Shown here: piece by piece, positions 1 to 64,000 of the stretch
Position numbering within the stretch: position 1 is the stretch's first letter
Layout of the letters: the number at the start of each line of letters is the position of its first letter
Origin: Colwellia sp. PAMC 21821
GTDB taxonomy: Bacteria > Pseudomonadota > Gammaproteobacteria > Enterobacterales > Alteromonadaceae
Reading direction: 5' to 3'
DNA length: 64,000 bases
Assembly (NCBI RefSeq): GCF_002077175.1
Contig: NZ_CP014943.1
Location: forward strand, 2,294,001-2,358,000
Translations under genes and position numbers: made by a program
Notes under the pieces: generated by a model
What the model was told of the DNA's origin: nothing
The model's input: only the letters and a program-made list of their open reading frames with translations
Databases searched by the model: none

Positions 1-1
1 A

Positions 2-1111
2 CATAATGTACTAATAGATAAGCAACTTACAGATTTAGCAGAAAATAAAATGTACTCTCCTGAAGTAAGTATAATTCTTGCTGGATTTTACATGCGTGAT
101 GATAAACATGATCAAGCAAAATCAGTGTTATCTAAATCATTACAGAGACACCCTGACGACTTTTCATTGAACATAGTCCAAGCCAAAGTGCTGGCGTTAC
201 TTGGTAAGGGAGAATTGGCGTTAGAAAAATTGGATCGAATGATTTTTACTTTTCCACAGGCGTTGCAGGCAAGAAAACTTAAAGTTGCTATACTTAATGC
301 TAGAAAAAATAACTTTGAAACTATTCAAGCACAAGAGCTCATAGTGAAAGAGGCACTAGGAGGGGAGGATGAAGTTTTAAACTTAGCCTTCTTGTATCTG
401 CAAAATAATAATGTAGAAAAAGCAAGGCAATTACTAACGGACTTGCCTGATATGTCTAGTACTTCTCCAAAATATAATGTAATTATGGGGAAGTTTTCTA
501 TATCGAAAGCAGACTTTTCTCAAGCAATTCGTTACTTGAAACAGTCTTACGAACAAGTACCTTCAGCCCCCATTCTTTTGGATCTAGTTTACGCGATGCA
601 GAAATTGAATATGAGTGATGAGGCGTTGGCGCTAATTCTTGCTTTTGAAGAAAACAATGAGTTAACTGTTGAACTAATGCTGCAACAAGCTGAACTATAT
701 TCTTTAAAAGAGCCGGAAAAGGCTTTAGCAATATACGAACATTTAGCAAACAAAACTAATGGGCATTATGTAATGTTAAATAACATTGCTTATGTACTGA
801 TGTTACAGAATAAGCTTGAAGAAGCACTGAGCTATTCAAAAAGAGCACTTGCGAAAGCGGAAAAGGTACCTGCCGTTAACAATACACATGGTCTGATATT
901 GTTTGAAAAGGGAAATATTTCAGAAGCTATTAAATACCTCCAAAAAGCTTATGAAACAGATTTAACTAATCATAACTATCTTGTACATTATATTCAGGCA
1001 TTATTTGCAGATAAGAATTATAGTTTAGTAGATAAGCTTTTAATAAAGATTGATAAAAATATGCTAAACAGTGATTCATTAAAAAGGTTAGCAACAATTA
1101 ATTTGGACTGA
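2..1111 (+). CDS. PrsT-like TPR protein of the PEP-CTERM system, 3' part
   Basis: The reading frame is open from the first bases of the window, so this is the C-terminal ~370 residues of a longer protein whose start lies outside. The sequence is a run of tetratricopeptide repeats: alternating helices with alanine and leucine spacing, and PxxxxA-type turns. It ends in a TPR-like segment just before the stop. The family assignment (PEP-CTERM system TPR-repeat lipoprotein, PrsT) is inferred from repeat style plus the PEP-CTERM gene that follows 220 bp downstream. PrsT proteins are usually around 900 residues and sit in exosortase/exopolysaccharide loci, where they are thought to help assembly or export at the envelope. 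Another TPR protein is possible because the N-terminus cannot be seen. Confidence 0.7.
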   Translation, partial: HNVLIDKQLTDLAENKMYSPEVSIILAGFYMRDDKHDQAKSVLSKSLQRHPDDFSLNIVQAKVLALLGKGELALEKLDRMIFTFPQALQARKLKVAILNARKNNFETIQAQELIVKEALGGEDEVLNLAFLYLQNNNVEKARQLLTDLPDMSSTSPKYNVIMGKFSISKADFSQAIRYLKQSYEQVPSAPILLDLVYAMQKLNMSDEALALILAFEENNELTVELMLQQAELYSLKEPEKALAIYEHLANKTNGHYVMLNNIAYVLMLQNKLEEALSYSKRALAKAEKVPAVNNTHGLILFEKGNISEAIKYLQKAYETDLTNHNYLVHYIQALFADKNYSLVDKLLIKIDKNMLNSDSLKRLATINLD

Positions 1112-1225
1112 ATAAAGTCAGTTAAGTAATGAAAAAGCTATTTAAGTGTCAGGATTTTTTACAGTAATGTGTTCGTGATGTTTCGAACTAAAATAAAATC
1201 CTTTTTTATCAGTAGCTTGTAAAGT

Positions 1226-1241
1226 TGGCACGATGGGTGCA
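1226..1241 (+). promoter_or_regulatory. sigma-54 (RpoN) promoter for the PEP-CTERM gene
   Basis: TGGCACGATGGGTGCA matches the -24/-12 consensus (TGGCACG, four bases, TTGCA) with one mismatch. The GG and GC dinucleotides are exactly ten bases apart. The predicted start is near 1252, giving a leader of about 80 nt. PEP-CTERM genes in related bacteria are known to be activated by the PrsK/PrsR two-component system through RpoN, which fits. Confidence 0.8.
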
Positions 1242-1331
1242 TTATATTTAAAGTATATAGACTGCTAATTTTTAGTTACTCAAACTAGATAACTAAGTTA
1301 CAGAAGCTTTTAATTTAAATGGAGATATAAA

Positions 1332-2198
1332 ATGAAAAAATTATTAACATCAGTTGCCGTACTAGCTAGTTTGTCAGGAACTGCAGTTGCTGATCAACTT
1401 ACTTGGGATGCTACTTGGGGTGCAAGCACTTCAGCTGGCGTTCAGTTCCCTATTAGTGAGTTTGTTATTGCGTACAACTCTCAATCTTTAGTAACAGATA
1501 ATGGCGACGGTGTATTAAGCGCTGGTGATACAATCCAGTCTTTTGGCGGATTTGGTCCAAATGGTTTTAACTCATTTGCTAGTGGCTTAGAGACTCAAGG
1601 GTTAGGCGGTTTGGATATGAATAACATAGGTAGCTTTTCACCTAATCCATTTCCAACTATGCCAGGTTACGGTAACGACTACGCATTTACATTTTTCTTT
1701 AATGATTTAATGGGTACTTTTAACGGTTCTGATTTCGTTTATAATTCAGGTACTTTGCAGTTTGGTCTTGTGTCTCTTGTACCGGCTAACACAGGCTTAT
1801 CAGCTGGCTTTCATAACTTATTTGACTTGAACATTAGTTCTGGCGGTCCTGTAACTGCTGCTGGACAAGTAAAACAAGTATTTAACGGTACTGTTGGTAA
1901 CTTTGCTAATAATGCAGGTAGTGATTTTTCAATTACTAATACAGGCAAAACTAAGACTTTAGCTGATTGGGCTGCCTTAGGTGATGTTCGTTGGGGAAGT
2001 AACCAAACGGTAACTGCTGGTTTTGCTGGTTTCGCTTCTACTCCACTTGATATTAAATTTGATAACAATGGACAAGCTGTTCTTGCAGCAAACCATACTG
2101 GTCGTTTTAGTATGCAAGTTCCAGAGCCTACTACCATTGCTATTTTAGGTTTAGGTTTATTAGGTATGGCTGGCGCATCACGTCGTAAAGCTAAATAA
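1332..2198 (+). CDS. PEP-CTERM sorting domain protein
   Basis: A 288-residue exported protein. Residues 1-20 are a signal peptide (MKKLLTSVAVLASLSGTAVA, then DQ). The C-terminus is a textbook PEP-CTERM tail: PEP at about residues 264-266, a hydrophobic stretch rich in Gly and Leu, then a basic end (ASRRKAK). Exosortase is expected to cleave near the PEP motif and release the protein to the surface or the exopolysaccharide matrix. The middle is rich in Gly, Asn, Phe and Ser and matches no domain I recognise. GGAGAT lies 5 bp before the ATG. A sigma-54-type promoter lies upstream and a strong terminator downstream, so it is probably a monocistronic regulated gene. The exosortase gene itself is not in the window. 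Confidence 0.9.
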   Translation: MKKLLTSVAVLASLSGTAVADQLTWDATWGASTSAGVQFPISEFVIAYNSQSLVTDNGDGVLSAGDTIQSFGGFGPNGFNSFASGLETQGLGGLDMNNIGSFSPNPFPTMPGYGNDYAFTFFFNDLMGTFNGSDFVYNSGTLQFGLVSLVPANTGLSAGFHNLFDLNISSGGPVTAAGQVKQVFNGTVGNFANNAGSDFSITNTGKTKTLADWAALGDVRWGSNQTVTAGFAGFASTPLDIKFDNNGQAVLAANHTGRFSMQVPEPTTIAILGLGLLGMAGASRRKAK

Positions 2199-2227
2199 GC
2201 TAAAACTATAAAAGTTATACTTTAATT

Positions 2228-2254
2228 AAAACCGCCATATGGCGGTTTTTTTTT
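2228..2254 (+). terminator. Rho-independent terminator after the PEP-CTERM gene
   Basis: AAAACCGCC and GGCGGTTTT form a perfect stem around ATAT and run into a T tract, 30 bp after the stop codon. Confidence 0.9.
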
Positions 2255-2448
2255 ATCTTTAGAATATTAATATTATGTCGTATTGATGTATTATTTATTT
2301 GGTAATGAATAGCCAACCGATTGAATTTACACATCTGCTTTCTCAGTAAGTAATACCAAATGTAATAAGTTATTGACCAATTTTAAGCGAGGATAAATTG
2401 TTCAAGAATACATGTTTATTGTTCCAGACTAAACATAAGTACCTGCAT

Positions 2449-2745
2449 ATATGGACCCACTCCGTTTGCAAGACATTTAATCGTTATGTAAGAGAAAATC
2501 ATTGCTCTCATATATCCGGCCTGTTTATGAAGGATTTTTACCTTCTGGCCCCGATGGTTGTTTGCGCTCACACTCCTCATCATCCCTCCGGCTTTTTTAT
2601 TAGCCAATGCAGGTACCAGGTTTTGTGCAAGCCAGTCTGACTATCTTACCATCCGATTAATTTATCTTTTGCAACTGAAGTAAAAGGGTTTTACTGTTAT
2701 CTCATCACTGAAACCAATCTAACTTGCTTCAGTTTTGAGCTTTAT
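2449..2745 (-). ncRNA. Candidate bridge/seeker RNA of the IS110-family element
   Basis: This is the non-coding stretch 3' of the transposase, where IS1111-type elements encode their guide RNA. Read on the minus strand it contains GTACCTGCAT (complement at 2607-2616), identical to the left half of the insertion site plus the AT core. After a small hairpin (GGCT/AGCC arms, 2590-2605) comes AGGGATG (complement at 2581-2587), the reverse complement of the core plus right half (CATCCCT). That is the left-guide, stem, right-guide order of a bridge-RNA target loop. Further 3' there is a nested hairpin (GGCC outside, GAAGG/CCTTC inside, about 2523-2563) that could be the donor loop; its guides match the IS ends only weakly. 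RNA ends are not known. Confidence 0.7.
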
Positions 2746-3762
2746 TTATATAGCCGGGCGATAACTTTCCCCCTTCGCCATTATTACCCAAGCCATTCTT
2801 GCTATTTTATTCGCCACAGCAACGCATGCTTTGTTGTGTCCTCGTCGGGATTTTAACGCTTGTGCCCACAAACTAAATCGGTCAGTTTTGTTTTCACTGT
2901 GCCTTAATACTGCCCGGGCCCCGTGGATGTATAGTGTTCTTAAATAACTATTACCGCGTTTACTTATACCGAGTAAGGTGGCCTTTCCACCCGTTGAATG
3001 CTGCCCAGGAACAAGCCCAAGCCATGCCGAAAAATGTCGACCATTTACAAAGTCTTTTCCATCTCCTGCAGCTGCATAAGTAGCGCTAGCTGTGATTGCT
3101 CCAATACCTAATATTTCATCTAAGCGAACACATATTTCATTTTCTTTATTCATCGTGTTTAAGCGAACTTCACACGCTTTAAACTTCACTTCTGTGACTT
3201 GAAATTCAAGCCATAACTCATTAAATATCTCCCGACTTAAATACGTTAACTCATTTGTCGCATCCTCTAAAATATCCGGCAGTTCATTGCGAATTGCAGA
3301 AATACCTTTATTGATGACAATGCCATATTCTCCTAACAAGCCTCGTATCTGACTTGCTAATGCTTTACGTTCTTTCTTTATGCGTTCACGTTGTCGATGG
3401 AAGTTTTGAATATCTTGTTGTTCTATCGATTTAATTGGCACAAACCTCATGGTCGGGCGTTGCGCTGCCTCTGCAATACCTTCGGCATCGTTATAATCAT
3501 TTTTATTGCCTTTAACGAAGGGTTTTACATATTGAGGCGCAATAAGTTTTACTTGGTGCCCCAATTCAATAAATTTTCTAGCCCAGTAGTTCGCACTGCC
3601 ACAAGCTTCCATTACAATTAGGCAAGGCTCTAATGTTGCCATGAAACTCAACACTTGTTTTCTTCTTAATTGTTTCTTTTTTACAAATCGCCCATTTTTA
3701 TTCACAGCGAACATGTGAAAAATTGATTTTGCAATGTCTAAACCGATTGTAGTAATCTTCAT
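2746..3762 (-). CDS. IS110-family transposase (DEDD), full length
   Basis: A 338-residue serine/DEDD recombinase. The N-terminal RuvC-like domain shows the acidic set D9 (GLDIAKS), E52 (VMEACGS), D89 and D92 (NDYNDAEG). A coiled, charged middle segment (about 120-215) follows. The C-terminal Transposase_20 domain has the helix-hairpin-helix-like LDEILGIGAITA and the catalytic serine region around S256 (LVPGQHSTGGK). The length is normal for the family and no frameshift is seen. IS110-family enzymes recombine DNA using an element-encoded RNA that pairs with both target and donor. The first 232 residues are identical to the truncated copy at 45378-46091, which suggests recent activity or recent duplication. 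Confidence 0.95.
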   Translation of the reverse strand: MKITTIGLDIAKSIFHMFAVNKNGRFVKKKQLRRKQVLSFMATLEPCLIVMEACGSANYWARKFIELGHQVKLIAPQYVKPFVKGNKNDYNDAEGIAEAAQRPTMRFVPIKSIEQQDIQNFHRQRERIKKERKALASQIRGLLGEYGIVINKGISAIRNELPDILEDATNELTYLSREIFNELWLEFQVTEVKFKACEVRLNTMNKENEICVRLDEILGIGAITASATYAAAGDGKDFVNGRHFSAWLGLVPGQHSTGGKATLLGISKRGNSYLRTLYIHGARAVLRHSENKTDRFSLWAQALKSRRGHNKACVAVANKIARMAWVIMAKGESYRPAI

Positions 3763-4140
3763 GTTGATCCACTCCGCTTTTATAAATGATTGTTATCACT
3801 TTCATTTTGGCCCTAAAGAGGCCGGAAATAAAGTTGGAGTGGGTCCATACCATTATCCCTGCAGGCAAGGCGTTTGATTGATTAGGGCATGGATGCCCGT
3901 AAGTAGAACAATGCAGGAGCAATTGTCGAGTAATAGCGGACGTGTGTGATTGAAAACAACGCAGTTATTGATGATTTAAACCGCCTTAAAATGGTCGATT
4001 ATTTATTTCAATTGGTATTAATATTCAATGAGGATTATAGGGTTTTGCAGAGGGTAGGGTAATTTCAGCGACATACCCTAGATTTTATACAAAAAAACCG
4101 CTAATGCGATTTTTTATGTATAAATTAAGGTTATCAAAAG

Positions 4141-5031
4141 TTAATTACTGTCTTTTAATAATTCTTTAACGCGCCAAAACATAAAACGTTGTAACCAGTT
4201 TCTATTACCCCAAGGGCGCCAAGTTTTAATTAAGTTGTTTCGGTAGGCGTCAAAATGCATACCATGGGGTGCGTGAATAACGTCACCACGTTTTAGCAAT
4301 ATTTTTAATACATTGGTGCACAATGTTCCTGCTGCAAGAGATATACCCATGCAGGTTGATGGCACCTTCTTCTTAAGAAAGTTAACAGATGCTCTATCAA
4401 CTAAATAATGGCGTTGCTGAACTGAAGGGGAAACACCGATAACAAAGCGGATAATATTGTCATTGAATATTTGTGCTTTTTCTTCTTCACTGGCATTTGC
4501 TGCTGCATCAACAATGGCAAAATATTCATCAAAAGACATTTTGCCAGGTATAAAGACTAAAAACGCGGTTCCCATGCCCATTGGGGCAGCTGTAATTGCT
4601 GGAATACCCATTTCGTAACAACGGCGAAATACTTTTCGTCTAATTTCTAAAACAAAAATATCAAGACTATCTACGTAGATATCAACACCTTCTAAAAATT
4701 CATCAAGATTTTCTTCATTGATACCAGCGTTGAAGTTTTTAATGGTAGCTTCAGGATTAATACCTCTTATTGTCTCTTCCATAACAGCGGCTTTAGCTTG
4801 TCCCAAAGTTGACATGTTAGCACCAGCTTGGCGGTTAAAGTTGGCAACATCATATTCATCAAGATCAGATATATGAAAATTTCCAATACCTAAGCGTGCT
4901 AATACTATGGTGTGATCACCCCCCACACCACCTAAACCACCGATAGCAACTTTAGTGTTTCTAAGCTTTTGCTGTTCTTCTTGAGTAACCCAGCCAATAT
5001 TTCGAGAGAATGCTTCTTCATAATTAAACAT
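4141..5031 (-). CDS. ThiF/E1-like adenylyltransferase
   Basis: A 296-residue ThiF-family (E1-like, Rossmann) protein. The nucleotide loop is GGLGGVGG at about residues 32-39, followed by DLDEYDVANFNRQ, the usual acidic strand and Asn-Arg-Gln of MoeB/ThiF/E1 enzymes. The zinc CxxC pairs of MoeB are not visible, and no catalytic cysteine can be assigned with confidence (a CMG lies near 235). Such enzymes activate a carboxylate as an acyl-adenylate; the substrate here is unknown. It is the last gene of a leftward trio with the acyltransferase (83-bp gap) and the patatin-like lipase. The start is supported by AAGGATCC upstream of the ATG. MoeB or a sulfur-carrier role is less likely because no ThiS/MoaD partner is nearby. 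Confidence 0.8.
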   Translation of the reverse strand: MFNYEEAFSRNIGWVTQEEQQKLRNTKVAIGGLGGVGGDHTIVLARLGIGNFHISDLDEYDVANFNRQAGANMSTLGQAKAAVMEETIRGINPEATIKNFNAGINEENLDEFLEGVDIYVDSLDIFVLEIRRKVFRRCYEMGIPAITAAPMGMGTAFLVFIPGKMSFDEYFAIVDAAANASEEEKAQIFNDNIIRFVIGVSPSVQQRHYLVDRASVNFLKKKVPSTCMGISLAAGTLCTNVLKILLKRGDVIHAPHGMHFDAYRNNLIKTWRPWGNRNWLQRFMFWRVKELLKDSN

Positions 5032-5114
5032 GAGGATCCTTATTTATTAGAAAATCAATTTTGTAGATAACACTAAAAATAGTCTTACTGTTATAAAGCT
5101 AATATAAGATTGTA

Positions 5115-5918
5115 TTATTTGAGTTGACTACTAATTTCTTTTTGAATTATTTTATAAAGGCATTTAAATCCAGGGGATAAATTTTCCATAAAAATAGATG
5201 GATTAATATAGTATGCTGCCCGTAAGCCATGGTAATCAATAGCTTCACCCAGTTGTACAAAGTTAATACCTACAAACCTCATACTACGTGCTAGCCTTGG
5301 TTCCATCATAACATAAACATGTTTAACTCCAGTGTCGGTGCTCATTGTAGCTGCCGCCATATAAAGCCCAATGGCGATAAATGGAAAGCAACGAAGTTCA
5401 GTTTCTGAGTAGGTTGGTACGTTAATCGCACCCACGGCAGAGCCTTTGAATTTATCTGTTTTACGTCGTCTAAAATCAGCTTTAACCGCGAGGCGAGATA
5501 TTTCAGCTATTTCTTCGCGTGGAAAGTTACTTGGGTGTAATTCTGTATTTTGGATAGCCTCCATACAGTACTTTTCTATGGGCAGTAGTTCAGTTTCGTT
5601 TGCTGATTTAACTACTCGTACACAGCTGGTATAAGTATTAGAAGGCTTGTGTTTGATCATTGAAAAAATGGATTGGGCGTCAAACTCATCTTGTTCTTTG
5701 CCTTCAGCTTTAACTTTTTCAAAGGCTAATTCTTCGCAATAAACATTATGACGAATGCGGAAAACCTCGTCACGTAACTCGTCGTTTCCTGCAAATTCTG
5801 GTTGTAAAAATTGGGTAAAATGTTCTGCAATCTTCATTGCATCATTATTAACTTTAATTGATGCAATACGTTTTGTGATCCCCCAATTACCGGGGCGTTT
5901 AGTAACTTCTTGCTCCAA
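5115..5918 (-). CDS. PEP-CTERM/exosortase-associated acyltransferase
   Basis: A protein of up to 267 residues resembling the exosortase-associated acyltransferase family (TIGR03694), which is distantly related to GNAT and acyl-homoserine-lactone synthases. Diagnostic features are RDEVFRIRHNVYCEELAFE near the N-terminus, a conserved-arginine SCVRVVK strand, the EIAEISRLAVKADFRRR segment (acyl-CoA or acyl-ACP region), and a C-terminal MEPRLARSMRFVGINF. The family is confined to genomes with exosortase; its product is not known. The start is uncertain: the reading frame opens at a TTG (5918) with a poor ribosome site, while an ATG at 5837 (MKIAEHF) would give the length common in the family. It is probably co-transcribed with the upstream patatin-like gene (142-bp gap) and the downstream ThiF-like gene. 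Confidence 0.85.
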   Translation of the reverse strand: MEQEVTKRPGNWGITKRIASIKVNNDAMKIAEHFTQFLQPEFAGNDELRDEVFRIRHNVYCEELAFEKVKAEGKEQDEFDAQSIFSMIKHKPSNTYTSCVRVVKSANETELLPIEKYCMEAIQNTELHPSNFPREEIAEISRLAVKADFRRRKTDKFKGSAVGAINVPTYSETELRCFPFIAIGLYMAAATMSTDTGVKHVYVMMEPRLARSMRFVGINFVQLGEAIDYHGLRAAYYINPSIFMENLSPGFKCLYKIIQKEISSQLK

Positions 5919-6060
5919 TTCATTATTTTCTCATTTTATTAGCATTTTATTAGGTTAAACACATTAACCATTTATAATTATTTATTTATAGCTGTATAAT
6001 TAATTTAGCATTTTATGCATAGATTATGAAATAAATTTGTTAAGTATTTTTAATAACTGT

Positions 6061-6882
6061 TTAGCTACCATGTCCAGTTTTCATAGGCACAATTTCCATA
6101 GCAGTGTGATAGCCGACATCAAATAATGCTAGTTTCTTCTCTTCACTCATACCAAAGTCTACAGCGGAAGATAAGCCCGCATTAATAATTATAGTGTTAT
6201 GCCAAAATTCGTTATTGATATACTCACGAGATATCGTCGTCATGAAAGTACGAATTAGTAGCGTTACATAATTTATAATAGGAAACATTCCATCAGTTTT
6301 TAGCTCATCATATTCATGTTCACCACGCAGGCGAAAACACAGTACGGGTGTGCCATCCATGGCCCAATCTCGGTGCAGGGCATCTTCTGATAAAATACTG
6401 CCATCGACCATCAAATGATTGCCAAATTTTTTAAAACTAAATACAAGCGGTATCGACATAGAAAAACGTACAGCCAGCGACACCTTCATGCCTGGAGTTC
6501 TTTTACGATCAAAAATAACAGGACGCCCTGTTTTTACATCAGTCGCTACAATATGTAGATTGCAATTAAGGTCATTAAAAGTTTTACCATCAAGATGTTT
6601 ATCGACCCATTGTTCAAAAACATCACCAGAACTTAAGCCACCATTACGTATTAAGCTTATTATTGAGAAACCTTTAAATTGATTATAGTCAGTGGTTAGC
6701 GCTATCTTTTTCATTTCTGTTATCGAAAGCCCAGCGGCGTAAAAGCTGGCGATAATACTGCCTCCCGAAACGCCAACAATGTGAGAAAAGTCGATATGTA
6801 AATCTTCTAATGCTTGCAGTACGCCAATATGAGCGGGTAAGCGTGTCCCTCCGCCGGCTAAAATAGGCACTATATCTACCAC
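6061..6882 (-). CDS. Patatin-like phospholipase
   Basis: A 273-residue patatin-family acyl hydrolase. It has the oxyanion-hole glycine loop (LAGGGTRLPAHIGVL, residues 8-22), the nucleophile elbow GVSGGS (serine at about 40) and the catalytic aspartate in MVDGSIL. There is no signal peptide, so it acts in the cytoplasm or at the inner membrane face on phospholipid or acyl substrates. The GTG start follows AAGGAG by 7 bp. It is the first gene of the leftward trio with an exosortase-associated acyltransferase and an E1-like enzyme; the combination suggests acyl-chain release, activation and transfer, but this is inference. It is divergent from the protease gene at 6994. Confidence 0.88.
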   Translation of the reverse strand: MVDIVPILAGGGTRLPAHIGVLQALEDLHIDFSHIVGVSGGSIIASFYAAGLSITEMKKIALTTDYNQFKGFSIISLIRNGGLSSGDVFEQWVDKHLDGKTFNDLNCNLHIVATDVKTGRPVIFDRKRTPGMKVSLAVRFSMSIPLVFSFKKFGNHLMVDGSILSEDALHRDWAMDGTPVLCFRLRGEHEYDELKTDGMFPIINYVTLLIRTFMTTISREYINNEFWHNTIIINAGLSSAVDFGMSEEKKLALFDVGYHTAMEIVPMKTGHGS

Positions 6883-6993
6883 TGATCGATCTCCTTTTTT
6901 TATTATTATTTAATTATGGGCAAAAATATAGAAATCGCTAGTAAACAATGTGCTAAGTTCAGTTAAAGTGTACTTTTTTAAAAGAGTTAAGTT

Positions 6994-7758
6994 ATGAAGC
7001 GTTTATTACAAATAATGATGTTTTTTGTGCTGATATATAGCTCAGTAGCCTTTGCTAACTTGGTTGATACCGTTAGCATGGTCAAGCCGTCTGTCGTTGG
7101 TATTGGTATATATACCCCAACAGGTCGACAGAAAAACCAACTTTTTGGTACTGGTTTTGTTATTGGTGATGGCACTTATATAGTTACTAATAATCATGTT
7201 ATTGATAAAGAGTTAGATGATGATTTATTACAAAAGCTAGCTGTTTTTACCGGTAAAGGGCCTGCAGCTAAAGTTAGGTTGGCTAAGTTGATTGCGACTG
7301 ACGAAGAGCACGATTTAGCTATTCTAAAAATTGAAGGTCAGCCTTTACCAGCATTAACTTTAGCACAAAGTAATTTTCTTCGTGAAGGCAGTAGTATTGC
7401 ATTTACTGGCTTCCCTATTGGCGCGGTACTTGGGCTTTATCCTGTTACACATCGAGGTATTATTGCTGCCGTAACACCAACTATTATTCCGGTTGATGAC
7501 TCAAGACAAATAAGTATTGCCATGCTTAAACGGTTAAGAGACCCCTATTTAGTGTATCAATTAGATGCCACCGCATATCCGGGGAATAGCGGTAGTGCGA
7601 TGTATGATGTTAAATCGGGTGAAGTTGTCGGTATTATTAATAAAGTTTTTGTGCAGGAAAGTAAAGAAACAGTGATCAGTAAGCCAAGCGGTATTACTTA
7701 TGCCATACCTGTTAAATATCTACATGCGCTACTTAAAAAACATAATATAAAGCGTTAG
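6994..7758 (+). CDS. Secreted trypsin-like serine protease
   Basis: A 254-residue exported protease of the chymotrypsin/DegP-like fold. Residues 1-21 form a signal peptide ending SVAFA. The catalytic triad is visible: His in TNNHVID, Asp in EEHDLAIL, and Ser in YPGNSGSAMY. There is no PDZ domain, unlike DegP or DegS, so it is a stand-alone periplasmic protease domain. The gene is preceded by AAGAG and is transcribed away from the patatin gene; it converges with yibQ. The substrate is unknown. A second, longer protease of similar type lies at 60973-62226. Confidence 0.85.
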   Translation: MKRLLQIMMFFVLIYSSVAFANLVDTVSMVKPSVVGIGIYTPTGRQKNQLFGTGFVIGDGTYIVTNNHVIDKELDDDLLQKLAVFTGKGPAAKVRLAKLIATDEEHDLAILKIEGQPLPALTLAQSNFLREGSSIAFTGFPIGAVLGLYPVTHRGIIAAVTPTIIPVDDSRQISIAMLKRLRDPYLVYQLDATAYPGNSGSAMYDVKSGEVVGIINKVFVQESKETVISKPSGITYAIPVKYLHALLKKHNIKR

Positions 7759-7809
7759 TTAGCTTTGCAGTGTCAAAAAATTTTACACTTTTAAAATACA
7801 AAAATTAGC

Positions 7810-8574
7810 TTAATCTTCAGCGTTTAGTTGCTGGTTAAGCATGGCTGCTTTATGGCTAAGTAATTTGGATATGGGTACTAGCTCGATATTATTTTTCTTA
7901 AGTAATGGTAAAAATTGACGTAATGCACTGATGGTTTCAGGATGTGGGTGAGCAATAGCCACCACGGTTTGATAACGTTTAGCATCTCGAATTAACTGTT
8001 TGAATTGTCGACGAATATAGTTATGCTCTAATTTATTATCGAGAAAAATATGACGATGTAAGCTTGGCACACCAAAACTTATCGCAACTTGTTCCGCTTT
8101 GCTGGCGCTGGTTGTTACACTGTCAATAAACACTAAGTTTCGTTCACGCAGAAACTGCATGGTCCAAGCCATGGGTTGATATAACTCGGTTAGTTTGCTA
8201 CCCATATGGTTGTTAATACCCAAGGCGAAAGGAATTTCATTAAAAGCGTTGGTTAAGCTTTCGCGAATACCATTTTCGTTCATTGTGCTGGTTAATGCGC
8301 CAGGCCCTAATTTTTTACCATTTTTGGCTTCCATGGGAATATGCAAAATAACATCTTTGTTTTTCGCTTGTGCTTTTAACGCGAGTTTTTTGCCATAAGG
8401 GGTATGGGGAAGAATGGCATAGCTGATATTGCCAGGTAAATATAGCGCTTGTGCATCGCTTTTTCGATAACCAATATCATCTATAATAATCGCTACTTGT
8501 GCTGTTTGAGCATAAAGTAAAGTCGGGAAGAGTAAGCTTAATGTCAGCAGGAATTTAGGCAGTAATCGAAGCAC
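7810..8574 (-). CDS. yibQ: Divergent polysaccharide deacetylase family protein YibQ
   Basis: A 254-residue exported protein with a signal peptide (MLRLLPKFLLTLSLLFPTLL, cleavage near AQT). It has the YibQ/DUF610 hallmarks: VAIIIDDIGYR, HIPMEA, NNHMGSKLT, FIDSVTT and VAIAHPHPETI, a NodB-like barrel with altered metal ligands. The role is not firmly known; the gene follows envC in many gammaproteobacteria, suggesting a link to peptidoglycan or division. The start is a GTG. The gap to envC is 99 bp, so co-transcription with gpmI-envC is likely. Confidence 0.9.
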   Translation of the reverse strand: MLRLLPKFLLTLSLLFPTLLYAQTAQVAIIIDDIGYRKSDAQALYLPGNISYAILPHTPYGKKLALKAQAKNKDVILHIPMEAKNGKKLGPGALTSTMNENGIRESLTNAFNEIPFALGINNHMGSKLTELYQPMAWTMQFLRERNLVFIDSVTTSASKAEQVAISFGVPSLHRHIFLDNKLEHNYIRRQFKQLIRDAKRYQTVVAIAHPHPETISALRQFLPLLKKNNIELVPISKLLSHKAAMLNQQLNAED

Positions 8575-8673
8575 GGTAAATTGTTCTTATAAGAAGTCGT
8601 TAGGTAGAATAGCAGTTCAGATGTTCAAAATCGACCTGTTCACTACATAATGTAATTGAATTTATAAACAAGA

Positions 8674-9879
8674 TTACTTACACCAGAGTTTTGGGTTAAC
8701 AGCTATGCCTGTGTGTCTAATTTCAAAGTAAAGGCCTGAATTGGTTTGGCCGCCACTTTGTCCAACTAAGGCTATTGGTTCACCTGCTTCAACACGATCG
8801 CCAACAGATTTGAGTAAGGCTTGATTATGACCATATAAACTCATGTAACCATCACCATGATCAACAACGGTGACTAGCCCGTAACCTTTTAGCCAATCGG
8901 AGAATAAAATAGTGCCATTGTGAATAGTTTTAACTTCTCGGCCAATGGGAGCTGAAAGAAATACCCCTTTCCATTTTAAATAGCCTTGCTTGCTTGAGCC
9001 AAAACTATGATTGATCCTTCCTTTAACAGGCCAACTGAGCTTATGTTTTAATTTACTTAATCCGACTAAATTTTTTGCCTCTTTAGCCTTTTTTGCTTTC
9101 TCTGCATCAGCGGCCATTTTTTTCAATAAGCTTACTAATGCCGATTCTTCACGTTCTAACTTGGCTAGTTTTTGTTGTTCGGTCAGGGCTTTTTTATTTA
9201 GCGCTTGTAATGTTTGTTTTTGTTTTGCTTTCGACAGCTCGAGAATTTGTTTTTGCTGGCTTTGGGTTTGCGTTAATTGGCTTAATTGCTCGGCTTGTTG
9301 CTGGTATTGTTGAGTTACGTCATTTAATTGCGTAATTGTACTTTTAAATGCTTCAATTTCTTTAATACGCGCTGTATTAAGGTATTGATAATGGGTAATA
9401 GTACGCTGCACGCTACTGGGTTTTTCTTGATTAAGTATGAGTTTTATATAATCGTGATGACCAGTCGAATAAGCCGCTCGCAGTTGCTTAGCTAATATTT
9501 GTTCTTGTTGTTTTTTAGCGAGTTCGAGTTGCTTTTTTTCTGTACTTAGCTGGTCTAGTTTCTTACGTGTGGTTACCAACTCACTGGTGGTATTGGCTAA
9601 ATTTTTGGCAATTTTTCCTATCGCCAAGTCATCAGTTTTCAACTGTTGCTCTAGGTCACTAATTTCAACATTAGTGCTTGAAAGATTTTGTTTTTGTTGA
9701 TTAATAGCTTGTTGAATATCAGAAAGTTGCTGATTTGTTTTTGCATTGTTATTGGTGTCTGCTTGCGCAAAAGTATTAAGCGATAAGCACATCAGAATTA
9801 GCCCAATAAAAAAAACATAGCCAGTGTTATACCGGCTACGTTTCAATATTGGGTTGTAGATATTCACGTATACAAACAC
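8674..9879 (-). CDS. envC: Murein hydrolase activator EnvC
   Basis: A protein of about 401 residues: an N-terminal membrane or signal segment (about 20-38, ending TFAQA), a long coiled coil rich in Gln, Leu and Lys (about 45-275), and a C-terminal LytM/M23 domain. The LytM domain is degenerate, as in EnvC: the zinc ligands of active M23 peptidases are replaced (KWKGVF, LYFEIRH). It therefore acts as an activator of the amidases AmiA/AmiB during septum splitting rather than as an enzyme. An AmiB homologue is encoded at 34833-36152. The exact start is uncertain; GTG codons at 9879 and 9867 are both possible. The gene starts 7 bp after gpmI. Confidence 0.93.
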   Translation of the reverse strand: MFVYVNIYNPILKRSRYNTGYVFFIGLILMCLSLNTFAQADTNNNAKTNQQLSDIQQAINQQKQNLSSTNVEISDLEQQLKTDDLAIGKIAKNLANTTSELVTTRKKLDQLSTEKKQLELAKKQQEQILAKQLRAAYSTGHHDYIKLILNQEKPSSVQRTITHYQYLNTARIKEIEAFKSTITQLNDVTQQYQQQAEQLSQLTQTQSQQKQILELSKAKQKQTLQALNKKALTEQQKLAKLEREESALVSLLKKMAADAEKAKKAKEAKNLVGLSKLKHKLSWPVKGRINHSFGSSKQGYLKWKGVFLSAPIGREVKTIHNGTILFSDWLKGYGLVTVVDHGDGYMSLYGHNQALLKSVGDRVEAGEPIALVGQSGGQTNSGLYFEIRHTGIAVNPKLWCK

Positions 9880-9886
9880 GTTATTG

Positions 9887-11428
9887 TTAAGTTAACTTTA
9901 ATAAGTTACTTCCTGTCATTTCTTCGGGTTGTGCCATATTCATTAATGATAAAACCGTTGGGGCTATATCACTAAGCGCGCCAGTTTTTGCCATTGTTGC
10001 GTTTCTACCAACATAAATTAACGGAACCGGTTCACAAGTATGCGCGGTATGGGCTTGTCCTGAAACGTTGTCCATCATTTGTTCTGCGTTGCCGTGGTCA
10101 GCGGTAATTAAACACTCACTGCCCGTTTTGTCTATGGCGGTAACTATTCTACCAATACAAGCGTCGACAGCTTCACAAGCTTTTACGGCAGCATCGAAAT
10201 CACCGGTATGACCCACCATATCACCATTTGGATAATTACAAACAATAAAGTCGTGATCGCCGCTTTCTATGGCTGCTACTAACTTGTCGGTTAATAGGGT
10301 GGAATTCATTTCTGGCTGTAAATCATAAGTGGCGACTTGTGGAGAAGGGACTAATATGCGTTCTTCACCTTTAAAGGTATCTTCTTTACCACCGCTGAAG
10401 AAAAAGGTTACGTGCGCATATTTCTCGGTCTCTGAAATTCGCAGTTGAGTTTTGTCATGTTTCGCAAGCCATTCGCCTAATACGTTGTGAAGTTCGACCT
10501 TTGGAAATGCACAGGGTGCATCAATATCAGCCGCATATTCGGTTAGCATGACAAAACCACCGAGTTTAGGTTGTGCTTGACGCTTAAAACCTGAAAATTC
10601 TGGGTCCGTAAAACAGCGGGTAAATTGACGAGCGCGATCGGCTCTAAAATTCATAAATATCATGGCATCGCCATCTTCTACCTGAATTACATCACCTTTT
10701 GCGTTGGTAATTGCTGAAGCTTTAACGAACTCGTCATTTTCATCACGTTCGTAAGCTGCGTGCAAAGCGTCAGTTGCTTTGTTGTATTGGTATTCGGCCT
10801 GACCTGAAACCATTAAATTATAAGCTGATTCGACGCGATCCCAACGTTGGTCTCGGTCCATAGCATAATAACGGCCAATAACTGAGGCGACTTGTCCACA
10901 TCCTAGCTGAGCAAATTTTTCTTGGGCTTTTATCAGTGAAGCTTCAGCGCTGCGCGGTGGCGTATCGCGACCATCTAAAAAGGCGTGTAAATAAATCGCC
11001 GTAGCACCTTTTTCAGCCGCCATTTCTAACATGGCAAAAATATGGTCTTCGTGGCTATGAACGCCACCGGGAGATAATAGACCAAAAACGTGTATCGCTT
11101 TATTGTTGCTTACGGCATTTTCTACTGCGTTAGCTAGCGTAGGGTTACTTTGAAACTCTTTATCTTTAATCGCTTTGGTAATACGAGTGAAGTCTTGATA
11201 CACAATACGACCAGCACCCAAGTTGACATGACCAACTTCAGAGTTACCCATTTGTCCGTCAGGTAAACCAACCGCCATGCCAGAGGTTTCAATCAGCATA
11301 TTGGGCTTATTCGCCATTAAGTTATCTAATACTGGGGTATTGGCATGAAAAATAGCATTTGATTCTGTGTTTTCTCTATATCCCCAACCATCTAGAATAA
11401 TAAGAACGGTAGACTTCTTGTTTGGCAT
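9887..11428 (-). CDS. gpmI: 2,3-bisphosphoglycerate-independent phosphoglycerate mutase
   Basis: A 513-residue cytoplasmic glycolytic enzyme that interconverts 3- and 2-phosphoglycerate with two manganese ions. Visible motifs are ILDGWGYR at the N-terminus, [14 protein letters not shown] with the phosphorylated serine, [18 protein letters not shown], and DHGNAEQM near the C-terminus. The ATG at 11428 is chosen because AAGGAAG lies 5 bp upstream; the GTG just before it is too close. The gene heads the gpmI-envC-yibQ group and is divergent from yibN, the same arrangement as in E. coli. Confidence 0.97.
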
Positions 11429-11691
11429 CACGGCTTCCTTTATACGAGCAAAGATAGATAAATTAATACGAGTTAAAGATAAATGAAAATAATTTTCAGC
11501 TGCAGTATATCAAGACACGAAGTGAATATCTTCTGTCTGTTTAGACAAAATGTTTCAGTTTTAAGATCAAAATATAGCGTTAAGCGCCAAGTTATTTCAA
11601 AATTGTGTTTTTCTATGAAAAGTTCAGTTTGGGTTTAGTTTATTAGCCTGTATACTGTGGAAAATTTTTAGTTAATTAGAATATAAAACTT

Positions 11692-12117
11692 ATGGATCAA
11701 CTTATTACTTTCGCAATGAGCCAGCCTTTACTTAGTGGAGCTTGGTTAGTTATTGTTTTAATGATTATTGTCATTACCATTAAAATTCAAATGTCGCCTA
11801 TTAAGCAATTAAGTACACAGCAAATGACTTTTTTAATTAATAGAGAGTCTGGCGTTGTGGTTGATAGCCGTAGCGAAAAAGACTTTAAAGCCGGTCACAT
11901 TGTTGATGCTGTGCATCTTGGTAATGAAAAAGTCACTAAAAATGACTTCACTAGTCTTGAAAAACATAAAGATAAGCCCATTATTATAGTATGTAGTGCT
12001 GGACTTAGTGCAAGCAAAGTAGCTAATCAACTAGCAAAAGCGGGTTTCACTCAAGTCAGTATACTTAAAGGTGGAATGAGTGCTTGGTTAAGTGCGGGTT
12101 TACCAGTAACTAAGTAG
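11692..12117 (+). CDS. yibN: Membrane-anchored rhodanese-like protein YibN
   Basis: A 141-residue protein with one transmembrane segment (about 15-32) followed by a single rhodanese domain. The domain shows VVDSRSEKDFKAGHIVDAVHLG and the active-site loop IIVCSAGLSASK with the sulfur-carrying cysteine, then LKGGMSAWLSAGLPV. It probably faces the cytoplasm and handles sulfane sulfur. It heads the rightward group yibN-grxC-secB-gpsA, with a 27-bp gap to grxC. Confidence 0.92.
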   Translation: MDQLITFAMSQPLLSGAWLVIVLMIIVITIKIQMSPIKQLSTQQMTFLINRESGVVVDSRSEKDFKAGHIVDAVHLGNEKVTKNDFTSLEKHKDKPIIIVCSAGLSASKVANQLAKAGFTQVSILKGGMSAWLSAGLPVTK

Positions 12118-12144
12118 TAAACAATTAAACAACGGATTATCATA

Positions 12145-12402
12145 ATGGCAGTTGATATATATACTAAAGCGACTTGTTTTTATTGCATGAGAGCGAAAGC
12201 CTTATTTGCAGATATGAACGTTGCTTACAATGAAATAAAAATTGACGGTGATGCACCGCTGCGTGACAAAATGATCAAACGCAGTCAGGGCGCTTCAACC
12301 GTGCCCCAAATATTTATTAACAATGCCCATATTGGTGGTTGTGACGATTTATTTGCATTACATGCGCAAGGCAAATTAGCTTCACTTTTAGCCTCAGAGT
12401 AA
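12145..12402 (+). CDS. grxC: Glutaredoxin 3
   Basis: An 85-residue thioredoxin-fold protein with the dithiol active site in KATCFYCMRAK (C-x-x-C with Phe-Tyr), the cis-proline STVPQIFIN and the glutathione-binding GGCDDL. It reduces protein disulfides and mixed disulfides using glutathione in the cytoplasm. It lies between yibN and secB as in E. coli. Confidence 0.95.
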   Translation: MAVDIYTKATCFYCMRAKALFADMNVAYNEIKIDGDAPLRDKMIKRSQGASTVPQIFINNAHIGGCDDLFALHAQGKLASLLASE

Positions 12403-12465
12403 AAGTGAAAATATCTTAGAATAAAATGCCAATAAATAATGGCGTAAATATAAAGGAAGAACAAC

Positions 12466-12975
12466 ATGGCTGACGAAATTCAAAACGGCGCAGAAGCGAC
12501 TACTGAGCAACAAGCACCACAATTTGCTATTCAACGCGTTTACACAAAAGATATCTCATTTGAAACACCAAATTCACCGGCAATTTTTCAAAAAGATTGG
12601 AAACCAGAAGTACAGTTAGATATTGATACTAAATCAACTAAACTGGCTGATGATACTTATGAAGTGACGTTATCATTAACGGTTACTGCTACGGTTGAAG
12701 AGCAAACTGCTTTTCTAGCTGAAGTACAACAAGCCGGTATTTTCACCATTGGTAATCTTCCTGAAGCGCAGTTAGCGCATACCATTGGCGCATTTTGCCC
12801 AACAACATTATTCCCATATGCTCGTGAAGCCGTTGCCAACTTAGTTAGCCGTGGGTCATTCCCACAAATTAACTTAGCTCCGGTAAACTTTGAAGCATTA
12901 TTCGCAAATTATGTACAACAACGTGCAGCACAAGCGAATGCAGAACAAGCATCTGCAAGCACAGAAACTCACTAG
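12466..12975 (+). CDS. secB: Protein-export chaperone SecB
   Basis: A 169-residue cytoplasmic chaperone that keeps precursor proteins unfolded and hands them to SecA. Characteristic segments are [36 protein letters not shown] and [11 protein letters not shown], with an Ala/Gln-rich C-terminal tail. It is preceded by AAGGAAG. gpsA follows after 3 bp, so the two are almost certainly co-transcribed. Confidence 0.97.
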
Positions 12976-12978
12976 TTT

Positions 12979-13986
12979 ATGAGCCCTGTTCTTGCTGACA
13001 TTTCAGTTATTGGCGCTGGATCTTATGGTACCGCGTTAGCAATATGCTTAGCGCGTAATGGCCATAAAACACTGCTTTGGGCACGTGATGAAATTCACGT
13101 GGCTGAAATGGCGAGTACGCGTGCTAATGAAAAATATTTACCGGGTAGCAAGTTTCCTGAAGCATTAGTGATTAGTAATGATTTAGCAAGCGTAGTCGGC
13201 GCCAGTAAAAATATTTTATTAGTGGTACCTAGCCATGTTTTTGGTGAAATGTTAACGCAAATAAAGCCTTTTTTGAGAAAAGATGCCCGTTTAGTTTGGG
13301 CAACTAAAGGTTTAGAGCACGATACAGGGCGTTTACTGCAAGACGTAGCGCGAGAAATTTTAGGTGACGATATATCGTTAGCTGTACTTTCTGGACCTAC
13401 CTTCGCAAAAGAAATGGCAGCAGGATTACCAACAGCGATATCTTTATCGTCAACAGACGATGCCTTCGTTGATGACATATCAAACTTATTACACTGTGAA
13501 CGCACTTTTCGTGTTTACAGCAATAAAGACTTCATTGGTGTGCAACTAGGCGGCGCGGTTAAAAATGTTATTGCGATTGGCGCTGGAATGGCTGATGGCA
13601 TTGGTTTTGGTGCTAATGCACGCACTGCTTTAATTACCCGTGGCTTAGCCGAAATGACCCGTTTAGGCTGTGCGTTAAACGCAGAACCTTCAACATTTAT
13701 GGGCATGGCAGGATTAGGTGATTTAGTGCTAACTTGTACCGATAACCAGTCACGCAACCGTCGTTTTGGTTTAGCTTTAGGTGCGGGCGCAGGCGTTGAA
13801 GAAGCAATAGCAGATATTGGTCAAGTGGTAGAAGGTTATCGCAATACCAAAGAAGTCTATATGCTGGCCCAGCGAATGGGCGTAGAAATGCCTATAGTAG
13901 AGCAGGTTTATCAAGTGCTTTATTGCGGTAAAGATGCCAGATTAGCTGCTGCAGATTTATTATCACGAGATCGTAAATTCGAATAA
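12979..13986 (+). CDS. gpsA: Glycerol-3-phosphate dehydrogenase [NAD(P)+]
   Basis: A 335-residue enzyme that reduces dihydroxyacetone phosphate to glycerol 3-phosphate, the entry to phospholipid synthesis. It has the N-terminal NAD loop [24 protein letters not shown], the catalytic lysine in [13 protein letters not shown], and [14 protein letters not shown]. It is the last gene of the yibN-grxC-secB-gpsA group. No simple terminator follows; instead a tandem repeat array with hairpin potential starts 17 bp later. Confidence 0.97.
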
Positions 13987-14003
13987 TTGCTAATAAACGC
14001 TAA

Positions 14004-14508
14004 TTTGACGGCATAAATGCCGACCTACAACAGATAATCTCAACCTATTTCTGGCTTATTCTTCGATTAATTTATGCCATAAATTGTAGGTTAGGCTTTA
14101 GCCCATCAGATTTATTTCGCTAATTTATATGTGATTTTTGTTTAATTAAATATAGATTTGACGGCATAAATGCCGACCTACAACAGATAATCTCAACCTG
14201 TTTCTGGCTTATTCTTCGATTAATTTATGCCATAAATTGTAGGTTGGGCTTTAGCCCATCAGATTGATTTCGTTATTTTATTTGTAATTTATATGTGATT
14301 TTTTTGTTTAATTAAATATAGATTTGACAGCATAAATGCCGACCTACAACAGGTAATCTCAACCTGTTTCTGGCTTATTCTTCGATTAATTTATGCCATA
14401 AATTGTAGGTTGGGCTTTAGCCCATCAGATTGATTTCGCTAATTTATATGTAATTTTTTTGTTTAATTAAATATAGATTTGACGGCATAAATGCCGACCT
14501 ACAATTAT
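14004..14508. repeat. Tandem array: three ~155-bp units plus a partial fourth
   Basis: Units begin with TTTGACGGCATAAATGCC at 14004, 14157, 14323 and 14478 (spacings 153, 166 and 155 bp); the last stops after about 30 bp. Each full unit holds GCCGACCTACAA and, about 80 bp on, TTGTAGGTTGGGCTTTAGCCC, so the unit folds on itself. Smaller hairpins are GGCAT/ATGCC and GGGCT/AGCCC. Units differ by a few substitutions and short indels. It fills the gpsA-trmL gap and is non-coding. Confidence 0.92.
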
Positions 14509-14525
14509 TTAAATCTTTCTCTATA

Positions 14526-14990
14526 CTACACCGAATTTTCAAAACCTAATTGGCGCCATGCTTCATAAACAATTACAGCTGTCGCGTTGGATAAATTCAT
14601 ACTACGGCTATCTTTTAACATCGGGATCCTGATTTTGTCTTGATCTGGGATCTGCTGTCTAACATCTTCTGGTAAACCGCCTGTTTCAGAGCCAAATAAC
14701 AAATAATCTCCGGCCTGAAAGCTGATATCACCGTAATAGCCGGTTGATTTTGTGGTGACTGCTAACACACGCTTAGGTTTTTCAGACTCTACAAAGCTTT
14801 GATAATTTGCATGACGTTTTAGGGCGGCAAACTCATGGTAATCTAAACCCGCTCGGCGCAATTTTTTATCTTCTAGGTCAAAGCCGAGTGGCTCAATTAG
14901 ATGTAATCTAAAGCCAGTATTAGCACATAGGCGGATAATATTGCCAGTGTTGGGTGGGATTTGAGGTTGAAATAAAACGACATCTAACAT
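14526..14990 (-). CDS. trmL: tRNA (cytidine(34)-2'-O)-methyltransferase TrmL
   Basis: A 154-residue SPOUT-fold enzyme that methylates the ribose at the wobble position of certain leucine tRNAs. Motifs are [21 protein letters not shown] at the N-terminus, [11 protein letters not shown], and the knot segment [20 protein letters not shown]. The length is normal. It is divergent from fieF and converges on the tandem repeat array. Confidence 0.95.
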
Positions 14991-15101
14991 AGCAAGTGCT
15001 TAATAAATTGTATAATTAAATGGTATTATACAGGCCTTGAGGCGAATGCTTAAGCTTTGCTTTTACAATCTTAAGTAATATTTATCAACAAGGAGGACTC
15101 A

Positions 15102-16025
15102 GTGCCGGAAAACAAGATAGATTCCAACCAATATGCATACTTGGTTAAGTTGGCAGCTTTTGCCGCTACAACAACCGCCATGATACTAGTGGTGTTGAAG
15201 CTCTATGCTTATTTTGTCACTGACGCTAGCGCGATGCTGGCTTCGGCCACCGACTCGATTTTAGATTTATTTGCTTCAATTATGAATGTAGTTATTTTAC
15301 GTTTCGCTTTGGCCCCTGCCGATAAAGAACATAAATTTGGCCATGGTAAAGCGGAAAGTCTAGCAGGACTAGTACAAGCCGCGTTTGTTCTCGGCTCGGC
15401 ATTGTTACTGGTGTTTAATGGTGTTGATCGCATTATTAACCCTCAAGAAGTTGTTCGCACGGAAGTCGGTATTGTCGTGTCAATTATCGCCATTGTGATG
15501 ACGTTAATGTTGGTGATATTGCAAAAATATGTCATAAACCAAACCAAGTCTGTCGCCATTAGCGCTGATGCTTTACATTACCAATCTGATTTAATTCTGA
15601 ATTTAGGTGTACTTGCCGCACTGTTTCTAAGCCAAGGTTATTGGTTACAGGCTGACGGGTTTTTCACCGTTGCAGTCGCCATATTTTTGTTGCTTGGTGC
15701 CGGTAAAATAATTTGGACGAGCGTCCATCAATTAATGGATCATGAGCTTACCGCTGAAGAGCTTAGCATTATAAAGAAAATTGTTTTAGCACATGAGGGT
15801 ACTCATGGGCTACATGAGTTAAGAACGCGACAAGCAGGGCCAGATCGTTTTATACAATTTCATTTAGAATTAGATGGTGAGTTATCTTTATTAGAAGCTC
15901 ATACCATTGGTGAGGCTATTGAAGTTGAAATTATTGAGGCGCTAGCCCCTTGTGAAGTTTTTATTCACCACGACCCTTTGTCAGCGGCCAATCATCAGGC
16001 GACAGATGAAATAAAACGAGTATAA
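15102..16025 (+). CDS. fieF: Cation-efflux pump FieF (CDF family)
   Basis: A 307-residue inner-membrane metal/proton antiporter. It has about six membrane spans between residues 12 and 205, the metal-site motif ASATDSILDLFAS in the second span and HYQSDLILN in the fifth, and a cytoplasmic C-terminal domain with HELRTRQAGP and FIHHDP. Family members export ferrous iron and zinc. The GTG start is set by a perfect AGGAGG 5 bp upstream. Confidence 0.93.
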   Translation: MPENKIDSNQYAYLVKLAAFAATTTAMILVVLKLYAYFVTDASAMLASATDSILDLFASIMNVVILRFALAPADKEHKFGHGKAESLAGLVQAAFVLGSALLLVFNGVDRIINPQEVVRTEVGIVVSIIAIVMTLMLVILQKYVINQTKSVAISADALHYQSDLILNLGVLAALFLSQGYWLQADGFFTVAVAIFLLLGAGKIIWTSVHQLMDHELTAEELSIIKKIVLAHEGTHGLHELRTRQAGPDRFIQFHLELDGELSLLEAHTIGEAIEVEIIEALAPCEVFIHHDPLSAANHQATDEIKRV

Positions 16026-16057
16026 ATAACTAAGCCTAAGTGAAATTTCAGCATGAC

Positions 16058-17128
16058 TTATTGATGTTGCTTAAACCACGCGATGGTTTGATCTATCGCG
16101 CTATCACGGTATTTATCTAGTTCAAAAAAAAGCTCGTGGTAGGCGCCAGCTATAATAACGGGTTTACCTTCTGGGCAAGATTTATAATTGCTTTTATAAA
16201 GCCGTTGGCAAAAAATGGCTTGCGCATCATTATCTACAATGTGTTCGCTACCGGCTTGTAACATTTGTATCGGTAGCGACAACTTATCAATATCAATGAG
16301 TAAATTGTCTGAATTTATAATAGCTTGCTCTAACCAGTTAAATGTTACACCGCCAAGTTTTAGCTCTGGCTGTTCGTGATACAAGGCTTGAAAACGCTTA
16401 AAACGTGGCTCTGAATGCATTAAACGATTTTCAGTAAATGTACTTTTATTGATATCGTTTTGACCGAAAAAATACCATGGCGTGTCAGACAGCAAACGGT
16501 TTATTGTTGAGCCAGTTTTAATTAATGATTTCGCTAGCCAATTAGGCGTACCACCACGTGATATTGCTATCATTGGTGAGCTTAAAGTAAGTGCTTTAAT
16601 ATTATTTGGATAAAGTTGTAAATACCTTAAAGCAATTGCTCCGCCCATTGAGTGTGCGAGCATGTAAGCGTTTTTGTTTTGTTGCGGATGCAGCTCAGGT
16701 AACACAAGGTTAAGCAATTGATGTAAATCTTCAGCGTATTGATCAAACTTTTCGATATAACCTTGTAAGCGGTTAGGTGTTAAACGCGCTGAAAGTCCTT
16801 GTCCACGATGATCTATGATGACACTATCATAGCCCTGGTTGTCGAGGTCAAATGCTAGCTCTTGGTATTTCAGGTAACTCTCTGAACGGCCAGGTACAAT
16901 AACAATGTAAGGCTGTTCAGGTCGTTTAAAATTAGTCGCATAAGCAATACTTTTGTTGTCGTCGGTTGTGAATGACGCTTGCTGAACTGATTGCCAGAAG
17001 GTTGCAATAGCGATTGCTTTTTCTGTTGTAAGTGCTCGCTTACTTTCTGCGCTAATGTTATTAGCCATTGCTGGAATTCCTAAAAATAGCCAAAATAAAA
17101 CTAGTGGATAAAATTGCTTATAATTCAC
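16058..17128 (-). CDS. Alpha/beta hydrolase, PldB-like lysophospholipase
   Basis: A 356-residue hydrolase with an N-terminal signal peptide (ending IPAMANN). It has the PldB-type segments GRSESYLKYQELAFDLD, DHRGQGLS, the nucleophile AHSMGG, an acidic residue in the AGSEHIVDND loop, and the final histidine in GAYHELFFE. The expected activity is removal of the acyl chain from lysophospholipids or monoglycerides. The signal peptide suggests periplasmic location, unlike classic inner-membrane PldB. The GTG start overlaps the end of the sensor kinase gene by 11 bp, so it is co-transcribed with the Cpx-like pair and may be part of an envelope-stress response (inference). Confidence 0.82.
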   Translation of the reverse strand: MNYKQFYPLVLFWLFLGIPAMANNISAESKRALTTEKAIAIATFWQSVQQASFTTDDNKSIAYATNFKRPEQPYIVIVPGRSESYLKYQELAFDLDNQGYDSVIIDHRGQGLSARLTPNRLQGYIEKFDQYAEDLHQLLNLVLPELHPQQNKNAYMLAHSMGGAIALRYLQLYPNNIKALTLSSPMIAISRGGTPNWLAKSLIKTGSTINRLLSDTPWYFFGQNDINKSTFTENRLMHSEPRFKRFQALYHEQPELKLGGVTFNWLEQAIINSDNLLIDIDKLSLPIQMLQAGSEHIVDNDAQAIFCQRLYKSNYKSCPEGKPVIIAGAYHELFFELDKYRDSAIDQTIAWFKQHQ

Positions 17129-18518
17129 TATTTTTGCTTATCTCTAGCGGTAATTCAATGATAACCGTTAGACCATTTTGGTTATTATTTTGCGCGCTAA
17201 TATTGCCGTTGTGCGCCACAATGGCTTGTTTGGCTATCGCCATGCCTAAACCCGTGCCGCCTGTAGCCCGATCACGCGCTTGAGCAACGCGATAAAAGGG
17301 TTCAAACAACTTAGGTAAGTCGTCAGCGGGCACACCAGTGCCTGTATCTATGATTTCAATAATGTAATTCGCACTTTTTTTGCTTAAATTAACACTTACT
17401 TGATGATTGTTATGGCTATAGTTTATCGCATTGATCAAAATATTATTAATGGCGCTAGACAATAAGTTTGGATCTGCTTGCAGTAACGCTGGCCCTTGTG
17501 ATTCAAAGCATACGCTAATCGACTTTTCATTCGCGATATATTGCGCATCTTCAATGCAAAGGCTTAATAGCTGATTAAGATCTACTGACATTAGCTCCAT
17601 TTGGCTAATGGTATTCTCCAACCTTGATAAGGATAATACATTTGAGATCATATCATCGAGTCTAGTGATCTCAAGTTCACATCGTTGTAAATGTTTATGT
17701 AACAAAGCCTCTGTTATATTATCCTGTTGAGCAAGCCCTAGTGCTATTTGTAATCTAGTCATTGGTGAGCGTAATTCATGAGAAACATCGGCCATTAGCC
17801 GTTGATGCGAGCCAATATTTTGCTCTAGCTTTTCAGCCATTAAGTTGAAACTTACCGCGCAAGCGCCAATTTCATCATTACGTTGCGCAATTAAGGGGAT
17901 GCGAGTACTAAACTCACCATCACCAAAACGTGCCGCCGCTTTTTGCATAGCAATTAATGGTTTGGTTAATGAGCGAGTAAGTAGCCACAGCAAAAAGGAG
18001 CTGATAATGATCGGAATAGCTATGCGCAGCCATGTTGGCATGCGTTGTATTATGCTACCAAAGCGAGGCTTTCGGTCTCGACTTGCTAGATATAATTGAT
18101 AGGGAGTACCAGCAATATCAATCGCTATTGGCCCTGTCATACGATAAAACTCAAATTTTATAGTGGTTATACTATCGAGGTTATTCTCGGTTAAAAATTC
18201 TTCTAAACTCGCGATTTGCCATCTGTCAGAAGAAAGCACTTCATTTGTGCGGGCGTTTTTTAAAAGTAATTCACGGCCTTGTTTTTTCGACAAAACTGAC
18301 AGCACTTTTTCGGTTGTGGCGGCTGGGGTGAGTGTCAATTGTTGTTTAACTCTTTCCATTCTATCGATATCAGAATGATGAGTCGGGATAATAAAGCTTT
18401 TAGTTCTAAACTGTTCAGAGACTAATCTTGTGATGCCAATGGTTAAAATAACAATTAACCAAAAATAGATAAATAGCTTAGCGCCTATTGAAGAAAATTT
18501 GCTGGGCAATTTAAACAT
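17118..18518 (-). CDS. cpxA: CpxA-like sensor histidine kinase
   Basis: A 466-residue membrane kinase: a first span at about 12-30, a periplasmic domain to about 165, a second span at about 166-185 and a HAMP region. The phosphoaccepting histidine is in ADVSHELRSPMTR. The ATP-binding boxes are NNILINAINYSHN, DTGTGVPADDL and GGTGLGMAIAK. It overlaps the regulator gene by one base (TAATG), meaning translational coupling. The assignment to CpxA rests on the CpxR-like partner and the divergent Spy/CpxP-type gene with a Cpx-like box; exact sensory input is inferred from those. Confidence 0.85.
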   Translation of the reverse strand: MFKLPSKFSSIGAKLFIYFWLIVILTIGITRLVSEQFRTKSFIIPTHHSDIDRMERVKQQLTLTPAATTEKVLSVLSKKQGRELLLKNARTNEVLSSDRWQIASLEEFLTENNLDSITTIKFEFYRMTGPIAIDIAGTPYQLYLASRDRKPRFGSIIQRMPTWLRIAIPIIISSFLLWLLTRSLTKPLIAMQKAAARFGDGEFSTRIPLIAQRNDEIGACAVSFNLMAEKLEQNIGSHQRLMADVSHELRSPMTRLQIALGLAQQDNITEALLHKHLQRCELEITRLDDMISNVLSLSRLENTISQMELMSVDLNQLLSLCIEDAQYIANEKSISVCFESQGPALLQADPNLLSSAINNILINAINYSHNNHQVSVNLSKKSANYIIEIIDTGTGVPADDLPKLFEPFYRVAQARDRATGGTGLGMAIAKQAIVAHNGNISAQNNNQNGLTVIIELPLEISKNSEL

Positions 18519-19219
18519 TAATTTAACTCTCCAGCTAAGAAGATATAGCCAGCGCCACGAATAGTTTTAAGTTTGTCGCTCGGGCTAAAAGGCAGTAATT
18601 TACGTCGAATATTACTGACATGCATATCTATACTGCGGTCGAAAGCACTTAACTTACGTTTTAAAACTTGCTCTGAAATTTCATTTTTACTGACAATTTC
18701 ACCTGGTTTTTCCATTAAATGTTCAATGATTTGGTATTCAGTACCTGTAAGCTCAATAAATTGGTCGTGACAACTCACTTGTCGGGTCGCATGGTTGAGT
18801 TTTACGCCGTTAACGAACAATGCTGACGTTTGCTCTTTACTGTTTTTTACTATGTCTATTCGTCGAAGAATGGCGTTAATACGCGCGAGTAATTCGCGGT
18901 GTTGAAAGGGCTTAGGCAAATAGTCATCAGCGCCAAGTTCTAGGCCTAATATTCGTGAGGCATTATCACCTTTAGCGGAAAGCATTAAAATAGGGGTTTT
19001 ATGATTACCACCTAAGGCTTTTAATACTTCAAAACCGGTTAATCCTGGCATCATAACATCTAATAAAATTAACGAAATTTTATTATCAAAGGCTTTTTCT
19101 AGCCCTGAAATACCGTCATGGCAGCTGACTAATTCAAAGCCTTCTGTAGCGAGGTAATCCGTGAGTAATTCAGCAAGTTCTTTGTCATCATCAATTAATA
19201 AAAGTTTATGCTTGTTCAT
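18518..19219 (-). CDS. cpxR: CpxR-like response regulator
   Basis: A 233-residue OmpR/PhoB-type regulator. The receiver has the acidic pair in LLIDDDKE, the phosphorylated aspartate in ISLILLDVMMPG, and KPF at the end. The winged-helix domain covers about 135-230 (LTGTEYQIIEHLME, RSIDMHVSNIRRKL, IRGAGYIF). It is divergent from a Spy/CpxP gene, and the shared 172-bp gap contains a paired GTAAA site, so activation of the stress gene and of itself is likely. Confidence 0.88.
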   Translation of the reverse strand: MNKHKLLLIDDDKELAELLTDYLATEGFELVSCHDGISGLEKAFDNKISLILLDVMMPGLTGFEVLKALGGNHKTPILMLSAKGDNASRILGLELGADDYLPKPFQHRELLARINAILRRIDIVKNSKEQTSALFVNGVKLNHATRQVSCHDQFIELTGTEYQIIEHLMEKPGEIVSKNEISEQVLKRKLSAFDRSIDMHVSNIRRKLLPFSPSDKLKTIRGAGYIFLAGELN

Positions 19220-19311
19220 TGTTATTCCCGCTAATCTTATATGTCTAACGAATTAATTCATTTGTCCGATGAGTATTATAATAACGTATAACTTAAAGGC
19301 CGATTGCTTTC

Positions 19312-19327
19312 TTTACAAAACATTTAC
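19312..19327. promoter_or_regulatory. CpxR-like box between cpxR and the Spy/CpxP gene
   Basis: TTTACAAAACATTTAC is, on the minus strand, GTAAA, six bases, GTAAA. The known CpxR box is two GTAAA direct repeats about five bases apart. It lies 65 bp upstream of the Spy/CpxP start and 93 bp upstream of cpxR. Confidence 0.65.
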
Positions 19328-19391
19328 GTTGGTTTGCGTTTCTTTTCGTTGCACAAATTATACTGGTGTTGAATTAATTGAGGAACTAATT

Positions 19392-19877
19392 ATGCAAATA
19401 CAAAAACTGTATTCAAAAATAAAACCATACGCAGCTATGAGTGTGCTTGTGCTTGGTATCAGTAGCCTTAGTGTTAATGCTATGGGCCACAAAAATGACA
19501 ACCATAATCCTGAGAAGAGTCAACAGCAGGGCGAAGGTCATAACAAACAACATGCAATGATGAAAAAGCATTTGCATCGTTTAGCTAAAAAGCTCGATCT
19601 AACGTCAGAACAACGCAGCGAATTAAAGGTGATTTTTGCTGGAATAAAAGAAGACAGGATAGCGCAAAAGCCGGATCTTACTGGCTTTAATGAGCAAGTA
19701 AAATCTTTGTTACAAGTCAGTAAATTTGATGAGAATAAGTTTGAAGCTATCTATGCAGAATTTCAACCGACTTTTCAAAAAATGGCGATGGACAAGGCGA
19801 AGATTCGCCATGCAATTATGCAAGTCTTAACACCAGAGCAACAGCAGAAATATTTAACTATGGGTAAACATCGTTAA
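19392..19877 (+). CDS. Spy/CpxP family periplasmic protein
   Basis: A 161-residue exported protein. The ATG at 19392 is chosen because GAGGAA lies 8 bp upstream and a signal peptide follows at once (to about residue 33, SLSVNAMG). An earlier in-frame start at 19269 would add a non-signal extension. After a His/Gln-rich linker come two LTxxQ motifs, LDLTSEQRSEL and VLTPEQQQKYL, the family signature. Family members are helical chaperones or Cpx feedback inhibitors in the periplasm. The divergent cpxRA genes and the box between them support a CpxP-like role. Confidence 0.85.
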   Translation: MQIQKLYSKIKPYAAMSVLVLGISSLSVNAMGHKNDNHNPEKSQQQGEGHNKQHAMMKKHLHRLAKKLDLTSEQRSELKVIFAGIKEDRIAQKPDLTGFNEQVKSLLQVSKFDENKFEAIYAEFQPTFQKMAMDKAKIRHAIMQVLTPEQQQKYLTMGKHR

Positions 19878-19880
19878 GAT

Positions 19881-21836
19881 TTAATTTAAAAGACTAAACG
19901 AGAATATTTTAGACATTTTGCTTTCTACCGCTCGGCCATTTTCTTTGGCGGGTAGAAAGCGCCACTTTTCCATCGCTTGGCGAATGTTATTTCGAAAGTA
20001 GCTGACTTTATTTTTAGTTTCAAACTGTATGTCTTTCACCCGACCTTTACTGTCTATATTAAACTCCACCATTATCTCTAATTCGATACCTTTTCTTTTT
20101 GCTGACGTAGGATACTTAGGTTCAGTTGAGTCTACTAATTGCGCTGCTACAGTTTTGGTCTGCAAAGCTTTATGTTCAACGCTATTATTGCTGAGCTTAC
20201 CTTGACTAAAACGTGTATTTCTTAATTGGGCGTGATTGTCAGCTTGCTCTTGGTAACTAAAGCCATATTGTGTTCTGTTTAAGGCCGTTATTGCGTTTTC
20301 TCTGGGGATCACAGGCTCATTTAATAGCGTGCTAATTTGCTGGGAATATGAGTTTTCTTTTGTTGAAGTCAGCTTCGAGTCAGTGCGTTCAAATGCTAAT
20401 TCAGAATTAGATTTCGTTTTTGCTATTTGGGCTTGCGGATTAACCGGTGTCATCTTTGTTAATGCTGGATGGTATTGAGCCGTATTGTTTGTATCAACTG
20501 CATTCATGTGAACAATAGGTAAGTCGTTATAATAATCGCTATTTAGTGGATTACTCTTTACATTTAGCGACGTTATCGGAGCTTTTCCCGCGATGCTAGG
20601 TGTTACTTTTTGCATTTTTAATGAGGCCGATACTTTATTAAGCGCCGCCGGTTCGCTAGGTGCTGACTTATCAATCGCTAATAAACGCTTAGCAAGTGAA
20701 TTGCCAGTCGTTTGTTGAAAAGTTAGGGGAAGATGCGATATGGGGCTTTTAGTCAGCGTTGCTGCAGAGTTATGTAATGAAATGCTACCTGACTGTAAAT
20801 CAATAATGGGTAAATTTAATGAGTATTTTGAAAATAAAAATACAATGGTCAATAAGATGGTGAATGAAGCAAGCCACTTACCTGAATCGGTTGTTTTTGT
20901 GCAATGTTGTTGCTTACCTAGTAAACGAACAACCCGTTGTTTTAAGTCACCACCCGAAGCGGCCATAGCCATGTTTGGTATCGTGTGGTGGCGATGCTTT
21001 TCACATAACGATGCAGTATCTGCCAACGTATGTGCATAGGCAAGTGAACTACCGCAGTGTTGCACGGCAATATCATCGCTACAATACTCTCTCTCGTTTC
21101 GCATTTGTTTTGAAACCCAACTCACCGCGGGATGAAAAAACAATAATATTTCCACAAGAGTTTGAAAGAAGTTGACCAAATAATCGTGACGTCGAATGTG
21201 CGCTAACTCGTGCAATAACAACATATCTAATTGTTGTGGGGTTAAGCCCGACAACATGCTAAATGGAATAAGTACTACGGGCTTTAGCCAACCTATTGCC
21301 ATTGGCACATCGGTTTTGCTTGAAAGCAGTAGGGCGACGTTTCTCGTTAAGCCGACTTTAGCGATCAGGACATCGAACCGCTTTTGCAGGGTAATATCGA
21401 CAGCCGTGCAGCCCTGAAGGGGTAATTTATTAACATTATACAGTTCAATTATTAATTTAAGTGCTAGCACAATAACAATTGCAAGCCACACCATTGCCAG
21501 TGCAGGTAAATATTCTAGCCATTCCATATACCAAACGTTCGCGGATATTTGTTCCAGATAAAAATTTTGGTCAAGTAAGGGCAAAGCATGCACAAAATTA
21601 GTCGCTTGACGATAATCAATATCGTAAACAATAAAAAAAGTGATGATAGGTAAAATAAGGTTAGCGAGCATCGCTATTGAGCTTAAAGCGTAGCGTAATT
21701 GGGATTTTTGATAGGATATGAGCGACAGTAAAGCTTTTAATACCACTGCAATTAGAACTCCTTGCCATATAAAATGGATAAGAGTAATGGCTAACGCAGC
21801 TAATAATGGACTGTGTATTAAGCTTTCCTGAAACAT
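19881..21836 (-). CDS. M56 (BlaR1-like) metallopeptidase fused to a TonB C-terminal domain
   Basis: A 651-residue membrane protein. Residues 1-340 are a BlaR1/MecR1-type M56 peptidase with several membrane spans and the zinc motif LLLHELAHIRRHDY; further zinc ligands lie around NEREYCSDD. A long low-complexity region (about 345-565, rich in Ser, Asn, Gln and Ala) probably spans the periplasm. Residues 570-651 are a TonB C-terminal domain (EPKYPTSAKRKGIE, MVEFNIDSKGRVKDI, AMEKWRFLPA). There is no penicillin-binding sensor domain. It pairs with a BlaI-like repressor just upstream (33-bp gap); the usual model is cleavage of the repressor on a signal, here perhaps relayed by the TonB part (inference). 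Confidence 0.88.
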   Translation of the reverse strand: MFQESLIHSPLLAALAITLIHFIWQGVLIAVVLKALLSLISYQKSQLRYALSSIAMLANLILPIITFFIVYDIDYRQATNFVHALPLLDQNFYLEQISANVWYMEWLEYLPALAMVWLAIVIVLALKLIIELYNVNKLPLQGCTAVDITLQKRFDVLIAKVGLTRNVALLLSSKTDVPMAIGWLKPVVLIPFSMLSGLTPQQLDMLLLHELAHIRRHDYLVNFFQTLVEILLFFHPAVSWVSKQMRNEREYCSDDIAVQHCGSSLAYAHTLADTASLCEKHRHHTIPNMAMAASGGDLKQRVVRLLGKQQHCTKTTDSGKWLASFTILLTIVFLFSKYSLNLPIIDLQSGSISLHNSAATLTKSPISHLPLTFQQTTGNSLAKRLLAIDKSAPSEPAALNKVSASLKMQKVTPSIAGKAPITSLNVKSNPLNSDYYNDLPIVHMNAVDTNNTAQYHPALTKMTPVNPQAQIAKTKSNSELAFERTDSKLTSTKENSYSQQISTLLNEPVIPRENAITALNRTQYGFSYQEQADNHAQLRNTRFSQGKLSNNSVEHKALQTKTVAAQLVDSTEPKYPTSAKRKGIELEIMVEFNIDSKGRVKDIQFETKNKVSYFRNNIRQAMEKWRFLPAKENGRAVESKMSKIFSFSLLN

Positions 21837-21869
21837 GCCTATTTAAGTTACCTTTTGAGTATTAGTTAT

Positions 21870-22256
21870 TTATGATTGTTGTTCTAATTCATTGAGTAAC
21901 TGTCTAATATCTTCAATTTCTTCTTTACTGGTGGAGTTATCTAACGCACGCATGACTAATTTAGATGTTGAACCGCCAAAGGCTTTTAAGACTAAGTCTT
22001 TTAATAAAGACGATTGCGTAACCATTTCACTATTTGCGGGGGCATAAACATGTGCTCGGTTGCTTTCATCGCGAATAACGAGGGTTTTTTCATGCATTAT
22101 TTGTAGTATTTTAAGTACAGTAGTATAGCCTGTTGTTTGCGTTTGGCTAACTGTTTCATGGATTTGTCGAACCGTTGCAGGTCCCATTCTCCAAAGAATA
22201 TTAAGCAAGGTTAGTTCCGCCTCTGTAGGCTTAATATTTGATTTATCTCGTAACAT
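21870..22256 (-). CDS. BlaI/MecI/CopY family repressor
   Basis: A 128-residue winged-helix repressor: PTEAELTLLNILWRMGPATVRQIHETV, TTGYTTVLKILQIMHEKTLV and a C-terminal dimerisation helix (SKEEIEDIRQLLNELEQ). It forms a two-gene unit with the M56-TonB protein. Repressors of this class bind inverted TACA/TGTA-type operators and are inactivated by cleavage; I found no clear operator in the 220 bp upstream. Confidence 0.9.
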   Translation of the reverse strand: MLRDKSNIKPTEAELTLLNILWRMGPATVRQIHETVSQTQTTGYTTVLKILQIMHEKTLVIRDESNRAHVYAPANSEMVTQSSLLKDLVLKAFGGSTSKLVMRALDNSTSKEEIEDIRQLLNELEQQS

Positions 22257-22290
22257 TGAGATTCCTTAAGGCAAATTTATCTAGAATTAT

Positions 22291-22349
22291 TATACCAAGC
22301 GGATTATTTATTTTTCACTCAATGAGAATTAATCAATTTGGTATTGTAT
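22291..22349. repeat. Small inverted-repeat element with ATACCAA/TTGGTAT ends
   Basis: ATACCAAGCGG at the left and AATTTGGTAT at the right enclose about 55 bp. The right half (AATGAG, AATTAATC, TTGGTAT) resembles the sequences at 26033-26078 and 34053-34096. Non-coding; it lies upstream of the BlaI-like gene. Confidence 0.55.
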
Positions 22350-22480
22350 ACGAAAATAGTCGTATCTTATTTCTCTATCCTAGCTTGAGACGAATAAATG
22401 AGCAATAGCAATTGCCCAATAGTTCCATTTAATTGTTAATAAAATAGTCAAAAGTGTTTATATTCAGTGACTCGGCAGTG

Positions 22481-23224
22481 TTAAGTCAGCGCCAATATTG
22501 TTTGACGTGAGCGCAATGGGAAGTTTGTAAATATACCGTCTACTTGAAAATCAAGGCATTGCTTGATTTGATCTGGATGATCGACAGTATAGACCCAGAC
22601 TTTTAAACCTCTGCGATGAGCGTCATTAATGATTTCTGGATTCACACACTCAATTGAAAGGTTTACCATACTAACCTTTAATTGTTGGCAAAACTCAGCG
22701 TAATTAATCGGGCAACAAGCGATTAATGCGGCGGTGGTAATTTCAGGCAAATAATTTGCCACATAAGCAAGTGCGTGATGATTAAATGAAGAAATAACAA
22801 GTTGTTGAAACGTTATTAATTTACGTGCTTGAGCATGTTGAATTACTGCTTCGAGCTTTCGCATTTCGTTGGCTAGCTGAGCACCTTGTGTTGCAGACTT
22901 TAGCTCAATATTGATCTGGCATTGGATATTAATACATTCTAAAGCTTGCTTTAAGGTACAGATATTGTACTTGGCGTTAGGTGAGGTGTGAATAAGTTCA
23001 TCGAGTGGTAATTGATTAAAATGGACCTTTTCTTTGCCATTATCGCCGTTACTGTCTTTAATTTTAAGGTAGCTGTCGTGTAGGAGAATAAATTCTGAGC
23101 TGGGTTGATGAAATTGCACATCAAACTCAATAGCGTCACAACCCTGTATTAAGGCTTGTTCAAAGGCTAGCAGTGAATTTTCAGCAAACTCACCACTAGC
23201 ACCTCTATGTGCAATGACTTTCAT
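22481..23224 (-). CDS. Glycerophosphodiester phosphodiesterase
   Basis: A 247-residue GDPD-family TIM-barrel enzyme that splits glycerophosphodiesters into glycerol 3-phosphate and an alcohol. Motifs are IAHRGASGEFAENSLLAFE, AIEFDVQF (metal ligands), LLHDSYL, and VWVYTVDHPDQ/DGIFTNFP near the C-terminus. There is no signal peptide, so it is UgpQ-like and cytoplasmic. The ATG at 23224 is preferred: GGAG lies 10 bp upstream, and the GTG at 23242 would bury that site. The gene lies just downstream of psd (44-bp gap) on the same strand. Confidence 0.9.
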   Translation of the reverse strand: MKVIAHRGASGEFAENSLLAFEQALIQGCDAIEFDVQFHQPSSEFILLHDSYLKIKDSNGDNGKEKVHFNQLPLDELIHTSPNAKYNICTLKQALECINIQCQINIELKSATQGAQLANEMRKLEAVIQHAQARKLITFQQLVISSFNHHALAYVANYLPEITTAALIACCPINYAEFCQQLKVSMVNLSIECVNPEIINDAHRRGLKVWVYTVDHPDQIKQCLDFQVDGIFTNFPLRSRQTILALT

Positions 23225-23268
23225 TTTATAAATCTCCAGCACTGAGATTGAAAGTCATAGGGTATAAA

Positions 23269-24150
23269 TTACGCACTTTCATCTGCTTTAACTAAATCTG
23301 CATAATGTTCACCAAGGCGAGTAACGGTTTCTGGCCCTGCTGCTTGGTTAAATTTAACCATATTTGGCGCGAAAGTTGTAACCACCGTAGAGCCTAATTT
23401 AAATCGGCCCATTTCAGCGCCTTTTTCTAGCGTTATCGCACTGGCGCCTTCGCTAGGATATTGCCAACGAAATACATCTTTACCCGCCGGTGGTGTGATA
23501 GTACCGCCCCATACAGTTTCGATGCTGGCGACTATTGTTGCACCTACCAATACCATTGCCATTGCACCATGTGCGGTATCGAAAATAGCCACGACTCGCT
23601 CGTTTCTGGCAAATAGGTTAGGAACATTATTTGCCGTTAACGGGTTGACTGAAAATAAATCGCCGGGTACATAAATCATTTCACGTAATGTACCGGTTAT
23701 AGGCATATGAATGCGGTGATAATCTTTTGGCGCAAGATAAATACATGAAAATTCACCGTCTTGAAAAGGCGCTGCCGTTGCTTTATCGCCACCAAGTAAA
23801 GTTTCTAAGCTGTAATTAAAGCCTTTTGCTTGAATAAGTTGTCCTTGCTCAATAGGGCCTTGTTGACTTATTGCGCCATCAACAGGATAACAAACGGTAT
23901 TTGGATCATCGAGAATAGTACGTGCGCCGTCTTCAAGTTCACGGGTGAAAAAGTCATTAAAGGTTTTAAAATCAGTGGCATTTTTTAGTTTAGCTTCTGC
24001 CATATTAATATCATACGCTTTAATAAATTTACTGATGGCCTTAGTGGTTAGCCAACCGGCTTCTGCGGCAGCAAATTTACCGACAAGTCTTGAGATGGCA
24101 TGCTTTGGCATCATATATTGCAGAGCGATTTTTATTTTATTAACTAACAC
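23269..24150 (-). CDS. psd: Phosphatidylserine decarboxylase
   Basis: A 293-residue proenzyme that makes phosphatidylethanolamine at the inner membrane. The self-cleavage site LGST (in [12 protein letters not shown]) yields the pyruvoyl group at the serine; conserved DYHRIHMP and PVDG motifs are present. The GTG start follows AGGAA by 7 bp and gives the usual N-terminus ([18 protein letters not shown]). It lies 29 bp after rsgA, the common rsgA-psd pairing. Confidence 0.96.
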
Positions 24151-24179
24151 TATTATTCCTTAATTTTTATATTGTCTGT

Positions 24180-25217
24180 TTAATCATTAAAACGCGAGGT
24201 CAGGGTATTATCACCTAAACTGGCTAATATTTTTTGGAAACTGGCTAAGCGTTCAGGGAAAATTTTACCTTCGTCTTTAGCGGCAATTAACGCACATCCA
24301 GGATCGTTTTGGTGCTTGCAGTCACGAAATTTACAGGTGCCTAAATATTCGTCAAACTCGATAAAACCATTACTGACTTGCTCGGGCGATAAATGCCATA
24401 AGCCAAATTCTCTTATGCCTGGTGAGTCGATTAAATCGCCACCTTGTTCAAAATGATACAGTCGAGCAACAGTAGTCGTGTGTTGTCCTAACCCTGAGTT
24501 TTCTGAAACAATTTTCGTCACCACACCTAGTTCAGGCATTAAGGTGTTAGTGAGTGTTGACTTACCCACACCAGATTGACCAACAAAAACGCTAGTATGT
24601 TGGCTAAGCTGCAACTTTAACTCAGCAATGCCTTCGCCGGTTTCGTTACTCATATAAGTGACTTGATAGCCAATTTTACGGTAAATATTTAATTGATTTT
24701 CAATAGCTTCACGGTTGCTATCATCGAGTAAATCAACTTTGTTTAATAAAATCACCGGGGTAATACCGGTTTGTTCTGCTGCAACTAAATATCGGTCGAT
24801 AATGTCAGCATTAAAGGCTGGTAATACCGATGAAACAATCAGAATTTGGCTTATATTGGCGGCAATATGCTTAACACCGTCATATACATCGGGACGGCTG
24901 AGAACAGAGTCTCGTTCGTGTACCGCTTCAATAACACCTGAGATACTGTGTTGAGTTTCTTTTCCTTTACGCCAAAGGACTTTATCGCCACAGACTAAAG
25001 AGGCAATACTGCGGCGTAAATTACAACGGAAAATTTCACCCTCGCTGCTTTCTACATCGGCATGTTGACCGAAACGGCTAATCACTGTACCTGTTTCAGT
25101 CGCCGCGAGTTCGTCATCTTGCCACTGCACTTTTTCAGTAGATTTACGTAACTTCTTACTTTGGTTAGCTTTGATCTGTCGCGCTTGACCTTTAGTCAGT
25201 TTTTTGGCTTTAGCCAC
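24180..25217 (-). CDS. rsgA: Small-subunit ribosome biogenesis GTPase RsgA
   Basis: A 345-residue circularly permuted GTPase that helps 30S maturation. The order is an OB-fold N-terminal domain (about 45-110), then G4 (LNKVDLL), G1 (GQSGVGKSTLTN), G3 (DSPGIREFG), and a C-terminal zinc knuckle (CKFRDCKHQNDPGC). The N-terminus is very basic (KKLTKGQARQIKANQ). The start is a GTG. It is divergent from orn, as in most gammaproteobacteria. Confidence 0.96.
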   Translation of the reverse strand: MAKAKKLTKGQARQIKANQSKKLRKSTEKVQWQDDELAATETGTVISRFGQHADVESSEGEIFRCNLRRSIASLVCGDKVLWRKGKETQHSISGVIEAVHERDSVLSRPDVYDGVKHIAANISQILIVSSVLPAFNADIIDRYLVAAEQTGITPVILLNKVDLLDDSNREAIENQLNIYRKIGYQVTYMSNETGEGIAELKLQLSQHTSVFVGQSGVGKSTLTNTLMPELGVVTKIVSENSGLGQHTTTVARLYHFEQGGDLIDSPGIREFGLWHLSPEQVSNGFIEFDEYLGTCKFRDCKHQNDPGCALIAAKDEGKIFPERLASFQKILASLGDNTLTSRFND

Positions 25218-25430
25218 AAGTTAGTCTCATTTTTATGTTATCTCAGTATTTGGGTATTAATCTGTTAAGGTTACCGACAAATAATTTTAATCATGCTACA
25301 TTTTGACGTATTATATACCCAAGCATTGCATAAATGCATGTGTAATCGAGCCTTTTAAAGACACTACGCCAAGTAGATGATTTAATAAATGGGTCTGACT
25401 TGATGAAAAGTAGTTAACGTAGGGAAAACA

Positions 25431-25976
25431 ATGAACGCGAATGATAGCAATTTAATTTGGTTAGATTTAGAGATGACAGGCCTTGAACCTAAGACTGATG
25501 TTATCTTAGAAATTGCGACAATAATTACCGATAGCCAACTTAATGTTTTAGCTGAAGGCCCCGTGTTTGCTATTCAACAAAGCGATGACGTGTTAAATAA
25601 TATGAATGCGTGGTGTATTGAACATCACGGTAAATCAGGGTTGACACAAAGATGTCGCCAAAGTACCACGAGCTTAGCGCAGGCAAGTGCTAAAACGTTG
25701 GCATTTATAAAGCCTTATGTTACTAAAGGTAAGTCACCTATGTGTGGCAATAGCATTGGACAAGATCGACGTTTTATTAATAAGTACATGCCTGAATTTG
25801 AAGATTACTTTCATTATCGCAATTTGGATGTCAGTACCATAAAAGAGCTGGCGCGTCGTTGGAAGCCTGAAGTGTTAGACAAGGTGGTAAAAACCGGCGC
25901 CCATTTAGCGATGGATGATATTCGCGAGTCTATTGCGGAAATGAAAATTTATCAGCAACACTTTTTTAAGCTTTAA
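25431..25976 (+). CDS. orn: Oligoribonuclease
   Basis: A 181-residue DEDDh exonuclease that degrades short RNAs and pGpG. Motifs are [11 protein letters not shown] (first acidic pair), [10 protein letters not shown] (third acidic residue) and the final [13 protein letters not shown] with histidine and aspartate. The length matches the family. pGpG removal links it to cyclic di-GMP turnover (see the GGDEF protein at 62654). Confidence 0.97.
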
Positions 25977-26006
25977 AAGCAAAGCTTAACCACATTATCG
26001 CTTATA

Positions 26007-26030
26007 AAAAGACGCCATCGCGTCTTTTTT
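26007..26030 (+). terminator. Rho-independent terminator after orn
   Basis: AAAAGACGC and GCGTCTTTT pair around CATC and end in a T run, 30 bp after the stop codon. Confidence 0.9.
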
Positions 26031-26032
26031 CG

Positions 26033-26078
26033 TTTTAACTATTAAAAATGAGCAGTCAATTAATATACTTGGTATAAA
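26033..26078. repeat. Short dispersed repeat, copy 1
   Basis: TTTTAACTATTAAAAATGAG followed by CAG, AATTAAT and ACTTGGTATA. The same order occurs at 34053-34096, with a few substitutions. Confidence 0.7.
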
Positions 26079-26228
26079 TCAGGAAAATTTCACTGGCATA
26101 AAATTAATGGCTTTATAAGTCCACTAACTTGTCCGTCACGTTCTAGCTAATCATAAAAAATACTTGCAGGTCTGACCAGTATGGTTAACAATAAATAGTC
26201 ATTGTGCACACATTCATCAAGGATATTT

Positions 26229-26717
26229 ATGGTTAATCGCTTCAGTCGGGTTGTTAATAATATTAAAAAATTACCGAAAGTCAGTCATTCGTTTTTCTTG
26301 ACGAAATTATTCTGTGCTCAGGTTAAGTATGCCCGCACGTCAAAGGTCACTCTGATTGAAATAGAGCAGCAGCAAGTGAAATTGTTGATGGTCAATCGCA
26401 AAAGGGTGCAAAATCATATTGGTGGAGTGCATGCTATTGCCGCTGCACTAATAGCTGAATCTGCCACCGGTATTGTCTTTGGGCTGAATTTACCAGATAG
26501 CTGCCTGCCATTATTAAAGTCGATGACCATTAACTATCAGCGCAGAATGCAAGGTGACTTGACTGCAATTGCAACCATTTCAGATGAGCAAATAGCACTT
26601 TTAACGCAAGAAAAAGGCAATATGGAGATTGCGGTAACTATTACTGATGAGTCAGGTGAACAACCGATTGAGTGCCTGATGACATGGGCTTGGATCACCA
26701 AAAGAGCTAAAAGCTAG
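26229..26717 (+). CDS. DUF4442 (hotdog-fold) protein
   Basis: A 162-residue protein resembling the DUF4442 hotdog-fold family related to thioesterases (NHIGGVHAIAAALIAESATG corresponds to the conserved HG/NHxG acyl-binding region). No enzyme activity is established. The ATG at 26229 is preferred because AAGGAT lies 6 bp upstream; an earlier start at 26202 adds nine residues without homology. The gene stands alone between orn and the large kinase-like gene. Confidence 0.75.
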   Translation: MVNRFSRVVNNIKKLPKVSHSFFLTKLFCAQVKYARTSKVTLIEIEQQQVKLLMVNRKRVQNHIGGVHAIAAALIAESATGIVFGLNLPDSCLPLLKSMTINYQRRMQGDLTAIATISDEQIALLTQEKGNMEIAVTITDESGEQPIECLMTWAWITKRAKS

Positions 26718-27047
26718 GATACCATCTACTTGGTTTATTTTAGCGATACACTTTGCTCTATGTCATACCAAGCTGATGAATAATTGAGCTAGGTATGACG
26801 CATAAAGTTAAACTAAAAATATTCAACTGCCATTTTTAGTTTAATTTGACTGATTAATCGCGTTTTTTTGTCATAAAAAAAGTGACTGTTTAATTAGTCA
26901 AATCGCTATTAGTCGTTGCTAATTAATGTTAAATCCATACACTGTCATACAGCAAAGCCGTTTCATAATTTTGTAAATTTCGCTGAACAGGTTTGCCTAT
27001 TTAAACTGCCCATTATGTGTTTGACTTGTTAGGAAATTACCTCGTTC
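26718..27047. other. Intergenic region with several dyads
   Basis: No gene seen. It holds GTCATACC/GGTATGAC (26762-26769 and 26792-26799), a perfect 13-bp inverted repeat TTAAACTAAAAAT/ATTTTTAGTTTAA (26808-26820 and 26832-26844), and ATTTGACTGATTAA with an inverted partner about 45 bp later. These may end the upstream transcript or be repeat remnants. The promoter of the kinase-like gene must lie here. Confidence 0.6.
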
Positions 27048-30000
27048 ATGGATTCAATACAGCCACTATATCGTCAACTAACTAGCCGATTTTATTTATT
27101 AGCCTTAAGCTTCTTCTTACTTTTTTTTGTGGGGTTTTCATTATATTTTCAATATGTTCAAGATTTAGTTGGACTTAAATCTCAACAATTCCCTGCCATT
27201 GAACAACATAGTCAACGGCAATTACTTCTGAATAAAAATGATCGATTACTAAATAACATTATCACCAGTCAATCCCCCACAAGGTTTGATGAAGATTATC
27301 AATCCTTGAAAGAAAACTTGAAAAACATTACCAAACTAAGTCAATACAATAGGCTGTTATTAGAACAGCTAACCCATCGTTTGCAAATACAGGCAGAAAA
27401 TATCTCGAGATTGAGTGAGAATAATCTGAGAAATCTTCAGCTTAAAGATAGTGTTATTATACAGCTGACTCTAGTCGCTGACAGTTTATCTAATTTAATC
27501 ACTGATCAAACAAGGCAACAAAAAGTATTATATCGTCAAATTAATCAAGAAAAATCTACTGCCAGAATCGCGATTGTTAGGGCAAAGGAGCTCAGTAGTC
27601 TGGTTGATAGCTTATATATTAATCGTGAATTACAACAAGGAATAATTGATACTTTAGTGATGTTTAATCAGGTTGATTTGCAATATGATTTAGTAGAATT
27701 TGATTATATTCAGCAAAAAATTCAGAGTGTTATAAATTATTTTTTGGAAAATTCGAACGATACAACTAATAAAACTATCGATGAAAACGCATTGATTGAG
27801 CAAGTAACTGCCCTTAACAAACTATTGTTTAACGAGCAAAATACCTTTGCAAAATGGCGTGGCCAATTACGTATGGCAGCTGACTTTCAAGCTGTATTAA
27901 TTAAACAGAGAGATGAGTTAAGCCCATTACTTGATAAACCACTTGTCTTGCAGCCGCTGAAATCTTCGAATGTTGAGCAGCAGTTATTAACATTGTTGGC
28001 AAAAGGTAATATTGATTTGCAGCCTAAACATTACGTCTGGTTTATAGGGTGTGTTTTTGTTCTGCTTGCTATAATTTTTATCAGCTTGATTTTTAGTCTG
28101 CGAAGAAAAGTTCAGCGCTTTGGTGTGCAAAGCACCGATGTCGTTGAAAAGTTTGTGGCTACGGGAGAAGTTTTAGTAAAAGTACCAGGGGTTGAAGTCA
28201 CACAAATTATTAATTCTATCAAACAGCTGTCTAAACCTCTACACAGTGAGGCGGACTTTCAAGAGCAGCAAAAAAATCATCAAATGTATACTGCGCTTAT
28301 GTCTCGACATACAGGCAAGGTTTTTTGGCAATTGCCTACGTTATCGAAAAAGCAGCAACAACAATTGCGTGCTTTATTAGGTATAAAATTCACTAGCAAA
28401 CATTGGCGTAAGTGTTTTAGTAGAGTAGATGTACTTGCAATTTTGACTCTTGCGCGCCAAGCCAAAAAGAATAATAGTGTCGAAAGAATATCCTTAATCA
28501 GCAATCAAAAAAAAGCTATAGCCTTAACTATCGAATACATTGAGGGCGCATGGTGTGGTAGCTTATGCAATGCAGAAAAAAATCGTGCTCTTAAAGATGA
28601 AAAAATACAATTGCAGGAACAAATTCAACAGCAAAATCAGGCAGATAAGCTTGCTATTATCGCTAATAGTAAAGAAGCATTATCCCTAACCAATAATGTC
28701 CTGATTTTAAGGCAGATGCTGTCATTAACTCAGGGTGATGAACCGCTTGTCTATCAACTGTTGCAGAAACTTGTTCGTTTGAATGAACAGTATAAAACCC
28801 GAGCACAATTGCGTGTTGACCACTTTGTTTTAACTTTATCTACGGTGTCATTGGCCAATGAAATGCATACCGCATTGACCAATGTTAGTTTGACACAAGT
28901 GAAAAACAACAATCATGTCTATTTAAATATGGCAGATAACTTGGCTGCTACAGTTACGCTTGAAAGTGAATTATTTCAATCAATGATAACTACAATATGC
29001 CAAGAAATGTTAACTGATCAATATGGCGTTGAGCTTAATGTTAATCTGCAAGTTGTTGATGTAAATAGCGCTCAACAAACGGTAAAAATGAGCTTTGTAA
29101 TTAATAAAGCATCACATGTTCAGACATCACAACGAGTGATTAATGCATTAGCGCTTAGTGACGAAATAAGTACTGATTTAGGTGCTACTACCTATCATTA
29201 TTTGCAAGATTTAGAGCTAGTCTTCAATGTAAGCAATAAAATTAGTGAATCCTTGGATTTAGGAGGTAAATTTTCTTTTACTTTACCATTTGCCGTAGCC
29301 GGAGACTTGAGCCAACCAAGTAAAGACAAGGCAGTTAAACTGGCAAAGTGTTCGATTTTAGTGATTGCGACTGACAAACTAAGTCGAGAAAGAATTTGTC
29401 AACAGTTTAGTGATAGCAAAGCTTTAGTAGAAACGATGCAAGACTTATCGTTATTTCAACGACAAATTAGCATAAAGCACTTAACGAAAAATCGCTTAGA
29501 TGTTGTTATTTTATCGCCCGAAGTGTATTACTCAGATTACGACTTAATCACCCAACATTTAGCTAGTTTACCGGCTAAAGTACAACCTAAAATAATGGTT
29601 ATTCAACCATTTAATTGCGGAGCATTAAAAAGAACTGGTTTTTTTTCAGTTTCCAATCTGCCTTGGTATACCGATGAACTCATTACTAGAGTTGCTCAGA
29701 TTTTAACTGAGACTAACAATATTAATTTATCTGTTGAACCGGAAATATTCTCACCGTATAGATTTTCCCCTTCGCTAGTGGAAGTGTTGCTTGGTGTATC
29801 AGAGCCCAATAAATATGGTGTTTTGATTAGGATATTGCATTGGCTAGGTTTACAGGTGACCTTGGCTTCTGGGCCAGCGCAGCTTGAGCGTCTATGGCTG
29901 TCGGGGCGATTTTCAGTCGTTATTTCCGAATTCCCGGCCTTTGATTTCAATACCATAGATTCATTGAACGCTGTACGTGGTGTTTTTGCTTTGCAAAAAA

Positions 30001-30674
30001 ATAGTGATAATAAACAAGATTTTTTCGACGCACTTAATTTGCCAAAGCTTTGGTATGGAGATTATTTAGCGCCCGCATTAGATATTCAAAAGTTAACACA
30101 GCAGCTGTCTCCTTGGTTAAAGTCAGATATTAGCATGGGTGAGGGTGCTGATTTTGTAACCCCTAGACGACAACAGCGTCAGCAAGCGGATAAGATAAAT
30201 ACAACACAAAGTCCTTCATCTGTGAAAGCTGATGTTATTTCAGAACCAGTTTTGAGTATGGCTGAGATTGAGCAGCCTTTTGACTTCCCTCTAGATTTAG
30301 AGCCAGAAAGTGAACTTACAGGTGATGCTTTTGATTTAAGTAAATACGCACAAAACCAAGGCTCTGCTGAATTAGCCGCTTTTATGATAGATGAATACTT
30401 AGCTGATATTAGTGCCAATACCCAAGCGTTAAGCAAAGCTATTGATGAGCAAAATTATGATTTGGCAGAACAAATTTTACAATCGTTAATCAAACTGGCA
30501 AAAGTGATTGCTGCCACACCTTTATTAACGCAATGTGAGGAGCTTAGCCAAATGATAATAGCAAGTCGTACAGAGGGTGATTTATCCCCACAACAAAAAG
30601 AAGCATTGCAAGGTCAGCTAAATCAACTCAAACTATGTTTAGTACAGTTAACTGAATTTGCAGAAGCGATATGA
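27048..30674 (+). CDS. Degenerate hybrid histidine-kinase-like membrane protein
   Basis: A 1208-residue protein laid out like a hybrid sensor kinase. There is a membrane span at about 14-36, a long helical periplasmic part (about 40-325), a second span at about 329-351, then a HAMP-like/coiled-coil linker. Next come an ATPase-like region (about 600-760), two receiver-like domains (about 765-885 and 900-1028) and an HPt-like helical bundle (about 1095-1205). None of the expected phosphorylation sites is visible: no H-E/D-x-x-P box, no N-box or glycine boxes, VVILSPEVYYSDYD in place of the receiver aspartate, and LQSLIKLAK where HPt proteins have a histidine. The frame is intact, so it is probably a conserved non-catalytic signalling scaffold. 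It overlaps the DUF1289 gene by 4 bp. Confidence 0.7.
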   Translation: MDSIQPLYRQLTSRFYLLALSFFLLFFVGFSLYFQYVQDLVGLKSQQFPAIEQHSQRQLLLNKNDRLLNNIITSQSPTRFDEDYQSLKENLKNITKLSQYNRLLLEQLTHRLQIQAENISRLSENNLRNLQLKDSVIIQLTLVADSLSNLITDQTRQQKVLYRQINQEKSTARIAIVRAKELSSLVDSLYINRELQQGIIDTLVMFNQVDLQYDLVEFDYIQQKIQSVINYFLENSNDTTNKTIDENALIEQVTALNKLLFNEQNTFAKWRGQLRMAADFQAVLIKQRDELSPLLDKPLVLQPLKSSNVEQQLLTLLAKGNIDLQPKHYVWFIGCVFVLLAIIFISLIFSLRRKVQRFGVQSTDVVEKFVATGEVLVKVPGVEVTQIINSIKQLSKPLHSEADFQEQQKNHQMYTALMSRHTGKVFWQLPTLSKKQQQQLRALLGIKFTSKHWRKCFSRVDVLAILTLARQAKKNNSVERISLISNQKKAIALTIEYIEGAWCGSLCNAEKNRALKDEKIQLQEQIQQQNQADKLAIIANSKEALSLTNNVLILRQMLSLTQGDEPLVYQLLQKLVRLNEQYKTRAQLRVDHFVLTLSTVSLANEMHTALTNVSLTQVKNNNHVYLNMADNLAATVTLESELFQSMITTICQEMLTDQYGVELNVNLQVVDVNSAQQTVKMSFVINKASHVQTSQRVINALALSDEISTDLGATTYHYLQDLELVFNVSNKISESLDLGGKFSFTLPFAVAGDLSQPSKDKAVKLAKCSILVIATDKLSRERICQQFSDSKALVETMQDLSLFQRQISIKHLTKNRLDVVILSPEVYYSDYDLITQHLASLPAKVQPKIMVIQPFNCGALKRTGFFSVSNLPWYTDELITRVAQILTETNNINLSVEPEIFSPYRFSPSLVEVLLGVSEPNKYGVLIRILHWLGLQVTLASGPAQLERLWLSGRFSVVISEFPAFDFNTIDSLNAVRGVFALQKNSDNKQDFFDALNLPKLWYGDYLAPALDIQKLTQQLSPWLKSDISMGEGADFVTPRRQQRQQADKINTTQSPSSVKADVISEPVLSMAEIEQPFDFPLDLEPESELTGDAFDLSKYAQNQGSAELAAFMIDEYLADISANTQALSKAIDEQNYDLAEQILQSLIKLAKVIAATPLLTQCEELSQMIIASRTEGDLSPQQKEALQGQLNQLKLCLVQLTEFAEAI

Positions 30675-30877
30675 GTGTAGAATACCACCAGCCAAAAGAT
30701 AATATTGAAGATATTGCTAGCCCTTGTGTGCGTAATTGTTGTTTAAATGAGCAAGATGTTTGTTTAGGCTGTTTTCGAAATATTGATGAAATTATGGCAT
30801 GGCGCCAACTTGATGTAGCTGCAAAGAAAGACGTGCTTAATAAGTGCCAACAACGTCTAAAACTGCACCTAAAATAA
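30671..30877 (+). CDS. DUF1289 small cysteine-rich protein
   Basis: A 68-residue protein with the DUF1289 pattern: PCVRNCCLNEQDVCLGCFRN followed by IDEIMAWRQLD, four or five cysteines that suggest a zinc or iron-sulfur knuckle. Function unknown. It overlaps the kinase-like gene by 4 bp (ATGA) and is followed 22 bp later by the TPR pseudo-receiver gene, so the three form one operon. Confidence 0.88.
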   Translation: MSVEYHQPKDNIEDIASPCVRNCCLNEQDVCLGCFRNIDEIMAWRQLDVAAKKDVLNKCQQRLKLHLK

Positions 30878-30899
30878 CAGCCTGAGACCAAGGTATAAA

Positions 30900-32549
30900 A
30901 TGGAAGAAGTTGAGAAAAATACATTAGCACAACTCGACCAACTCAATGTTTTAGTTATTGATGATAACTTGCTAGTGCACAGTATTCTAAAAGAAAGCTT
31001 ATTTGCGCTTGGCATAAAGGAAGTGCGTTGTGTACAAAATGCCTACTATGGCATTAGGTTGTGCGATGAAATGTATTTTCATATTATTATTTGTGCATTT
31101 AATGTTAAAAGTGACAAAGATGGTTTCCATTTATTAGAAGAATTAAAGTTTAGAGGTCATGTAAAAAAAACCACGGTATTAATTTTCCTCAGTACAGAAA
31201 CAAATGAATCATTAGTTAACTCTATTATTGAGTTACAACCCGATGACTTTTGGACAAAACCGCTAGCAATTAACAAAGTACGAACTCGTTTCATTGCGAT
31301 ATTAAAGATCAAACAAGTTCTGTTTAATATTAATAGTGCGATAGATAAAAAATCTTACGCCAAAGCACTCTACTATGCCGATCGTCACCTTAATAATGAA
31401 ACGCTTGCACAATACCACCCTAATATTAACCGTATTAAAGGTGAGTCGTATCTGGCCTTGCGCGACTTTGCAGAAGCAGAAAAATTTTATAGCCAATTAT
31501 TTAAACAATATAAGTATTCTTGGGTATATTTAGGTTATGCCAAAGCCTTATTAAAACAAGGTCGTTTAGATGAAATTAGCGACATGATAAAAACCTTGAT
31601 TGATAAGCCAGACACGCGCTTTGGTGCGCACGATATGATGGCGCAGTATTTCATTGAACAAGAAGAATACGAACAGGCCTACGAAGAAATTAAAAAAGCC
31701 ATGGCACTTGCGCCGAGAAATATTGAGCGTAATAAAAAGTCATGGGATTTAGCGCGCTTAACTCATGACCATAAAGGGCAATATGTAGCAACGCGAAACA
31801 TCGCTCAACAAGCAAAAAACTCTATTCATGATTCTCCAGAACTTATACTAAATGTCATTAGATCAGGCATTGACCTAGCCTGCGCGACTCCAGATGAAAG
31901 CGCCAATGAGATATTGCAACAAACCGATCGTTATATCAGACAGTTTGAGCATGATCGGCACGATGCGAACCTTTTTAAGCAACAATTAATTGTTGTAAAA
32001 GCCAGATTACACAACGTACGCAATGAGCGAGATAAAGCGACAAAGTTGGTTGAAAATCATATGTCACTTCAGCCCAGTTCCGTGGTAGAAGATAATTTAG
32101 ATCGCGTTAAAGTATTGCATGAGTTGGGTATGCGTGAGGACGCTATAGATTTGCTTGAAGCCATTAATAATCAGATTGCTGGTGATTCCTTGAATAGCCA
32201 AGTTGTTAGGCGTTACATAGCGCAAGAAAGCGAACAGCGTGAAGAAATACACTTTACCGCCAAAGAGCTGAACAGTATGGCCGTAGAGCATTTTCAGAAG
32301 AACCGCTTATTGCCGGCGCTCGATGCCATTAAACAGGCATTAAAGCTCAGTCCAAGTAATCTCAAACTGCTGTTTAGTCAATTAAAAATATTGATAAAAA
32401 TTAAGCAGGAGGAGCAAGATATACCGGACCACATAGTCTTGGCAGAGGGAATTATCGCTATGCTTTCAAGCCAAAATCTTGAAGGTAAAAGCTTGGTGGC
32501 TTTTGATGATTTGTTGATTAAGTGGCAAAAAGTAACCAGTGAAGGTTAG
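30900..32549 (+). CDS. TPR protein with N-terminal pseudo-receiver domain
   Basis: A 549-residue protein. Residues 15-130 are a CheY-like receiver with the acidic pair in LVIDDN (D21-D22), a threonine in IFLSTET and the lysine in FWTKPL. The phosphoacceptor position reads IIICAFNV, with A66 in place of aspartate. Residues about 140-530 are helical TPR repeats (YLGYAKALLKQGRLDE, AYEEIKKAMALAPRN, ALDAIKQALKLSPSN). It therefore probably switches by protein contact rather than phosphorylation. It follows the degenerate hybrid-kinase-like gene and DUF1289 in one operon, which suggests partners in a non-phosphorelay system (inference). Confidence 0.82.
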   Translation: MEEVEKNTLAQLDQLNVLVIDDNLLVHSILKESLFALGIKEVRCVQNAYYGIRLCDEMYFHIIICAFNVKSDKDGFHLLEELKFRGHVKKTTVLIFLSTETNESLVNSIIELQPDDFWTKPLAINKVRTRFIAILKIKQVLFNINSAIDKKSYAKALYYADRHLNNETLAQYHPNINRIKGESYLALRDFAEAEKFYSQLFKQYKYSWVYLGYAKALLKQGRLDEISDMIKTLIDKPDTRFGAHDMMAQYFIEQEEYEQAYEEIKKAMALAPRNIERNKKSWDLARLTHDHKGQYVATRNIAQQAKNSIHDSPELILNVIRSGIDLACATPDESANEILQQTDRYIRQFEHDRHDANLFKQQLIVVKARLHNVRNERDKATKLVENHMSLQPSSVVEDNLDRVKVLHELGMREDAIDLLEAINNQIAGDSLNSQVVRRYIAQESEQREEIHFTAKELNSMAVEHFQKNRLLPALDAIKQALKLSPSNLKLLFSQLKILIKIKQEEQDIPDHIVLAEGIIAMLSSQNLEGKSLVAFDDLLIKWQKVTSEG

Positions 32550-32581
32550 CCCTAAATACTCGTGATTTATTCGTATGGATA

Positions 32582-33727
32582 TTAAGCGTCCCGCGGCATG
32601 CCTTTTTCAACCGAGCGAATTAACCGTGCGGTTAAACGCAAATTTTGATCTTTAACAAGCGCTTGTTGTTTTAATTTTTGCTGGGCTAATGCCCATTCTA
32701 TATGTTCGGCCACCATAGCCTCTGTATTTGGCAGTTTTTCCGTTAATGCGATGACATTGTCCTCAGAAAAATCAGCGTTACCTAAAGCAACGGCAATATT
32801 GCGCTGCCAGCTTTGAAAGCCAATACGGCGAATAGGCGAACCTTCTGTCTTATTTAAAAATATGGCTTCGTCCCAAGCAAATAATGTCAACAGTTCTATA
32901 TTGTCTAAGTTCTGTCGAGGTTTAAAATCATCTTCACTGCCTAGTTTTGCGAATTTGTTCCAGGGGCAAATTAATTGGCAGTCATCACAACCATAAATTC
33001 TATTACCAATTAACGGCCGAAACTCTTCCGGGATCGCCTCGCGCAACTCTATTGTGAGATATGATATGCAGCGCCTTGCATCGACAACATAAGGTTCGAC
33101 AATTGCTTGGGTTGGGCAAATTTTTATACAGGCCACACACGTACCGCAGTTATTTTCTGCTTTAGTGTCAGTTATTAAGGGAATATCAACCAGTAGTTCA
33201 CCAAGAAAAAACCACGAACCGGCTTGCTTGTTAATCAGTAATGAATGCTTTCCGACCCAGCCTAAACCTGCTTTCTCGGCAAGGGGCCTTTCTAGAATTG
33301 GGGCGGAATCAACAAAAGGGCGGTAGTTCAGGTTTTCACAATGGGCTTTAACTTTTTCACCTAATTGCTTTAGGCGTTTACGCATTAATTTATGATAATC
33401 GCGGCCTAAAGCATAGCGACTGATATAGGCGTGATCCCGACTCTTTAAAATACGAGCAAACTTAGCATCGGTAGGTAAGTAATCCATGCGAACGCTGATC
33501 ACATTAAGGGTGCCTTCCACTAATTCTTTTGCTCTAGCACGCATTAAGCCATGACGGGCCATATAATCCATATTGCCATGATAGTTATTTTCTAACCAAC
33601 GGGTTAACGCGGCTTCGTGCTCAGATAAATCAACATCGCTAATACCTACTTGTGAAAAGCCAAGTTCTTGACCCCAAAGTTTGATTTGGTCGGTTAAATT
33701 TTGATAATTAATAACAGGTGTTGTCAT
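32582..33727 (-). CDS. queG: Epoxyqueuosine reductase QueG
   Basis: A 381-residue cobalamin-dependent iron-sulfur enzyme for the last step of queuosine synthesis in tRNA. It has SAPILERPLAEKAGLGWVGK, two ferredoxin-like clusters (CGTCVACIKICPTQAI and CDDCQLICPWNKF), and a C-terminal HEAT-like part. It is divergent from tsaE. In E. coli nnr (NAD(P)HX repair) lies between these genes; it is absent here. Confidence 0.96.
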   Translation of the reverse strand: MTTPVINYQNLTDQIKLWGQELGFSQVGISDVDLSEHEAALTRWLENNYHGNMDYMARHGLMRARAKELVEGTLNVISVRMDYLPTDAKFARILKSRDHAYISRYALGRDYHKLMRKRLKQLGEKVKAHCENLNYRPFVDSAPILERPLAEKAGLGWVGKHSLLINKQAGSWFFLGELLVDIPLITDTKAENNCGTCVACIKICPTQAIVEPYVVDARRCISYLTIELREAIPEEFRPLIGNRIYGCDDCQLICPWNKFAKLGSEDDFKPRQNLDNIELLTLFAWDEAIFLNKTEGSPIRRIGFQSWQRNIAVALGNADFSEDNVIALTEKLPNTEAMVAEHIEWALAQQKLKQQALVKDQNLRLTARLIRSVEKGMPRDA

Positions 33728-34244
33728 AGCGGTAGAATATTAAAATGATAAAGGTGATATTGAAAGTGCGACAAGGTTAACACATCGCGATAATAAGGTT
33801 AATTCAAGCGGACGACTGGGATGAAAGTATTGCTAGAAAATAGCCGTAATAAGCCGATGGCAAGTGATATTATATCGCAGAGAATATGGAGGATTAATTC
33901 AATCGACATGTATTTTGTCATTAGTGACAAAGGGGTTATCAGTTTGATTAATTAAGTGTGCTACTTTTCATGAGGAAAAACGGATCATGACAAGGCATAA
34001 AATGTAGTCAGTAATTATTCTACTTATAAATTTTATAACGCCGTGGTTATTCATTTTAACTATTAAAAATGAGCAGCTAATTAATCAACTTGGTATAACT
34101 GTATTCAAAGCGCTGCAGCTGATATTATTACAAACACTTAAGGTTAGCATGCTGACAAAATAGTGAGCTATAGCGCCTAAATTGAGCTGCTAATTAATGG
34201 TAATTGTGCAGCAGATAAGATACTTTAGAAGTAATAACGATACG
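33728..34244. other. Intergenic region between queG and tsaE
   Basis: About 515 bp without a supportable gene. It carries the second copy of the short repeat (34053-34096) and near-repeats of GAGCNGCTAATTAAT at 34070 and 34183. Promoters for the divergent queG and tsaE genes must be here. No trace of nnr coding sequence was recognised. Confidence 0.6.
34053..34096. repeat. Short dispersed repeat, copy 2
   Basis: ATTTTAACTATTAAAAATGA, then GCAG, TAATTAATC and AACTTGGTATA. It matches 26033-26078 and its right half matches 22291-22349. Confidence 0.7.
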
Positions 34245-34730
34245 ATGAATAATATAGTGATAAAACAAACCTTTATATTAGCCGATGAACGGGCAACAAT
34301 CGCTTTAGGTAAAAAATTAGCAAATATTGTAAAAGTTGAGCTTAAACAAGGGGTTATTGTTTTTTTAAATGGTGACCTTGGTACTGGGAAAACCACGTTA
34401 ACCCGGGGGTTTGTTCAAGGTATGGGCCATGTTGGTAATGTTAAAAGCCCAACTTACACCTTAGTTGAACCTTATGATTTGCAAGACTGGCAAGTTTATC
34501 ACTTTGATTTATATCGTTTAGCAGATCCTGAAGAATTAGAATATATGGGTATTCGAGATTACTTTAATAGCAATTGTTGTAGCTTCATTGAGTGGCCGGA
34601 AAAAGGTCAGGGTATGCTGCCAGAGCCTGATATGATTATCGATTTAGCCTATCATGATGAGCAGCGTCAAGTTTCATTGCAGGCCAAAACAACATTAGGT
34701 GAGCGCTTGTTATCAATTTTAGCGCCGTAA
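34245..34730 (+). CDS. tsaE: tRNA threonylcarbamoyladenosine biosynthesis ATPase TsaE
   Basis: A 161-residue P-loop ATPase that works with TsaB and TsaD in making t6A37 of tRNA. Motifs are NGDLGTGKTTLTRGF (Walker A), VKSPTYTLVEPY and FDLYRLADPEELE. The ATG at 34245 gives the usual N-terminus; the upstream in-frame ATG at 34197 adds a non-conserved extension. It heads the tsaE-amiB-mutL-miaA-hfq-hflX-hflK-hflC string. Confidence 0.95.
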   Translation: MNNIVIKQTFILADERATIALGKKLANIVKVELKQGVIVFLNGDLGTGKTTLTRGFVQGMGHVGNVKSPTYTLVEPYDLQDWQVYHFDLYRLADPEELEYMGIRDYFNSNCCSFIEWPEKGQGMLPEPDMIIDLAYHDEQRQVSLQAKTTLGERLLSILAP

Positions 34731-34832
34731 ACCATTTTATTAATCGACAGTTTTCAGCGAAACGTACACAAGTTAAACAATATAATAAGAAAAACAGTAG
34801 ATAAAAAAAGTTATTATGGGGTAATAAACACA

Positions 34833-36152
34833 ATGCGTTTAGCAAGTATTGTAAAAAAATTAACGGTGTTAGTTACGCTTTGGCTCGCCTTAACAGCGAC
34901 TGTTAACGCAAGTAATAGCATTGAGAGTGTGCGGATTTGGCCAGCGCCAGAAAATACCCGCATTGTTTTTGATCTCACTGAAAAACCAGACTTTAAATAC
35001 TTTTCATTAAAATCTCCACAGCGCTTAGTTATCGACTTTAAAAATAGCCGGAACAATGCGGTATTAATGTCTGCAATAAAAGCGGATCGCCGAGTTCAGA
35101 AAATTCGAACCAGCAGATCAAAAGAAAAAGGTACTACACGTTTAGTACTCGAATTGGCGGAAGACTATAAAGTTTCAATATTTCCATTGGCGCCTGCTGG
35201 ACAATATAGTGACCGTTTGGTTATTGATCTTTATGATAAAAATAGTCAGCCGATTGCGACCCATGATAATAGCCAAGGTAAACGAGACATCGTCATTGCT
35301 ATTGTCGCTGGTCACGGTGGTGAAGACCCTGGTTCAATTGGCGCTGCAGGTACTTATGAAAAACGTATTACGTTAAACATAGCCCAAAAACTTGCTAACT
35401 TAATCAATCAGAAGCAAGGCCTAAAAGCGGTGATGATCCGCAGTGGTGATTATTATGTTGACCACAATCGTAAAACTGAACTGGCGAGAAAGTCGAAAGC
35501 TGATCTACTTATTTCCATTCATGCGGATGCCTTCACGTCATCACAGCCTAATGGTGCATCGGTGCTAGTTCAAGCAACACGCCGTGCTGATTCAGAATTT
35601 ACCCGCTGGATTCAAAATAGAGAAAAAAACTCTGAGTTATTAGGTGGTGCTGGAGAAACGATCAGAAGCACTAAAGATAATAACTTAGCGATTGCCCTTG
35701 GCGACATGAAAAAAGAATACACCATGGCGAGTAGTTACGATTTTGCCGAGCATGTTGTTAAACAGCTAAAAAAAGTGACCAGACTACATAAGCATAAACC
35801 TGAACGATTAAGTTTAGCGGTGTTAAAATCTTCAGATATCCCGTCAGTATTAATTGAAACTGGCTTTATCTCTAACCCAGAAGAAGAAAGACGACTGAAT
35901 AATAGTAATCATCAACAGAAATTAGCTAATGCAATATACATTGCCGTTGATGATTATTTCTCTCGAAATCCACCTGACGGTACCTTAATGGCAGCAACGC
36001 GTACTCGCGAGCACAAGGTCAGCCGCGGTGAATCGCTTTCTGTGGTTGCCCAACGTTATAAAGTCTCCATCAGGCAATTAAAATCAGCCAATAACCTCAA
36101 ATCTAATGTCGTTAGAATTGGCCAAACACTAAAAATACCACAGGCAGATTAA
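34833..36152 (+). CDS. amiB: N-acetylmuramoyl-L-alanine amidase (AmiB type) with LysM
   Basis: A 439-residue periplasmic zinc amidase that cuts peptide stems from glycan strands at the septum. It has a signal peptide (to about 27, ATVNAS), an AMIN domain (about 30-130) for septal targeting, and the Amidase_3 domain (about 150-375) with zinc ligands in [10 protein letters not shown] and SIHADAF and the catalytic glutamate in LIETGFISN. One LysM repeat lies at about 395-437. The regulatory helix typical of EnvC-activated amidases is likely in the catalytic domain; EnvC is encoded at 8674-9879. mutL starts 7 bp later. Confidence 0.95.
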
Positions 36153-36159
36153 CCCTCGC

Positions 36160-38127
36160 ATGACCATTGCAATATTACCCGCTCGCCTCGCTAACCAAAT
36201 TGCCGCAGGCGAAGTGGTTGAACGCCCAGCTTCCGTTGTTAAAGAACTCGTAGAAAACAGTATTGATGCTGGCGCGACCACCATTAGAATTGATATTGAA
36301 AAGGGCGGTGCAAAGCGCATTCGTATTATCGATAATGGCAAAGGTATTGCCAAAGATGAATTAGCGTTAGCCTTGAGCCGACATGCCACCAGTAAAATTA
36401 AAGACCTTGACGATCTCGAGGCGATTAGTAGCTTGGGGTTTCGTGGCGAGGCGCTAGCCAGTATCAGTTCTGTTGCTCGCTTAACTTTAACCTCTAAACC
36501 TGAAGCACAAGAGTCAGCTTGGCAAGCGAATGCCGAAGGACGGGATATGGCGGTGTCGGTAAAGCCGGCGGCGCACCCGAACGGTACGACAATAGATGTT
36601 AGCGATTTATTCTTTAATACCCCGGCCAGACGTAAATTTTTACGCACTGAAAAAACAGAATATGCTCACATTGAAGAAGTGATCAAACGTATTGCCTTAG
36701 CCAATTTTGATATTAGTTTTGTACTTACGCATAACCATAAAATAATTAAACAATTTAGGGTCGCTAATTCAACTATTCAGCGTAGTAAACGCGTTGCGCA
36801 AGTTTGTGGTCAAAAGTTTATTGATAATGCGATAGAAGTTAACTGTGAACATAATGGCCTGCATTTACATGGTTGGATTGCCCAGCCGAGTTATTACCGT
36901 AATCAAAATGATCTAAGCTACAGTTACGTCAATGAACGAATGATGCGCGATAAACTGATTAATCACGCTATTCGGCAGGCTTATGCTGACTTACTGCCTA
37001 GCGACAGTTTCCCCGCATTTGTATTGTTTTTACAGCTTGATTTTCGTGAAGTGGATGTGAATGTGCATCCGGCAAAGCATGAAGTTCGTTTTCATCAAGG
37101 GCGCTATGTACATGATTTTATTTATTCTGTTTGTAATCGCGCATTAAAAAATGACCTAGATCTCAATGACAATAACAGTCGTGTCGATAGTAGCACTGGC
37201 GAAATATATTCTGCTACGAGCGATGAGGAAGTCCATCAACAAGTTGACACTCAAAGTGCCAGTTTTATTACCCCGTTAAGGGCTAGCGCTGATAGTGAAC
37301 AGCAATCAAATTCTTCAGCGAGTTATCAATCGGCAAGCAATCCGGCTGAGTATCACAATGAGGGTAAAAACCCGCGTGGCAGTGCAAGCTTTTCGCGCGC
37401 CAGTGGGCAACATTATTCCACAAAAATTCATCCCCAAGCGAGTAAAGCCTACAGCGACTTAATGACCCCCCTAGCCTTGGATACACAAGTTACCGAGCCT
37501 AAGTTAACGCCTGTAGCTGACACCATAACAACAGAAGCAAGTATCTCTGCTTTAGTGACTGAAAATGAGATAACTGATACAACAAAAATTTTATTTTGGC
37601 AGGCGCCACATTATTTAGTATTTCAACAACGCGAAACCTTACGTTTATTGTCAGTAAAGAAACTTGATCAAATACTAAAATTACAAGTTATCAAACAACG
37701 CTGGCATGAAAAGCTGGTTAGCCAACCCCTATTACTGCCAATAAAAATATCGGTTAGTGAAAAAGTCGCTACATTTGTGCAAATAAATGAAAATCAATTT
37801 CAGCATATTGGCATGGACATTCGTCAGCTAAATGCCGGTACATTACAAATCCGACAGTTTCCTGCTTTGCTCAGAAATAAAGATATTTCGAAAAGTTTTG
37901 ATAAGCTAATTAAACAGTTAGATGTTGAAAATAGTGACGATATACATGCAGAAATTGACTGGCAAATGGCGTTAGCTGCACTTATGTTAAGTGAAGAAGG
38001 CACTCAGGCTTATGCGTTGCAAGTTTGGCGAAGTGGAGAAAGTCACTTTAATTGTCAATTTGAGCAGCAACTAAGGTTGAATTCTGTCGCTATCGACCTC
38101 ACATCTTCTATAAATCAGATAGAGTAA
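36160..38127 (+). CDS. mutL: DNA mismatch repair protein MutL
   Basis: A 655-residue GHKL ATPase. Motifs are [26 protein letters not shown] and [12 protein letters not shown] in the N-terminal domain (1-330). A variable Ser/Ala-rich linker (about 345-470) and a C-terminal dimerisation domain follow. The C-terminal domain lacks the DQHAxxE endonuclease motif, so like E. coli MutL it should rely on MutH-type nicking. It lies between amiB and miaA (12-bp gap). Confidence 0.96.
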
Positions 38128-38139
38128 AATATTACCGTA

Positions 38140-39096
38140 ATGACTAACGTGGCAAACCATCAAAACTTGGACGTGAAACAGCCGCCAGTTATTTGTTTAA
38201 TGGGGCCGACTGCATCAGGTAAAACGGCTTTAGCCATGGCTTTATGTGATGCGCTACCCTGTGACATTATTAGTGTGGATTCAGCATTAGTCTTTAAAGG
38301 TATGGATATTGGTACGGCAAAACCAACAGCAGATGAATTAGTTGCATATCCACATCAATTGATCGACATTAGAGATCCAAGTGAAAGCTATTCTGCCGCA
38401 GACTTTTGCCAAGATGCGCTCAAAGCCATAGCGAAAAGTCGAGCAAATGGCCGTATACCTTTATTGGTCGGCGGTACTATGATGTATTTTAAGAGCTTAA
38501 TTGAAGGTATTTCACCACTGCCTGAAGCTGACAAAAATATTCGTAATGCCATAGCGTTAGAGGCGGCTGACAAAGGTTGGCTAGCTATGCACGAAGAGCT
38601 ACAGCGCATTGACCCAGTTTCAGCCGAGCGTATTCATCCTAATGATCCGCAGCGACTGGCTAGAGCAATAGAGGTATACCGAAAAACTGGTAATACTTTG
38701 ACACAATTGACTGAAGTAAAAGGTGATAAAGTTAGCGGAAATGTTTTACAGTTTGCAATAGCACCAAAAGAACGTAGCGATTTGCACGCGAGAATTGAAT
38801 TACGTTTTAAGCAAATGATAGCGCAAGACTTTGAACAAGAAGTGATCGCCTTGAAACAGCGAGGTAATTTACATCTTGATCTACCGGCAATTCGCTGTGT
38901 TGGTTACCGACAAATGTGGCAACATTTAGCGGGTGATTATGATCGAGATGATATGATCTTTAAAGGTATTTGTGCCACACGTCAATTAGCTAAACGGCAG
39001 TTGACTTGGTTACGAAGTTGGCAAGATTTACAATGGTTGCATATGGAAGACGAAAATAATTTAAAACTTATTTTATCGGCAGTAAGCAAACTTTAA
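38140..39096 (+). CDS. miaA: tRNA dimethylallyltransferase
   Basis: A 318-residue enzyme adding dimethylallyl to A37 of tRNAs that read UNN codons. Motifs are [15 protein letters not shown] (P-loop), [34 protein letters not shown] and [12 protein letters not shown]. Close spacing with mutL indicates co-transcription; hfq follows after 106 bp, which may hold an hfq promoter. Confidence 0.96.
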
Positions 39097-39169
39097 ACAT
39101 TGATGTATAATTAAGTTAGTTGAGTATTTACCAGCTAGTTTTATTGATTAATTTTAATCTAGTATTTAA

Positions 39170-39451
<282 letters not shown>

Positions 39452-39484
39452 TGCAAAAAACTAGTATTGTATGGAGTCGCTCAT

Positions 39485-40771
39485 TTGTTTGATAGATATC
39501 AGGCAGGTGAGCAGGCGATACTTGTTCATTTAGATTTCCCAGATGATAATACCCGCGAAGACATTCAAGAGTTCGAAATGCTTGTGGATTCTGCTGGTAT
39601 AACCGCGTTAAATACGATTACAGGTAAACGCAATACCCCGCACCCGAAATATTTTGTTGGTACAGGTAAAGTACAAGAAGTTGCTGATGCTGTGCGTATG
39701 TACGATGCGAACATTGTTCTGTTTAATCATAGTCTGTCGCCCTCTCAAGAAAAAAACATTGAAGCTTTATGTCAATGTCGTGTAGTTGATCGCACCACGT
39801 TAATTTTAGATATATTTGCCCAACGAGCTCGCACCCATGAAGGTAAATTACAAGTAGAATTAGCGCAGTTGCGTCATATGAGTACACGACTGATACGCGG
39901 TTGGACTCACTTAGAGCGCCAAAAAGGTGGTATTGGTTTACGCGGACCAGGCGAAACACAACTTGAAACGGATAGACGTTTATTACGTGACCGTATGGTG
40001 AGTATTCGCAAACGTTTAGAAAAAGTTGAGAAGCAACGCCAACAAGGTCGTCGAGCAAGAACTAGAGCCGAGATCCCGACCATATCATTAGTGGGTTATA
40101 CCAATGCTGGCAAATCAACCCTCTTCAATAAAATTACTCAGGCTGGGGTCTACGCAGCTGACCAATTATTTGCCACTTTAGATCCTACTTTACGTAAAAT
40201 TGAAGTAGATGATGTTGGTCGTGTTATTCTTGCTGACACAGTAGGATTTATAAGACATCTGCCCCATGACTTAGTGGCAGCATTTAAAGCAACGTTAACC
40301 GAAACAAGAGAAGCAGAGTTGTTGCTTCATATTATTGACATTGCCGACGAGCGTCGAAGTGAAAATATTGAACAAGTAGAAGAAGTTTTAAAAGAAATAG
40401 AGGCGGGCGATGTCCCACAACTATTAATTTGTAATAAAATAGATCGGTTAGATGATGTTGAGCCGAGAATTGACCGTGATGATCAAGGATTACCTATTCG
40501 TGTTTGGCTGTCAGCACAGCAAGGTATAGGTATTGAGCTTTTATTTCAAGCACTTGCAGAGCGATTAGGTAAACAAATCATCAATCATTCACTCTGTTTA
40601 CCACCCAGTGCGGGTAAACTTCGCGGCCAACTTTATCAGTTGAATTGTATTACAGACGAACATTATGACGAGCAAGGTAACTGTCTATTAGATATAAAGT
40701 TACCCGTGAGAGAGTGGAATCAGTTACTAAAACAAGACGGATCAGAAATAGAGCACTTTATTCAAACTTAA
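39485..40771 (+). CDS. hflX: Ribosome-associated GTPase HflX
   Basis: A 428-residue GTPase that splits stalled ribosomes. It has the N-terminal HflX domain (MFDRYQAGEQAILVH, PKYFVGTGKVQEV), a glycine-rich GGIGLRGPGETQLETDRR, then the G domain with GYTNAGKSTLFN, DTVGFIRHLP and NKIDRL. The start is a TTG at 39485: it gives the conserved MFDRY N-terminus and has GGAG 8 bp upstream. A more upstream TTG at 39467 would overlap that site. hfq ends 33 bp before. Confidence 0.95.
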   Translation: MFDRYQAGEQAILVHLDFPDDNTREDIQEFEMLVDSAGITALNTITGKRNTPHPKYFVGTGKVQEVADAVRMYDANIVLFNHSLSPSQEKNIEALCQCRVVDRTTLILDIFAQRARTHEGKLQVELAQLRHMSTRLIRGWTHLERQKGGIGLRGPGETQLETDRRLLRDRMVSIRKRLEKVEKQRQQGRRARTRAEIPTISLVGYTNAGKSTLFNKITQAGVYAADQLFATLDPTLRKIEVDDVGRVILADTVGFIRHLPHDLVAAFKATLTETREAELLLHIIDIADERRSENIEQVEEVLKEIEAGDVPQLLICNKIDRLDDVEPRIDRDDQGLPIRVWLSAQQGIGIELLFQALAERLGKQIINHSLCLPPSAGKLRGQLYQLNCITDEHYDEQGNCLLDIKLPVREWNQLLKQDGSEIEHFIQT

Positions 40772-40853
40772 CAGACTGATATATTACGTGAAACGCAGTG
40801 TTTTATCGTTTTATAGCAGTTAGCGCACCAATTTTTTTATAGCGGAGAATAGC

Positions 40854-42005
40854 ATGGCTTGGAATGAACCGGGGAATAATGAAAAAGATCCCTGGAAAAA
40901 TAAAGGTGGCAAGAACCAAGGCCCACCTGATTTAGATGATTTATTAAAGGATATCGGCAATAAATTTGGCGGTATATTCGGCGGCGGAAAATCAGGAGGC
41001 GGATCTGGAAAAAGTTTTTCTAGTATCGGTATCATGGTCGTGCTTGTTATAGCTATTTTGGCTTATGCCTTTGCTGGTTTTTTTACCATTAAAGAAGCTG
41101 AAAAAGGTATCGTTTTACGCTTTGGCCAATACGCTGGTACGGTAGAACCAGGTTTGCGTTGGAAATGGACGTTCGCTGAACGTATTATTCCCGTTGATAT
41201 GCAAACCACACGTAACCTTCCTTCTTCGGGCTTTATGCTGACGAAAGATGAGAATGTTGTGCGTGTTGAAATGGAAATACAATACCGCGTTGTCGATTCA
41301 CGTAATTACGTTTTTAGTGTTACCAATGCCGATGAAAGTTTAAGTGAATCACTGGATAGTGCTTTGCGCTATGTTGTTGGTCATGCAAACATGGACGACA
41401 TTTTGACCAGTGGTCGAGAAGCGGTTCGTCAAGCGGTTTGGAAAGAGCTAGAAAAAATTATCGAACCTTATAACTTAGGTTTGATCGTTGTGGATGTTAA
41501 CTTTAAGGACGCGCGTCCGCCAAACGAAGTTAAAGATGCCTTTGATGATGCTATTTCTGCGCAAGAAGATGAAGTTCGTTTCTTACGTGAAGCTGAAGCT
41601 TATGCTCGTGGTATTGAACCGCGTGCCCGTGGTCGTGTTAAGCGTTTAGAGCAAGAAGCTTTAGCTTATAAAGCGCAAATACTACTTGATGCTGAAGGTG
41701 ATGTGGCTCGTTTTAACAAGTTATTACCTGAATACAAAGCGGCACCTGAAGTTACTCGTCAGCGTATGTATTTAACGTCGATGGAAAAAGTATACAGCAA
41801 CACCAGTAAAGTTATGGTTGATGTTGACGGTGGCAATAACATGATTTACTTACCACTAGATAAAATTATGCAGCAGCAATCTGGCGGTCAACGTGTTAAT
41901 GAACAATCATCATCACCGACGACGATAAACCAATCGTCAAAAAGCAATAATACTGCACCAACATTATCCGGTCGTAACGACCGTTTCAATAATGGGAGAG
42001 ACTAA
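40854..42005 (+). CDS. hflK: FtsH protease modulator HflK
   Basis: A 383-residue inner-membrane SPFH protein. There is a Gly-rich cytoplasmic N-terminus, one membrane span at about 60-80, then the periplasmic prohibitin domain (GIVLRFGQYAGTVEPGLRWK) and a coiled coil. With HflC it forms a large cage around FtsH. The genes are 3 bp apart. Confidence 0.96.
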   Translation: MAWNEPGNNEKDPWKNKGGKNQGPPDLDDLLKDIGNKFGGIFGGGKSGGGSGKSFSSIGIMVVLVIAILAYAFAGFFTIKEAEKGIVLRFGQYAGTVEPGLRWKWTFAERIIPVDMQTTRNLPSSGFMLTKDENVVRVEMEIQYRVVDSRNYVFSVTNADESLSESLDSALRYVVGHANMDDILTSGREAVRQAVWKELEKIIEPYNLGLIVVDVNFKDARPPNEVKDAFDDAISAQEDEVRFLREAEAYARGIEPRARGRVKRLEQEALAYKAQILLDAEGDVARFNKLLPEYKAAPEVTRQRMYLTSMEKVYSNTSKVMVDVDGGNNMIYLPLDKIMQQQSGGQRVNEQSSSPTTINQSSKSNNTAPTLSGRNDRFNNGRD

Positions 42006-42008
42006 GCC

Positions 42009-42893
42009 ATGAAGAATTTTCTATTGGCAATTATTGCCTTAATACTTGTGCTAACGGTTTCGTCTGTTTTTGTGGTAATTGAAGGTCAACGTGGTATTGT
42101 TTTCCAATTCTCAAAAATTAAACGTGACGGTGAAACCGGCGATATGAAGGTGTATGAACCGGGATTGCACTTTAAATTTCCGTTTATTAACCAAGTACGT
42201 AAACTCGATGCACGTATTCAAACCTTAGATGACGCGCCAGATCGATTCGTAACATCTGAAAAGAAAGATTTGATGGTCGACTCATTTGTTAAATGGCGTA
42301 TCGTTGACTTTTCTACTTACTATTTACGTACAACAGGCTCAATTGAGAATGCTCGTGCGTTATTGAAGCAGAAAGTTAACAACGGTTTGCGTACCGAAAT
42401 TGGTACACGCACCATCAAAGATATTGTCTCTGGTGAACGTGATGACATTATGGCAAAAGCATTAGAAAGTGCAGCAAGTAGCCGTGAAGATTTAGGTATT
42501 GAAGTGATTGATGTTCGTATCAAAGCTATTAACTTACCTACTGAAGTCAGTACCTCGATTTACGAACGTATGCGTGCTGAACGTACCGCTGTGGCGAAAG
42601 AACATCGTTCACAAGGTCAAGAGCAAGCTGAAATCATTCGTGCAACTATTGATGCTAAAGTTACCGTAATGTTAGCGACAGCGCAGAAGAACGCACAAGA
42701 AGTTCGTGGTGAAGGCGATGCCTTAGCAGCGAAAGTTTATGCTGACTCTTATAGCCAAGACGCTGAATTTTATAACTTCTTTCGTAGCTTAGAAGCTTAT
42801 GAGAAAAGTTTTAGCTCGAAGAGTGATATCTTAGTGGTTAAACCTGATAGTAACTTCTTTAATTACCTAAAAGATGGTAAAAAAGCGAAGTAA
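42009..42893 (+). CDS. hflC: FtsH protease modulator HflC
   Basis: A 294-residue SPFH protein with an N-terminal anchor (about 5-24), QRGIVFQFSKIKRD, EPGLHFKFPFINQVRKLD and a C-terminal coiled coil (RSQGQEQAEIIRA). It is the partner of HflK. A hairpin follows 24 bp after the stop. Confidence 0.96.
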   Translation: MKNFLLAIIALILVLTVSSVFVVIEGQRGIVFQFSKIKRDGETGDMKVYEPGLHFKFPFINQVRKLDARIQTLDDAPDRFVTSEKKDLMVDSFVKWRIVDFSTYYLRTTGSIENARALLKQKVNNGLRTEIGTRTIKDIVSGERDDIMAKALESAASSREDLGIEVIDVRIKAINLPTEVSTSIYERMRAERTAVAKEHRSQGQEQAEIIRATIDAKVTVMLATAQKNAQEVRGEGDALAAKVYADSYSQDAEFYNFFRSLEAYEKSFSSKSDILVVKPDSNFFNYLKDGKKAK

Positions 42894-42916
42894 CACTAAA
42901 GCTTAACTTCTAATTT

Positions 42917-42943
42917 AAAAGCCATGACATTGTCATGGCTTTT
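42917..42943 (+). terminator. Hairpin terminator after hflC
   Basis: AAAAGCCATGACA and TGTCATGGCTTTT form a perfect stem, followed by GTGTTTTT; it probably ends the tsaE-hflC transcript. Confidence 0.8.
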
Positions 42944-42960
42944 GTGTTTTTATAAGCGAG

Positions 42961-43125
42961 TAATACCAATTGAAATAAATAATCGATCATTTTAAGGCGG
43001 TTTAAATCGTCAATAACTGCGTTGTTTTCAATCCCAATAGCCCGCTATTACTCAATCAAACGCCTTATTCTTGAACAATTTATCCTCGCTTAAAATTGGT
43101 CAATAACTTATTACATTTGGTATAA
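42961..43125. repeat. TAATACCAA repeat, copy B (short form)
   Basis: A 165-bp version of the same repeat, opposite in orientation to copy A. It has both ends and the conserved arms, but lacks two ~48-bp segments present in the long copies, one of which contains the IS110-element target. It lies between hflC and yjeT. Confidence 0.88.
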
Positions 43126-43149
43126 AACCCGCCCGTTAAGGAAAATTAC

Positions 43150-43335
43150 ATGTTATATACGCTGATAATGGCAGTCGCTATTGCGTTAATTATTGAAGGG
43201 CTGATCCCGGCACTTTTCCCCAATAAATGGCGCGCTTATGTTTTAAAATTAGCCAATGAACCTGTGAGTACTATCCGGCAAATTGGTGTTTTTTTAATCG
43301 TGATTGGAGCAATTCTATTTTGGGCAGTAAATTAA
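43150..43335 (+). CDS. yjeT: DUF2065 small membrane protein (YjeT)
   Basis: A 61-residue protein with two membrane spans (about 1-21 and 42-60) around a short basic loop (FPNKWRAYVLKLAN). The same gene occurs between hflC and purA in E. coli. Function unknown. Confidence 0.88.
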   Translation: MLYTLIMAVAIALIIEGLIPALFPNKWRAYVLKLANEPVSTIRQIGVFLIVIGAILFWAVN

Positions 43336-43440
43336 TTCTGTTGCTAACTCTGCACTATTACTAGCTTTTTTTTTATCGCATTAAAAATCAACAATTATTG
43401 CTTGGACTCAATATTGATATTTGATAGAATCCCCGCCTAA

Positions 43441-44760
<1,320 letters not shown>

Positions 44761-44787
44761 CTTAATCTCATTGTTTTAAGTACTTTT

Positions 44788-44816
44788 AAAAAAACCACCT
44801 TCTAGGTGGTTTTTTT
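44788..44816 (+). terminator. Rho-independent terminator after purA
   Basis: AAAAACCACCT and AGGTGGTTTTT pair around TCT and end in seven T residues. Confidence 0.92.
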
Positions 44817-44872
44817 ATGTACAGGATGTACGGTATATCGCGGGTATACGGATGCACAGGGCCTGTATGTAT

Positions 44873-45014
44873 AAAGTAGGGTCAGATACACATTAATTGA
44901 TATTGGTGGCTTTGGTCATTGTAAAGAGTGAATGTTGAGCTCAGAGCTTGACCATGTTGCTCGCTTTAGAGGGTATCAGGCAACTAAAATTTAATGTGTA
45001 TCTGACCCTACTTT
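44873..45014. repeat. 142-bp MITE-like element with perfect 24-bp inverted ends
   Basis: It starts AAAGTAGGGTCAGATACACA and ends with its exact reverse complement (24 bp at each end: 44873-44896 and 44991-45014). The internal ~94 bp has no coding frame. Similar GGGTCAGA-type ends are known near REP-associated (Y1) transposases, but no transposase is present here, so the class is inferred. Confidence 0.8.
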
Positions 45015-45283
45015 ATTTGCTCCTACTTTATTTTGGAGAAAGCATAGAAGGTCTTCCTTTGAGCCTAACACTATCAAAGCCCGACAAGCCTTTTGTCAAG
45101 TAAGCAGTGACACAAGGATTAATACCAATTGAAATAAATAATCGATCATTTTAAGGCGGTTTAAATCGTCAATAACTGCGTTGTTTTCAATCACACACGC
45201 CCGCTATTACTCGACAATTGCTCCTGCATTGTTCTACTTACGGGCATCCATGCCCTAATCAATCAAACGCCTTGCCTGCAGGG

Positions 45284-46073
45284 ATAATGGTATGGACCCA
45301 CTCCAACTTTATTTCCGGCCTCTTTAGGGCCAAAATGAAAGTGATAACAATCATTTATAAAAGCGGAGTGGATCAACATGAAGATTACTACAATCGGTTT
45401 AGACATTGCAAAATCAATTTTTCACATGTTCGCTGTGAATAAAAATGGGCGATTTGTAAAAAAGAAACAATTAAGAAGAAAACAAGTGTTGAGTTTCATG
45501 GCAACATTAGAGCCTTGCCTAATTGTAATGGAAGCTTGTGGCAGTGCGAACTACTGGGCTAGAAAATTTATTGAATTGGGGCACCAAGTAAAACTTATTG
45601 CGCCTCAATATGTAAAACCCTTCGTTAAAGGCAATAAAAATGATTATAACGATGCCGAAGGTATTGCAGAGGCAGCGCAACGCCCGACCATGAGGTTTGT
45701 GCCAATTAAATCGATAGAACAACAAGATATTCAAAACTTCCATCGACAACGTGAACGCATAAAGAAAGAACGTAAAGCATTAGCAAGTCAGATACGAGGC
45801 TTGTTAGGAGAATATGGCATTGTCATCAATAAAGGTATTTCTGCAATTCGCAATGAACTGCCGGATATTTTAGAGGATGCGACAAATGAGTTAACGTATT
45901 TAAGTCGGGAGATATTTAATGAGTTATGGCTTGAATTTCAAGTCACAGAAGTGAAGTTTAAAGCGTGTGAAGTTCGCTTAAACACGATGAATAAAGAAAA
46001 TGAAATATGTGTTCGCTTAGATGAAATATTAGGTATTGGAGCAATCACAGCTAGCGCTACTTATGCAGCTGCA
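45284..46073 (+). mobile_element. IS110-family element, 3'-truncated copy (790 of ~1408 bp)
   Basis: It keeps the transposase-proximal end with the subterminal repeat (ATGGACCCACTCC at 45292-45304) and the first 232 codons. It then joins directly to the repeat flank at CTGCA/GCAGG. About 618 bp are gone: the catalytic-serine domain, the 3' non-coding guide-RNA region and the other IS end. It cannot encode its own transposition. Confidence 0.9.
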
Positions 46074-46091
46074 GCAGGTACTTATGTTTAG
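45378..46091 (+). pseudogene. Truncated IS110-family transposase
   Basis: 237 codons, of which the first 232 are identical to the complete transposase at 2746-3762. The last residues (GTYV) come from the repeat flank. The DEDD residues D9, E52, D89 and D92 remain, but the Transposase_20 domain with S256 is lost. A protein could still be made and might bind guide RNA from the complete copy, but it should not catalyse strand exchange. Confidence 0.93.
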
Positions 46092-46169
46092 TCTGGAACA
46101 ATAAACATGTATTCTTGAACAATTTATCCTCGCTTAAAATTGGTCAATAACTTATTACATTTGGTATAA

Positions 46170-46737
46170 AATCCTTTGTGTCGATGCACGCAACAATAAT
46201 TTATAGCCTATGGTATATCACGATCAGCAGACGTTAATACTAGGGCATCAATGCTTGAACAGATAAATCCACCATCACTTGTTATCTCAATCTGCATTAA
46301 AAACCAACCAGGTAGTTTTGGATATCAACAGGCCGATACAGAAAATATTTCGCTTGTAGACTATTTTTAGGACAATTTCTGTGAACTGTTGCTATGTTCT
46401 GGTATCTGTCATGAAATGATACAAACGTGAATCAATGCGAGTAAGAATAAGTGCTATAAGCATTAACTTGATCATTAACTTACTTATAATTTGATAAAAC
46501 ATTCTAATCGCTATTTATCTATGAATAGTTAGTTATATATGTAGAATATTCACCTAGCTTATATGAAATATAAAATTCTTAAAGCTATATTAATTATAGC
46601 TTGTAGCTAATTAATATATACAAAATAGCTTGAAATTAGCCAGCGCATTGCAATAACATGTAAACAACAATAATAGCTTCAACTAAAACTCAAAGATAAG
46701 ACGCACGAGTTAAACTCATCTAACACAAGGAATAGAC
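46170..46737. other. Intergenic region upstream of malic enzyme
   Basis: About 570 bp, very AT-rich towards the gene, with no supportable reading frame. A dyad TATATTAATTATAGC/AGCTAATTAATATA lies at 46587-46618. The malic-enzyme promoter is expected here, but no clear -35/-10 pair was identified. Confidence 0.5.
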
Positions 46738-47979
46738 ATGACAGATCTTCGCCAACAAGCACTTGATTATCATCAATACCCAACGCCGGGCAAAATTAGT
46801 GTTGAATTAACGACGCCAGCTGAAACAAGCAAAGATCTCTCACTTGCTTATAGCCCTGGTGTAGCTGAGCCTGTTCGTGCCATTGCTGAAAACCCAGATG
46901 ATGTTTACAAATATACCGGCAAAGGTAATACCGTTGCCGTTATCACCAACGGTACTGCTATTTTAGGCTTAGGTAACTTAGGGCCAATGGCGGCTAAACC
47001 GGTCATGGAAGGTAAAGCTTTATTGTTTAAACGCTTTGCAGGCATCAACTCATTTGATATTGAAGTGAAGCATAAAACGGTTGAAGACTTTATTAGTACT
47101 GTTGCCAATATTGCTGACAGTTTTGGTGGTATCAACTTAGAAGATATCAAAGCACCTGAATGTTTCGTGATTGAAAAAGCACTAATTGAACGCTGTAAAG
47201 TACCCGTATTTCATGACGACCAGCATGGTACGGCGATTGTAACGGCTGCAGGTATGATTAACGCACTAGAAATTCAAGGTAAAGAATTACGCAATGCCAA
47301 CATTGTTTGTATGGGCGCGGGTGCTGCCGCAATCGCTTGTATGGAGTTGTTGATTAAATGTGGCGCACAACGTGAAAAGATTTATATGCTCGACACTAAA
47401 GGTGTTATTCACACTCGTCGTGACGATTTAAATGAATATAAAACGTTATTTGCTAACAATACCGATAAACGCACCTTAGAAGACGCTATTGACGGTGCTG
47501 ACGTGTTTGTTGGTGTATCTGGGCCTAATGTATTGTCAGCTGAACATGTTAAGCTGATGGCCGCTAAGCCAGTAATTTTTGCTTGTTCGAACCCTGATCC
47601 AGAAATTAAACCAGAACTTGCTTTAGCAACGCGTGATGATTTAATTATCGCGACAGGACGATCAGATTATCCGAATCAAGTAAACAACGTGCTATGTTTC
47701 CCATTTATCTTCCGTGGTGCTTTAGATGTTCGTGCTCGTACCATTAATGATGAAATGAAAATTGCCGCTGTTCATGCCATTCGCACCTTAGCAAAAGAAC
47801 CAGTACCGGCTGCAGTATTAGCCGCTAGTGGCAGTGACAGCTTAACCTTTGGTAAAGATTATATTATTCCTAAGCCGATGGACTCACGCTTACGATCAGC
47901 GGTAGCCATTGCGGTTGCCCAAGCCGCTGTTGACTCTGGTGTCGCCGCCTTGCCAATGCCAGATAATTACCAAGGTTAA
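46738..47979 (+). CDS. Malic enzyme (oxaloacetate-decarboxylating)
   Basis: A 413-residue enzyme converting malate to pyruvate and CO2 with NAD(P). Motifs are SLAYSPGVAEPVRAI, the catalytic lysine region MEGKALLFKRFAG, FHDDQHGTAIV, the dinucleotide loop CMGAGAAAIA and FACSNPDPEI. It corresponds to the malic domain of MaeB without the C-terminal phosphotransacetylase-like domain. AAGGAAT precedes the ATG. It is monocistronic, with a terminator. Confidence 0.94.
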   Translation: MTDLRQQALDYHQYPTPGKISVELTTPAETSKDLSLAYSPGVAEPVRAIAENPDDVYKYTGKGNTVAVITNGTAILGLGNLGPMAAKPVMEGKALLFKRFAGINSFDIEVKHKTVEDFISTVANIADSFGGINLEDIKAPECFVIEKALIERCKVPVFHDDQHGTAIVTAAGMINALEIQGKELRNANIVCMGAGAAAIACMELLIKCGAQREKIYMLDTKGVIHTRRDDLNEYKTLFANNTDKRTLEDAIDGADVFVGVSGPNVLSAEHVKLMAAKPVIFACSNPDPEIKPELALATRDDLIIATGRSDYPNQVNNVLCFPFIFRGALDVRARTINDEMKIAAVHAIRTLAKEPVPAAVLAASGSDSLTFGKDYIIPKPMDSRLRSAVAIAVAQAAVDSGVAALPMPDNYQG

Positions 47980-48031
47980 TGGTCACGCGCTAACGCTCTT
48001 AAACAAGTAGCATTAGATCGAGAGTGAAATA

Positions 48032-48061
48032 AAAGGGAAGCTTATTGCTTCCCTTTCTTTT
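48032..48061 (+). terminator. Terminator after malic enzyme
   Basis: AAAGGGAAGC and GCTTCCCTTT pair around TTATT, followed by CTTTT. Confidence 0.85.
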
Positions 48062-48188
48062 AGGCACTTTTTAACTTAAGCATTGGTGACGTCAAGCATG
48101 GGAATAAATTAATAAGAGTCAATATGCTTGGCACGATTTGCTGCCGTGGTTAATAAATTGCTATTATTACAGCTATTGCCAATATAGC

Positions 48189-48202
48189 CACGTTATATCG
48201 TG
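48189..48202. promoter_or_regulatory. CACG(A/T)TATATCGTG palindrome upstream of the sigma-54 activator gene
   Basis: CACGTTATATCGTG, 75 bp before the activator start, differs by one base from the perfect palindrome CACGATATATCGTG found between the activator and ccoG. It is a candidate autoregulatory site. Confidence 0.55.
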
Positions 48203-48277
48203 CCTTAAAGTAAGCCTCGATATTTAGCGTAAATAATGTCGTTGTTTGTTAGCCAGTAAGCCACTTTTGGAATATCA

Positions 48278-49702
48278 ATGGATAAAGAAATTAAAGCCTA
48301 TCTCGCCGATTCCGACCTATTACTGAATGCCGTGGGTGAAGGTATTTACGGTTTAGATACACAAGGGCGAGCTATTTTTATTAATCCTGCCGCAGAAGCT
48401 ATGACCGGCTGGTCTTGCGTTGAATTATTGGGACAAAATATTCATCAGTTTCATCATCATAGTTATAGCAATGGTGAGGTTTACCCTGCTTGTGAATGCA
48501 AAATATTTAATACCGCGCTTGATGGTATTTCTCGACAGGTTAGTGGTGAGGTGTTCTGGCGTAAGGACGGCAGTAGCTTTCCTGTTGAGTACACAACGCG
48601 GGCGGTTTATAAAAACAACCATATTATCGGCGCTGTTGCGGTATTTCGTGATGTTAGTCAGCAACAGCAAATTGAATTGGCACTGCGCAGTGCTTTGGAA
48701 AATGTACAATCGCTTACTGAGCAACTTCAAGCTGAGAATACCTATTTACAGAACGAGTTAGCGCAAGAATGGTCGTCTGCTGGTTTGGTGGGTAGAAGCC
48801 CAATAATCACGAAAATGTTGTCACAAGTAGAATTAGTTGCACAAACTGATAGTACCGTCCTGATATTGGGAGAGAATGGTACAGGTAAAGAATTGGTTGC
48901 GCGTAATATTCATGCCTTAAGCCAACGTAAAAATTCTACAATGGTAAAAGTTAATTGTGCTGCATTTACCCCTAGTTTACTTGAATCTGAGTTATTTGGT
49001 CATGAAAAAGGCGCATTTACTGGGGCAACCGAACGACGCAAAGGCCGTTTTGAATTAGCGAATGATGGTACGTTATTTCTTAATGAAATTGGCGAATTAT
49101 CCATGGAAGCACAAGGCAAGTTACTGCGGGTATTACAAGAGCAAGAGTTTGAAAGGGTCGGCGGAAGTGAAACTGTTAAGGTCAATATACGGGTTATCGC
49201 AGCCACTAATCGAGATTTATCGGCGATGATTACCCAAGGTACATTTAGAATTGACTTGTTTTATCGGCTTAATGTTTTTCCGGTTACTGTACCGCCGCTG
49301 CGTGATCGACAAGAAGATATTCCATTGTTATCACAAGCGATTATAAGCACACTGAATAAAGCGTTAGGTAAAAACATCAGCGCTATTAGTAACCGTAGCT
49401 TAACTCAGTTAATGCAATATCAATGGCCGGGTAATATTCGAGAATTACAAAATGTACTTGAACGCGAGATGATTTTAACTAAATCGACGATTTTAAATTT
49501 TAACTTTAAAATATCGTCAAAATCACTTGCTCCTCCGGTTATTGAAACCTTAGCACAACTAGAAGCACGCTATATCTTAAGTGTGTTAAAAGCCTGTAAA
49601 TGGCGTATTGGCGGTGAAATTGGTGCCGCTAAGCAGTTAGGATTACCTGAAAGTACACTACGCTCTCGTATGAGTAAATTGAAAATTGTACGGCCTAATT
49701 AA
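48278..49702 (+). CDS. PAS-AAA-Fis sigma-54-dependent transcriptional activator
   Basis: A 474-residue bacterial enhancer-binding protein. A PAS domain lies at about 10-130 (GIYGLDTQGRAIFINPAAE), with a distinctive HHHSYSNGEVYPACECKIF loop. A short coiled coil leads to the AAA+ domain (about 170-400) with Walker A GENGTGKE, the sigma-54 contact loop GAFTGA and Walker B TLFLNEIGEL. A Fis-type helix-turn-helix ends the protein (GAAKQLGLPESTLRSRMSKL). There is no receiver domain, so the signal is sensed by PAS. The target is not known; the palindrome repeated before this gene and before ccoG suggests self- and ccoG control (inference). Confidence 0.92.
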   Translation: MDKEIKAYLADSDLLLNAVGEGIYGLDTQGRAIFINPAAEAMTGWSCVELLGQNIHQFHHHSYSNGEVYPACECKIFNTALDGISRQVSGEVFWRKDGSSFPVEYTTRAVYKNNHIIGAVAVFRDVSQQQQIELALRSALENVQSLTEQLQAENTYLQNELAQEWSSAGLVGRSPIITKMLSQVELVAQTDSTVLILGENGTGKELVARNIHALSQRKNSTMVKVNCAAFTPSLLESELFGHEKGAFTGATERRKGRFELANDGTLFLNEIGELSMEAQGKLLRVLQEQEFERVGGSETVKVNIRVIAATNRDLSAMITQGTFRIDLFYRLNVFPVTVPPLRDRQEDIPLLSQAIISTLNKALGKNISAISNRSLTQLMQYQWPGNIRELQNVLEREMILTKSTILNFNFKISSKSLAPPVIETLAQLEARYILSVLKACKWRIGGEIGAAKQLGLPESTLRSRMSKLKIVRPN

Positions 49703-49729
49703 TATTTTTCATTCAAAATGATATTTAGG

Positions 49730-49761
49730 CACGATATATCACAAATACACGATATATCGTG
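49730..49761. promoter_or_regulatory. Tandem CACGATATATCGTG operator between the activator gene and ccoG
   Basis: A perfect palindrome CACGATATATCGTG at 49748-49761 and a partial copy CACGATATATCACA at 49730-49743, centres 18 bp apart. They lie about 110-130 bp upstream of the predicted ccoG transcription start, the usual position for enhancer sites of sigma-54 activators. Confidence 0.6.
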
Positions 49762-49789
49762 CTTATTGGTGGGCACTGCGAAGCGTTGA

Positions 49790-49833
49790 TACATTTAAAT
49801 TAACCTATTAAACAATGAGTTAATTTAAATGTA
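49790..49833. promoter_or_regulatory. Perfect 15-bp inverted repeat upstream of ccoG
   Basis: TACATTTAAATTAAC and GTTAATTTAAATGTA are separated by 14 bp. There is no T tract, so it is not an ordinary terminator. It sits between the operator pair and the sigma-54-like promoter and could be a second binding site or a DNA-bending segment. Confidence 0.5.
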
Positions 49834-49838
49834 TAAGT

Positions 49839-49854
49839 TGGTTCATATTTTGCT
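49839..49854 (+). promoter_or_regulatory. Possible sigma-54 promoter for ccoG
   Basis: TGGTTCATATTTTGCT has TGG and TTGC in register with the exact ten-base GG-to-GC spacing, but lacks the CACG of the -24 box. The predicted start is near 49865, 27 bp before the ATG. Confidence 0.45.
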
Positions 49855-49891
49855 ATTGGCAACTATCCTAACGTAGTTTTAGTAGTAAACC

Positions 49892-51271
49892 ATGAAGTTT
49901 GATTTTAAAGCAGAAGATTTGATCATTAAGCCGTACAAATCTGAATCCTCAGTCTATGTTCGTAAACAAAAAGGTCGTTATCAACGTATTCGACAATTCA
50001 CCGGCTTAGTCTTTGTTTTATTGTTTGTCTTGATACCTTGGCTTAATTTTCAAGGCAATCAGGCTATTTTACTCGATATTGGTCGGCAACAGTTTCATAT
50101 TTTTTCACAAACATTTTTTCCGCAAGACTTTATCATTTTAGCGGGCTTATTGATTGTGAGTTGCTACTTACTTTTTTTTCTAACCACATGGCTTGGGCGA
50201 ATTTGGTGCGGATATACGTGTCCTCAAACTGTATGGACCTTCAGCTTTATTTGGGTTGAAGAATGGTTAGAAGGTACTCGTAATCAACGTATTAAACGTA
50301 ATGAACAGCCATTAACGTTAGATACATTAGCGAGAAAATCTGCCAAGCACTTTATTTGGGGGTTAATAGCTTTTTTTACTGCGACAACGTTTATCAGCTA
50401 TTTTTTGCCCGCCCGCGAACTGTATCTTGATTTACTAGCATGGCAATGGGATGGGCTGACAACTTTCTGGGTGCTATTTTTTGCTGTTTGTACATACGGC
50501 AATGCCGGTTGGTTACGTGAAAAAATGTGTATTTACATGTGCCCGTATTCACGCTTTCAATCAGCTATGTTCGATAAAAATACCCTACTAGTTGCTTATG
50601 ATAAAATGCGTGGTGAAAACCGCGGTGCGCGTAAACGTAACCAACAGCCAAAAGACCTAGGTTTGGGCGATTGTGTGGACTGTAACCTGTGTGTGGAAGT
50701 GTGCCCAGTGGGTATTGATATTCGTAATGGCTTGCAATACGAGTGTATTAACTGCGGTGCTTGTATTGATGCCTGTGATCAAACCATGAGCAAGTTTAAT
50801 TACGCCAAGGGTTTAATCAGCTATACCAGTGAAAATGCACTCCAAGGTACCAAGGTTCAATTACTACGACCTAAAATTATCGGCTATGGTGTGATGTCGT
50901 TATTAGCGATGGCGTATATGATTTTTACTATTCAAGTGCGGGTGCCGATTGAGTTTTCTATTTTACGGGACCGTGGCACGTTATTTCAGCTCGATTTTCA
51001 AGATAACGTGACGAATAGTTACTTATTGAAAATTACTAATAAATCAAAAGTTGATCGGCAATTTAAGATCACGGTTTTGGAAAAAGTTGTGAGTTTAAGT
51101 GTTGACGGCAACGTGATGATCAAAGCCGGGGAAATCGCCAGTGTGCCTGTACATTTTACGATGACCCCGGAAAACATCAGCCAACAAATTACGCCAGTGA
51201 CTCTGACTGTTGCCGTTGATAATATGCCGGATATTAAGGTTGTTAAACCAACCAAGTTTTTTTCAAATTAA
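49892..51271 (+). CDS. ccoG: Cytochrome c oxidase accessory protein CcoG (FixG/RdxA)
   Basis: A 459-residue membrane iron-sulfur protein involved in copper handling for assembly of cbb3-type oxidase. It has about five membrane spans, the conserved GRIWCGYTCPQTVW and CIYMCPYSRFQ, a ferredoxin part (DCVDCNLCVEVCPVGIDI and CINCGACIDACD), and a C-terminal Ig-like FixG domain. The ccoNOQP genes are not adjacent, which is unusual, so it is separately regulated. A terminator follows. Confidence 0.95.
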   Translation: MKFDFKAEDLIIKPYKSESSVYVRKQKGRYQRIRQFTGLVFVLLFVLIPWLNFQGNQAILLDIGRQQFHIFSQTFFPQDFIILAGLLIVSCYLLFFLTTWLGRIWCGYTCPQTVWTFSFIWVEEWLEGTRNQRIKRNEQPLTLDTLARKSAKHFIWGLIAFFTATTFISYFLPARELYLDLLAWQWDGLTTFWVLFFAVCTYGNAGWLREKMCIYMCPYSRFQSAMFDKNTLLVAYDKMRGENRGARKRNQQPKDLGLGDCVDCNLCVEVCPVGIDIRNGLQYECINCGACIDACDQTMSKFNYAKGLISYTSENALQGTKVQLLRPKIIGYGVMSLLAMAYMIFTIQVRVPIEFSILRDRGTLFQLDFQDNVTNSYLLKITNKSKVDRQFKITVLEKVVSLSVDGNVMIKAGEIASVPVHFTMTPENISQQITPVTLTVAVDNMPDIKVVKPTKFFSN

Positions 51272-51294
51272 TTAACTAGTGGCTCGTTATGATG

Positions 51295-51323
51295 AAAAAA
51301 GACCTCAACGTGAGGTCTTTTTT
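51295..51323 (+). terminator. Terminator after ccoG
   Basis: AAAAAAGACCTCA and TGAGGTCTTTTTT pair around ACG. Confidence 0.92.
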
Positions 51324-51398
51324 AATTAAATCATGCAAAGTTAATTACGAAGAAAAAAATACGCTAGAATGGCGTTACTTGGACTATGAGTAGAGAAA

Positions 51399-51830
51399 AT
51401 GAATAAAGAACAAAGCATGACTAAACCAATCAAACAAAGCATATCGAATATTGCACTCGTGGTCGAAGATTACGACGATGCGATTGAATTTTATACCAAA
51501 AAATTAAATTTTGAGCTCATTGAAGATACTGACTTAGGCGCTGGCAAACGTTGGGTACAAATATCTCCTCCAAATTCAGTTGGCACTAATCTCCTGCTGG
51601 CTAAAGCCAGTAATGCTCAGCAACAACAATCAGTCGGCAACCAAGCGGGTGGGCGAGTATTTTTGTTTCTACAAACTAATGATTTTTGGCGTGATTATGA
51701 AGCGATGAAAAGCCAAGGCGTTGAGTTTACTGAAGAACCCCGTATTGAAGCATATGGCACAGTAGTTGTATTTAAAGACTTGTATGGCACTAAATGGGAT
51801 TTACTGCAGTTGAATAATGCTGGCGGGTAA
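51399..51830 (+). CDS. VOC (glyoxalase/bleomycin-resistance fold) family protein
   Basis: A 143-residue vicinal-oxygen-chelate protein: ISNIALVVEDYDDAIEFYTKKLNFELIEDTDLG, then GGRVFLFLQTNDFWRDYEAMKSQGVEF, and VVFKDLYGTKWDLLQL. A two-module VOC fold is expected; metal ligands and substrate cannot be assigned. Either the ATG at 51399 or the one at 51417 could be the start; neither has a strong ribosome site. Confidence 0.85.
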   Translation: MNKEQSMTKPIKQSISNIALVVEDYDDAIEFYTKKLNFELIEDTDLGAGKRWVQISPPNSVGTNLLLAKASNAQQQQSVGNQAGGRVFLFLQTNDFWRDYEAMKSQGVEFTEEPRIEAYGTVVVFKDLYGTKWDLLQLNNAGG

Positions 51831-51892
51831 TGGCTGATAAAGTATTAGCTTTATTGATTGAAACTACGCAATATTAAATAACGGACCAGAGC

Positions 51893-52154
51893 TTATACCA
51901 AATGTAATAAGTTATTGACCAATTTTAAGCGAGGATAAATTGTTCAAGAATACATGTTTATTGTTCCAGACTAAACATAAGTACCTGCATCCCTGCAGGC
52001 AAGGCGTTTGATTGATTAGGGCATGGATGCCCGTAAGTAGAACAATGCAGGAGCAATTGTCGAGTAATAGCGGGCGTGTGTGATTGAAAACAACGCAGTT
52101 ATTGACGATTTAAACCGCCTTAAAATGATCGATTATTTATTTCAATTGGTATTA
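51893..52154. repeat. TAATACCAA repeat, copy D (intact, no IS)
   Basis: A 262-bp uninterrupted copy in the same orientation as copy A. It preserves the unoccupied IS target GTACCTGCATCCCT at 51981-51994. It contains internal hairpins such as GGGCAT/ATGCCC and folds overall as a long imperfect palindrome with ATTGTTC and GAACAAT in opposite arms. With flanking DNA it fills the gap 51831-52218; no gene is present. Confidence 0.92.
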
Positions 52155-52218
52155 GTGGCAAAACTGTAGATCTACATCCATAATAGATTAAATTTTATAC
52201 TTTAAGAATGGTCGCAGC

Positions 52219-52476
52219 ATGGAAGCAAATATAAAAATCAACACCGTTATACGTATTTTAGGTGGGTTAGTCTCAGTGCTATTTTTATTCACGGTTTATA
52301 TTTCATTGTTTTCAAATGGTAAAATGGCTGTAGATATGGGGATTTCTGGTTTTATTTTTATACTACTTGTAGCCCCTGTCTGCATTTATGGTTACATTTC
52401 AGGTAAAATATTAGATAAGCTGCCAACTAATTTAGTCGATGTCATTAAGGGAAAGATATTGAGAGATAAGGATTAA
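52219..52476 (+). CDS. Small membrane protein, unknown function
   Basis: An 85-residue protein with two hydrophobic segments (about 9-29 and 42-64) and a charged C-terminus (DVIKGKILRDKD). I recognise no family. It starts 64 bp after repeat copy D and ends before a terminator shared with metJ. A coding role is supported by length, the hydrophobic pattern and position, but not by homology. Confidence 0.6.
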   Translation: MEANIKINTVIRILGGLVSVLFLFTVYISLFSNGKMAVDMGISGFIFILLVAPVCIYGYISGKILDKLPTNLVDVIKGKILRDKD

Positions 52477-52536
52477 GACTAAGTATATAAATACCTAATT
52501 GACTCATTTAAAATGGGCTCAACAATTTTTTGGAAT

Positions 52537-52561
52537 AAAAAAGGCGCATTAAGCGCCTTTT
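52537..52561. terminator. Bidirectional terminator between the small membrane gene and metJ
   Basis: AAAAAAGGCGC and GCGCCTTTT pair around ATTAA, with an A tract on one side and a T tract on the other, so it can serve both converging genes. Confidence 0.88.
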
Positions 52562-52593
52562 GTCATTGATAAACCCAGTGTTTAATTACCCGA

Positions 52594-52938
52594 TTAATCT
52601 TCTGTTTCTTCTTCAATTTCTGTTTCGTACTCGCTAAAATCCGTTACACCTTGGGCTTCTAAGGCTCTACGTACACTGGCGGGTAATTTTTGTGTGTTGT
52701 CTTTTGCTAAGTCACTATCGTCTGGCAAAGGCTGGCCAGTAAAAGCATGTAAAAATGCTTCACATAATAGTTCACTGTTGGTCGCATGACGCAAGTTATT
52801 GACTTGTCGACGTGTACGTTCATCAGTGAGCACTTTTAAAACACGTAAAGGGATAGACACGGTGATCTTTTTTACTTGTTCACTTTTCTTCCCGTGTTCG
52901 GCGTATGGGTTAAGATACTCGCCATTCCACTCTGCCAT
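52594..52938 (-). CDS. metJ: Methionine repressor MetJ
   Basis: A 114-residue ribbon-helix-helix repressor that uses S-adenosylmethionine as corepressor. The DNA-binding strand [46 protein letters not shown] is intact in register. It has an acidic C-terminal tail (TEIEEETED) beyond the E. coli length of 105. It is divergent from metB, with tandem Met boxes between. Confidence 0.96.
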
Positions 52939-53067
52939 GAATATTCCTCAAACTTAAATGATTACGAAAAACTTATATTTAGCTTGTCTGGTATACCAGT
53001 TAGCGATAAGTTTATTCTTACTAGTTGATTTTACTGGTTGTGGGGCGTGAGTCAATAACGAATGTGT

Positions 53068-53091
53068 AGAAGTTTAGATGTCTAAAGTTCT
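53068..53091. promoter_or_regulatory. Met boxes, group 1 (three 8-bp units)
   Basis: AGAAGTTT, AGATGTCT and AAAGTTCT in tandem; the middle unit matches the MetJ consensus AGACGTCT in seven of eight bases. Confidence 0.8.
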
Positions 53092-53114
53092 TGACCCCAG
53101 AACTTAAACCATTT

Positions 53115-53146
53115 AGATTGATAGACGTCCAAACATCTAAATAGAA
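53115..53146. promoter_or_regulatory. Met boxes, group 2 (four 8-bp units)
   Basis: AGATTGAT, AGACGTCC, AAACATCT and AAATAGAA in tandem, ending 23 bp before the metB start. MetJ binds such arrays cooperatively as stacked dimers, so repression of metB, and possibly metJ, is expected. Confidence 0.82.
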
Positions 53147-53168
53147 AAGTACCAATACTGGAGTACAC

Positions 53169-54326
53169 ATGAGCGAGAAAAAATTTGCCACTACCGCTGT
53201 TCGAGCGGGCATTAATAGTGACCAACAACACGGTGCTGTTATTCCAGCTATTCACCTTTCAAGTACTTATGCATTGAAAGGTTTTAATGAAAAACGTCAA
53301 TTTGATTATTCACGTACCGGTAACCCAACACGCGCCACTTTTGCGCAAGCTATTGCAGAGTTAGAGCAAGGGGCTTTAGGTATTGTTACCAGTACGGGTA
53401 TGTCAGCAGTACATCTTATTTGCCAATTACTGAGCCCGAAAGATACGGTTGTTATTCCACATGATTGTTACGGAGGTAGTTTTCGCTTATTTACCCATTT
53501 GGCAAAACGCGAGCTGTTTAATTTAGTGGTGGTTGACCAAAACGATCAAGCGGACTTATCACAAGCTTTGGCGAAAAAACCTAAATTAGTATTAATTGAA
53601 TCGCCGAGCAACCCTTTGCTGAGGTTGGTAGATATAGCGGCCATAACAGAACAAGCCCATAGCGTGGGGGCATTAGTTGCGGTGGATAACACCTTTTTAT
53701 CACCTGTTTTACAGCAGCCACTTTTACTGGGCGCCGATATCGTTTTTCACTCTACAACTAAATACATTAATGGACATAGCGATGTGGTTGGTGGTGTTTT
53801 AGTTACCAAAGAACTAGCGTTAGGTGAAGAACTTGCTTGGTGGGCAAATTGTATTGGCATTACAGGTTCAGCGTTTGATAGCTTCTTAGCGTTACGTGGT
53901 TTGAAAACATTGCCGATCAGAATGAAGCAGCATCAAATAAACGCTAATGCGGTCGCCGCATTTTTGCAGAAACATTCGGCTGTTGAAAAAGTTTATTTTC
54001 CAGGCTTAGCTGATCACCCACAACATGCTTTGGCTCAAAAACAGCAACATGACTTTGGTGCCATGATGAGCTTTGAACTTAAAGGTGGTGTTGAAGCCGT
54101 TAAAGTCTTGTTCGATAAACTAGAATTTTTCACCTTGGCACAATCATTAGGCGGTGTTGAAAGCTTAATCAGTCATCCATCGACCATGACCCATGCCGGG
54201 ATGGAAATCGAAGCCCAATTGGCTGCCGGTATTACCCAGTCATTAGTTCGAATTTCAGTAGGTATTGAAGATATAGATGACATGCTTGCTGACCTTTCTC
54301 AAGCGCTTGATGCAAGCCAACTGTAA
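53169..54326 (+). CDS. metB: Cystathionine gamma-synthase
   Basis: A 385-residue pyridoxal-phosphate enzyme condensing activated homoserine with cysteine. Motifs are YSRTGNPTR, STGMSAVHL, DNTFLSPVLQQPLLLGADIV and the lysine in HSTTKYINGHSDVVGG. It is followed after about 100 bp by metL on the same strand, as in E. coli. Confidence 0.95.
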   Translation: MSEKKFATTAVRAGINSDQQHGAVIPAIHLSSTYALKGFNEKRQFDYSRTGNPTRATFAQAIAELEQGALGIVTSTGMSAVHLICQLLSPKDTVVIPHDCYGGSFRLFTHLAKRELFNLVVVDQNDQADLSQALAKKPKLVLIESPSNPLLRLVDIAAITEQAHSVGALVAVDNTFLSPVLQQPLLLGADIVFHSTTKYINGHSDVVGGVLVTKELALGEELAWWANCIGITGSAFDSFLALRGLKTLPIRMKQHQINANAVAAFLQKHSAVEKVYFPGLADHPQHALAQKQQHDFGAMMSFELKGGVEAVKVLFDKLEFFTLAQSLGGVESLISHPSTMTHAGMEIEAQLAAGITQSLVRISVGIEDIDDMLADLSQALDASQL

Positions 54327-54431
54327 TTCAGTTTGATGCGGTGCTTAGTCTTACTCATTCGCAAGAAGGAGACTAAGCACAAAGTAAATTTTTAAATCGG
54401 GCTGATAAATACAGTGGCCCTTGGTAATAAA

Positions 54432-56939
54432 ATGATTGATTCTAATGCAGCGGTAACGCTCAGCCCTTCAAAAAATAAATTGGTCAAAGTTGGCTGCAAT
54501 GTTCATAAGTTTGGTGGCAGCAGTTTAGCGACAAGTGCATGCGTTGAACGTGTGGTTGAAATTATTCGTCAGCATTGCCAGCTAAATGACATTATTGTGG
54601 TGTCTGCCAATGGTAATACGACTGATGCATTATTTAAACTTTATCAAATTGCCGTTGAACTCCAAGAAGTTACCTTGCTTAGTCCTGAAAAAGCAGGGGC
54701 GAGTAAAGAAGTAAGTTCCTTAAATATGCCGTTACTTGAGGCTATTGCAGCACTAGAGACTGCACAGGCAGCGTTAATTGATGAGCTATTAAATGCCAGT
54801 AGCGCCGCGAGATTAAAAAGCTTACTGAGTGACAACATTGGCCAAATATCAGCAAACTTACTGAGTGATCCTGTGAGTTATGAAAATGACTTATTAGCTT
54901 TTGGTGAGGTTTGGTCAGCAAGATTGTTATCGTCAGTATTGAGTGAAAGTGTTTGCCCTAGCTATATGTTAGATGCGAGAGATTTTCTCTTACTAGAGGA
55001 TGAAAAAAATTGCGCTATTGACTATAGCACGAGTGAAAAAGGCTTTGCGAAGCGTAGACAACAAGAAAAATTGGTCATAGTAACTGGCTATATTGCGCGG
55101 AATAAACAACAGCAAGCTTGTACTTTGGGCCGTAATGGCAGTGATTACTCAGCAACCATAATGGCAGCATTGTCTGGTGCGCGTAACGTAACGCTTTGGA
55201 CCGATGTTGATGGTATTTACAGTGCCGACCCACGTATTGTGCCGTCTGCGAGAAAGTTGCACCGCCTTCCGAATGCAGTTGCCAATGAACTTGGCCGCTT
55301 AGGCAACCCTGTACTGCACGCAAAAACCTTACAACCATTAACCAATCATAATACCCATTTGCATGTTGCCAGCAGTTTTGCCCCCGATATTAGCGGTAGT
55401 GAAATAGGTAAGTTTGGCCAAATAGCAAAACAAGAGCTGTCAGTCACCAGTTTGAACGATTTAATATTAGCAAAATCGACCAGTTTCTTAGCTAAGTCAG
55501 GAGAGTTAGCGGTGACTGAGTTCTCACCGATTTGTTCTAACCTTGACGAAGGCTACATAGTTGTAACGCAGGAGCAGCAAAAGTCGGTTAGCCAATGGCT
55601 AGCAAGCCATGACACTGAAGTCACTTTTAAGCCCGTGGCGATTATTGCCATTGTTGGTCATAGCGTGGCAAAACAAGGTGATATGCGCGCGCGATTTAAA
55701 AGGGCGCTTAAACATCAGCAAACCTTACATTTTTTACATTCTTTTAATGAACATAGTTATATTGCCATTTTACCTGAGCTTTGTTCCAGTGAAGTGCTAA
55801 ACAATGTACACGCGGATATGACCAAAGACGCAAAAAACATAGCGCTTGTCGTCGCAGGTTTAGGTAATATTGGTCAACGATTTTTAACCATGTTACCAAA
55901 GCAAATTGCACGTGTTTCAGGCTTAGAAAATGTTCATTTAGTTGGCTTAGTCGGTGCGAGTAAAGCGTTGATAAATACCGATGGCATAGATGTAGCGAAT
56001 GCGCTGGAGCATTATCAACAACAAGCGCAAAAGTATGATAGCGAACAATTATTAGCTTGGTTAACTAGTCATCCTTATGATGAATTGATTATTGTTGATA
56101 TCACACCCAGTGAAGCTTTTAGCCATTTGTATCAAGAGTTTTTTGCCCGGGGTATACACGTTATCGGCGCGAACAAATGGGCCGCGTCTTCGAGCACTGA
56201 AAACTATCAACAACTGCTCAGCACCGCTGAAGACAATAAGAGTATTTGGCTGGGAAATACTACGGTTGGCGCTGGTTTACCTATTAATTCAACGATTAAA
56301 GAATTGTTGAATAGTGGCGACAAAATATCGGAAATTTCTGGCATATTTTCTGGCACGTTATCGTGGTTATTTCAGTATTACGATGGCGTAACACCATTTT
56401 CGGCACTGCTAAGTGATGCTTTATCGCAAGGCATTACAGAGCCAGACCCACGCGAAGATTTATCAGGTAGAGATGTACAACGTAAGTTATTAATACTCGC
56501 TCGTTCTGCTGGTTTTGAGTTATCGTTAGCTGACATTGACTGTCAAAGCCTAGTACCAGAAGACTTGCGTGATATCTCATTAGCAGAATTTCTTGAACGA
56601 ACGTCAGAGCTTGATGAAATGTTTTTATCACGTTTAAAACAGGCGCAAGATAACGCTTGTGTTATTCGTTTTGTCGCCAGGTTTATAAGTGAAAACGATC
56701 AGCTGACAGCGAAAGTGAGCTTAGAAGAATTAAGCGAAACTGATGCCTTTGCGCAGTTAACCCCTTGCGATAACGTCTTTCAAATTAAAAGTGATTGGTA
56801 TCAAGATAATGCCTTGATTATTCGTGGTCCGGGCGCAGGGCGTGATGTAACGGCGGGTGGTATTCATGCCGATTTGGTGACTATTTGTCAGCAATTAAAT
56901 CATCGTTATCAGCAAGTTAAAATTAAAGGATTAAACTAA
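54432..56939 (+). CDS. metL: Bifunctional aspartokinase / homoserine dehydrogenase II
   Basis: An 835-residue fusion catalysing the first and third steps from aspartate to homoserine. The N-terminal kinase has VHKFGGSSLA and the TLGRNGSDYSATIMAAL and DVDGIYSADPR segments. The C-terminal dehydrogenase starts near residue 470 (VVAGLGNIGQR) with GANKWAAS, GNTTVGAGLPI and GPGAGRDVTAGG. The ATG at 54432 is preferred over a GTG at 54414 with no clear ribosome site. MetJ control through metB is likely. Confidence 0.95.
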   Translation: MIDSNAAVTLSPSKNKLVKVGCNVHKFGGSSLATSACVERVVEIIRQHCQLNDIIVVSANGNTTDALFKLYQIAVELQEVTLLSPEKAGASKEVSSLNMPLLEAIAALETAQAALIDELLNASSAARLKSLLSDNIGQISANLLSDPVSYENDLLAFGEVWSARLLSSVLSESVCPSYMLDARDFLLLEDEKNCAIDYSTSEKGFAKRRQQEKLVIVTGYIARNKQQQACTLGRNGSDYSATIMAALSGARNVTLWTDVDGIYSADPRIVPSARKLHRLPNAVANELGRLGNPVLHAKTLQPLTNHNTHLHVASSFAPDISGSEIGKFGQIAKQELSVTSLNDLILAKSTSFLAKSGELAVTEFSPICSNLDEGYIVVTQEQQKSVSQWLASHDTEVTFKPVAIIAIVGHSVAKQGDMRARFKRALKHQQTLHFLHSFNEHSYIAILPELCSSEVLNNVHADMTKDAKNIALVVAGLGNIGQRFLTMLPKQIARVSGLENVHLVGLVGASKALINTDGIDVANALEHYQQQAQKYDSEQLLAWLTSHPYDELIIVDITPSEAFSHLYQEFFARGIHVIGANKWAASSSTENYQQLLSTAEDNKSIWLGNTTVGAGLPINSTIKELLNSGDKISEISGIFSGTLSWLFQYYDGVTPFSALLSDALSQGITEPDPREDLSGRDVQRKLLILARSAGFELSLADIDCQSLVPEDLRDISLAEFLERTSELDEMFLSRLKQAQDNACVIRFVARFISENDQLTAKVSLEELSETDAFAQLTPCDNVFQIKSDWYQDNALIIRGPGAGRDVTAGGIHADLVTICQQLNHRYQQVKIKGLN

Positions 56940-57031
56940 AGGATTAAACTAAACCGGCATATAAATATCGAAGATAAATTTACGAGCTGGTTGATTCAAT
57001 GACTAGCACTTATCGGCGTTTAGAAGTAATC

Positions 57032-57066
57032 AAGTGTTGATGGATATATTAAAACCATCAACACTT
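57032..57066. terminator. Hairpin between converging metL and torF-like genes
   Basis: AAGTGTTGATGG and CCATCAACACTT form a perfect 12-bp stem with an 11-nt loop. The T tracts are weak on both sides. Confidence 0.6.
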
Positions 57067-57104
57067 TATTGTGCAATATTTTGTCAGCGTTCTGTCGCTA
57101 AATC

Positions 57105-57749
57105 TTAAAAAGATTTACCAATGCTAAATACTAAATTTTCGTCACTTGTCGAGCCAGATAATTCTTTTGAGTTTGCGACAATGGCAATACCTACATCAAA
57201 ACCAGACACTTCTGTGCCGTAGCCAACTTCTAGGTAATCACCGTCAAAATCTTTACCCCAAGTACCATAAAGGGCATAAAAACCTTCATGTTCAACTTTA
57301 GCCGTTAAAAAGTCATAGTCTTGGTCTGCACCCGCTTCTACTTCCCATTCACCCACGTTATAAGTAAACGAGAACATTCCGTAGCTTAACCCTAAGTTTA
57401 CTTCATTATAAGAGGTGTCGAAGTCACCTGTGTATTGGTAACTAGTAAAACCAACGTTATAGCCTAAACCACTGTCAAGTTCGCCATTGTAACCGCCATA
57501 TATATCGACTTCTATGCCGGCTTGTACGTCAGCTCCCCATGCACCAATATAAAAGCCACTATTTTCATAATCAATACCAGCACTAGCGGAAGCGGTATCT
57601 GTTTGTACTACGCCACGAAAGATATATTGTGATACCACGCCAACATTAGCACTTAAGCCTTCTATGTCAGTAGCAGATGCAGCAGTTGAAGCAAGCGCAG
57701 AAGTCGCTAGGAGCATCGAAATTGATAAAGAGATAATTGATTTTTTCAT
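57105..57749 (-). CDS. TorF family putative porin (TIGR02001 type)
   Basis: A 214-residue outer-membrane protein with a signal peptide (to about 27, ASTAASA). It shows the family's N-terminal SANVGVVSQYIFRGVVQTDTASASAG and GFYIGAWGADV, and alternating aromatic beta strands ending in a terminal phenylalanine (FSIGKSF). The name is family-based; many members sit next to glnK-amtB nitrogen genes, which are not in the window. A sigma-54-like promoter and upstream dyads suggest nitrogen- or enhancer-controlled expression. Confidence 0.85.
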   Translation of the reverse strand: MKKSIISLSISMLLATSALASTAASATDIEGLSANVGVVSQYIFRGVVQTDTASASAGIDYENSGFYIGAWGADVQAGIEVDIYGGYNGELDSGLGYNVGFTSYQYTGDFDTSYNEVNLGLSYGMFSFTYNVGEWEVEAGADQDYDFLTAKVEHEGFYALYGTWGKDFDGDYLEVGYGTEVSGFDVGIAIVANSKELSGSTSDENLVFSIGKSF

Positions 57750-57787
57750 GTTTTAGTCCACTAAGTTTTTATAATTGTTGTAGCTAT

Positions 57788-57803
57788 TGCAAAGACAATG
57801 CCT
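57788..57803 (-). promoter_or_regulatory. Sigma-54-like promoter of the TorF-type porin
   Basis: On the minus strand AGGCATTGTCTTTGCA matches GGCA and TTGCA of the -24/-12 consensus, with the exact ten-base spacing. The predicted start is near 57777, about 28 nt before the ATG. Confidence 0.6.
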
Positions 57804-57887
57804 GTATGACCGATTTTATAACAAATAATATTATATCAATAGCTTATGGTTGTTATTATTTATTTTGAGCTTAAATTTAATCGAAGG

Positions 57888-57951
57888 TTTGTGCTGAAGT
57901 GGTGCAAATACAGTCGCTTATGTTCAAATAAAGTGCACCGTTTGTGCTGAA
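57888..57951. promoter_or_regulatory. Paired dyad elements between the porin gene and rpe
   Basis: TTTGTGCTGAA occurs twice in the same direction (57888-57898, 57941-57951), 53 bp apart. GGTGCA (57901-57906) and TGCACC (57934-57939) lie inside as an inverted pair. The block is about 110-175 bp upstream of the porin's predicted start, where enhancer proteins bind. The half-sites resemble NtrC's TGCACC/GGTGCA, but the spacing is not canonical. Confidence 0.5.
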
Positions 57952-58109
57952 TAATTAAATACAATTATGGACGATTTAGCCAAAAGATTAAAATTTAAAC
58001 GTTATCTTGCGATGTGCATTACATTTAATATCTATTTTTGTCGCTGATCTCAGTCGCAAAATTTGTACAATTAAGTTAAAGTAGCGCAAATTTTGTCAAG
58101 GTAATTACT

Positions 58110-58781
58110 ATGTCTGATTTTCTTATTGCTCCATCAATTTTATCTGCAGACTTTGCTCGCTTGGGCGAAGAAGTTGCAAACGTACTTAGCGCTGGCGCTG
58201 ATGTTATTCATTTTGATGTTATGGACAACCACTTTGTGCCAAATCTTACCTTTGGTTCAATGATATGCAAGTCACTACGAGATTACGGCATTACGGCTCC
58301 TATTGACGTACATTTGATGGTAAAACCTGTCGATAGCTTGATCCCTGATTTTGCTAAAGCAGGCGCTGATATTATCACTTTTCATCCTGAAGCTAGCGAT
58401 CATATTGATAGAACATTACAGCTAATTAAAGATCACGGTTGTAAAGCAGGTTTAGTGTTAAACCCTGCAACACCGCTGCATGTTTTAGATTTTGTAATGG
58501 ATAAGCTTGACGTTATTTTATTAATGTCAGTGAATCCGGGCTTCGGCGGTCAATCGTTTATTCCAACTACCTTGGACAAACTGCGTTTAGTACGTGAGAA
58601 AATTGACGCCAGTGGGTACGACATTCGTTTACAAGTAGATGGCGGTGTTAAAGCTGACAATATTGCTGACATAGCCAAAGCCGGCGCCGACATGTTTGTT
58701 GCGGGTTCAGCTATATTTTCAAAGCCAGATTACAAAGTTGCGATTGATGAAATGCGCGCAGCACTCGCGACAGTGAAATAA
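58110..58781 (+). CDS. rpe: Ribulose-phosphate 3-epimerase
   Basis: A 223-residue TIM-barrel enzyme of the pentose phosphate pathway. Motifs are [49 protein letters not shown] and [19 protein letters not shown] precedes the ATG. trpS follows after 51 bp; the gph gene that lies between them in E. coli is absent. Confidence 0.97.
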
Positions 58782-58832
58782 TTAACAGTTAATTAATCGT
58801 GTAAATAATTCAGAAAAATTGAAGGATAAAAA

Positions 58833-59837
58833 ATGAGTAAACCTATTGTACTAAGTGGCTGCCAGCCGTCAGGCGAGTTAACCATTGGTAATTATCTTGG
58901 CGCGTTAAAGCAATGGGTCAGCATGCAAGATAGCCACGAATGTTATTACATGTTGGTTGATCAACATGCGATCACTGTTCGTCCAGAGCCTGAAGCGTTA
59001 CGTAAAGCGACTTTAGATGGCTTAGCGTTATATCTAGCCTGTGGTGTTGATCCTGAAAAAAGTACTATTTTTATTCAATCTCATGTGCCAGAACATGCCC
59101 AATTGAGCTGGGTATTAAATTGTTACACGCAAATGGGTGAACTAAATCGCATGACCCAATATAAAGATAAGTCTTCAAAATCTGAAGCTAATATGAACTC
59201 TGGTTTGTTTACTTATCCGGTATTAATGGCAGCAGATATTTTATTATACGGCGCAAACAAAGTGCCAGTGGGCGATGACCAAAAACAACACTTAGAATTA
59301 GCGCGCGATATTGCGACACGTTTTAATAATTTACACGGTGAAACGTTTAAAGTGCCAGAACCTTATATTCCAGAGTTTGGTGCCCGTGTTATGAGCTTAT
59401 TAGAGCCAACGAAAAAAATGTCAAAATCTGATGCTAACCCAGGAAACTTTATTGGTTTATTAGAAGATACTAAGAAAATAACTAAGAAAATTAAACGTGC
59501 GGTAACTGACTCTGACGAGCAAGCCAATATCTATTTTGATGTAGCTGAAAAGCCGGGTGTATCTAACTTGTTATCACTTTTATCATGTACAACCGGTAAG
59601 TCAGTAGCTGAGCTTGTACCTGAATATGAAGATAAAATGTATGGTCACTTAAAAGGTGATGTTGCTGAAGCCGTGGTTGCTTTACTTGCGCCTATTCAAG
59701 AGCGCTATCATCAATTTCGTAACGACCAAGCGTATTTAGATGAAGTTATGCGCAAAGGCGCTGACAAAGCCTCTGCACGCGCCAGTAAATTGCTTGCTGA
59801 GGTTTATAAAGCGGTTGGTTTTATCGCCAAACCTTAA
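58833..59837 (+). CDS. trpS: Tryptophanyl-tRNA synthetase
   Basis: A 334-residue class I synthetase. It has the HIGH-type sequence [14 protein letters not shown], the KMSKS loop in [15 protein letters not shown], and [21 protein letters not shown] lies upstream of the ATG. It is followed by a long palindromic terminator. Confidence 0.97.
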
Positions 59838-59850
59838 TAAAGCTTGTACT

Positions 59851-59912
59851 GCGAAAAGCCTAAAACTAAAAAGCCTGAATTTATTCAGGCTTTTTAGTTT
59901 TAGGCTTTTCGC
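59851..59912. terminator. 62-nt perfect palindromic terminator after trpS
   Basis: Two perfectly complementary 30-nt arms (59851-59880 and 59883-59912) flank a central TT. The core GCCTGAAT/ATTCAGGC runs into TTTTT on either strand, so it works in both directions. The outer arm extends the stem through a second GCCT-type block (AAAAGCCTAAAAC). Confidence 0.88.
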
Positions 59913-60013
59913 TTCAGAACACTGGCTTTAAAGGCCTTGTTTCAAGTACATAATTTAAAAACACCTTATTTCTAGTACCTTATTTCAAGTAAATAGCAAA
60001 GTGCAATATATCG

Positions 60014-60982
60014 CTATTCTTTACTGTCTTCTTCTGCGCTTTTCGTGGCTTTTTCAAATAACTTACTCGCGTCATTTACAAACGTCTCAACATCGCTACT
60101 TGGCGCGAATATGAAGGCTGGCGACATTATGGTGGTGTCGAACTGTGGGCGCGGATTAAAGTCCGGTTGCTTACTCATTTGTATTATAAAACTGCCGCCA
60201 AATAACAGCAGTATCAAACATGAAGCCACAACATTTCTACGACGTAAAGTCATGTGAAAGCCGACATAGCAGTTAAGCCAAAATAATCCAAACGCTAAAA
60301 GTAACGGAATAATAGATAACAACCAAAGCATTGAAAAGTTACTAGAAGTATTAAAATGCACAATGTTTTCAAAAATATCACTGAGCCACATCAAGTTGAA
60401 GAAGATAAAGCTAATGCCCATTTGGGTCCAAAAACGCGCGTCGTGTTTGGTTAAATGCGACACTAATGCAATACCTGCGGGCCATAAGGCAAAACCTAAG
60501 GTTAAGCCGATGGTTGGCACTAGCATTTGCGTTAGGGTAACTTCGTTAGCATTGTTTAAATTAATGATCCAACCACCAATTAAGGCAAATAAAGTCATGC
60601 TCAGTGCAAGCACTACTGGGTGGCGCGCTAAGTTGATTAAGCTATCGAATGGACTGATGGCAATACTTTCTGAAACCGGATGGTTAGGGAAAACAAAGCG
60701 TACTTGGCTTTTGCCAATGGTGATAATATCGCCAGAGCGCACTTGGTGTTGAATAACGTTTTCTTTGCTGTCTTCAATAAAACTACCATTAATAGAGCCT
60801 TGATCATCCACCAACCAATGTTCGCCATTAAAATGCAGTTGTAAGTGCTCAGGGCAAACATGTGGGTCACTAATAATAATGTCGTTATCGTAACCGCGCC
60901 CGATGGTAATGTTATTTGGCGCAAACTTATGGCGGCTTAATAATTTGTGGCCATGACTAAGTTCTTCGATAATTATTTCCAT
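60014..60982 (-). CDS. FHA-domain membrane protein
   Basis: A 322-residue protein with an N-terminal FHA domain (about 20-110): ITIGRGYDNDIIISDPHV, PEHLQL and GSINGSFIED, the phosphothreonine-binding loops with Arg, Ser/Pro-His and Asn. Four or five membrane spans follow between about 120 and 265, then a charged tail. The FHA domain should face the cytoplasm. The start overlaps the stop of the upstream protease gene by 10 bp, so the two are translationally coupled. No kinase gene is seen nearby; the phospho-partner is unknown. Confidence 0.82.
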   Translation of the reverse strand: MEIIIEELSHGHKLLSRHKFAPNNITIGRGYDNDIIISDPHVCPEHLQLHFNGEHWLVDDQGSINGSFIEDSKENVIQHQVRSGDIITIGKSQVRFVFPNHPVSESIAISPFDSLINLARHPVVLALSMTLFALIGGWIINLNNANEVTLTQMLVPTIGLTLGFALWPAGIALVSHLTKHDARFWTQMGISFIFFNLMWLSDIFENIVHFNTSSNFSMLWLLSIIPLLLAFGLFWLNCYVGFHMTLRRRNVVASCLILLLFGGSFIIQMSKQPDFNPRPQFDTTIMSPAFIFAPSSDVETFVNDASKLFEKATKSAEEDSKE

Positions 60983-62226
60983 GAAACCGACTCCATAAAT
61001 TTAGCTAAAAAGGCTAATGAGGTTTCTTGTGCAACACCAGAAATAGTAAAATGGCTGAGCAACGCGTATTGTTCGTGATCTATCGATATGGCAATGTACA
61101 GCACATCGTAAAGTGCAGGGAAATCTTTATAAGCGCGGGTACAAAACACCGCTTTATTATTGATATTACTGGTTTGAGGCATCACAAGGTCATGGTGACA
61201 TTGATATTCAGTCACATCATCTTTACCGGCAAGATTACCCGGCGCAACTTGATTCAATTGACGTTCAAAAATATGATAAAACTTAGTGCTACCAATTTTA
61301 TCTGACTCCATATAACGGTATTCCATTTCTAAAGAACCGGTAAAGAAGTCAGAAGAAATATAAGTATTTTCATCTAAATCGCAATTAGCAACGGCGGCCA
61401 TAATTTGGGCATCCGCTTTGTCTGAGTTCGACTCGCCCCAACAACGCACAAAAGGTACATCGATGGTGGGAATTAAACCTCGACCTAATTGTTTTAGTTG
61501 CCAATTACTGTTCAAAATAGTGGTAATTAGCTTTTCTTGATTTTGCATCAGCTGGGCCGCCATTTGTTGCTCAATGCTTGTGGGCGGGCTCTGTTTATAT
61601 TGTACGTACAGCGCATGTAACTTGTCGTGCGGTACTAAAAAGCCGATTTGATTACCCGACGTGGCAACATTAATACCGACAACTTCGGTATTTTTGTTAA
61701 CAACCGGGCCGCCACTCATACCTGAGTTAACCGAGCCAGTAAAATGAATGCGGTCGTTAAATGATTCATTCTTTAAACCATTATACGTGCCCGGTACCAC
61801 TATCATGCCTAAATCATGCGGGTTACCTAATGAATACAATTCTTCACCTTTGGTCGGTGCTTGCTGAGCTATCTGAAAATAAGGCATTTCAGAAGTGACT
61901 TCACGTTGCACTATAGCGAGATCGTTAATCACATCAACGCTCTTTAAGGTCAGTGCCGCTTTATTACCTTTGTTGTCTAAATATTCTATGGTGTATTTAT
62001 GAGGATGACGCGCAAAACCTGAAATAACGTGATAGTTAGTGGCAATAAGGCCATCACTGCTAATTTGAAAGCCTGAACCAATAGATGACTTTTCGCCACT
62101 GGCTTTGTCGATTAAGCGAATTTGATAAAGCGAAGGGGCCAATTGTTTAAAAATTTCCTCGGCCTGCTCAACTGCGACACTTAGGGTACTAAAGCACATA
62201 AGTAACAGAGCAAAAATAGCTTTCAT
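60973..62226 (-). CDS. Exported trypsin-like serine protease, first gene of an FHA pair
   Basis: A 417-residue protein with a signal peptide (to about 18, STLSVAVEQ) and a trypsin-like domain at about 30-210: His in IATNYHVIS, Asp in INDLAIV, and Ser in NSGMSGGPVV. There is no PDZ domain. Residues about 215-417 are a separate C-terminal domain with several cysteines (VRCWGESN, ANCDLDE, YQCHHD, FCTRAY) that I do not recognise. It is coupled to the FHA membrane protein downstream, suggesting an envelope sensing or processing module (inference). Confidence 0.82.
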   Translation of the reverse strand: MKAIFALLLMCFSTLSVAVEQAEEIFKQLAPSLYQIRLIDKASGEKSSIGSGFQISSDGLIATNYHVISGFARHPHKYTIEYLDNKGNKAALTLKSVDVINDLAIVQREVTSEMPYFQIAQQAPTKGEELYSLGNPHDLGMIVVPGTYNGLKNESFNDRIHFTGSVNSGMSGGPVVNKNTEVVGINVATSGNQIGFLVPHDKLHALYVQYKQSPPTSIEQQMAAQLMQNQEKLITTILNSNWQLKQLGRGLIPTIDVPFVRCWGESNSDKADAQIMAAVANCDLDENTYISSDFFTGSLEMEYRYMESDKIGSTKFYHIFERQLNQVAPGNLAGKDDVTEYQCHHDLVMPQTSNINNKAVFCTRAYKDFPALYDVLYIAISIDHEQYALLSHFTISGVAQETSLAFLAKFMESVSWK

Positions 62227-62653
62227 TGAATATCCTTTTTTATTATTACTTTAGGAACTGTTTGATCTTTAGGCAAAGCAGAACTTATCTGATGACCATT
62301 GTGCCAGTGTAATCAAATTTGTCATCTTTTATCCGACAAAATGACGGTTTTGTCTGTCGCGTTGCAAAGTTCATAGCAACGAAATGAAAAAGCGTATGGA
62401 GAATAAGCATTTCTGGGACGAGAAAGTTAGCATAAAGCGGCATAAAGTGATCAAGCAAATACACCTCCTCTTTAAATTAGTCTAGCGCTCGATGAGTTAT
62501 GCAATATTTTCGTTCGAAATTTATTACATAACAAACTGAAATTAATAAGCTTGCTTTATAGCCTGTGATGAAAAAGTAATCATATAGATATAGGCTAAAT
62601 TCATTTTATCTGTCTATTATTAAGTTAATGCGATTATTGGACTTCATCTCAAT
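62227..62653. other. Intergenic region upstream of the GGDEF gene
   Basis: About 430 bp between divergent genes. I see no reading frame worth reporting. A small dyad GTTGC/GCAAC lies at 62363-62383. Promoters for both neighbours are expected but not identified. Confidence 0.5.
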
Positions 62654-64000
62654 ATGAAATCAAAAAAAGTTGTCAGTGCCTTAAGCCATGAATATGTTAT
62701 TAATGATCCACTACACCAATTATTTGATGCAGTGAATGCTATTTCTGTTCAAGGGTACGACGAGGAACGACGTGTAATTTATTGGAATAAAGGTAGCGAA
62801 TTACTTTATGGCTATAACAATGAAGAAGCGATAGGGCAAAAAATAGAAGATCTTATTATTCCTAAAGCAATGTCTGATTTCGTGATTGAAGCACATAAAA
62901 ATTGGATAAAAAATGATATAGAAATACCGGCAGCAGAGCTTACTTTACTTGATAAATCAGGTAATGATGTCTGTGTTTTTTCAAGTCATGTAATGTTTAT
63001 AAATCAATATAATAACAAGCAAATGTATTGTGTTGATATCGATTTAACAGACGTAAGGCAAGCGCAAGAGCAAGCAATATTTAAAGAGCATATGCTTGAA
63101 ACTATATTTGAGGCTATACCCGATTTATTTTTCTTGATGGATTATCACGGAACTATTATAGATTATCATGCCAGTAATAAAGGTAGCCTGTTCGTAGCAC
63201 CAGAGCAGTTTATCGGTAAAAATATGGCAACTATTTTACCTGCAGAAGTTACTCGAAAATTTCAGCGCTATATTGACAAAGCTTTAAAGCAAGAAAATAT
63301 GATAAGTTTCGAATATGAACTTACTTTACCTCAAGGCATCGTTTATTTTGAGGCAAGAATAATCCACCTGCCGACATATAAACAAATCATGATTATTATT
63401 CGTGATATTACCGAACAACATAAAACCGCAGAGCTTATTCGTCACCAAGCTTATTATGACAGCTTAACTTTATTGCCCAATCGCTTTTCTGCACTCGACC
63501 GATTATCAAAAATACTGCTTGATGCACAAATATATGATGAGCAAGCCGCGGTGCTTTTTCTCGATTTAGACGACTTTAAAAAAGTGAATGATTCATTAGG
63601 TCATGAAGTTGGCGATAAACTTCTGATTGAATCGGCCAAGCGGTTACAGCAGGTATTACGAAAAGTCGATACGGTTGGTCGCTTAGGTGGTGATGATTTT
63701 ATTGTTTTATTACCGGGATTAAATGATGCCCAGAGTGCGTTAGTTATTACTGAAAATTTACTTAAAACTTTTAGAGAGCCTTTTAAGGTTGAGGGTAGGG
63801 AATTAATACTGACCTTAAGTATCGGCGTAGCTATGTACCCTGAAAATGGTAATAGTGCTTCTGACTTGTTACGCAATGCTGATACGGCAATGTATCAAGC
63901 AAAATCTTTAGGGCGCAATACTTACTCATTTTTTACCAAAGAAATGAATGTCATTATTCAACGCCGTTTTGAAATTGAACAACAAATGCATGGAGCGTTA
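62654..64000 (+). CDS. PAS-PAS-GGDEF(-EAL) cyclic-di-GMP protein, cut by the window end
   Basis: 449 codons are visible and the frame runs off the window. Residues about 20-130 are a PAS domain (DEERRVIYWNKGSELLYGY). A second PAS lies at about 150-255 (IPDLFFLMDYHGTIIDYHA). The GGDEF domain (about 270-430) has DSLTLLPNR, LFLDLDDFKKVNDSLGHEVGD, the active site GGDDF at about 344-348 and an inhibitory-site RKVD five residues before it. The last residues (FEIEQQMHGAL) are the usual entry to an EAL domain, so a dual cyclase/phosphodiesterase is likely. The ATG at 62654 has a weak ribosome site. Confidence 0.9.
   Translation, partial: MKSKKVVSALSHEYVINDPLHQLFDAVNAISVQGYDEERRVIYWNKGSELLYGYNNEEAIGQKIEDLIIPKAMSDFVIEAHKNWIKNDIEIPAAELTLLDKSGNDVCVFSSHVMFINQYNNKQMYCVDIDLTDVRQAQEQAIFKEHMLETIFEAIPDLFFLMDYHGTIIDYHASNKGSLFVAPEQFIGKNMATILPAEVTRKFQRYIDKALKQENMISFEYELTLPQGIVYFEARIIHLPTYKQIMIIIRDITEQHKTAELIRHQAYYDSLTLLPNRFSALDRLSKILLDAQIYDEQAAVLFLDLDDFKKVNDSLGHEVGDKLLIESAKRLQQVLRKVDTVGRLGGDDFIVLLPGLNDAQSALVITENLLKTFREPFKVEGRELILTLSIGVAMYPENGNSASDLLRNADTAMYQAKSLGRNTYSFFTKEMNVIIQRRFEIEQQMHGAL

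Follow-up and report, generated by a model that had tools for sequence, protein, structure and literature searches.

Guide RNAs of the IS1111 and IS110 groups

The closest described systems are the seekRNA elements of the IS1111 group, ISEc11, ISPa11, ISKpn4, ISPst6 and ISXne4 (Siddiquee et al. 2024, PMC11187229). As set out there, transposases of this group have 330–350 amino acids, a DEDD (RuvC) domain, a Transposase_20 domain and a GL-P----S(t)G motif, and the elements carry subterminal inverted repeats of 11–13 bp with a 7-bp left and a 3-bp right extension. In ISEc11, ISPa11 and ISKpn4 the top-strand guide lies 5′ of the bottom-strand guide, and in IS110 this order is reversed (PMC11187229). 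The IS110 group further differs in having its RNA 5′ of the gene and subterminal repeats of only 2–3 bp (PMC11208160).

Palindromic repeats are known targets of such elements. The IS1111 of Coxiella burnetii, the founder of the group, targets a palindrome within a MITE (PMC5896051; PMC10969869), and 20 of its 21 annotated copies adjoin QMITE2 sequence (PMC5896051). ISPa11 inserts in a REP (PMC11187229), and IS621 inserts in REPs (PMC11208160). A preliminary description of the present locus had proposed that a dispersed palindromic repeat may be a new targeting preference; in view of these three cases, the proposal does not stand.

The element analysed here resembles the seekRNA IS1111 elements in transposase length and domains, the 7- and 3-bp extensions, a longer 3′ non-coding region, the guide order and a predicted junction promoter motif, such a promoter being on record for ISEc11 (PMC11187229). 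As with ISEc11 and ISXne4, there is natural re-programming between relatives (PMC11187229). It differs from the IS1111 elements treated in that paper in its guides and target, in the concentration of its 25 copies in one repeat family, and in that the RNA is here a predicted one. With the Coxiella IS1111 it shares the targeting of a palindrome within a MITE, but the MITE is a different one and PMC5896051 predates the RNA guide model. With IS621 and the bridge RNA of the IS110 group it would share an RNA-guided DEDD recombinase with two target guides, and with IS621 also a repeat as target, there a REP (PMC11208160).

As the mechanism has already been published, the locus represents a clear new example and not a new system. 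New are the programme of the element, its sisters whose guides address the terminus of a MITE-like repeat, and a set of natural sites that bear witness to protection and scarring. The element appears to be a well-supported IS1111 seekRNA element, ordinary in kind, for which the evidence is unusually clean, and it provides independent, sequence-only support for the IS1111 seekRNA model.

The element and its transposase

The window, by which is meant the whole 64-kb stretch of DNA that was analysed, contains one complete and one truncated copy of the element. The features are as follows.

2448..3855, minus strand: complete IS1111-group insertion sequence, 1408 bp, with a 7-bp left and a 3-bp right extension
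2746..3762, minus strand: transposase, 338 amino acids, with DEDD_Tnp_IS110 and Transposase_20 domains; NCBIfam ‘IS110 family RNA-guided transposase’
3849..3855, minus strand: 7-bp left terminal extension TAATGGT, whose TAAT completes the predicted circle-junction –10 box on its 3′ side
3836..3848, minus strand: left subterminal inverted repeat, ATGGACCCACTCC
2451..2463, minus strand: right subterminal inverted repeat, GGAGTGGGTCCAT
2448..2471, minus strand: right end with the predicted –35 box TTGCAA (2466–2471)
45285..46073, plus strand: second, truncated copy, encoding transposase residues 1–233, in the same repeat site

The genome is a single contig of 4,884,300 bases and has 26 matches to the element: 25 full copies and the truncated one, which lacks its 3′ portion up to the right flank and, with it, the RNA region.

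The transposase belongs to the IS1111 group by its DEDD N-terminal domain (PF01548, E 1.1e-17), its Transposase_20 C-terminal domain (PF02371, E 4.2e-21), its length, and the sequence GLVPGQHSTG in its translation, in which the GL-P----S(t)G motif was recognized by eye. NF033542 gives E 1.9e-103. The solved structures related to it by sequence are distant, namely those of ISCro4 (9t56, E 4.2e-6) and IS621 (8wt6, E 6e-5).

The subterminal inverted repeats are 13 bp long, with extensions TAATGGT on the left and ATA on the right, as in other IS1111 elements; the empty site agrees with these limits, and in the convention with 7- and 3-bp extensions there is no target duplication. Non-coding DNA amounts to 298 nt 3′ of the transposase gene vs 93 nt 5′ of it, and the longer downstream region is again an IS1111 property. 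When the ends were joined in a script, the junction formed a predicted promoter motif, TTGCAA-16-TATAAT, scored without a null. Among 53 representatives of the RNA-region clusters described below, each scored at the best of five spacings, TATAAT is present in 13 and a fit of at least 9/12 to both consensus boxes in 35, likewise without a null. Beside the element, at window positions 1332–2198, is encoded a protein with C-terminal VPEPTTIAILGLGLLGMAGASRRKAK, presumably a PEP-CTERM-like sorting tail.

Putative guide segments and target

The segments of interest are in the 3′ non-coding region of the element, and the target is within a 256-bp repeat.

2607..2616, minus strand: putative guide 1, GTACCTGCAT, complementary to the right-flank top strand plus core (transposase frame)
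2590..2605, minus strand: hairpin GGCT...AGCC between the guides
2581..2587, minus strand: putative guide 2, AGGGATG, complementary to the left-flank bottom strand plus core (transposase frame)
2354..4017, plus strand: 256-bp MITE-like repeat split by the element into a left piece (2354–2447) and a right piece (3856–4017)
51896..52151, plus strand: uninterrupted copy of the 256-bp repeat, with TTA on both sides and the target at 51981–51994

The minus strand of 2581–2616 reads GTACCTGCATTGGCTAATAAAAAAGCCGGAGGGATG. A guide-like segment, the hairpin and AGGGATG had been reported at these positions, and an unoccupied target at 51981–51994; direct reading of the sequence bears out both. The uninterrupted target, GTACCTGCATCCCT, is the sole match in the window at up to two mismatches, in a search where 21 of 100 shuffles also gave at least one match. 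In the 4.88-Mb genome the 14-mer occurs exactly 11 times, vs 0 for a reversed control pattern. It is a palindrome, CCTGCA..TGCAGG. The two segments do match the two halves of the site, but the halves had been named left and right on the plus strand and not in the transposase frame, and the naming has been changed here.

Read directly in the window element, the top-strand match is 5′ of the bottom-strand match, and therefore the layout is that of IS1111 and not of IS110. The RNA region also lies 3′ of the gene, which again differs from the IS110 group and its IS621 bridge RNA. Thus the order of left guide, stem and right guide, which had been attributed to both groups, holds for the IS1111 seekRNAs and not for IS110, where it is reversed (PMC11187229).

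Very probably, this is an IS1111-group element with a 3′ seekRNA that directs insertion into the repeat. In the mechanism proposed, the 3′ non-coding region would yield a seekRNA whose outer stem encloses an open internal loop, in which guide 1 is followed by a small hairpin and then by guide 2. The first guide would pair with the core and the right half-site on the top strand, and the second with the core and the left half-site on the bottom strand. The DEDD transposase together with the seekRNA would excise the element as a circle, the circle junction would form a promoter for both the transposase and the RNA, and insertion at GTACCTGCA^TCCCTGCAGG would always have the same orientation. Published relatives are our basis for the steps in which the RNA is expressed, processed and bound by the transposase, the circle forms and strands are exchanged.

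Scaffold of the predicted RNA

Secondary structural analysis was based on relatives of the element, and locates the following features.

2533..2651, minus strand: predicted seekRNA scaffold, 3′ of the transposase gene (covariance model E 3e-27, with its own sequence among the training rows)
2625..2632, minus strand: 5′ arm of the outer stem, GCUUGCAC
2566..2573, minus strand: 3′ arm of the outer stem, GUGUGAGC

In an alignment of 19 relatives and copies the scaffold is conserved apart from two islands of variable sequence. In 16 sequences the outer stem shows changes on both sides in 8/8 pairs, and over both helices 92.3% of cells are paired (0/500 shuffles; 35–45% in slid versions). Unconstrained RNAalifold finds the same outer stem and leaves both guides unpaired. 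A fold that placed the two segments in paired, non-guide stems had been named as evidence against the guide reading; instead, the consensus has both of them unpaired inside a strongly covarying stem, in agreement with the IS1111 seekRNAs, where unpaired guides sit in the loop of a structured RNA.

The covariance model, made from the 16 sequences, gave 68 matches in 67 of 89 loci, with 15 of the 67 being training rows. The scan covered L018 and 88 of the 111 loci of relatives; most additional copies from the same genome were left out. All but one of the 68 matches (67) are on the same strand as the transposase and 0–300 nt 3′ of its stop codon, the one in L082 being farther away; two matches in L125 correspond to two adjacent identical copies.

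The single-sequence fold is unexceptional (z –1.48; equalled by 15 of 200 shuffles), and it permits pairing of CCU in guide 1 with AGG near guide 2. Single-sequence folding was judged unpersuasive as sole support. A search of Rfam with the element gave no family match at E ≤ 1. Also present on the minus strand are the conserved segments GATATATG (2509–2516) and CCAT (2554–2557), which could pair with the element ends at the circle junction in a donor-guide-like manner.

Guides and flanks in related elements

Relatives were sought in 246 genomes of one family, among them that of the window, and 56 of these had a match at E ≤ 1e-60; further loci consisted of 22 from named contigs and 60 more copies that were fetched. 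L036 (genome G180 of this family) and L073 (Paraglaciecola arctica) agree in match coordinates and in identity, and the family probably includes Paraglaciecola. Usable ends were found in 113 of the 137 loci (L009–L145), and the remaining 24 had no stop codon, or an inverted repeat that was absent or unusable. Elements with both flanks of at least 14 bases numbered 108 and formed 53 RNA-region clusters, one of which comprises the 25 copies of this genome.

In a wide test of these 53 clusters and 108 elements, guides score 12.45 with their own flanks vs 9.84 with swapped flanks, a difference reached in 0/20,000 permutations. The guide spacing is 14–21 nt in 34 of the 53 best placements, where –2 to 45 was allowed. 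Only 11/53 clusters beat every swapped flank. With the guide order reversed the score is 11.42 vs 9.81 permuted (0/20,000), probably because many targets are palindromic. Since the reversed order also beat its permutations, the wide test shows matching and not order, and the comparison was dropped as a discriminator of guide order.

A second test was done in fixed register on 12 of the 16 elements of alignment A1; L065 and L067 have short right flanks, and the ends of L036 and L038 were not found. Here guide positions are set by the hairpin, and little search freedom remains. Guide 1 scores 7.88 of 11 with its own flank vs 4.97 with swapped flanks (0/50,000 permutations), and guide 2 scores 6.46 of 8 vs 5.06 (2/50,000). 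Taken singly, every swapped flank was beaten in 4/12 elements by guide 1 and in 3/12 by guide 2, in part because shared targets raise the swapped scores. Weak matches to guide 1 were found in L064 (5.5 of 11), L072 (6.0), L079 (6.5) and L042 (3.0), the last owing to a hairpin anchor that is off by a base. Guide–flank matching is a collective signal. It had been argued that homologous elements with the same 3′ region at unrelated sites would speak against guides; as a group, elements with other guides are in correspondingly other sites, and single relatives match poorly. Together with the consensus fold, this supports the reading of both segments as guides.

A fortuitous match of the 10-mer and the 7-mer has to be considered, as the guides were picked post hoc at the first reading. 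The estimate then given, of about 600 positions over 4^10, is arithmetically correct, but it is itself post hoc and is superseded by the fixed-position test. Coincidence is contradicted by the permutation tests on relatives and its probability is practically nil.

Another view is that the transposase itself recognizes a hairpin-forming palindrome, the RNA matches being a by-product. The target is indeed palindromic, and by eye several targets of close relatives appear so as well. However, the palindrome arms differ among close relatives, with guide 1 differing along with them at a fixed place, and the element is missing where single bases of the target have changed (see below). This alternative is considered very unlikely. 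On the RNA-guided reading, the several naturally re-programmed relatives, built on one RNA scaffold, could supply a programmable insertion tool with guides and targets that are already matched.

One full copy, L027, has guide 1 GTACTTGCAT and a hairpin loop of 7 A, yet sits in the standard target. The A-run in the hairpin loop is 5, 6 or 7 among copies of the element.

The target repeat

The 256-bp repeat has imperfect inverted ends, TACCAA...TTGGTA, as seen by eye. Of 43 copies examined, 41 have both ends, and 36 of these have identical 3-bp flanks (TAA or TTA). The repeat is short, with terminal inverted repeats and a target duplication, and thus has MITE characteristics. Copies are 96–100% alike. 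At least 18 full uninterrupted repeats are present, from 40 of 141 candidates scored, and L186 is a further copy that is internally deleted. Searched with 62 bases of the repeat, the genome gives 41 matches.

Among the 25 full copies of the element, 24 are in the same site of this repeat. The 25th, L018, is in another palindromic repeat, whose core is identical and which departs from guide 2 by a single mismatch. The core, and the orientation relative to it, are shared by all 25 copies.

Such uniformity might arise without any targeting if a mobile repeat had carried the element along with it, and the MITE-like nature of the repeat, its 3-bp flanks and the similarity of its copies are in keeping with this. 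However, haplotypes of element and repeat are unlinked (Mantel r 0.054, p 0.26, for 22/25 copies with L018, L028 and L029 dropped), and diversity per bp is about five-fold higher in the repeat (0.0143) than in the element within it (0.0028). L032 and L033 have identical copies of the element in host repeats with 7 differences, and L018 occupies a different repeat altogether. From the absence of linkage and the greater diversity of the repeat, the element most likely entered standing repeats. Carriage within a moving repeat was rejected as the main cause by the haplotype-linkage test, and we regard it as very unlikely.

Empty and altered sites

The guide-matched 14 bp are altered in 8/18 empty repeats vs 0/23 occupied ones (Fisher p 0.00046; the empty repeats are those among the 40/141 candidates scored). 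In a scan of 14-bp windows none exceeds the target, and the best window clear of it has p 0.025 in the opposite direction. With L186 and the broken repeat L029 added, the counts are 8/19 vs 0/24 (p 0.00052); without L159, L160 and L161, which are possible products of loss of the element, they are 5/15 vs 0/23 (p 0.006). A binomial test on individual differences, of which 13 fall within the target and 20 elsewhere (p 2.9e-7), was set aside in favour of the per-copy Fisher test, because it counts multi-base changes several times.

Four of the altered empty sites (L151, L152, L155 and L157) have single-base changes at guide-matched positions. L163 has an 8-bp deletion, L161 has an extra AT, and L159 and L160 read TACC-ATTA-TCCC.

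L159, G000:C1:3059643-3059660: ATTA, as at the end of the element, in place of TGCA
L160, G000:C1:815720-815737: the same

These two look like sites that lost the element. Deletion between the TACC of the flank and the TACC of the element end would create them. As the repeat appears to be mobile itself, both may go back to a single event. TACCATTATCCCTGCAGG is found at up to one mismatch in 28 places, which are the 24 full copies, L018, the truncated copy, and L159 and L160. Candidate scar-type sites are TACCATTATCCC or GTACCTGCATATCCC. IS492, of the IS110 family, reportedly excises and forms circles, the excision being termed precise. The present case is similar in that an element of IS110/IS1111 type appears to have been lost from its site, but the candidate scars are imprecise.

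The repeat family may thus record an RNA-guided element together with escapes from it: sites that are intact would become filled and those that are broken would remain empty, some breaks being scars of its loss (ATTA in two copies and an extra AT in one). We give this reading an even chance of being right; a point against it is that 10 intact full-length sites are also empty. If the reading is correct, it would reveal the fate of the donor site in IS1111 transposition, a point left open in PMC11187229. It would also mean that loss of the element can immunize a site against re-insertion. In the open-licence literature found, neither escape of a target nor a scar of excision is mentioned for IS1111 elements in titles and abstract openings.

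For the altered empty repeats there is also the view that an unbroken palindrome is a mutation hot spot, where neither protection nor loss of the element is involved. Palindromes are mutable, and the 8-bp deletion of L163, at direct repeats of CCTGCA, is of the kind that slippage produces. Against this, the ATTA of L159 and L160 is that of the element end and is at the exact place, four of the altered sites have single-base changes at guide-matched positions, and 8/8 alterations fall inside the guide-matched 14 bp. A hot spot is possible but doubtful. With the altered and scarred empty sites it becomes possible to test what happens to donor sites of IS1111 elements and how much change in a target these elements tolerate.

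Sister elements

Four elements with transposases 49–59% identical (L039, L042, L075 and L040) have a guide 1 of the TAATACCA or CACATACCA type, and are inserted at sites of the (A)AT^TGGTAT or AA^TGGTAT type. In genome G066, TTTATGCGAATTGGTATTA has 98 matches at up to three mismatches vs 13 for the reversed control, and many of these are in inverted pairs about 300 bp apart (e.g. 24448 minus and 24745 plus). The sequence therefore looks like the terminal repeat of another, abundant MITE-like element of about 300 bp. A tie of the sister elements to the window's own repeat was rejected, as G066 has only two matches to the end of that repeat at up to three mismatches.

L039, L086 and L087, all of G066, are inserted in this apparent MITE-like terminal inverted repeat. 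Targeting of transposon ends is said to be known for IS4321/IS5075. The three insertions are similar in being in the terminal repeat of another element, which here is MITE-like with TACCAA ends. Thus, the internal palindrome of one repeat and the end of another appear to be addressed by related guides.

A further, large group of relatives (L052, L056–L058, L060, L061, L063, L092–L094, L096–L103 and L106) is inserted at TAAC^GCC or TAAC^GCT, and in many clusters of this group the best guide matches are GGGCGATA and AACGCC. These sites resemble what we take to be integron attC ends.
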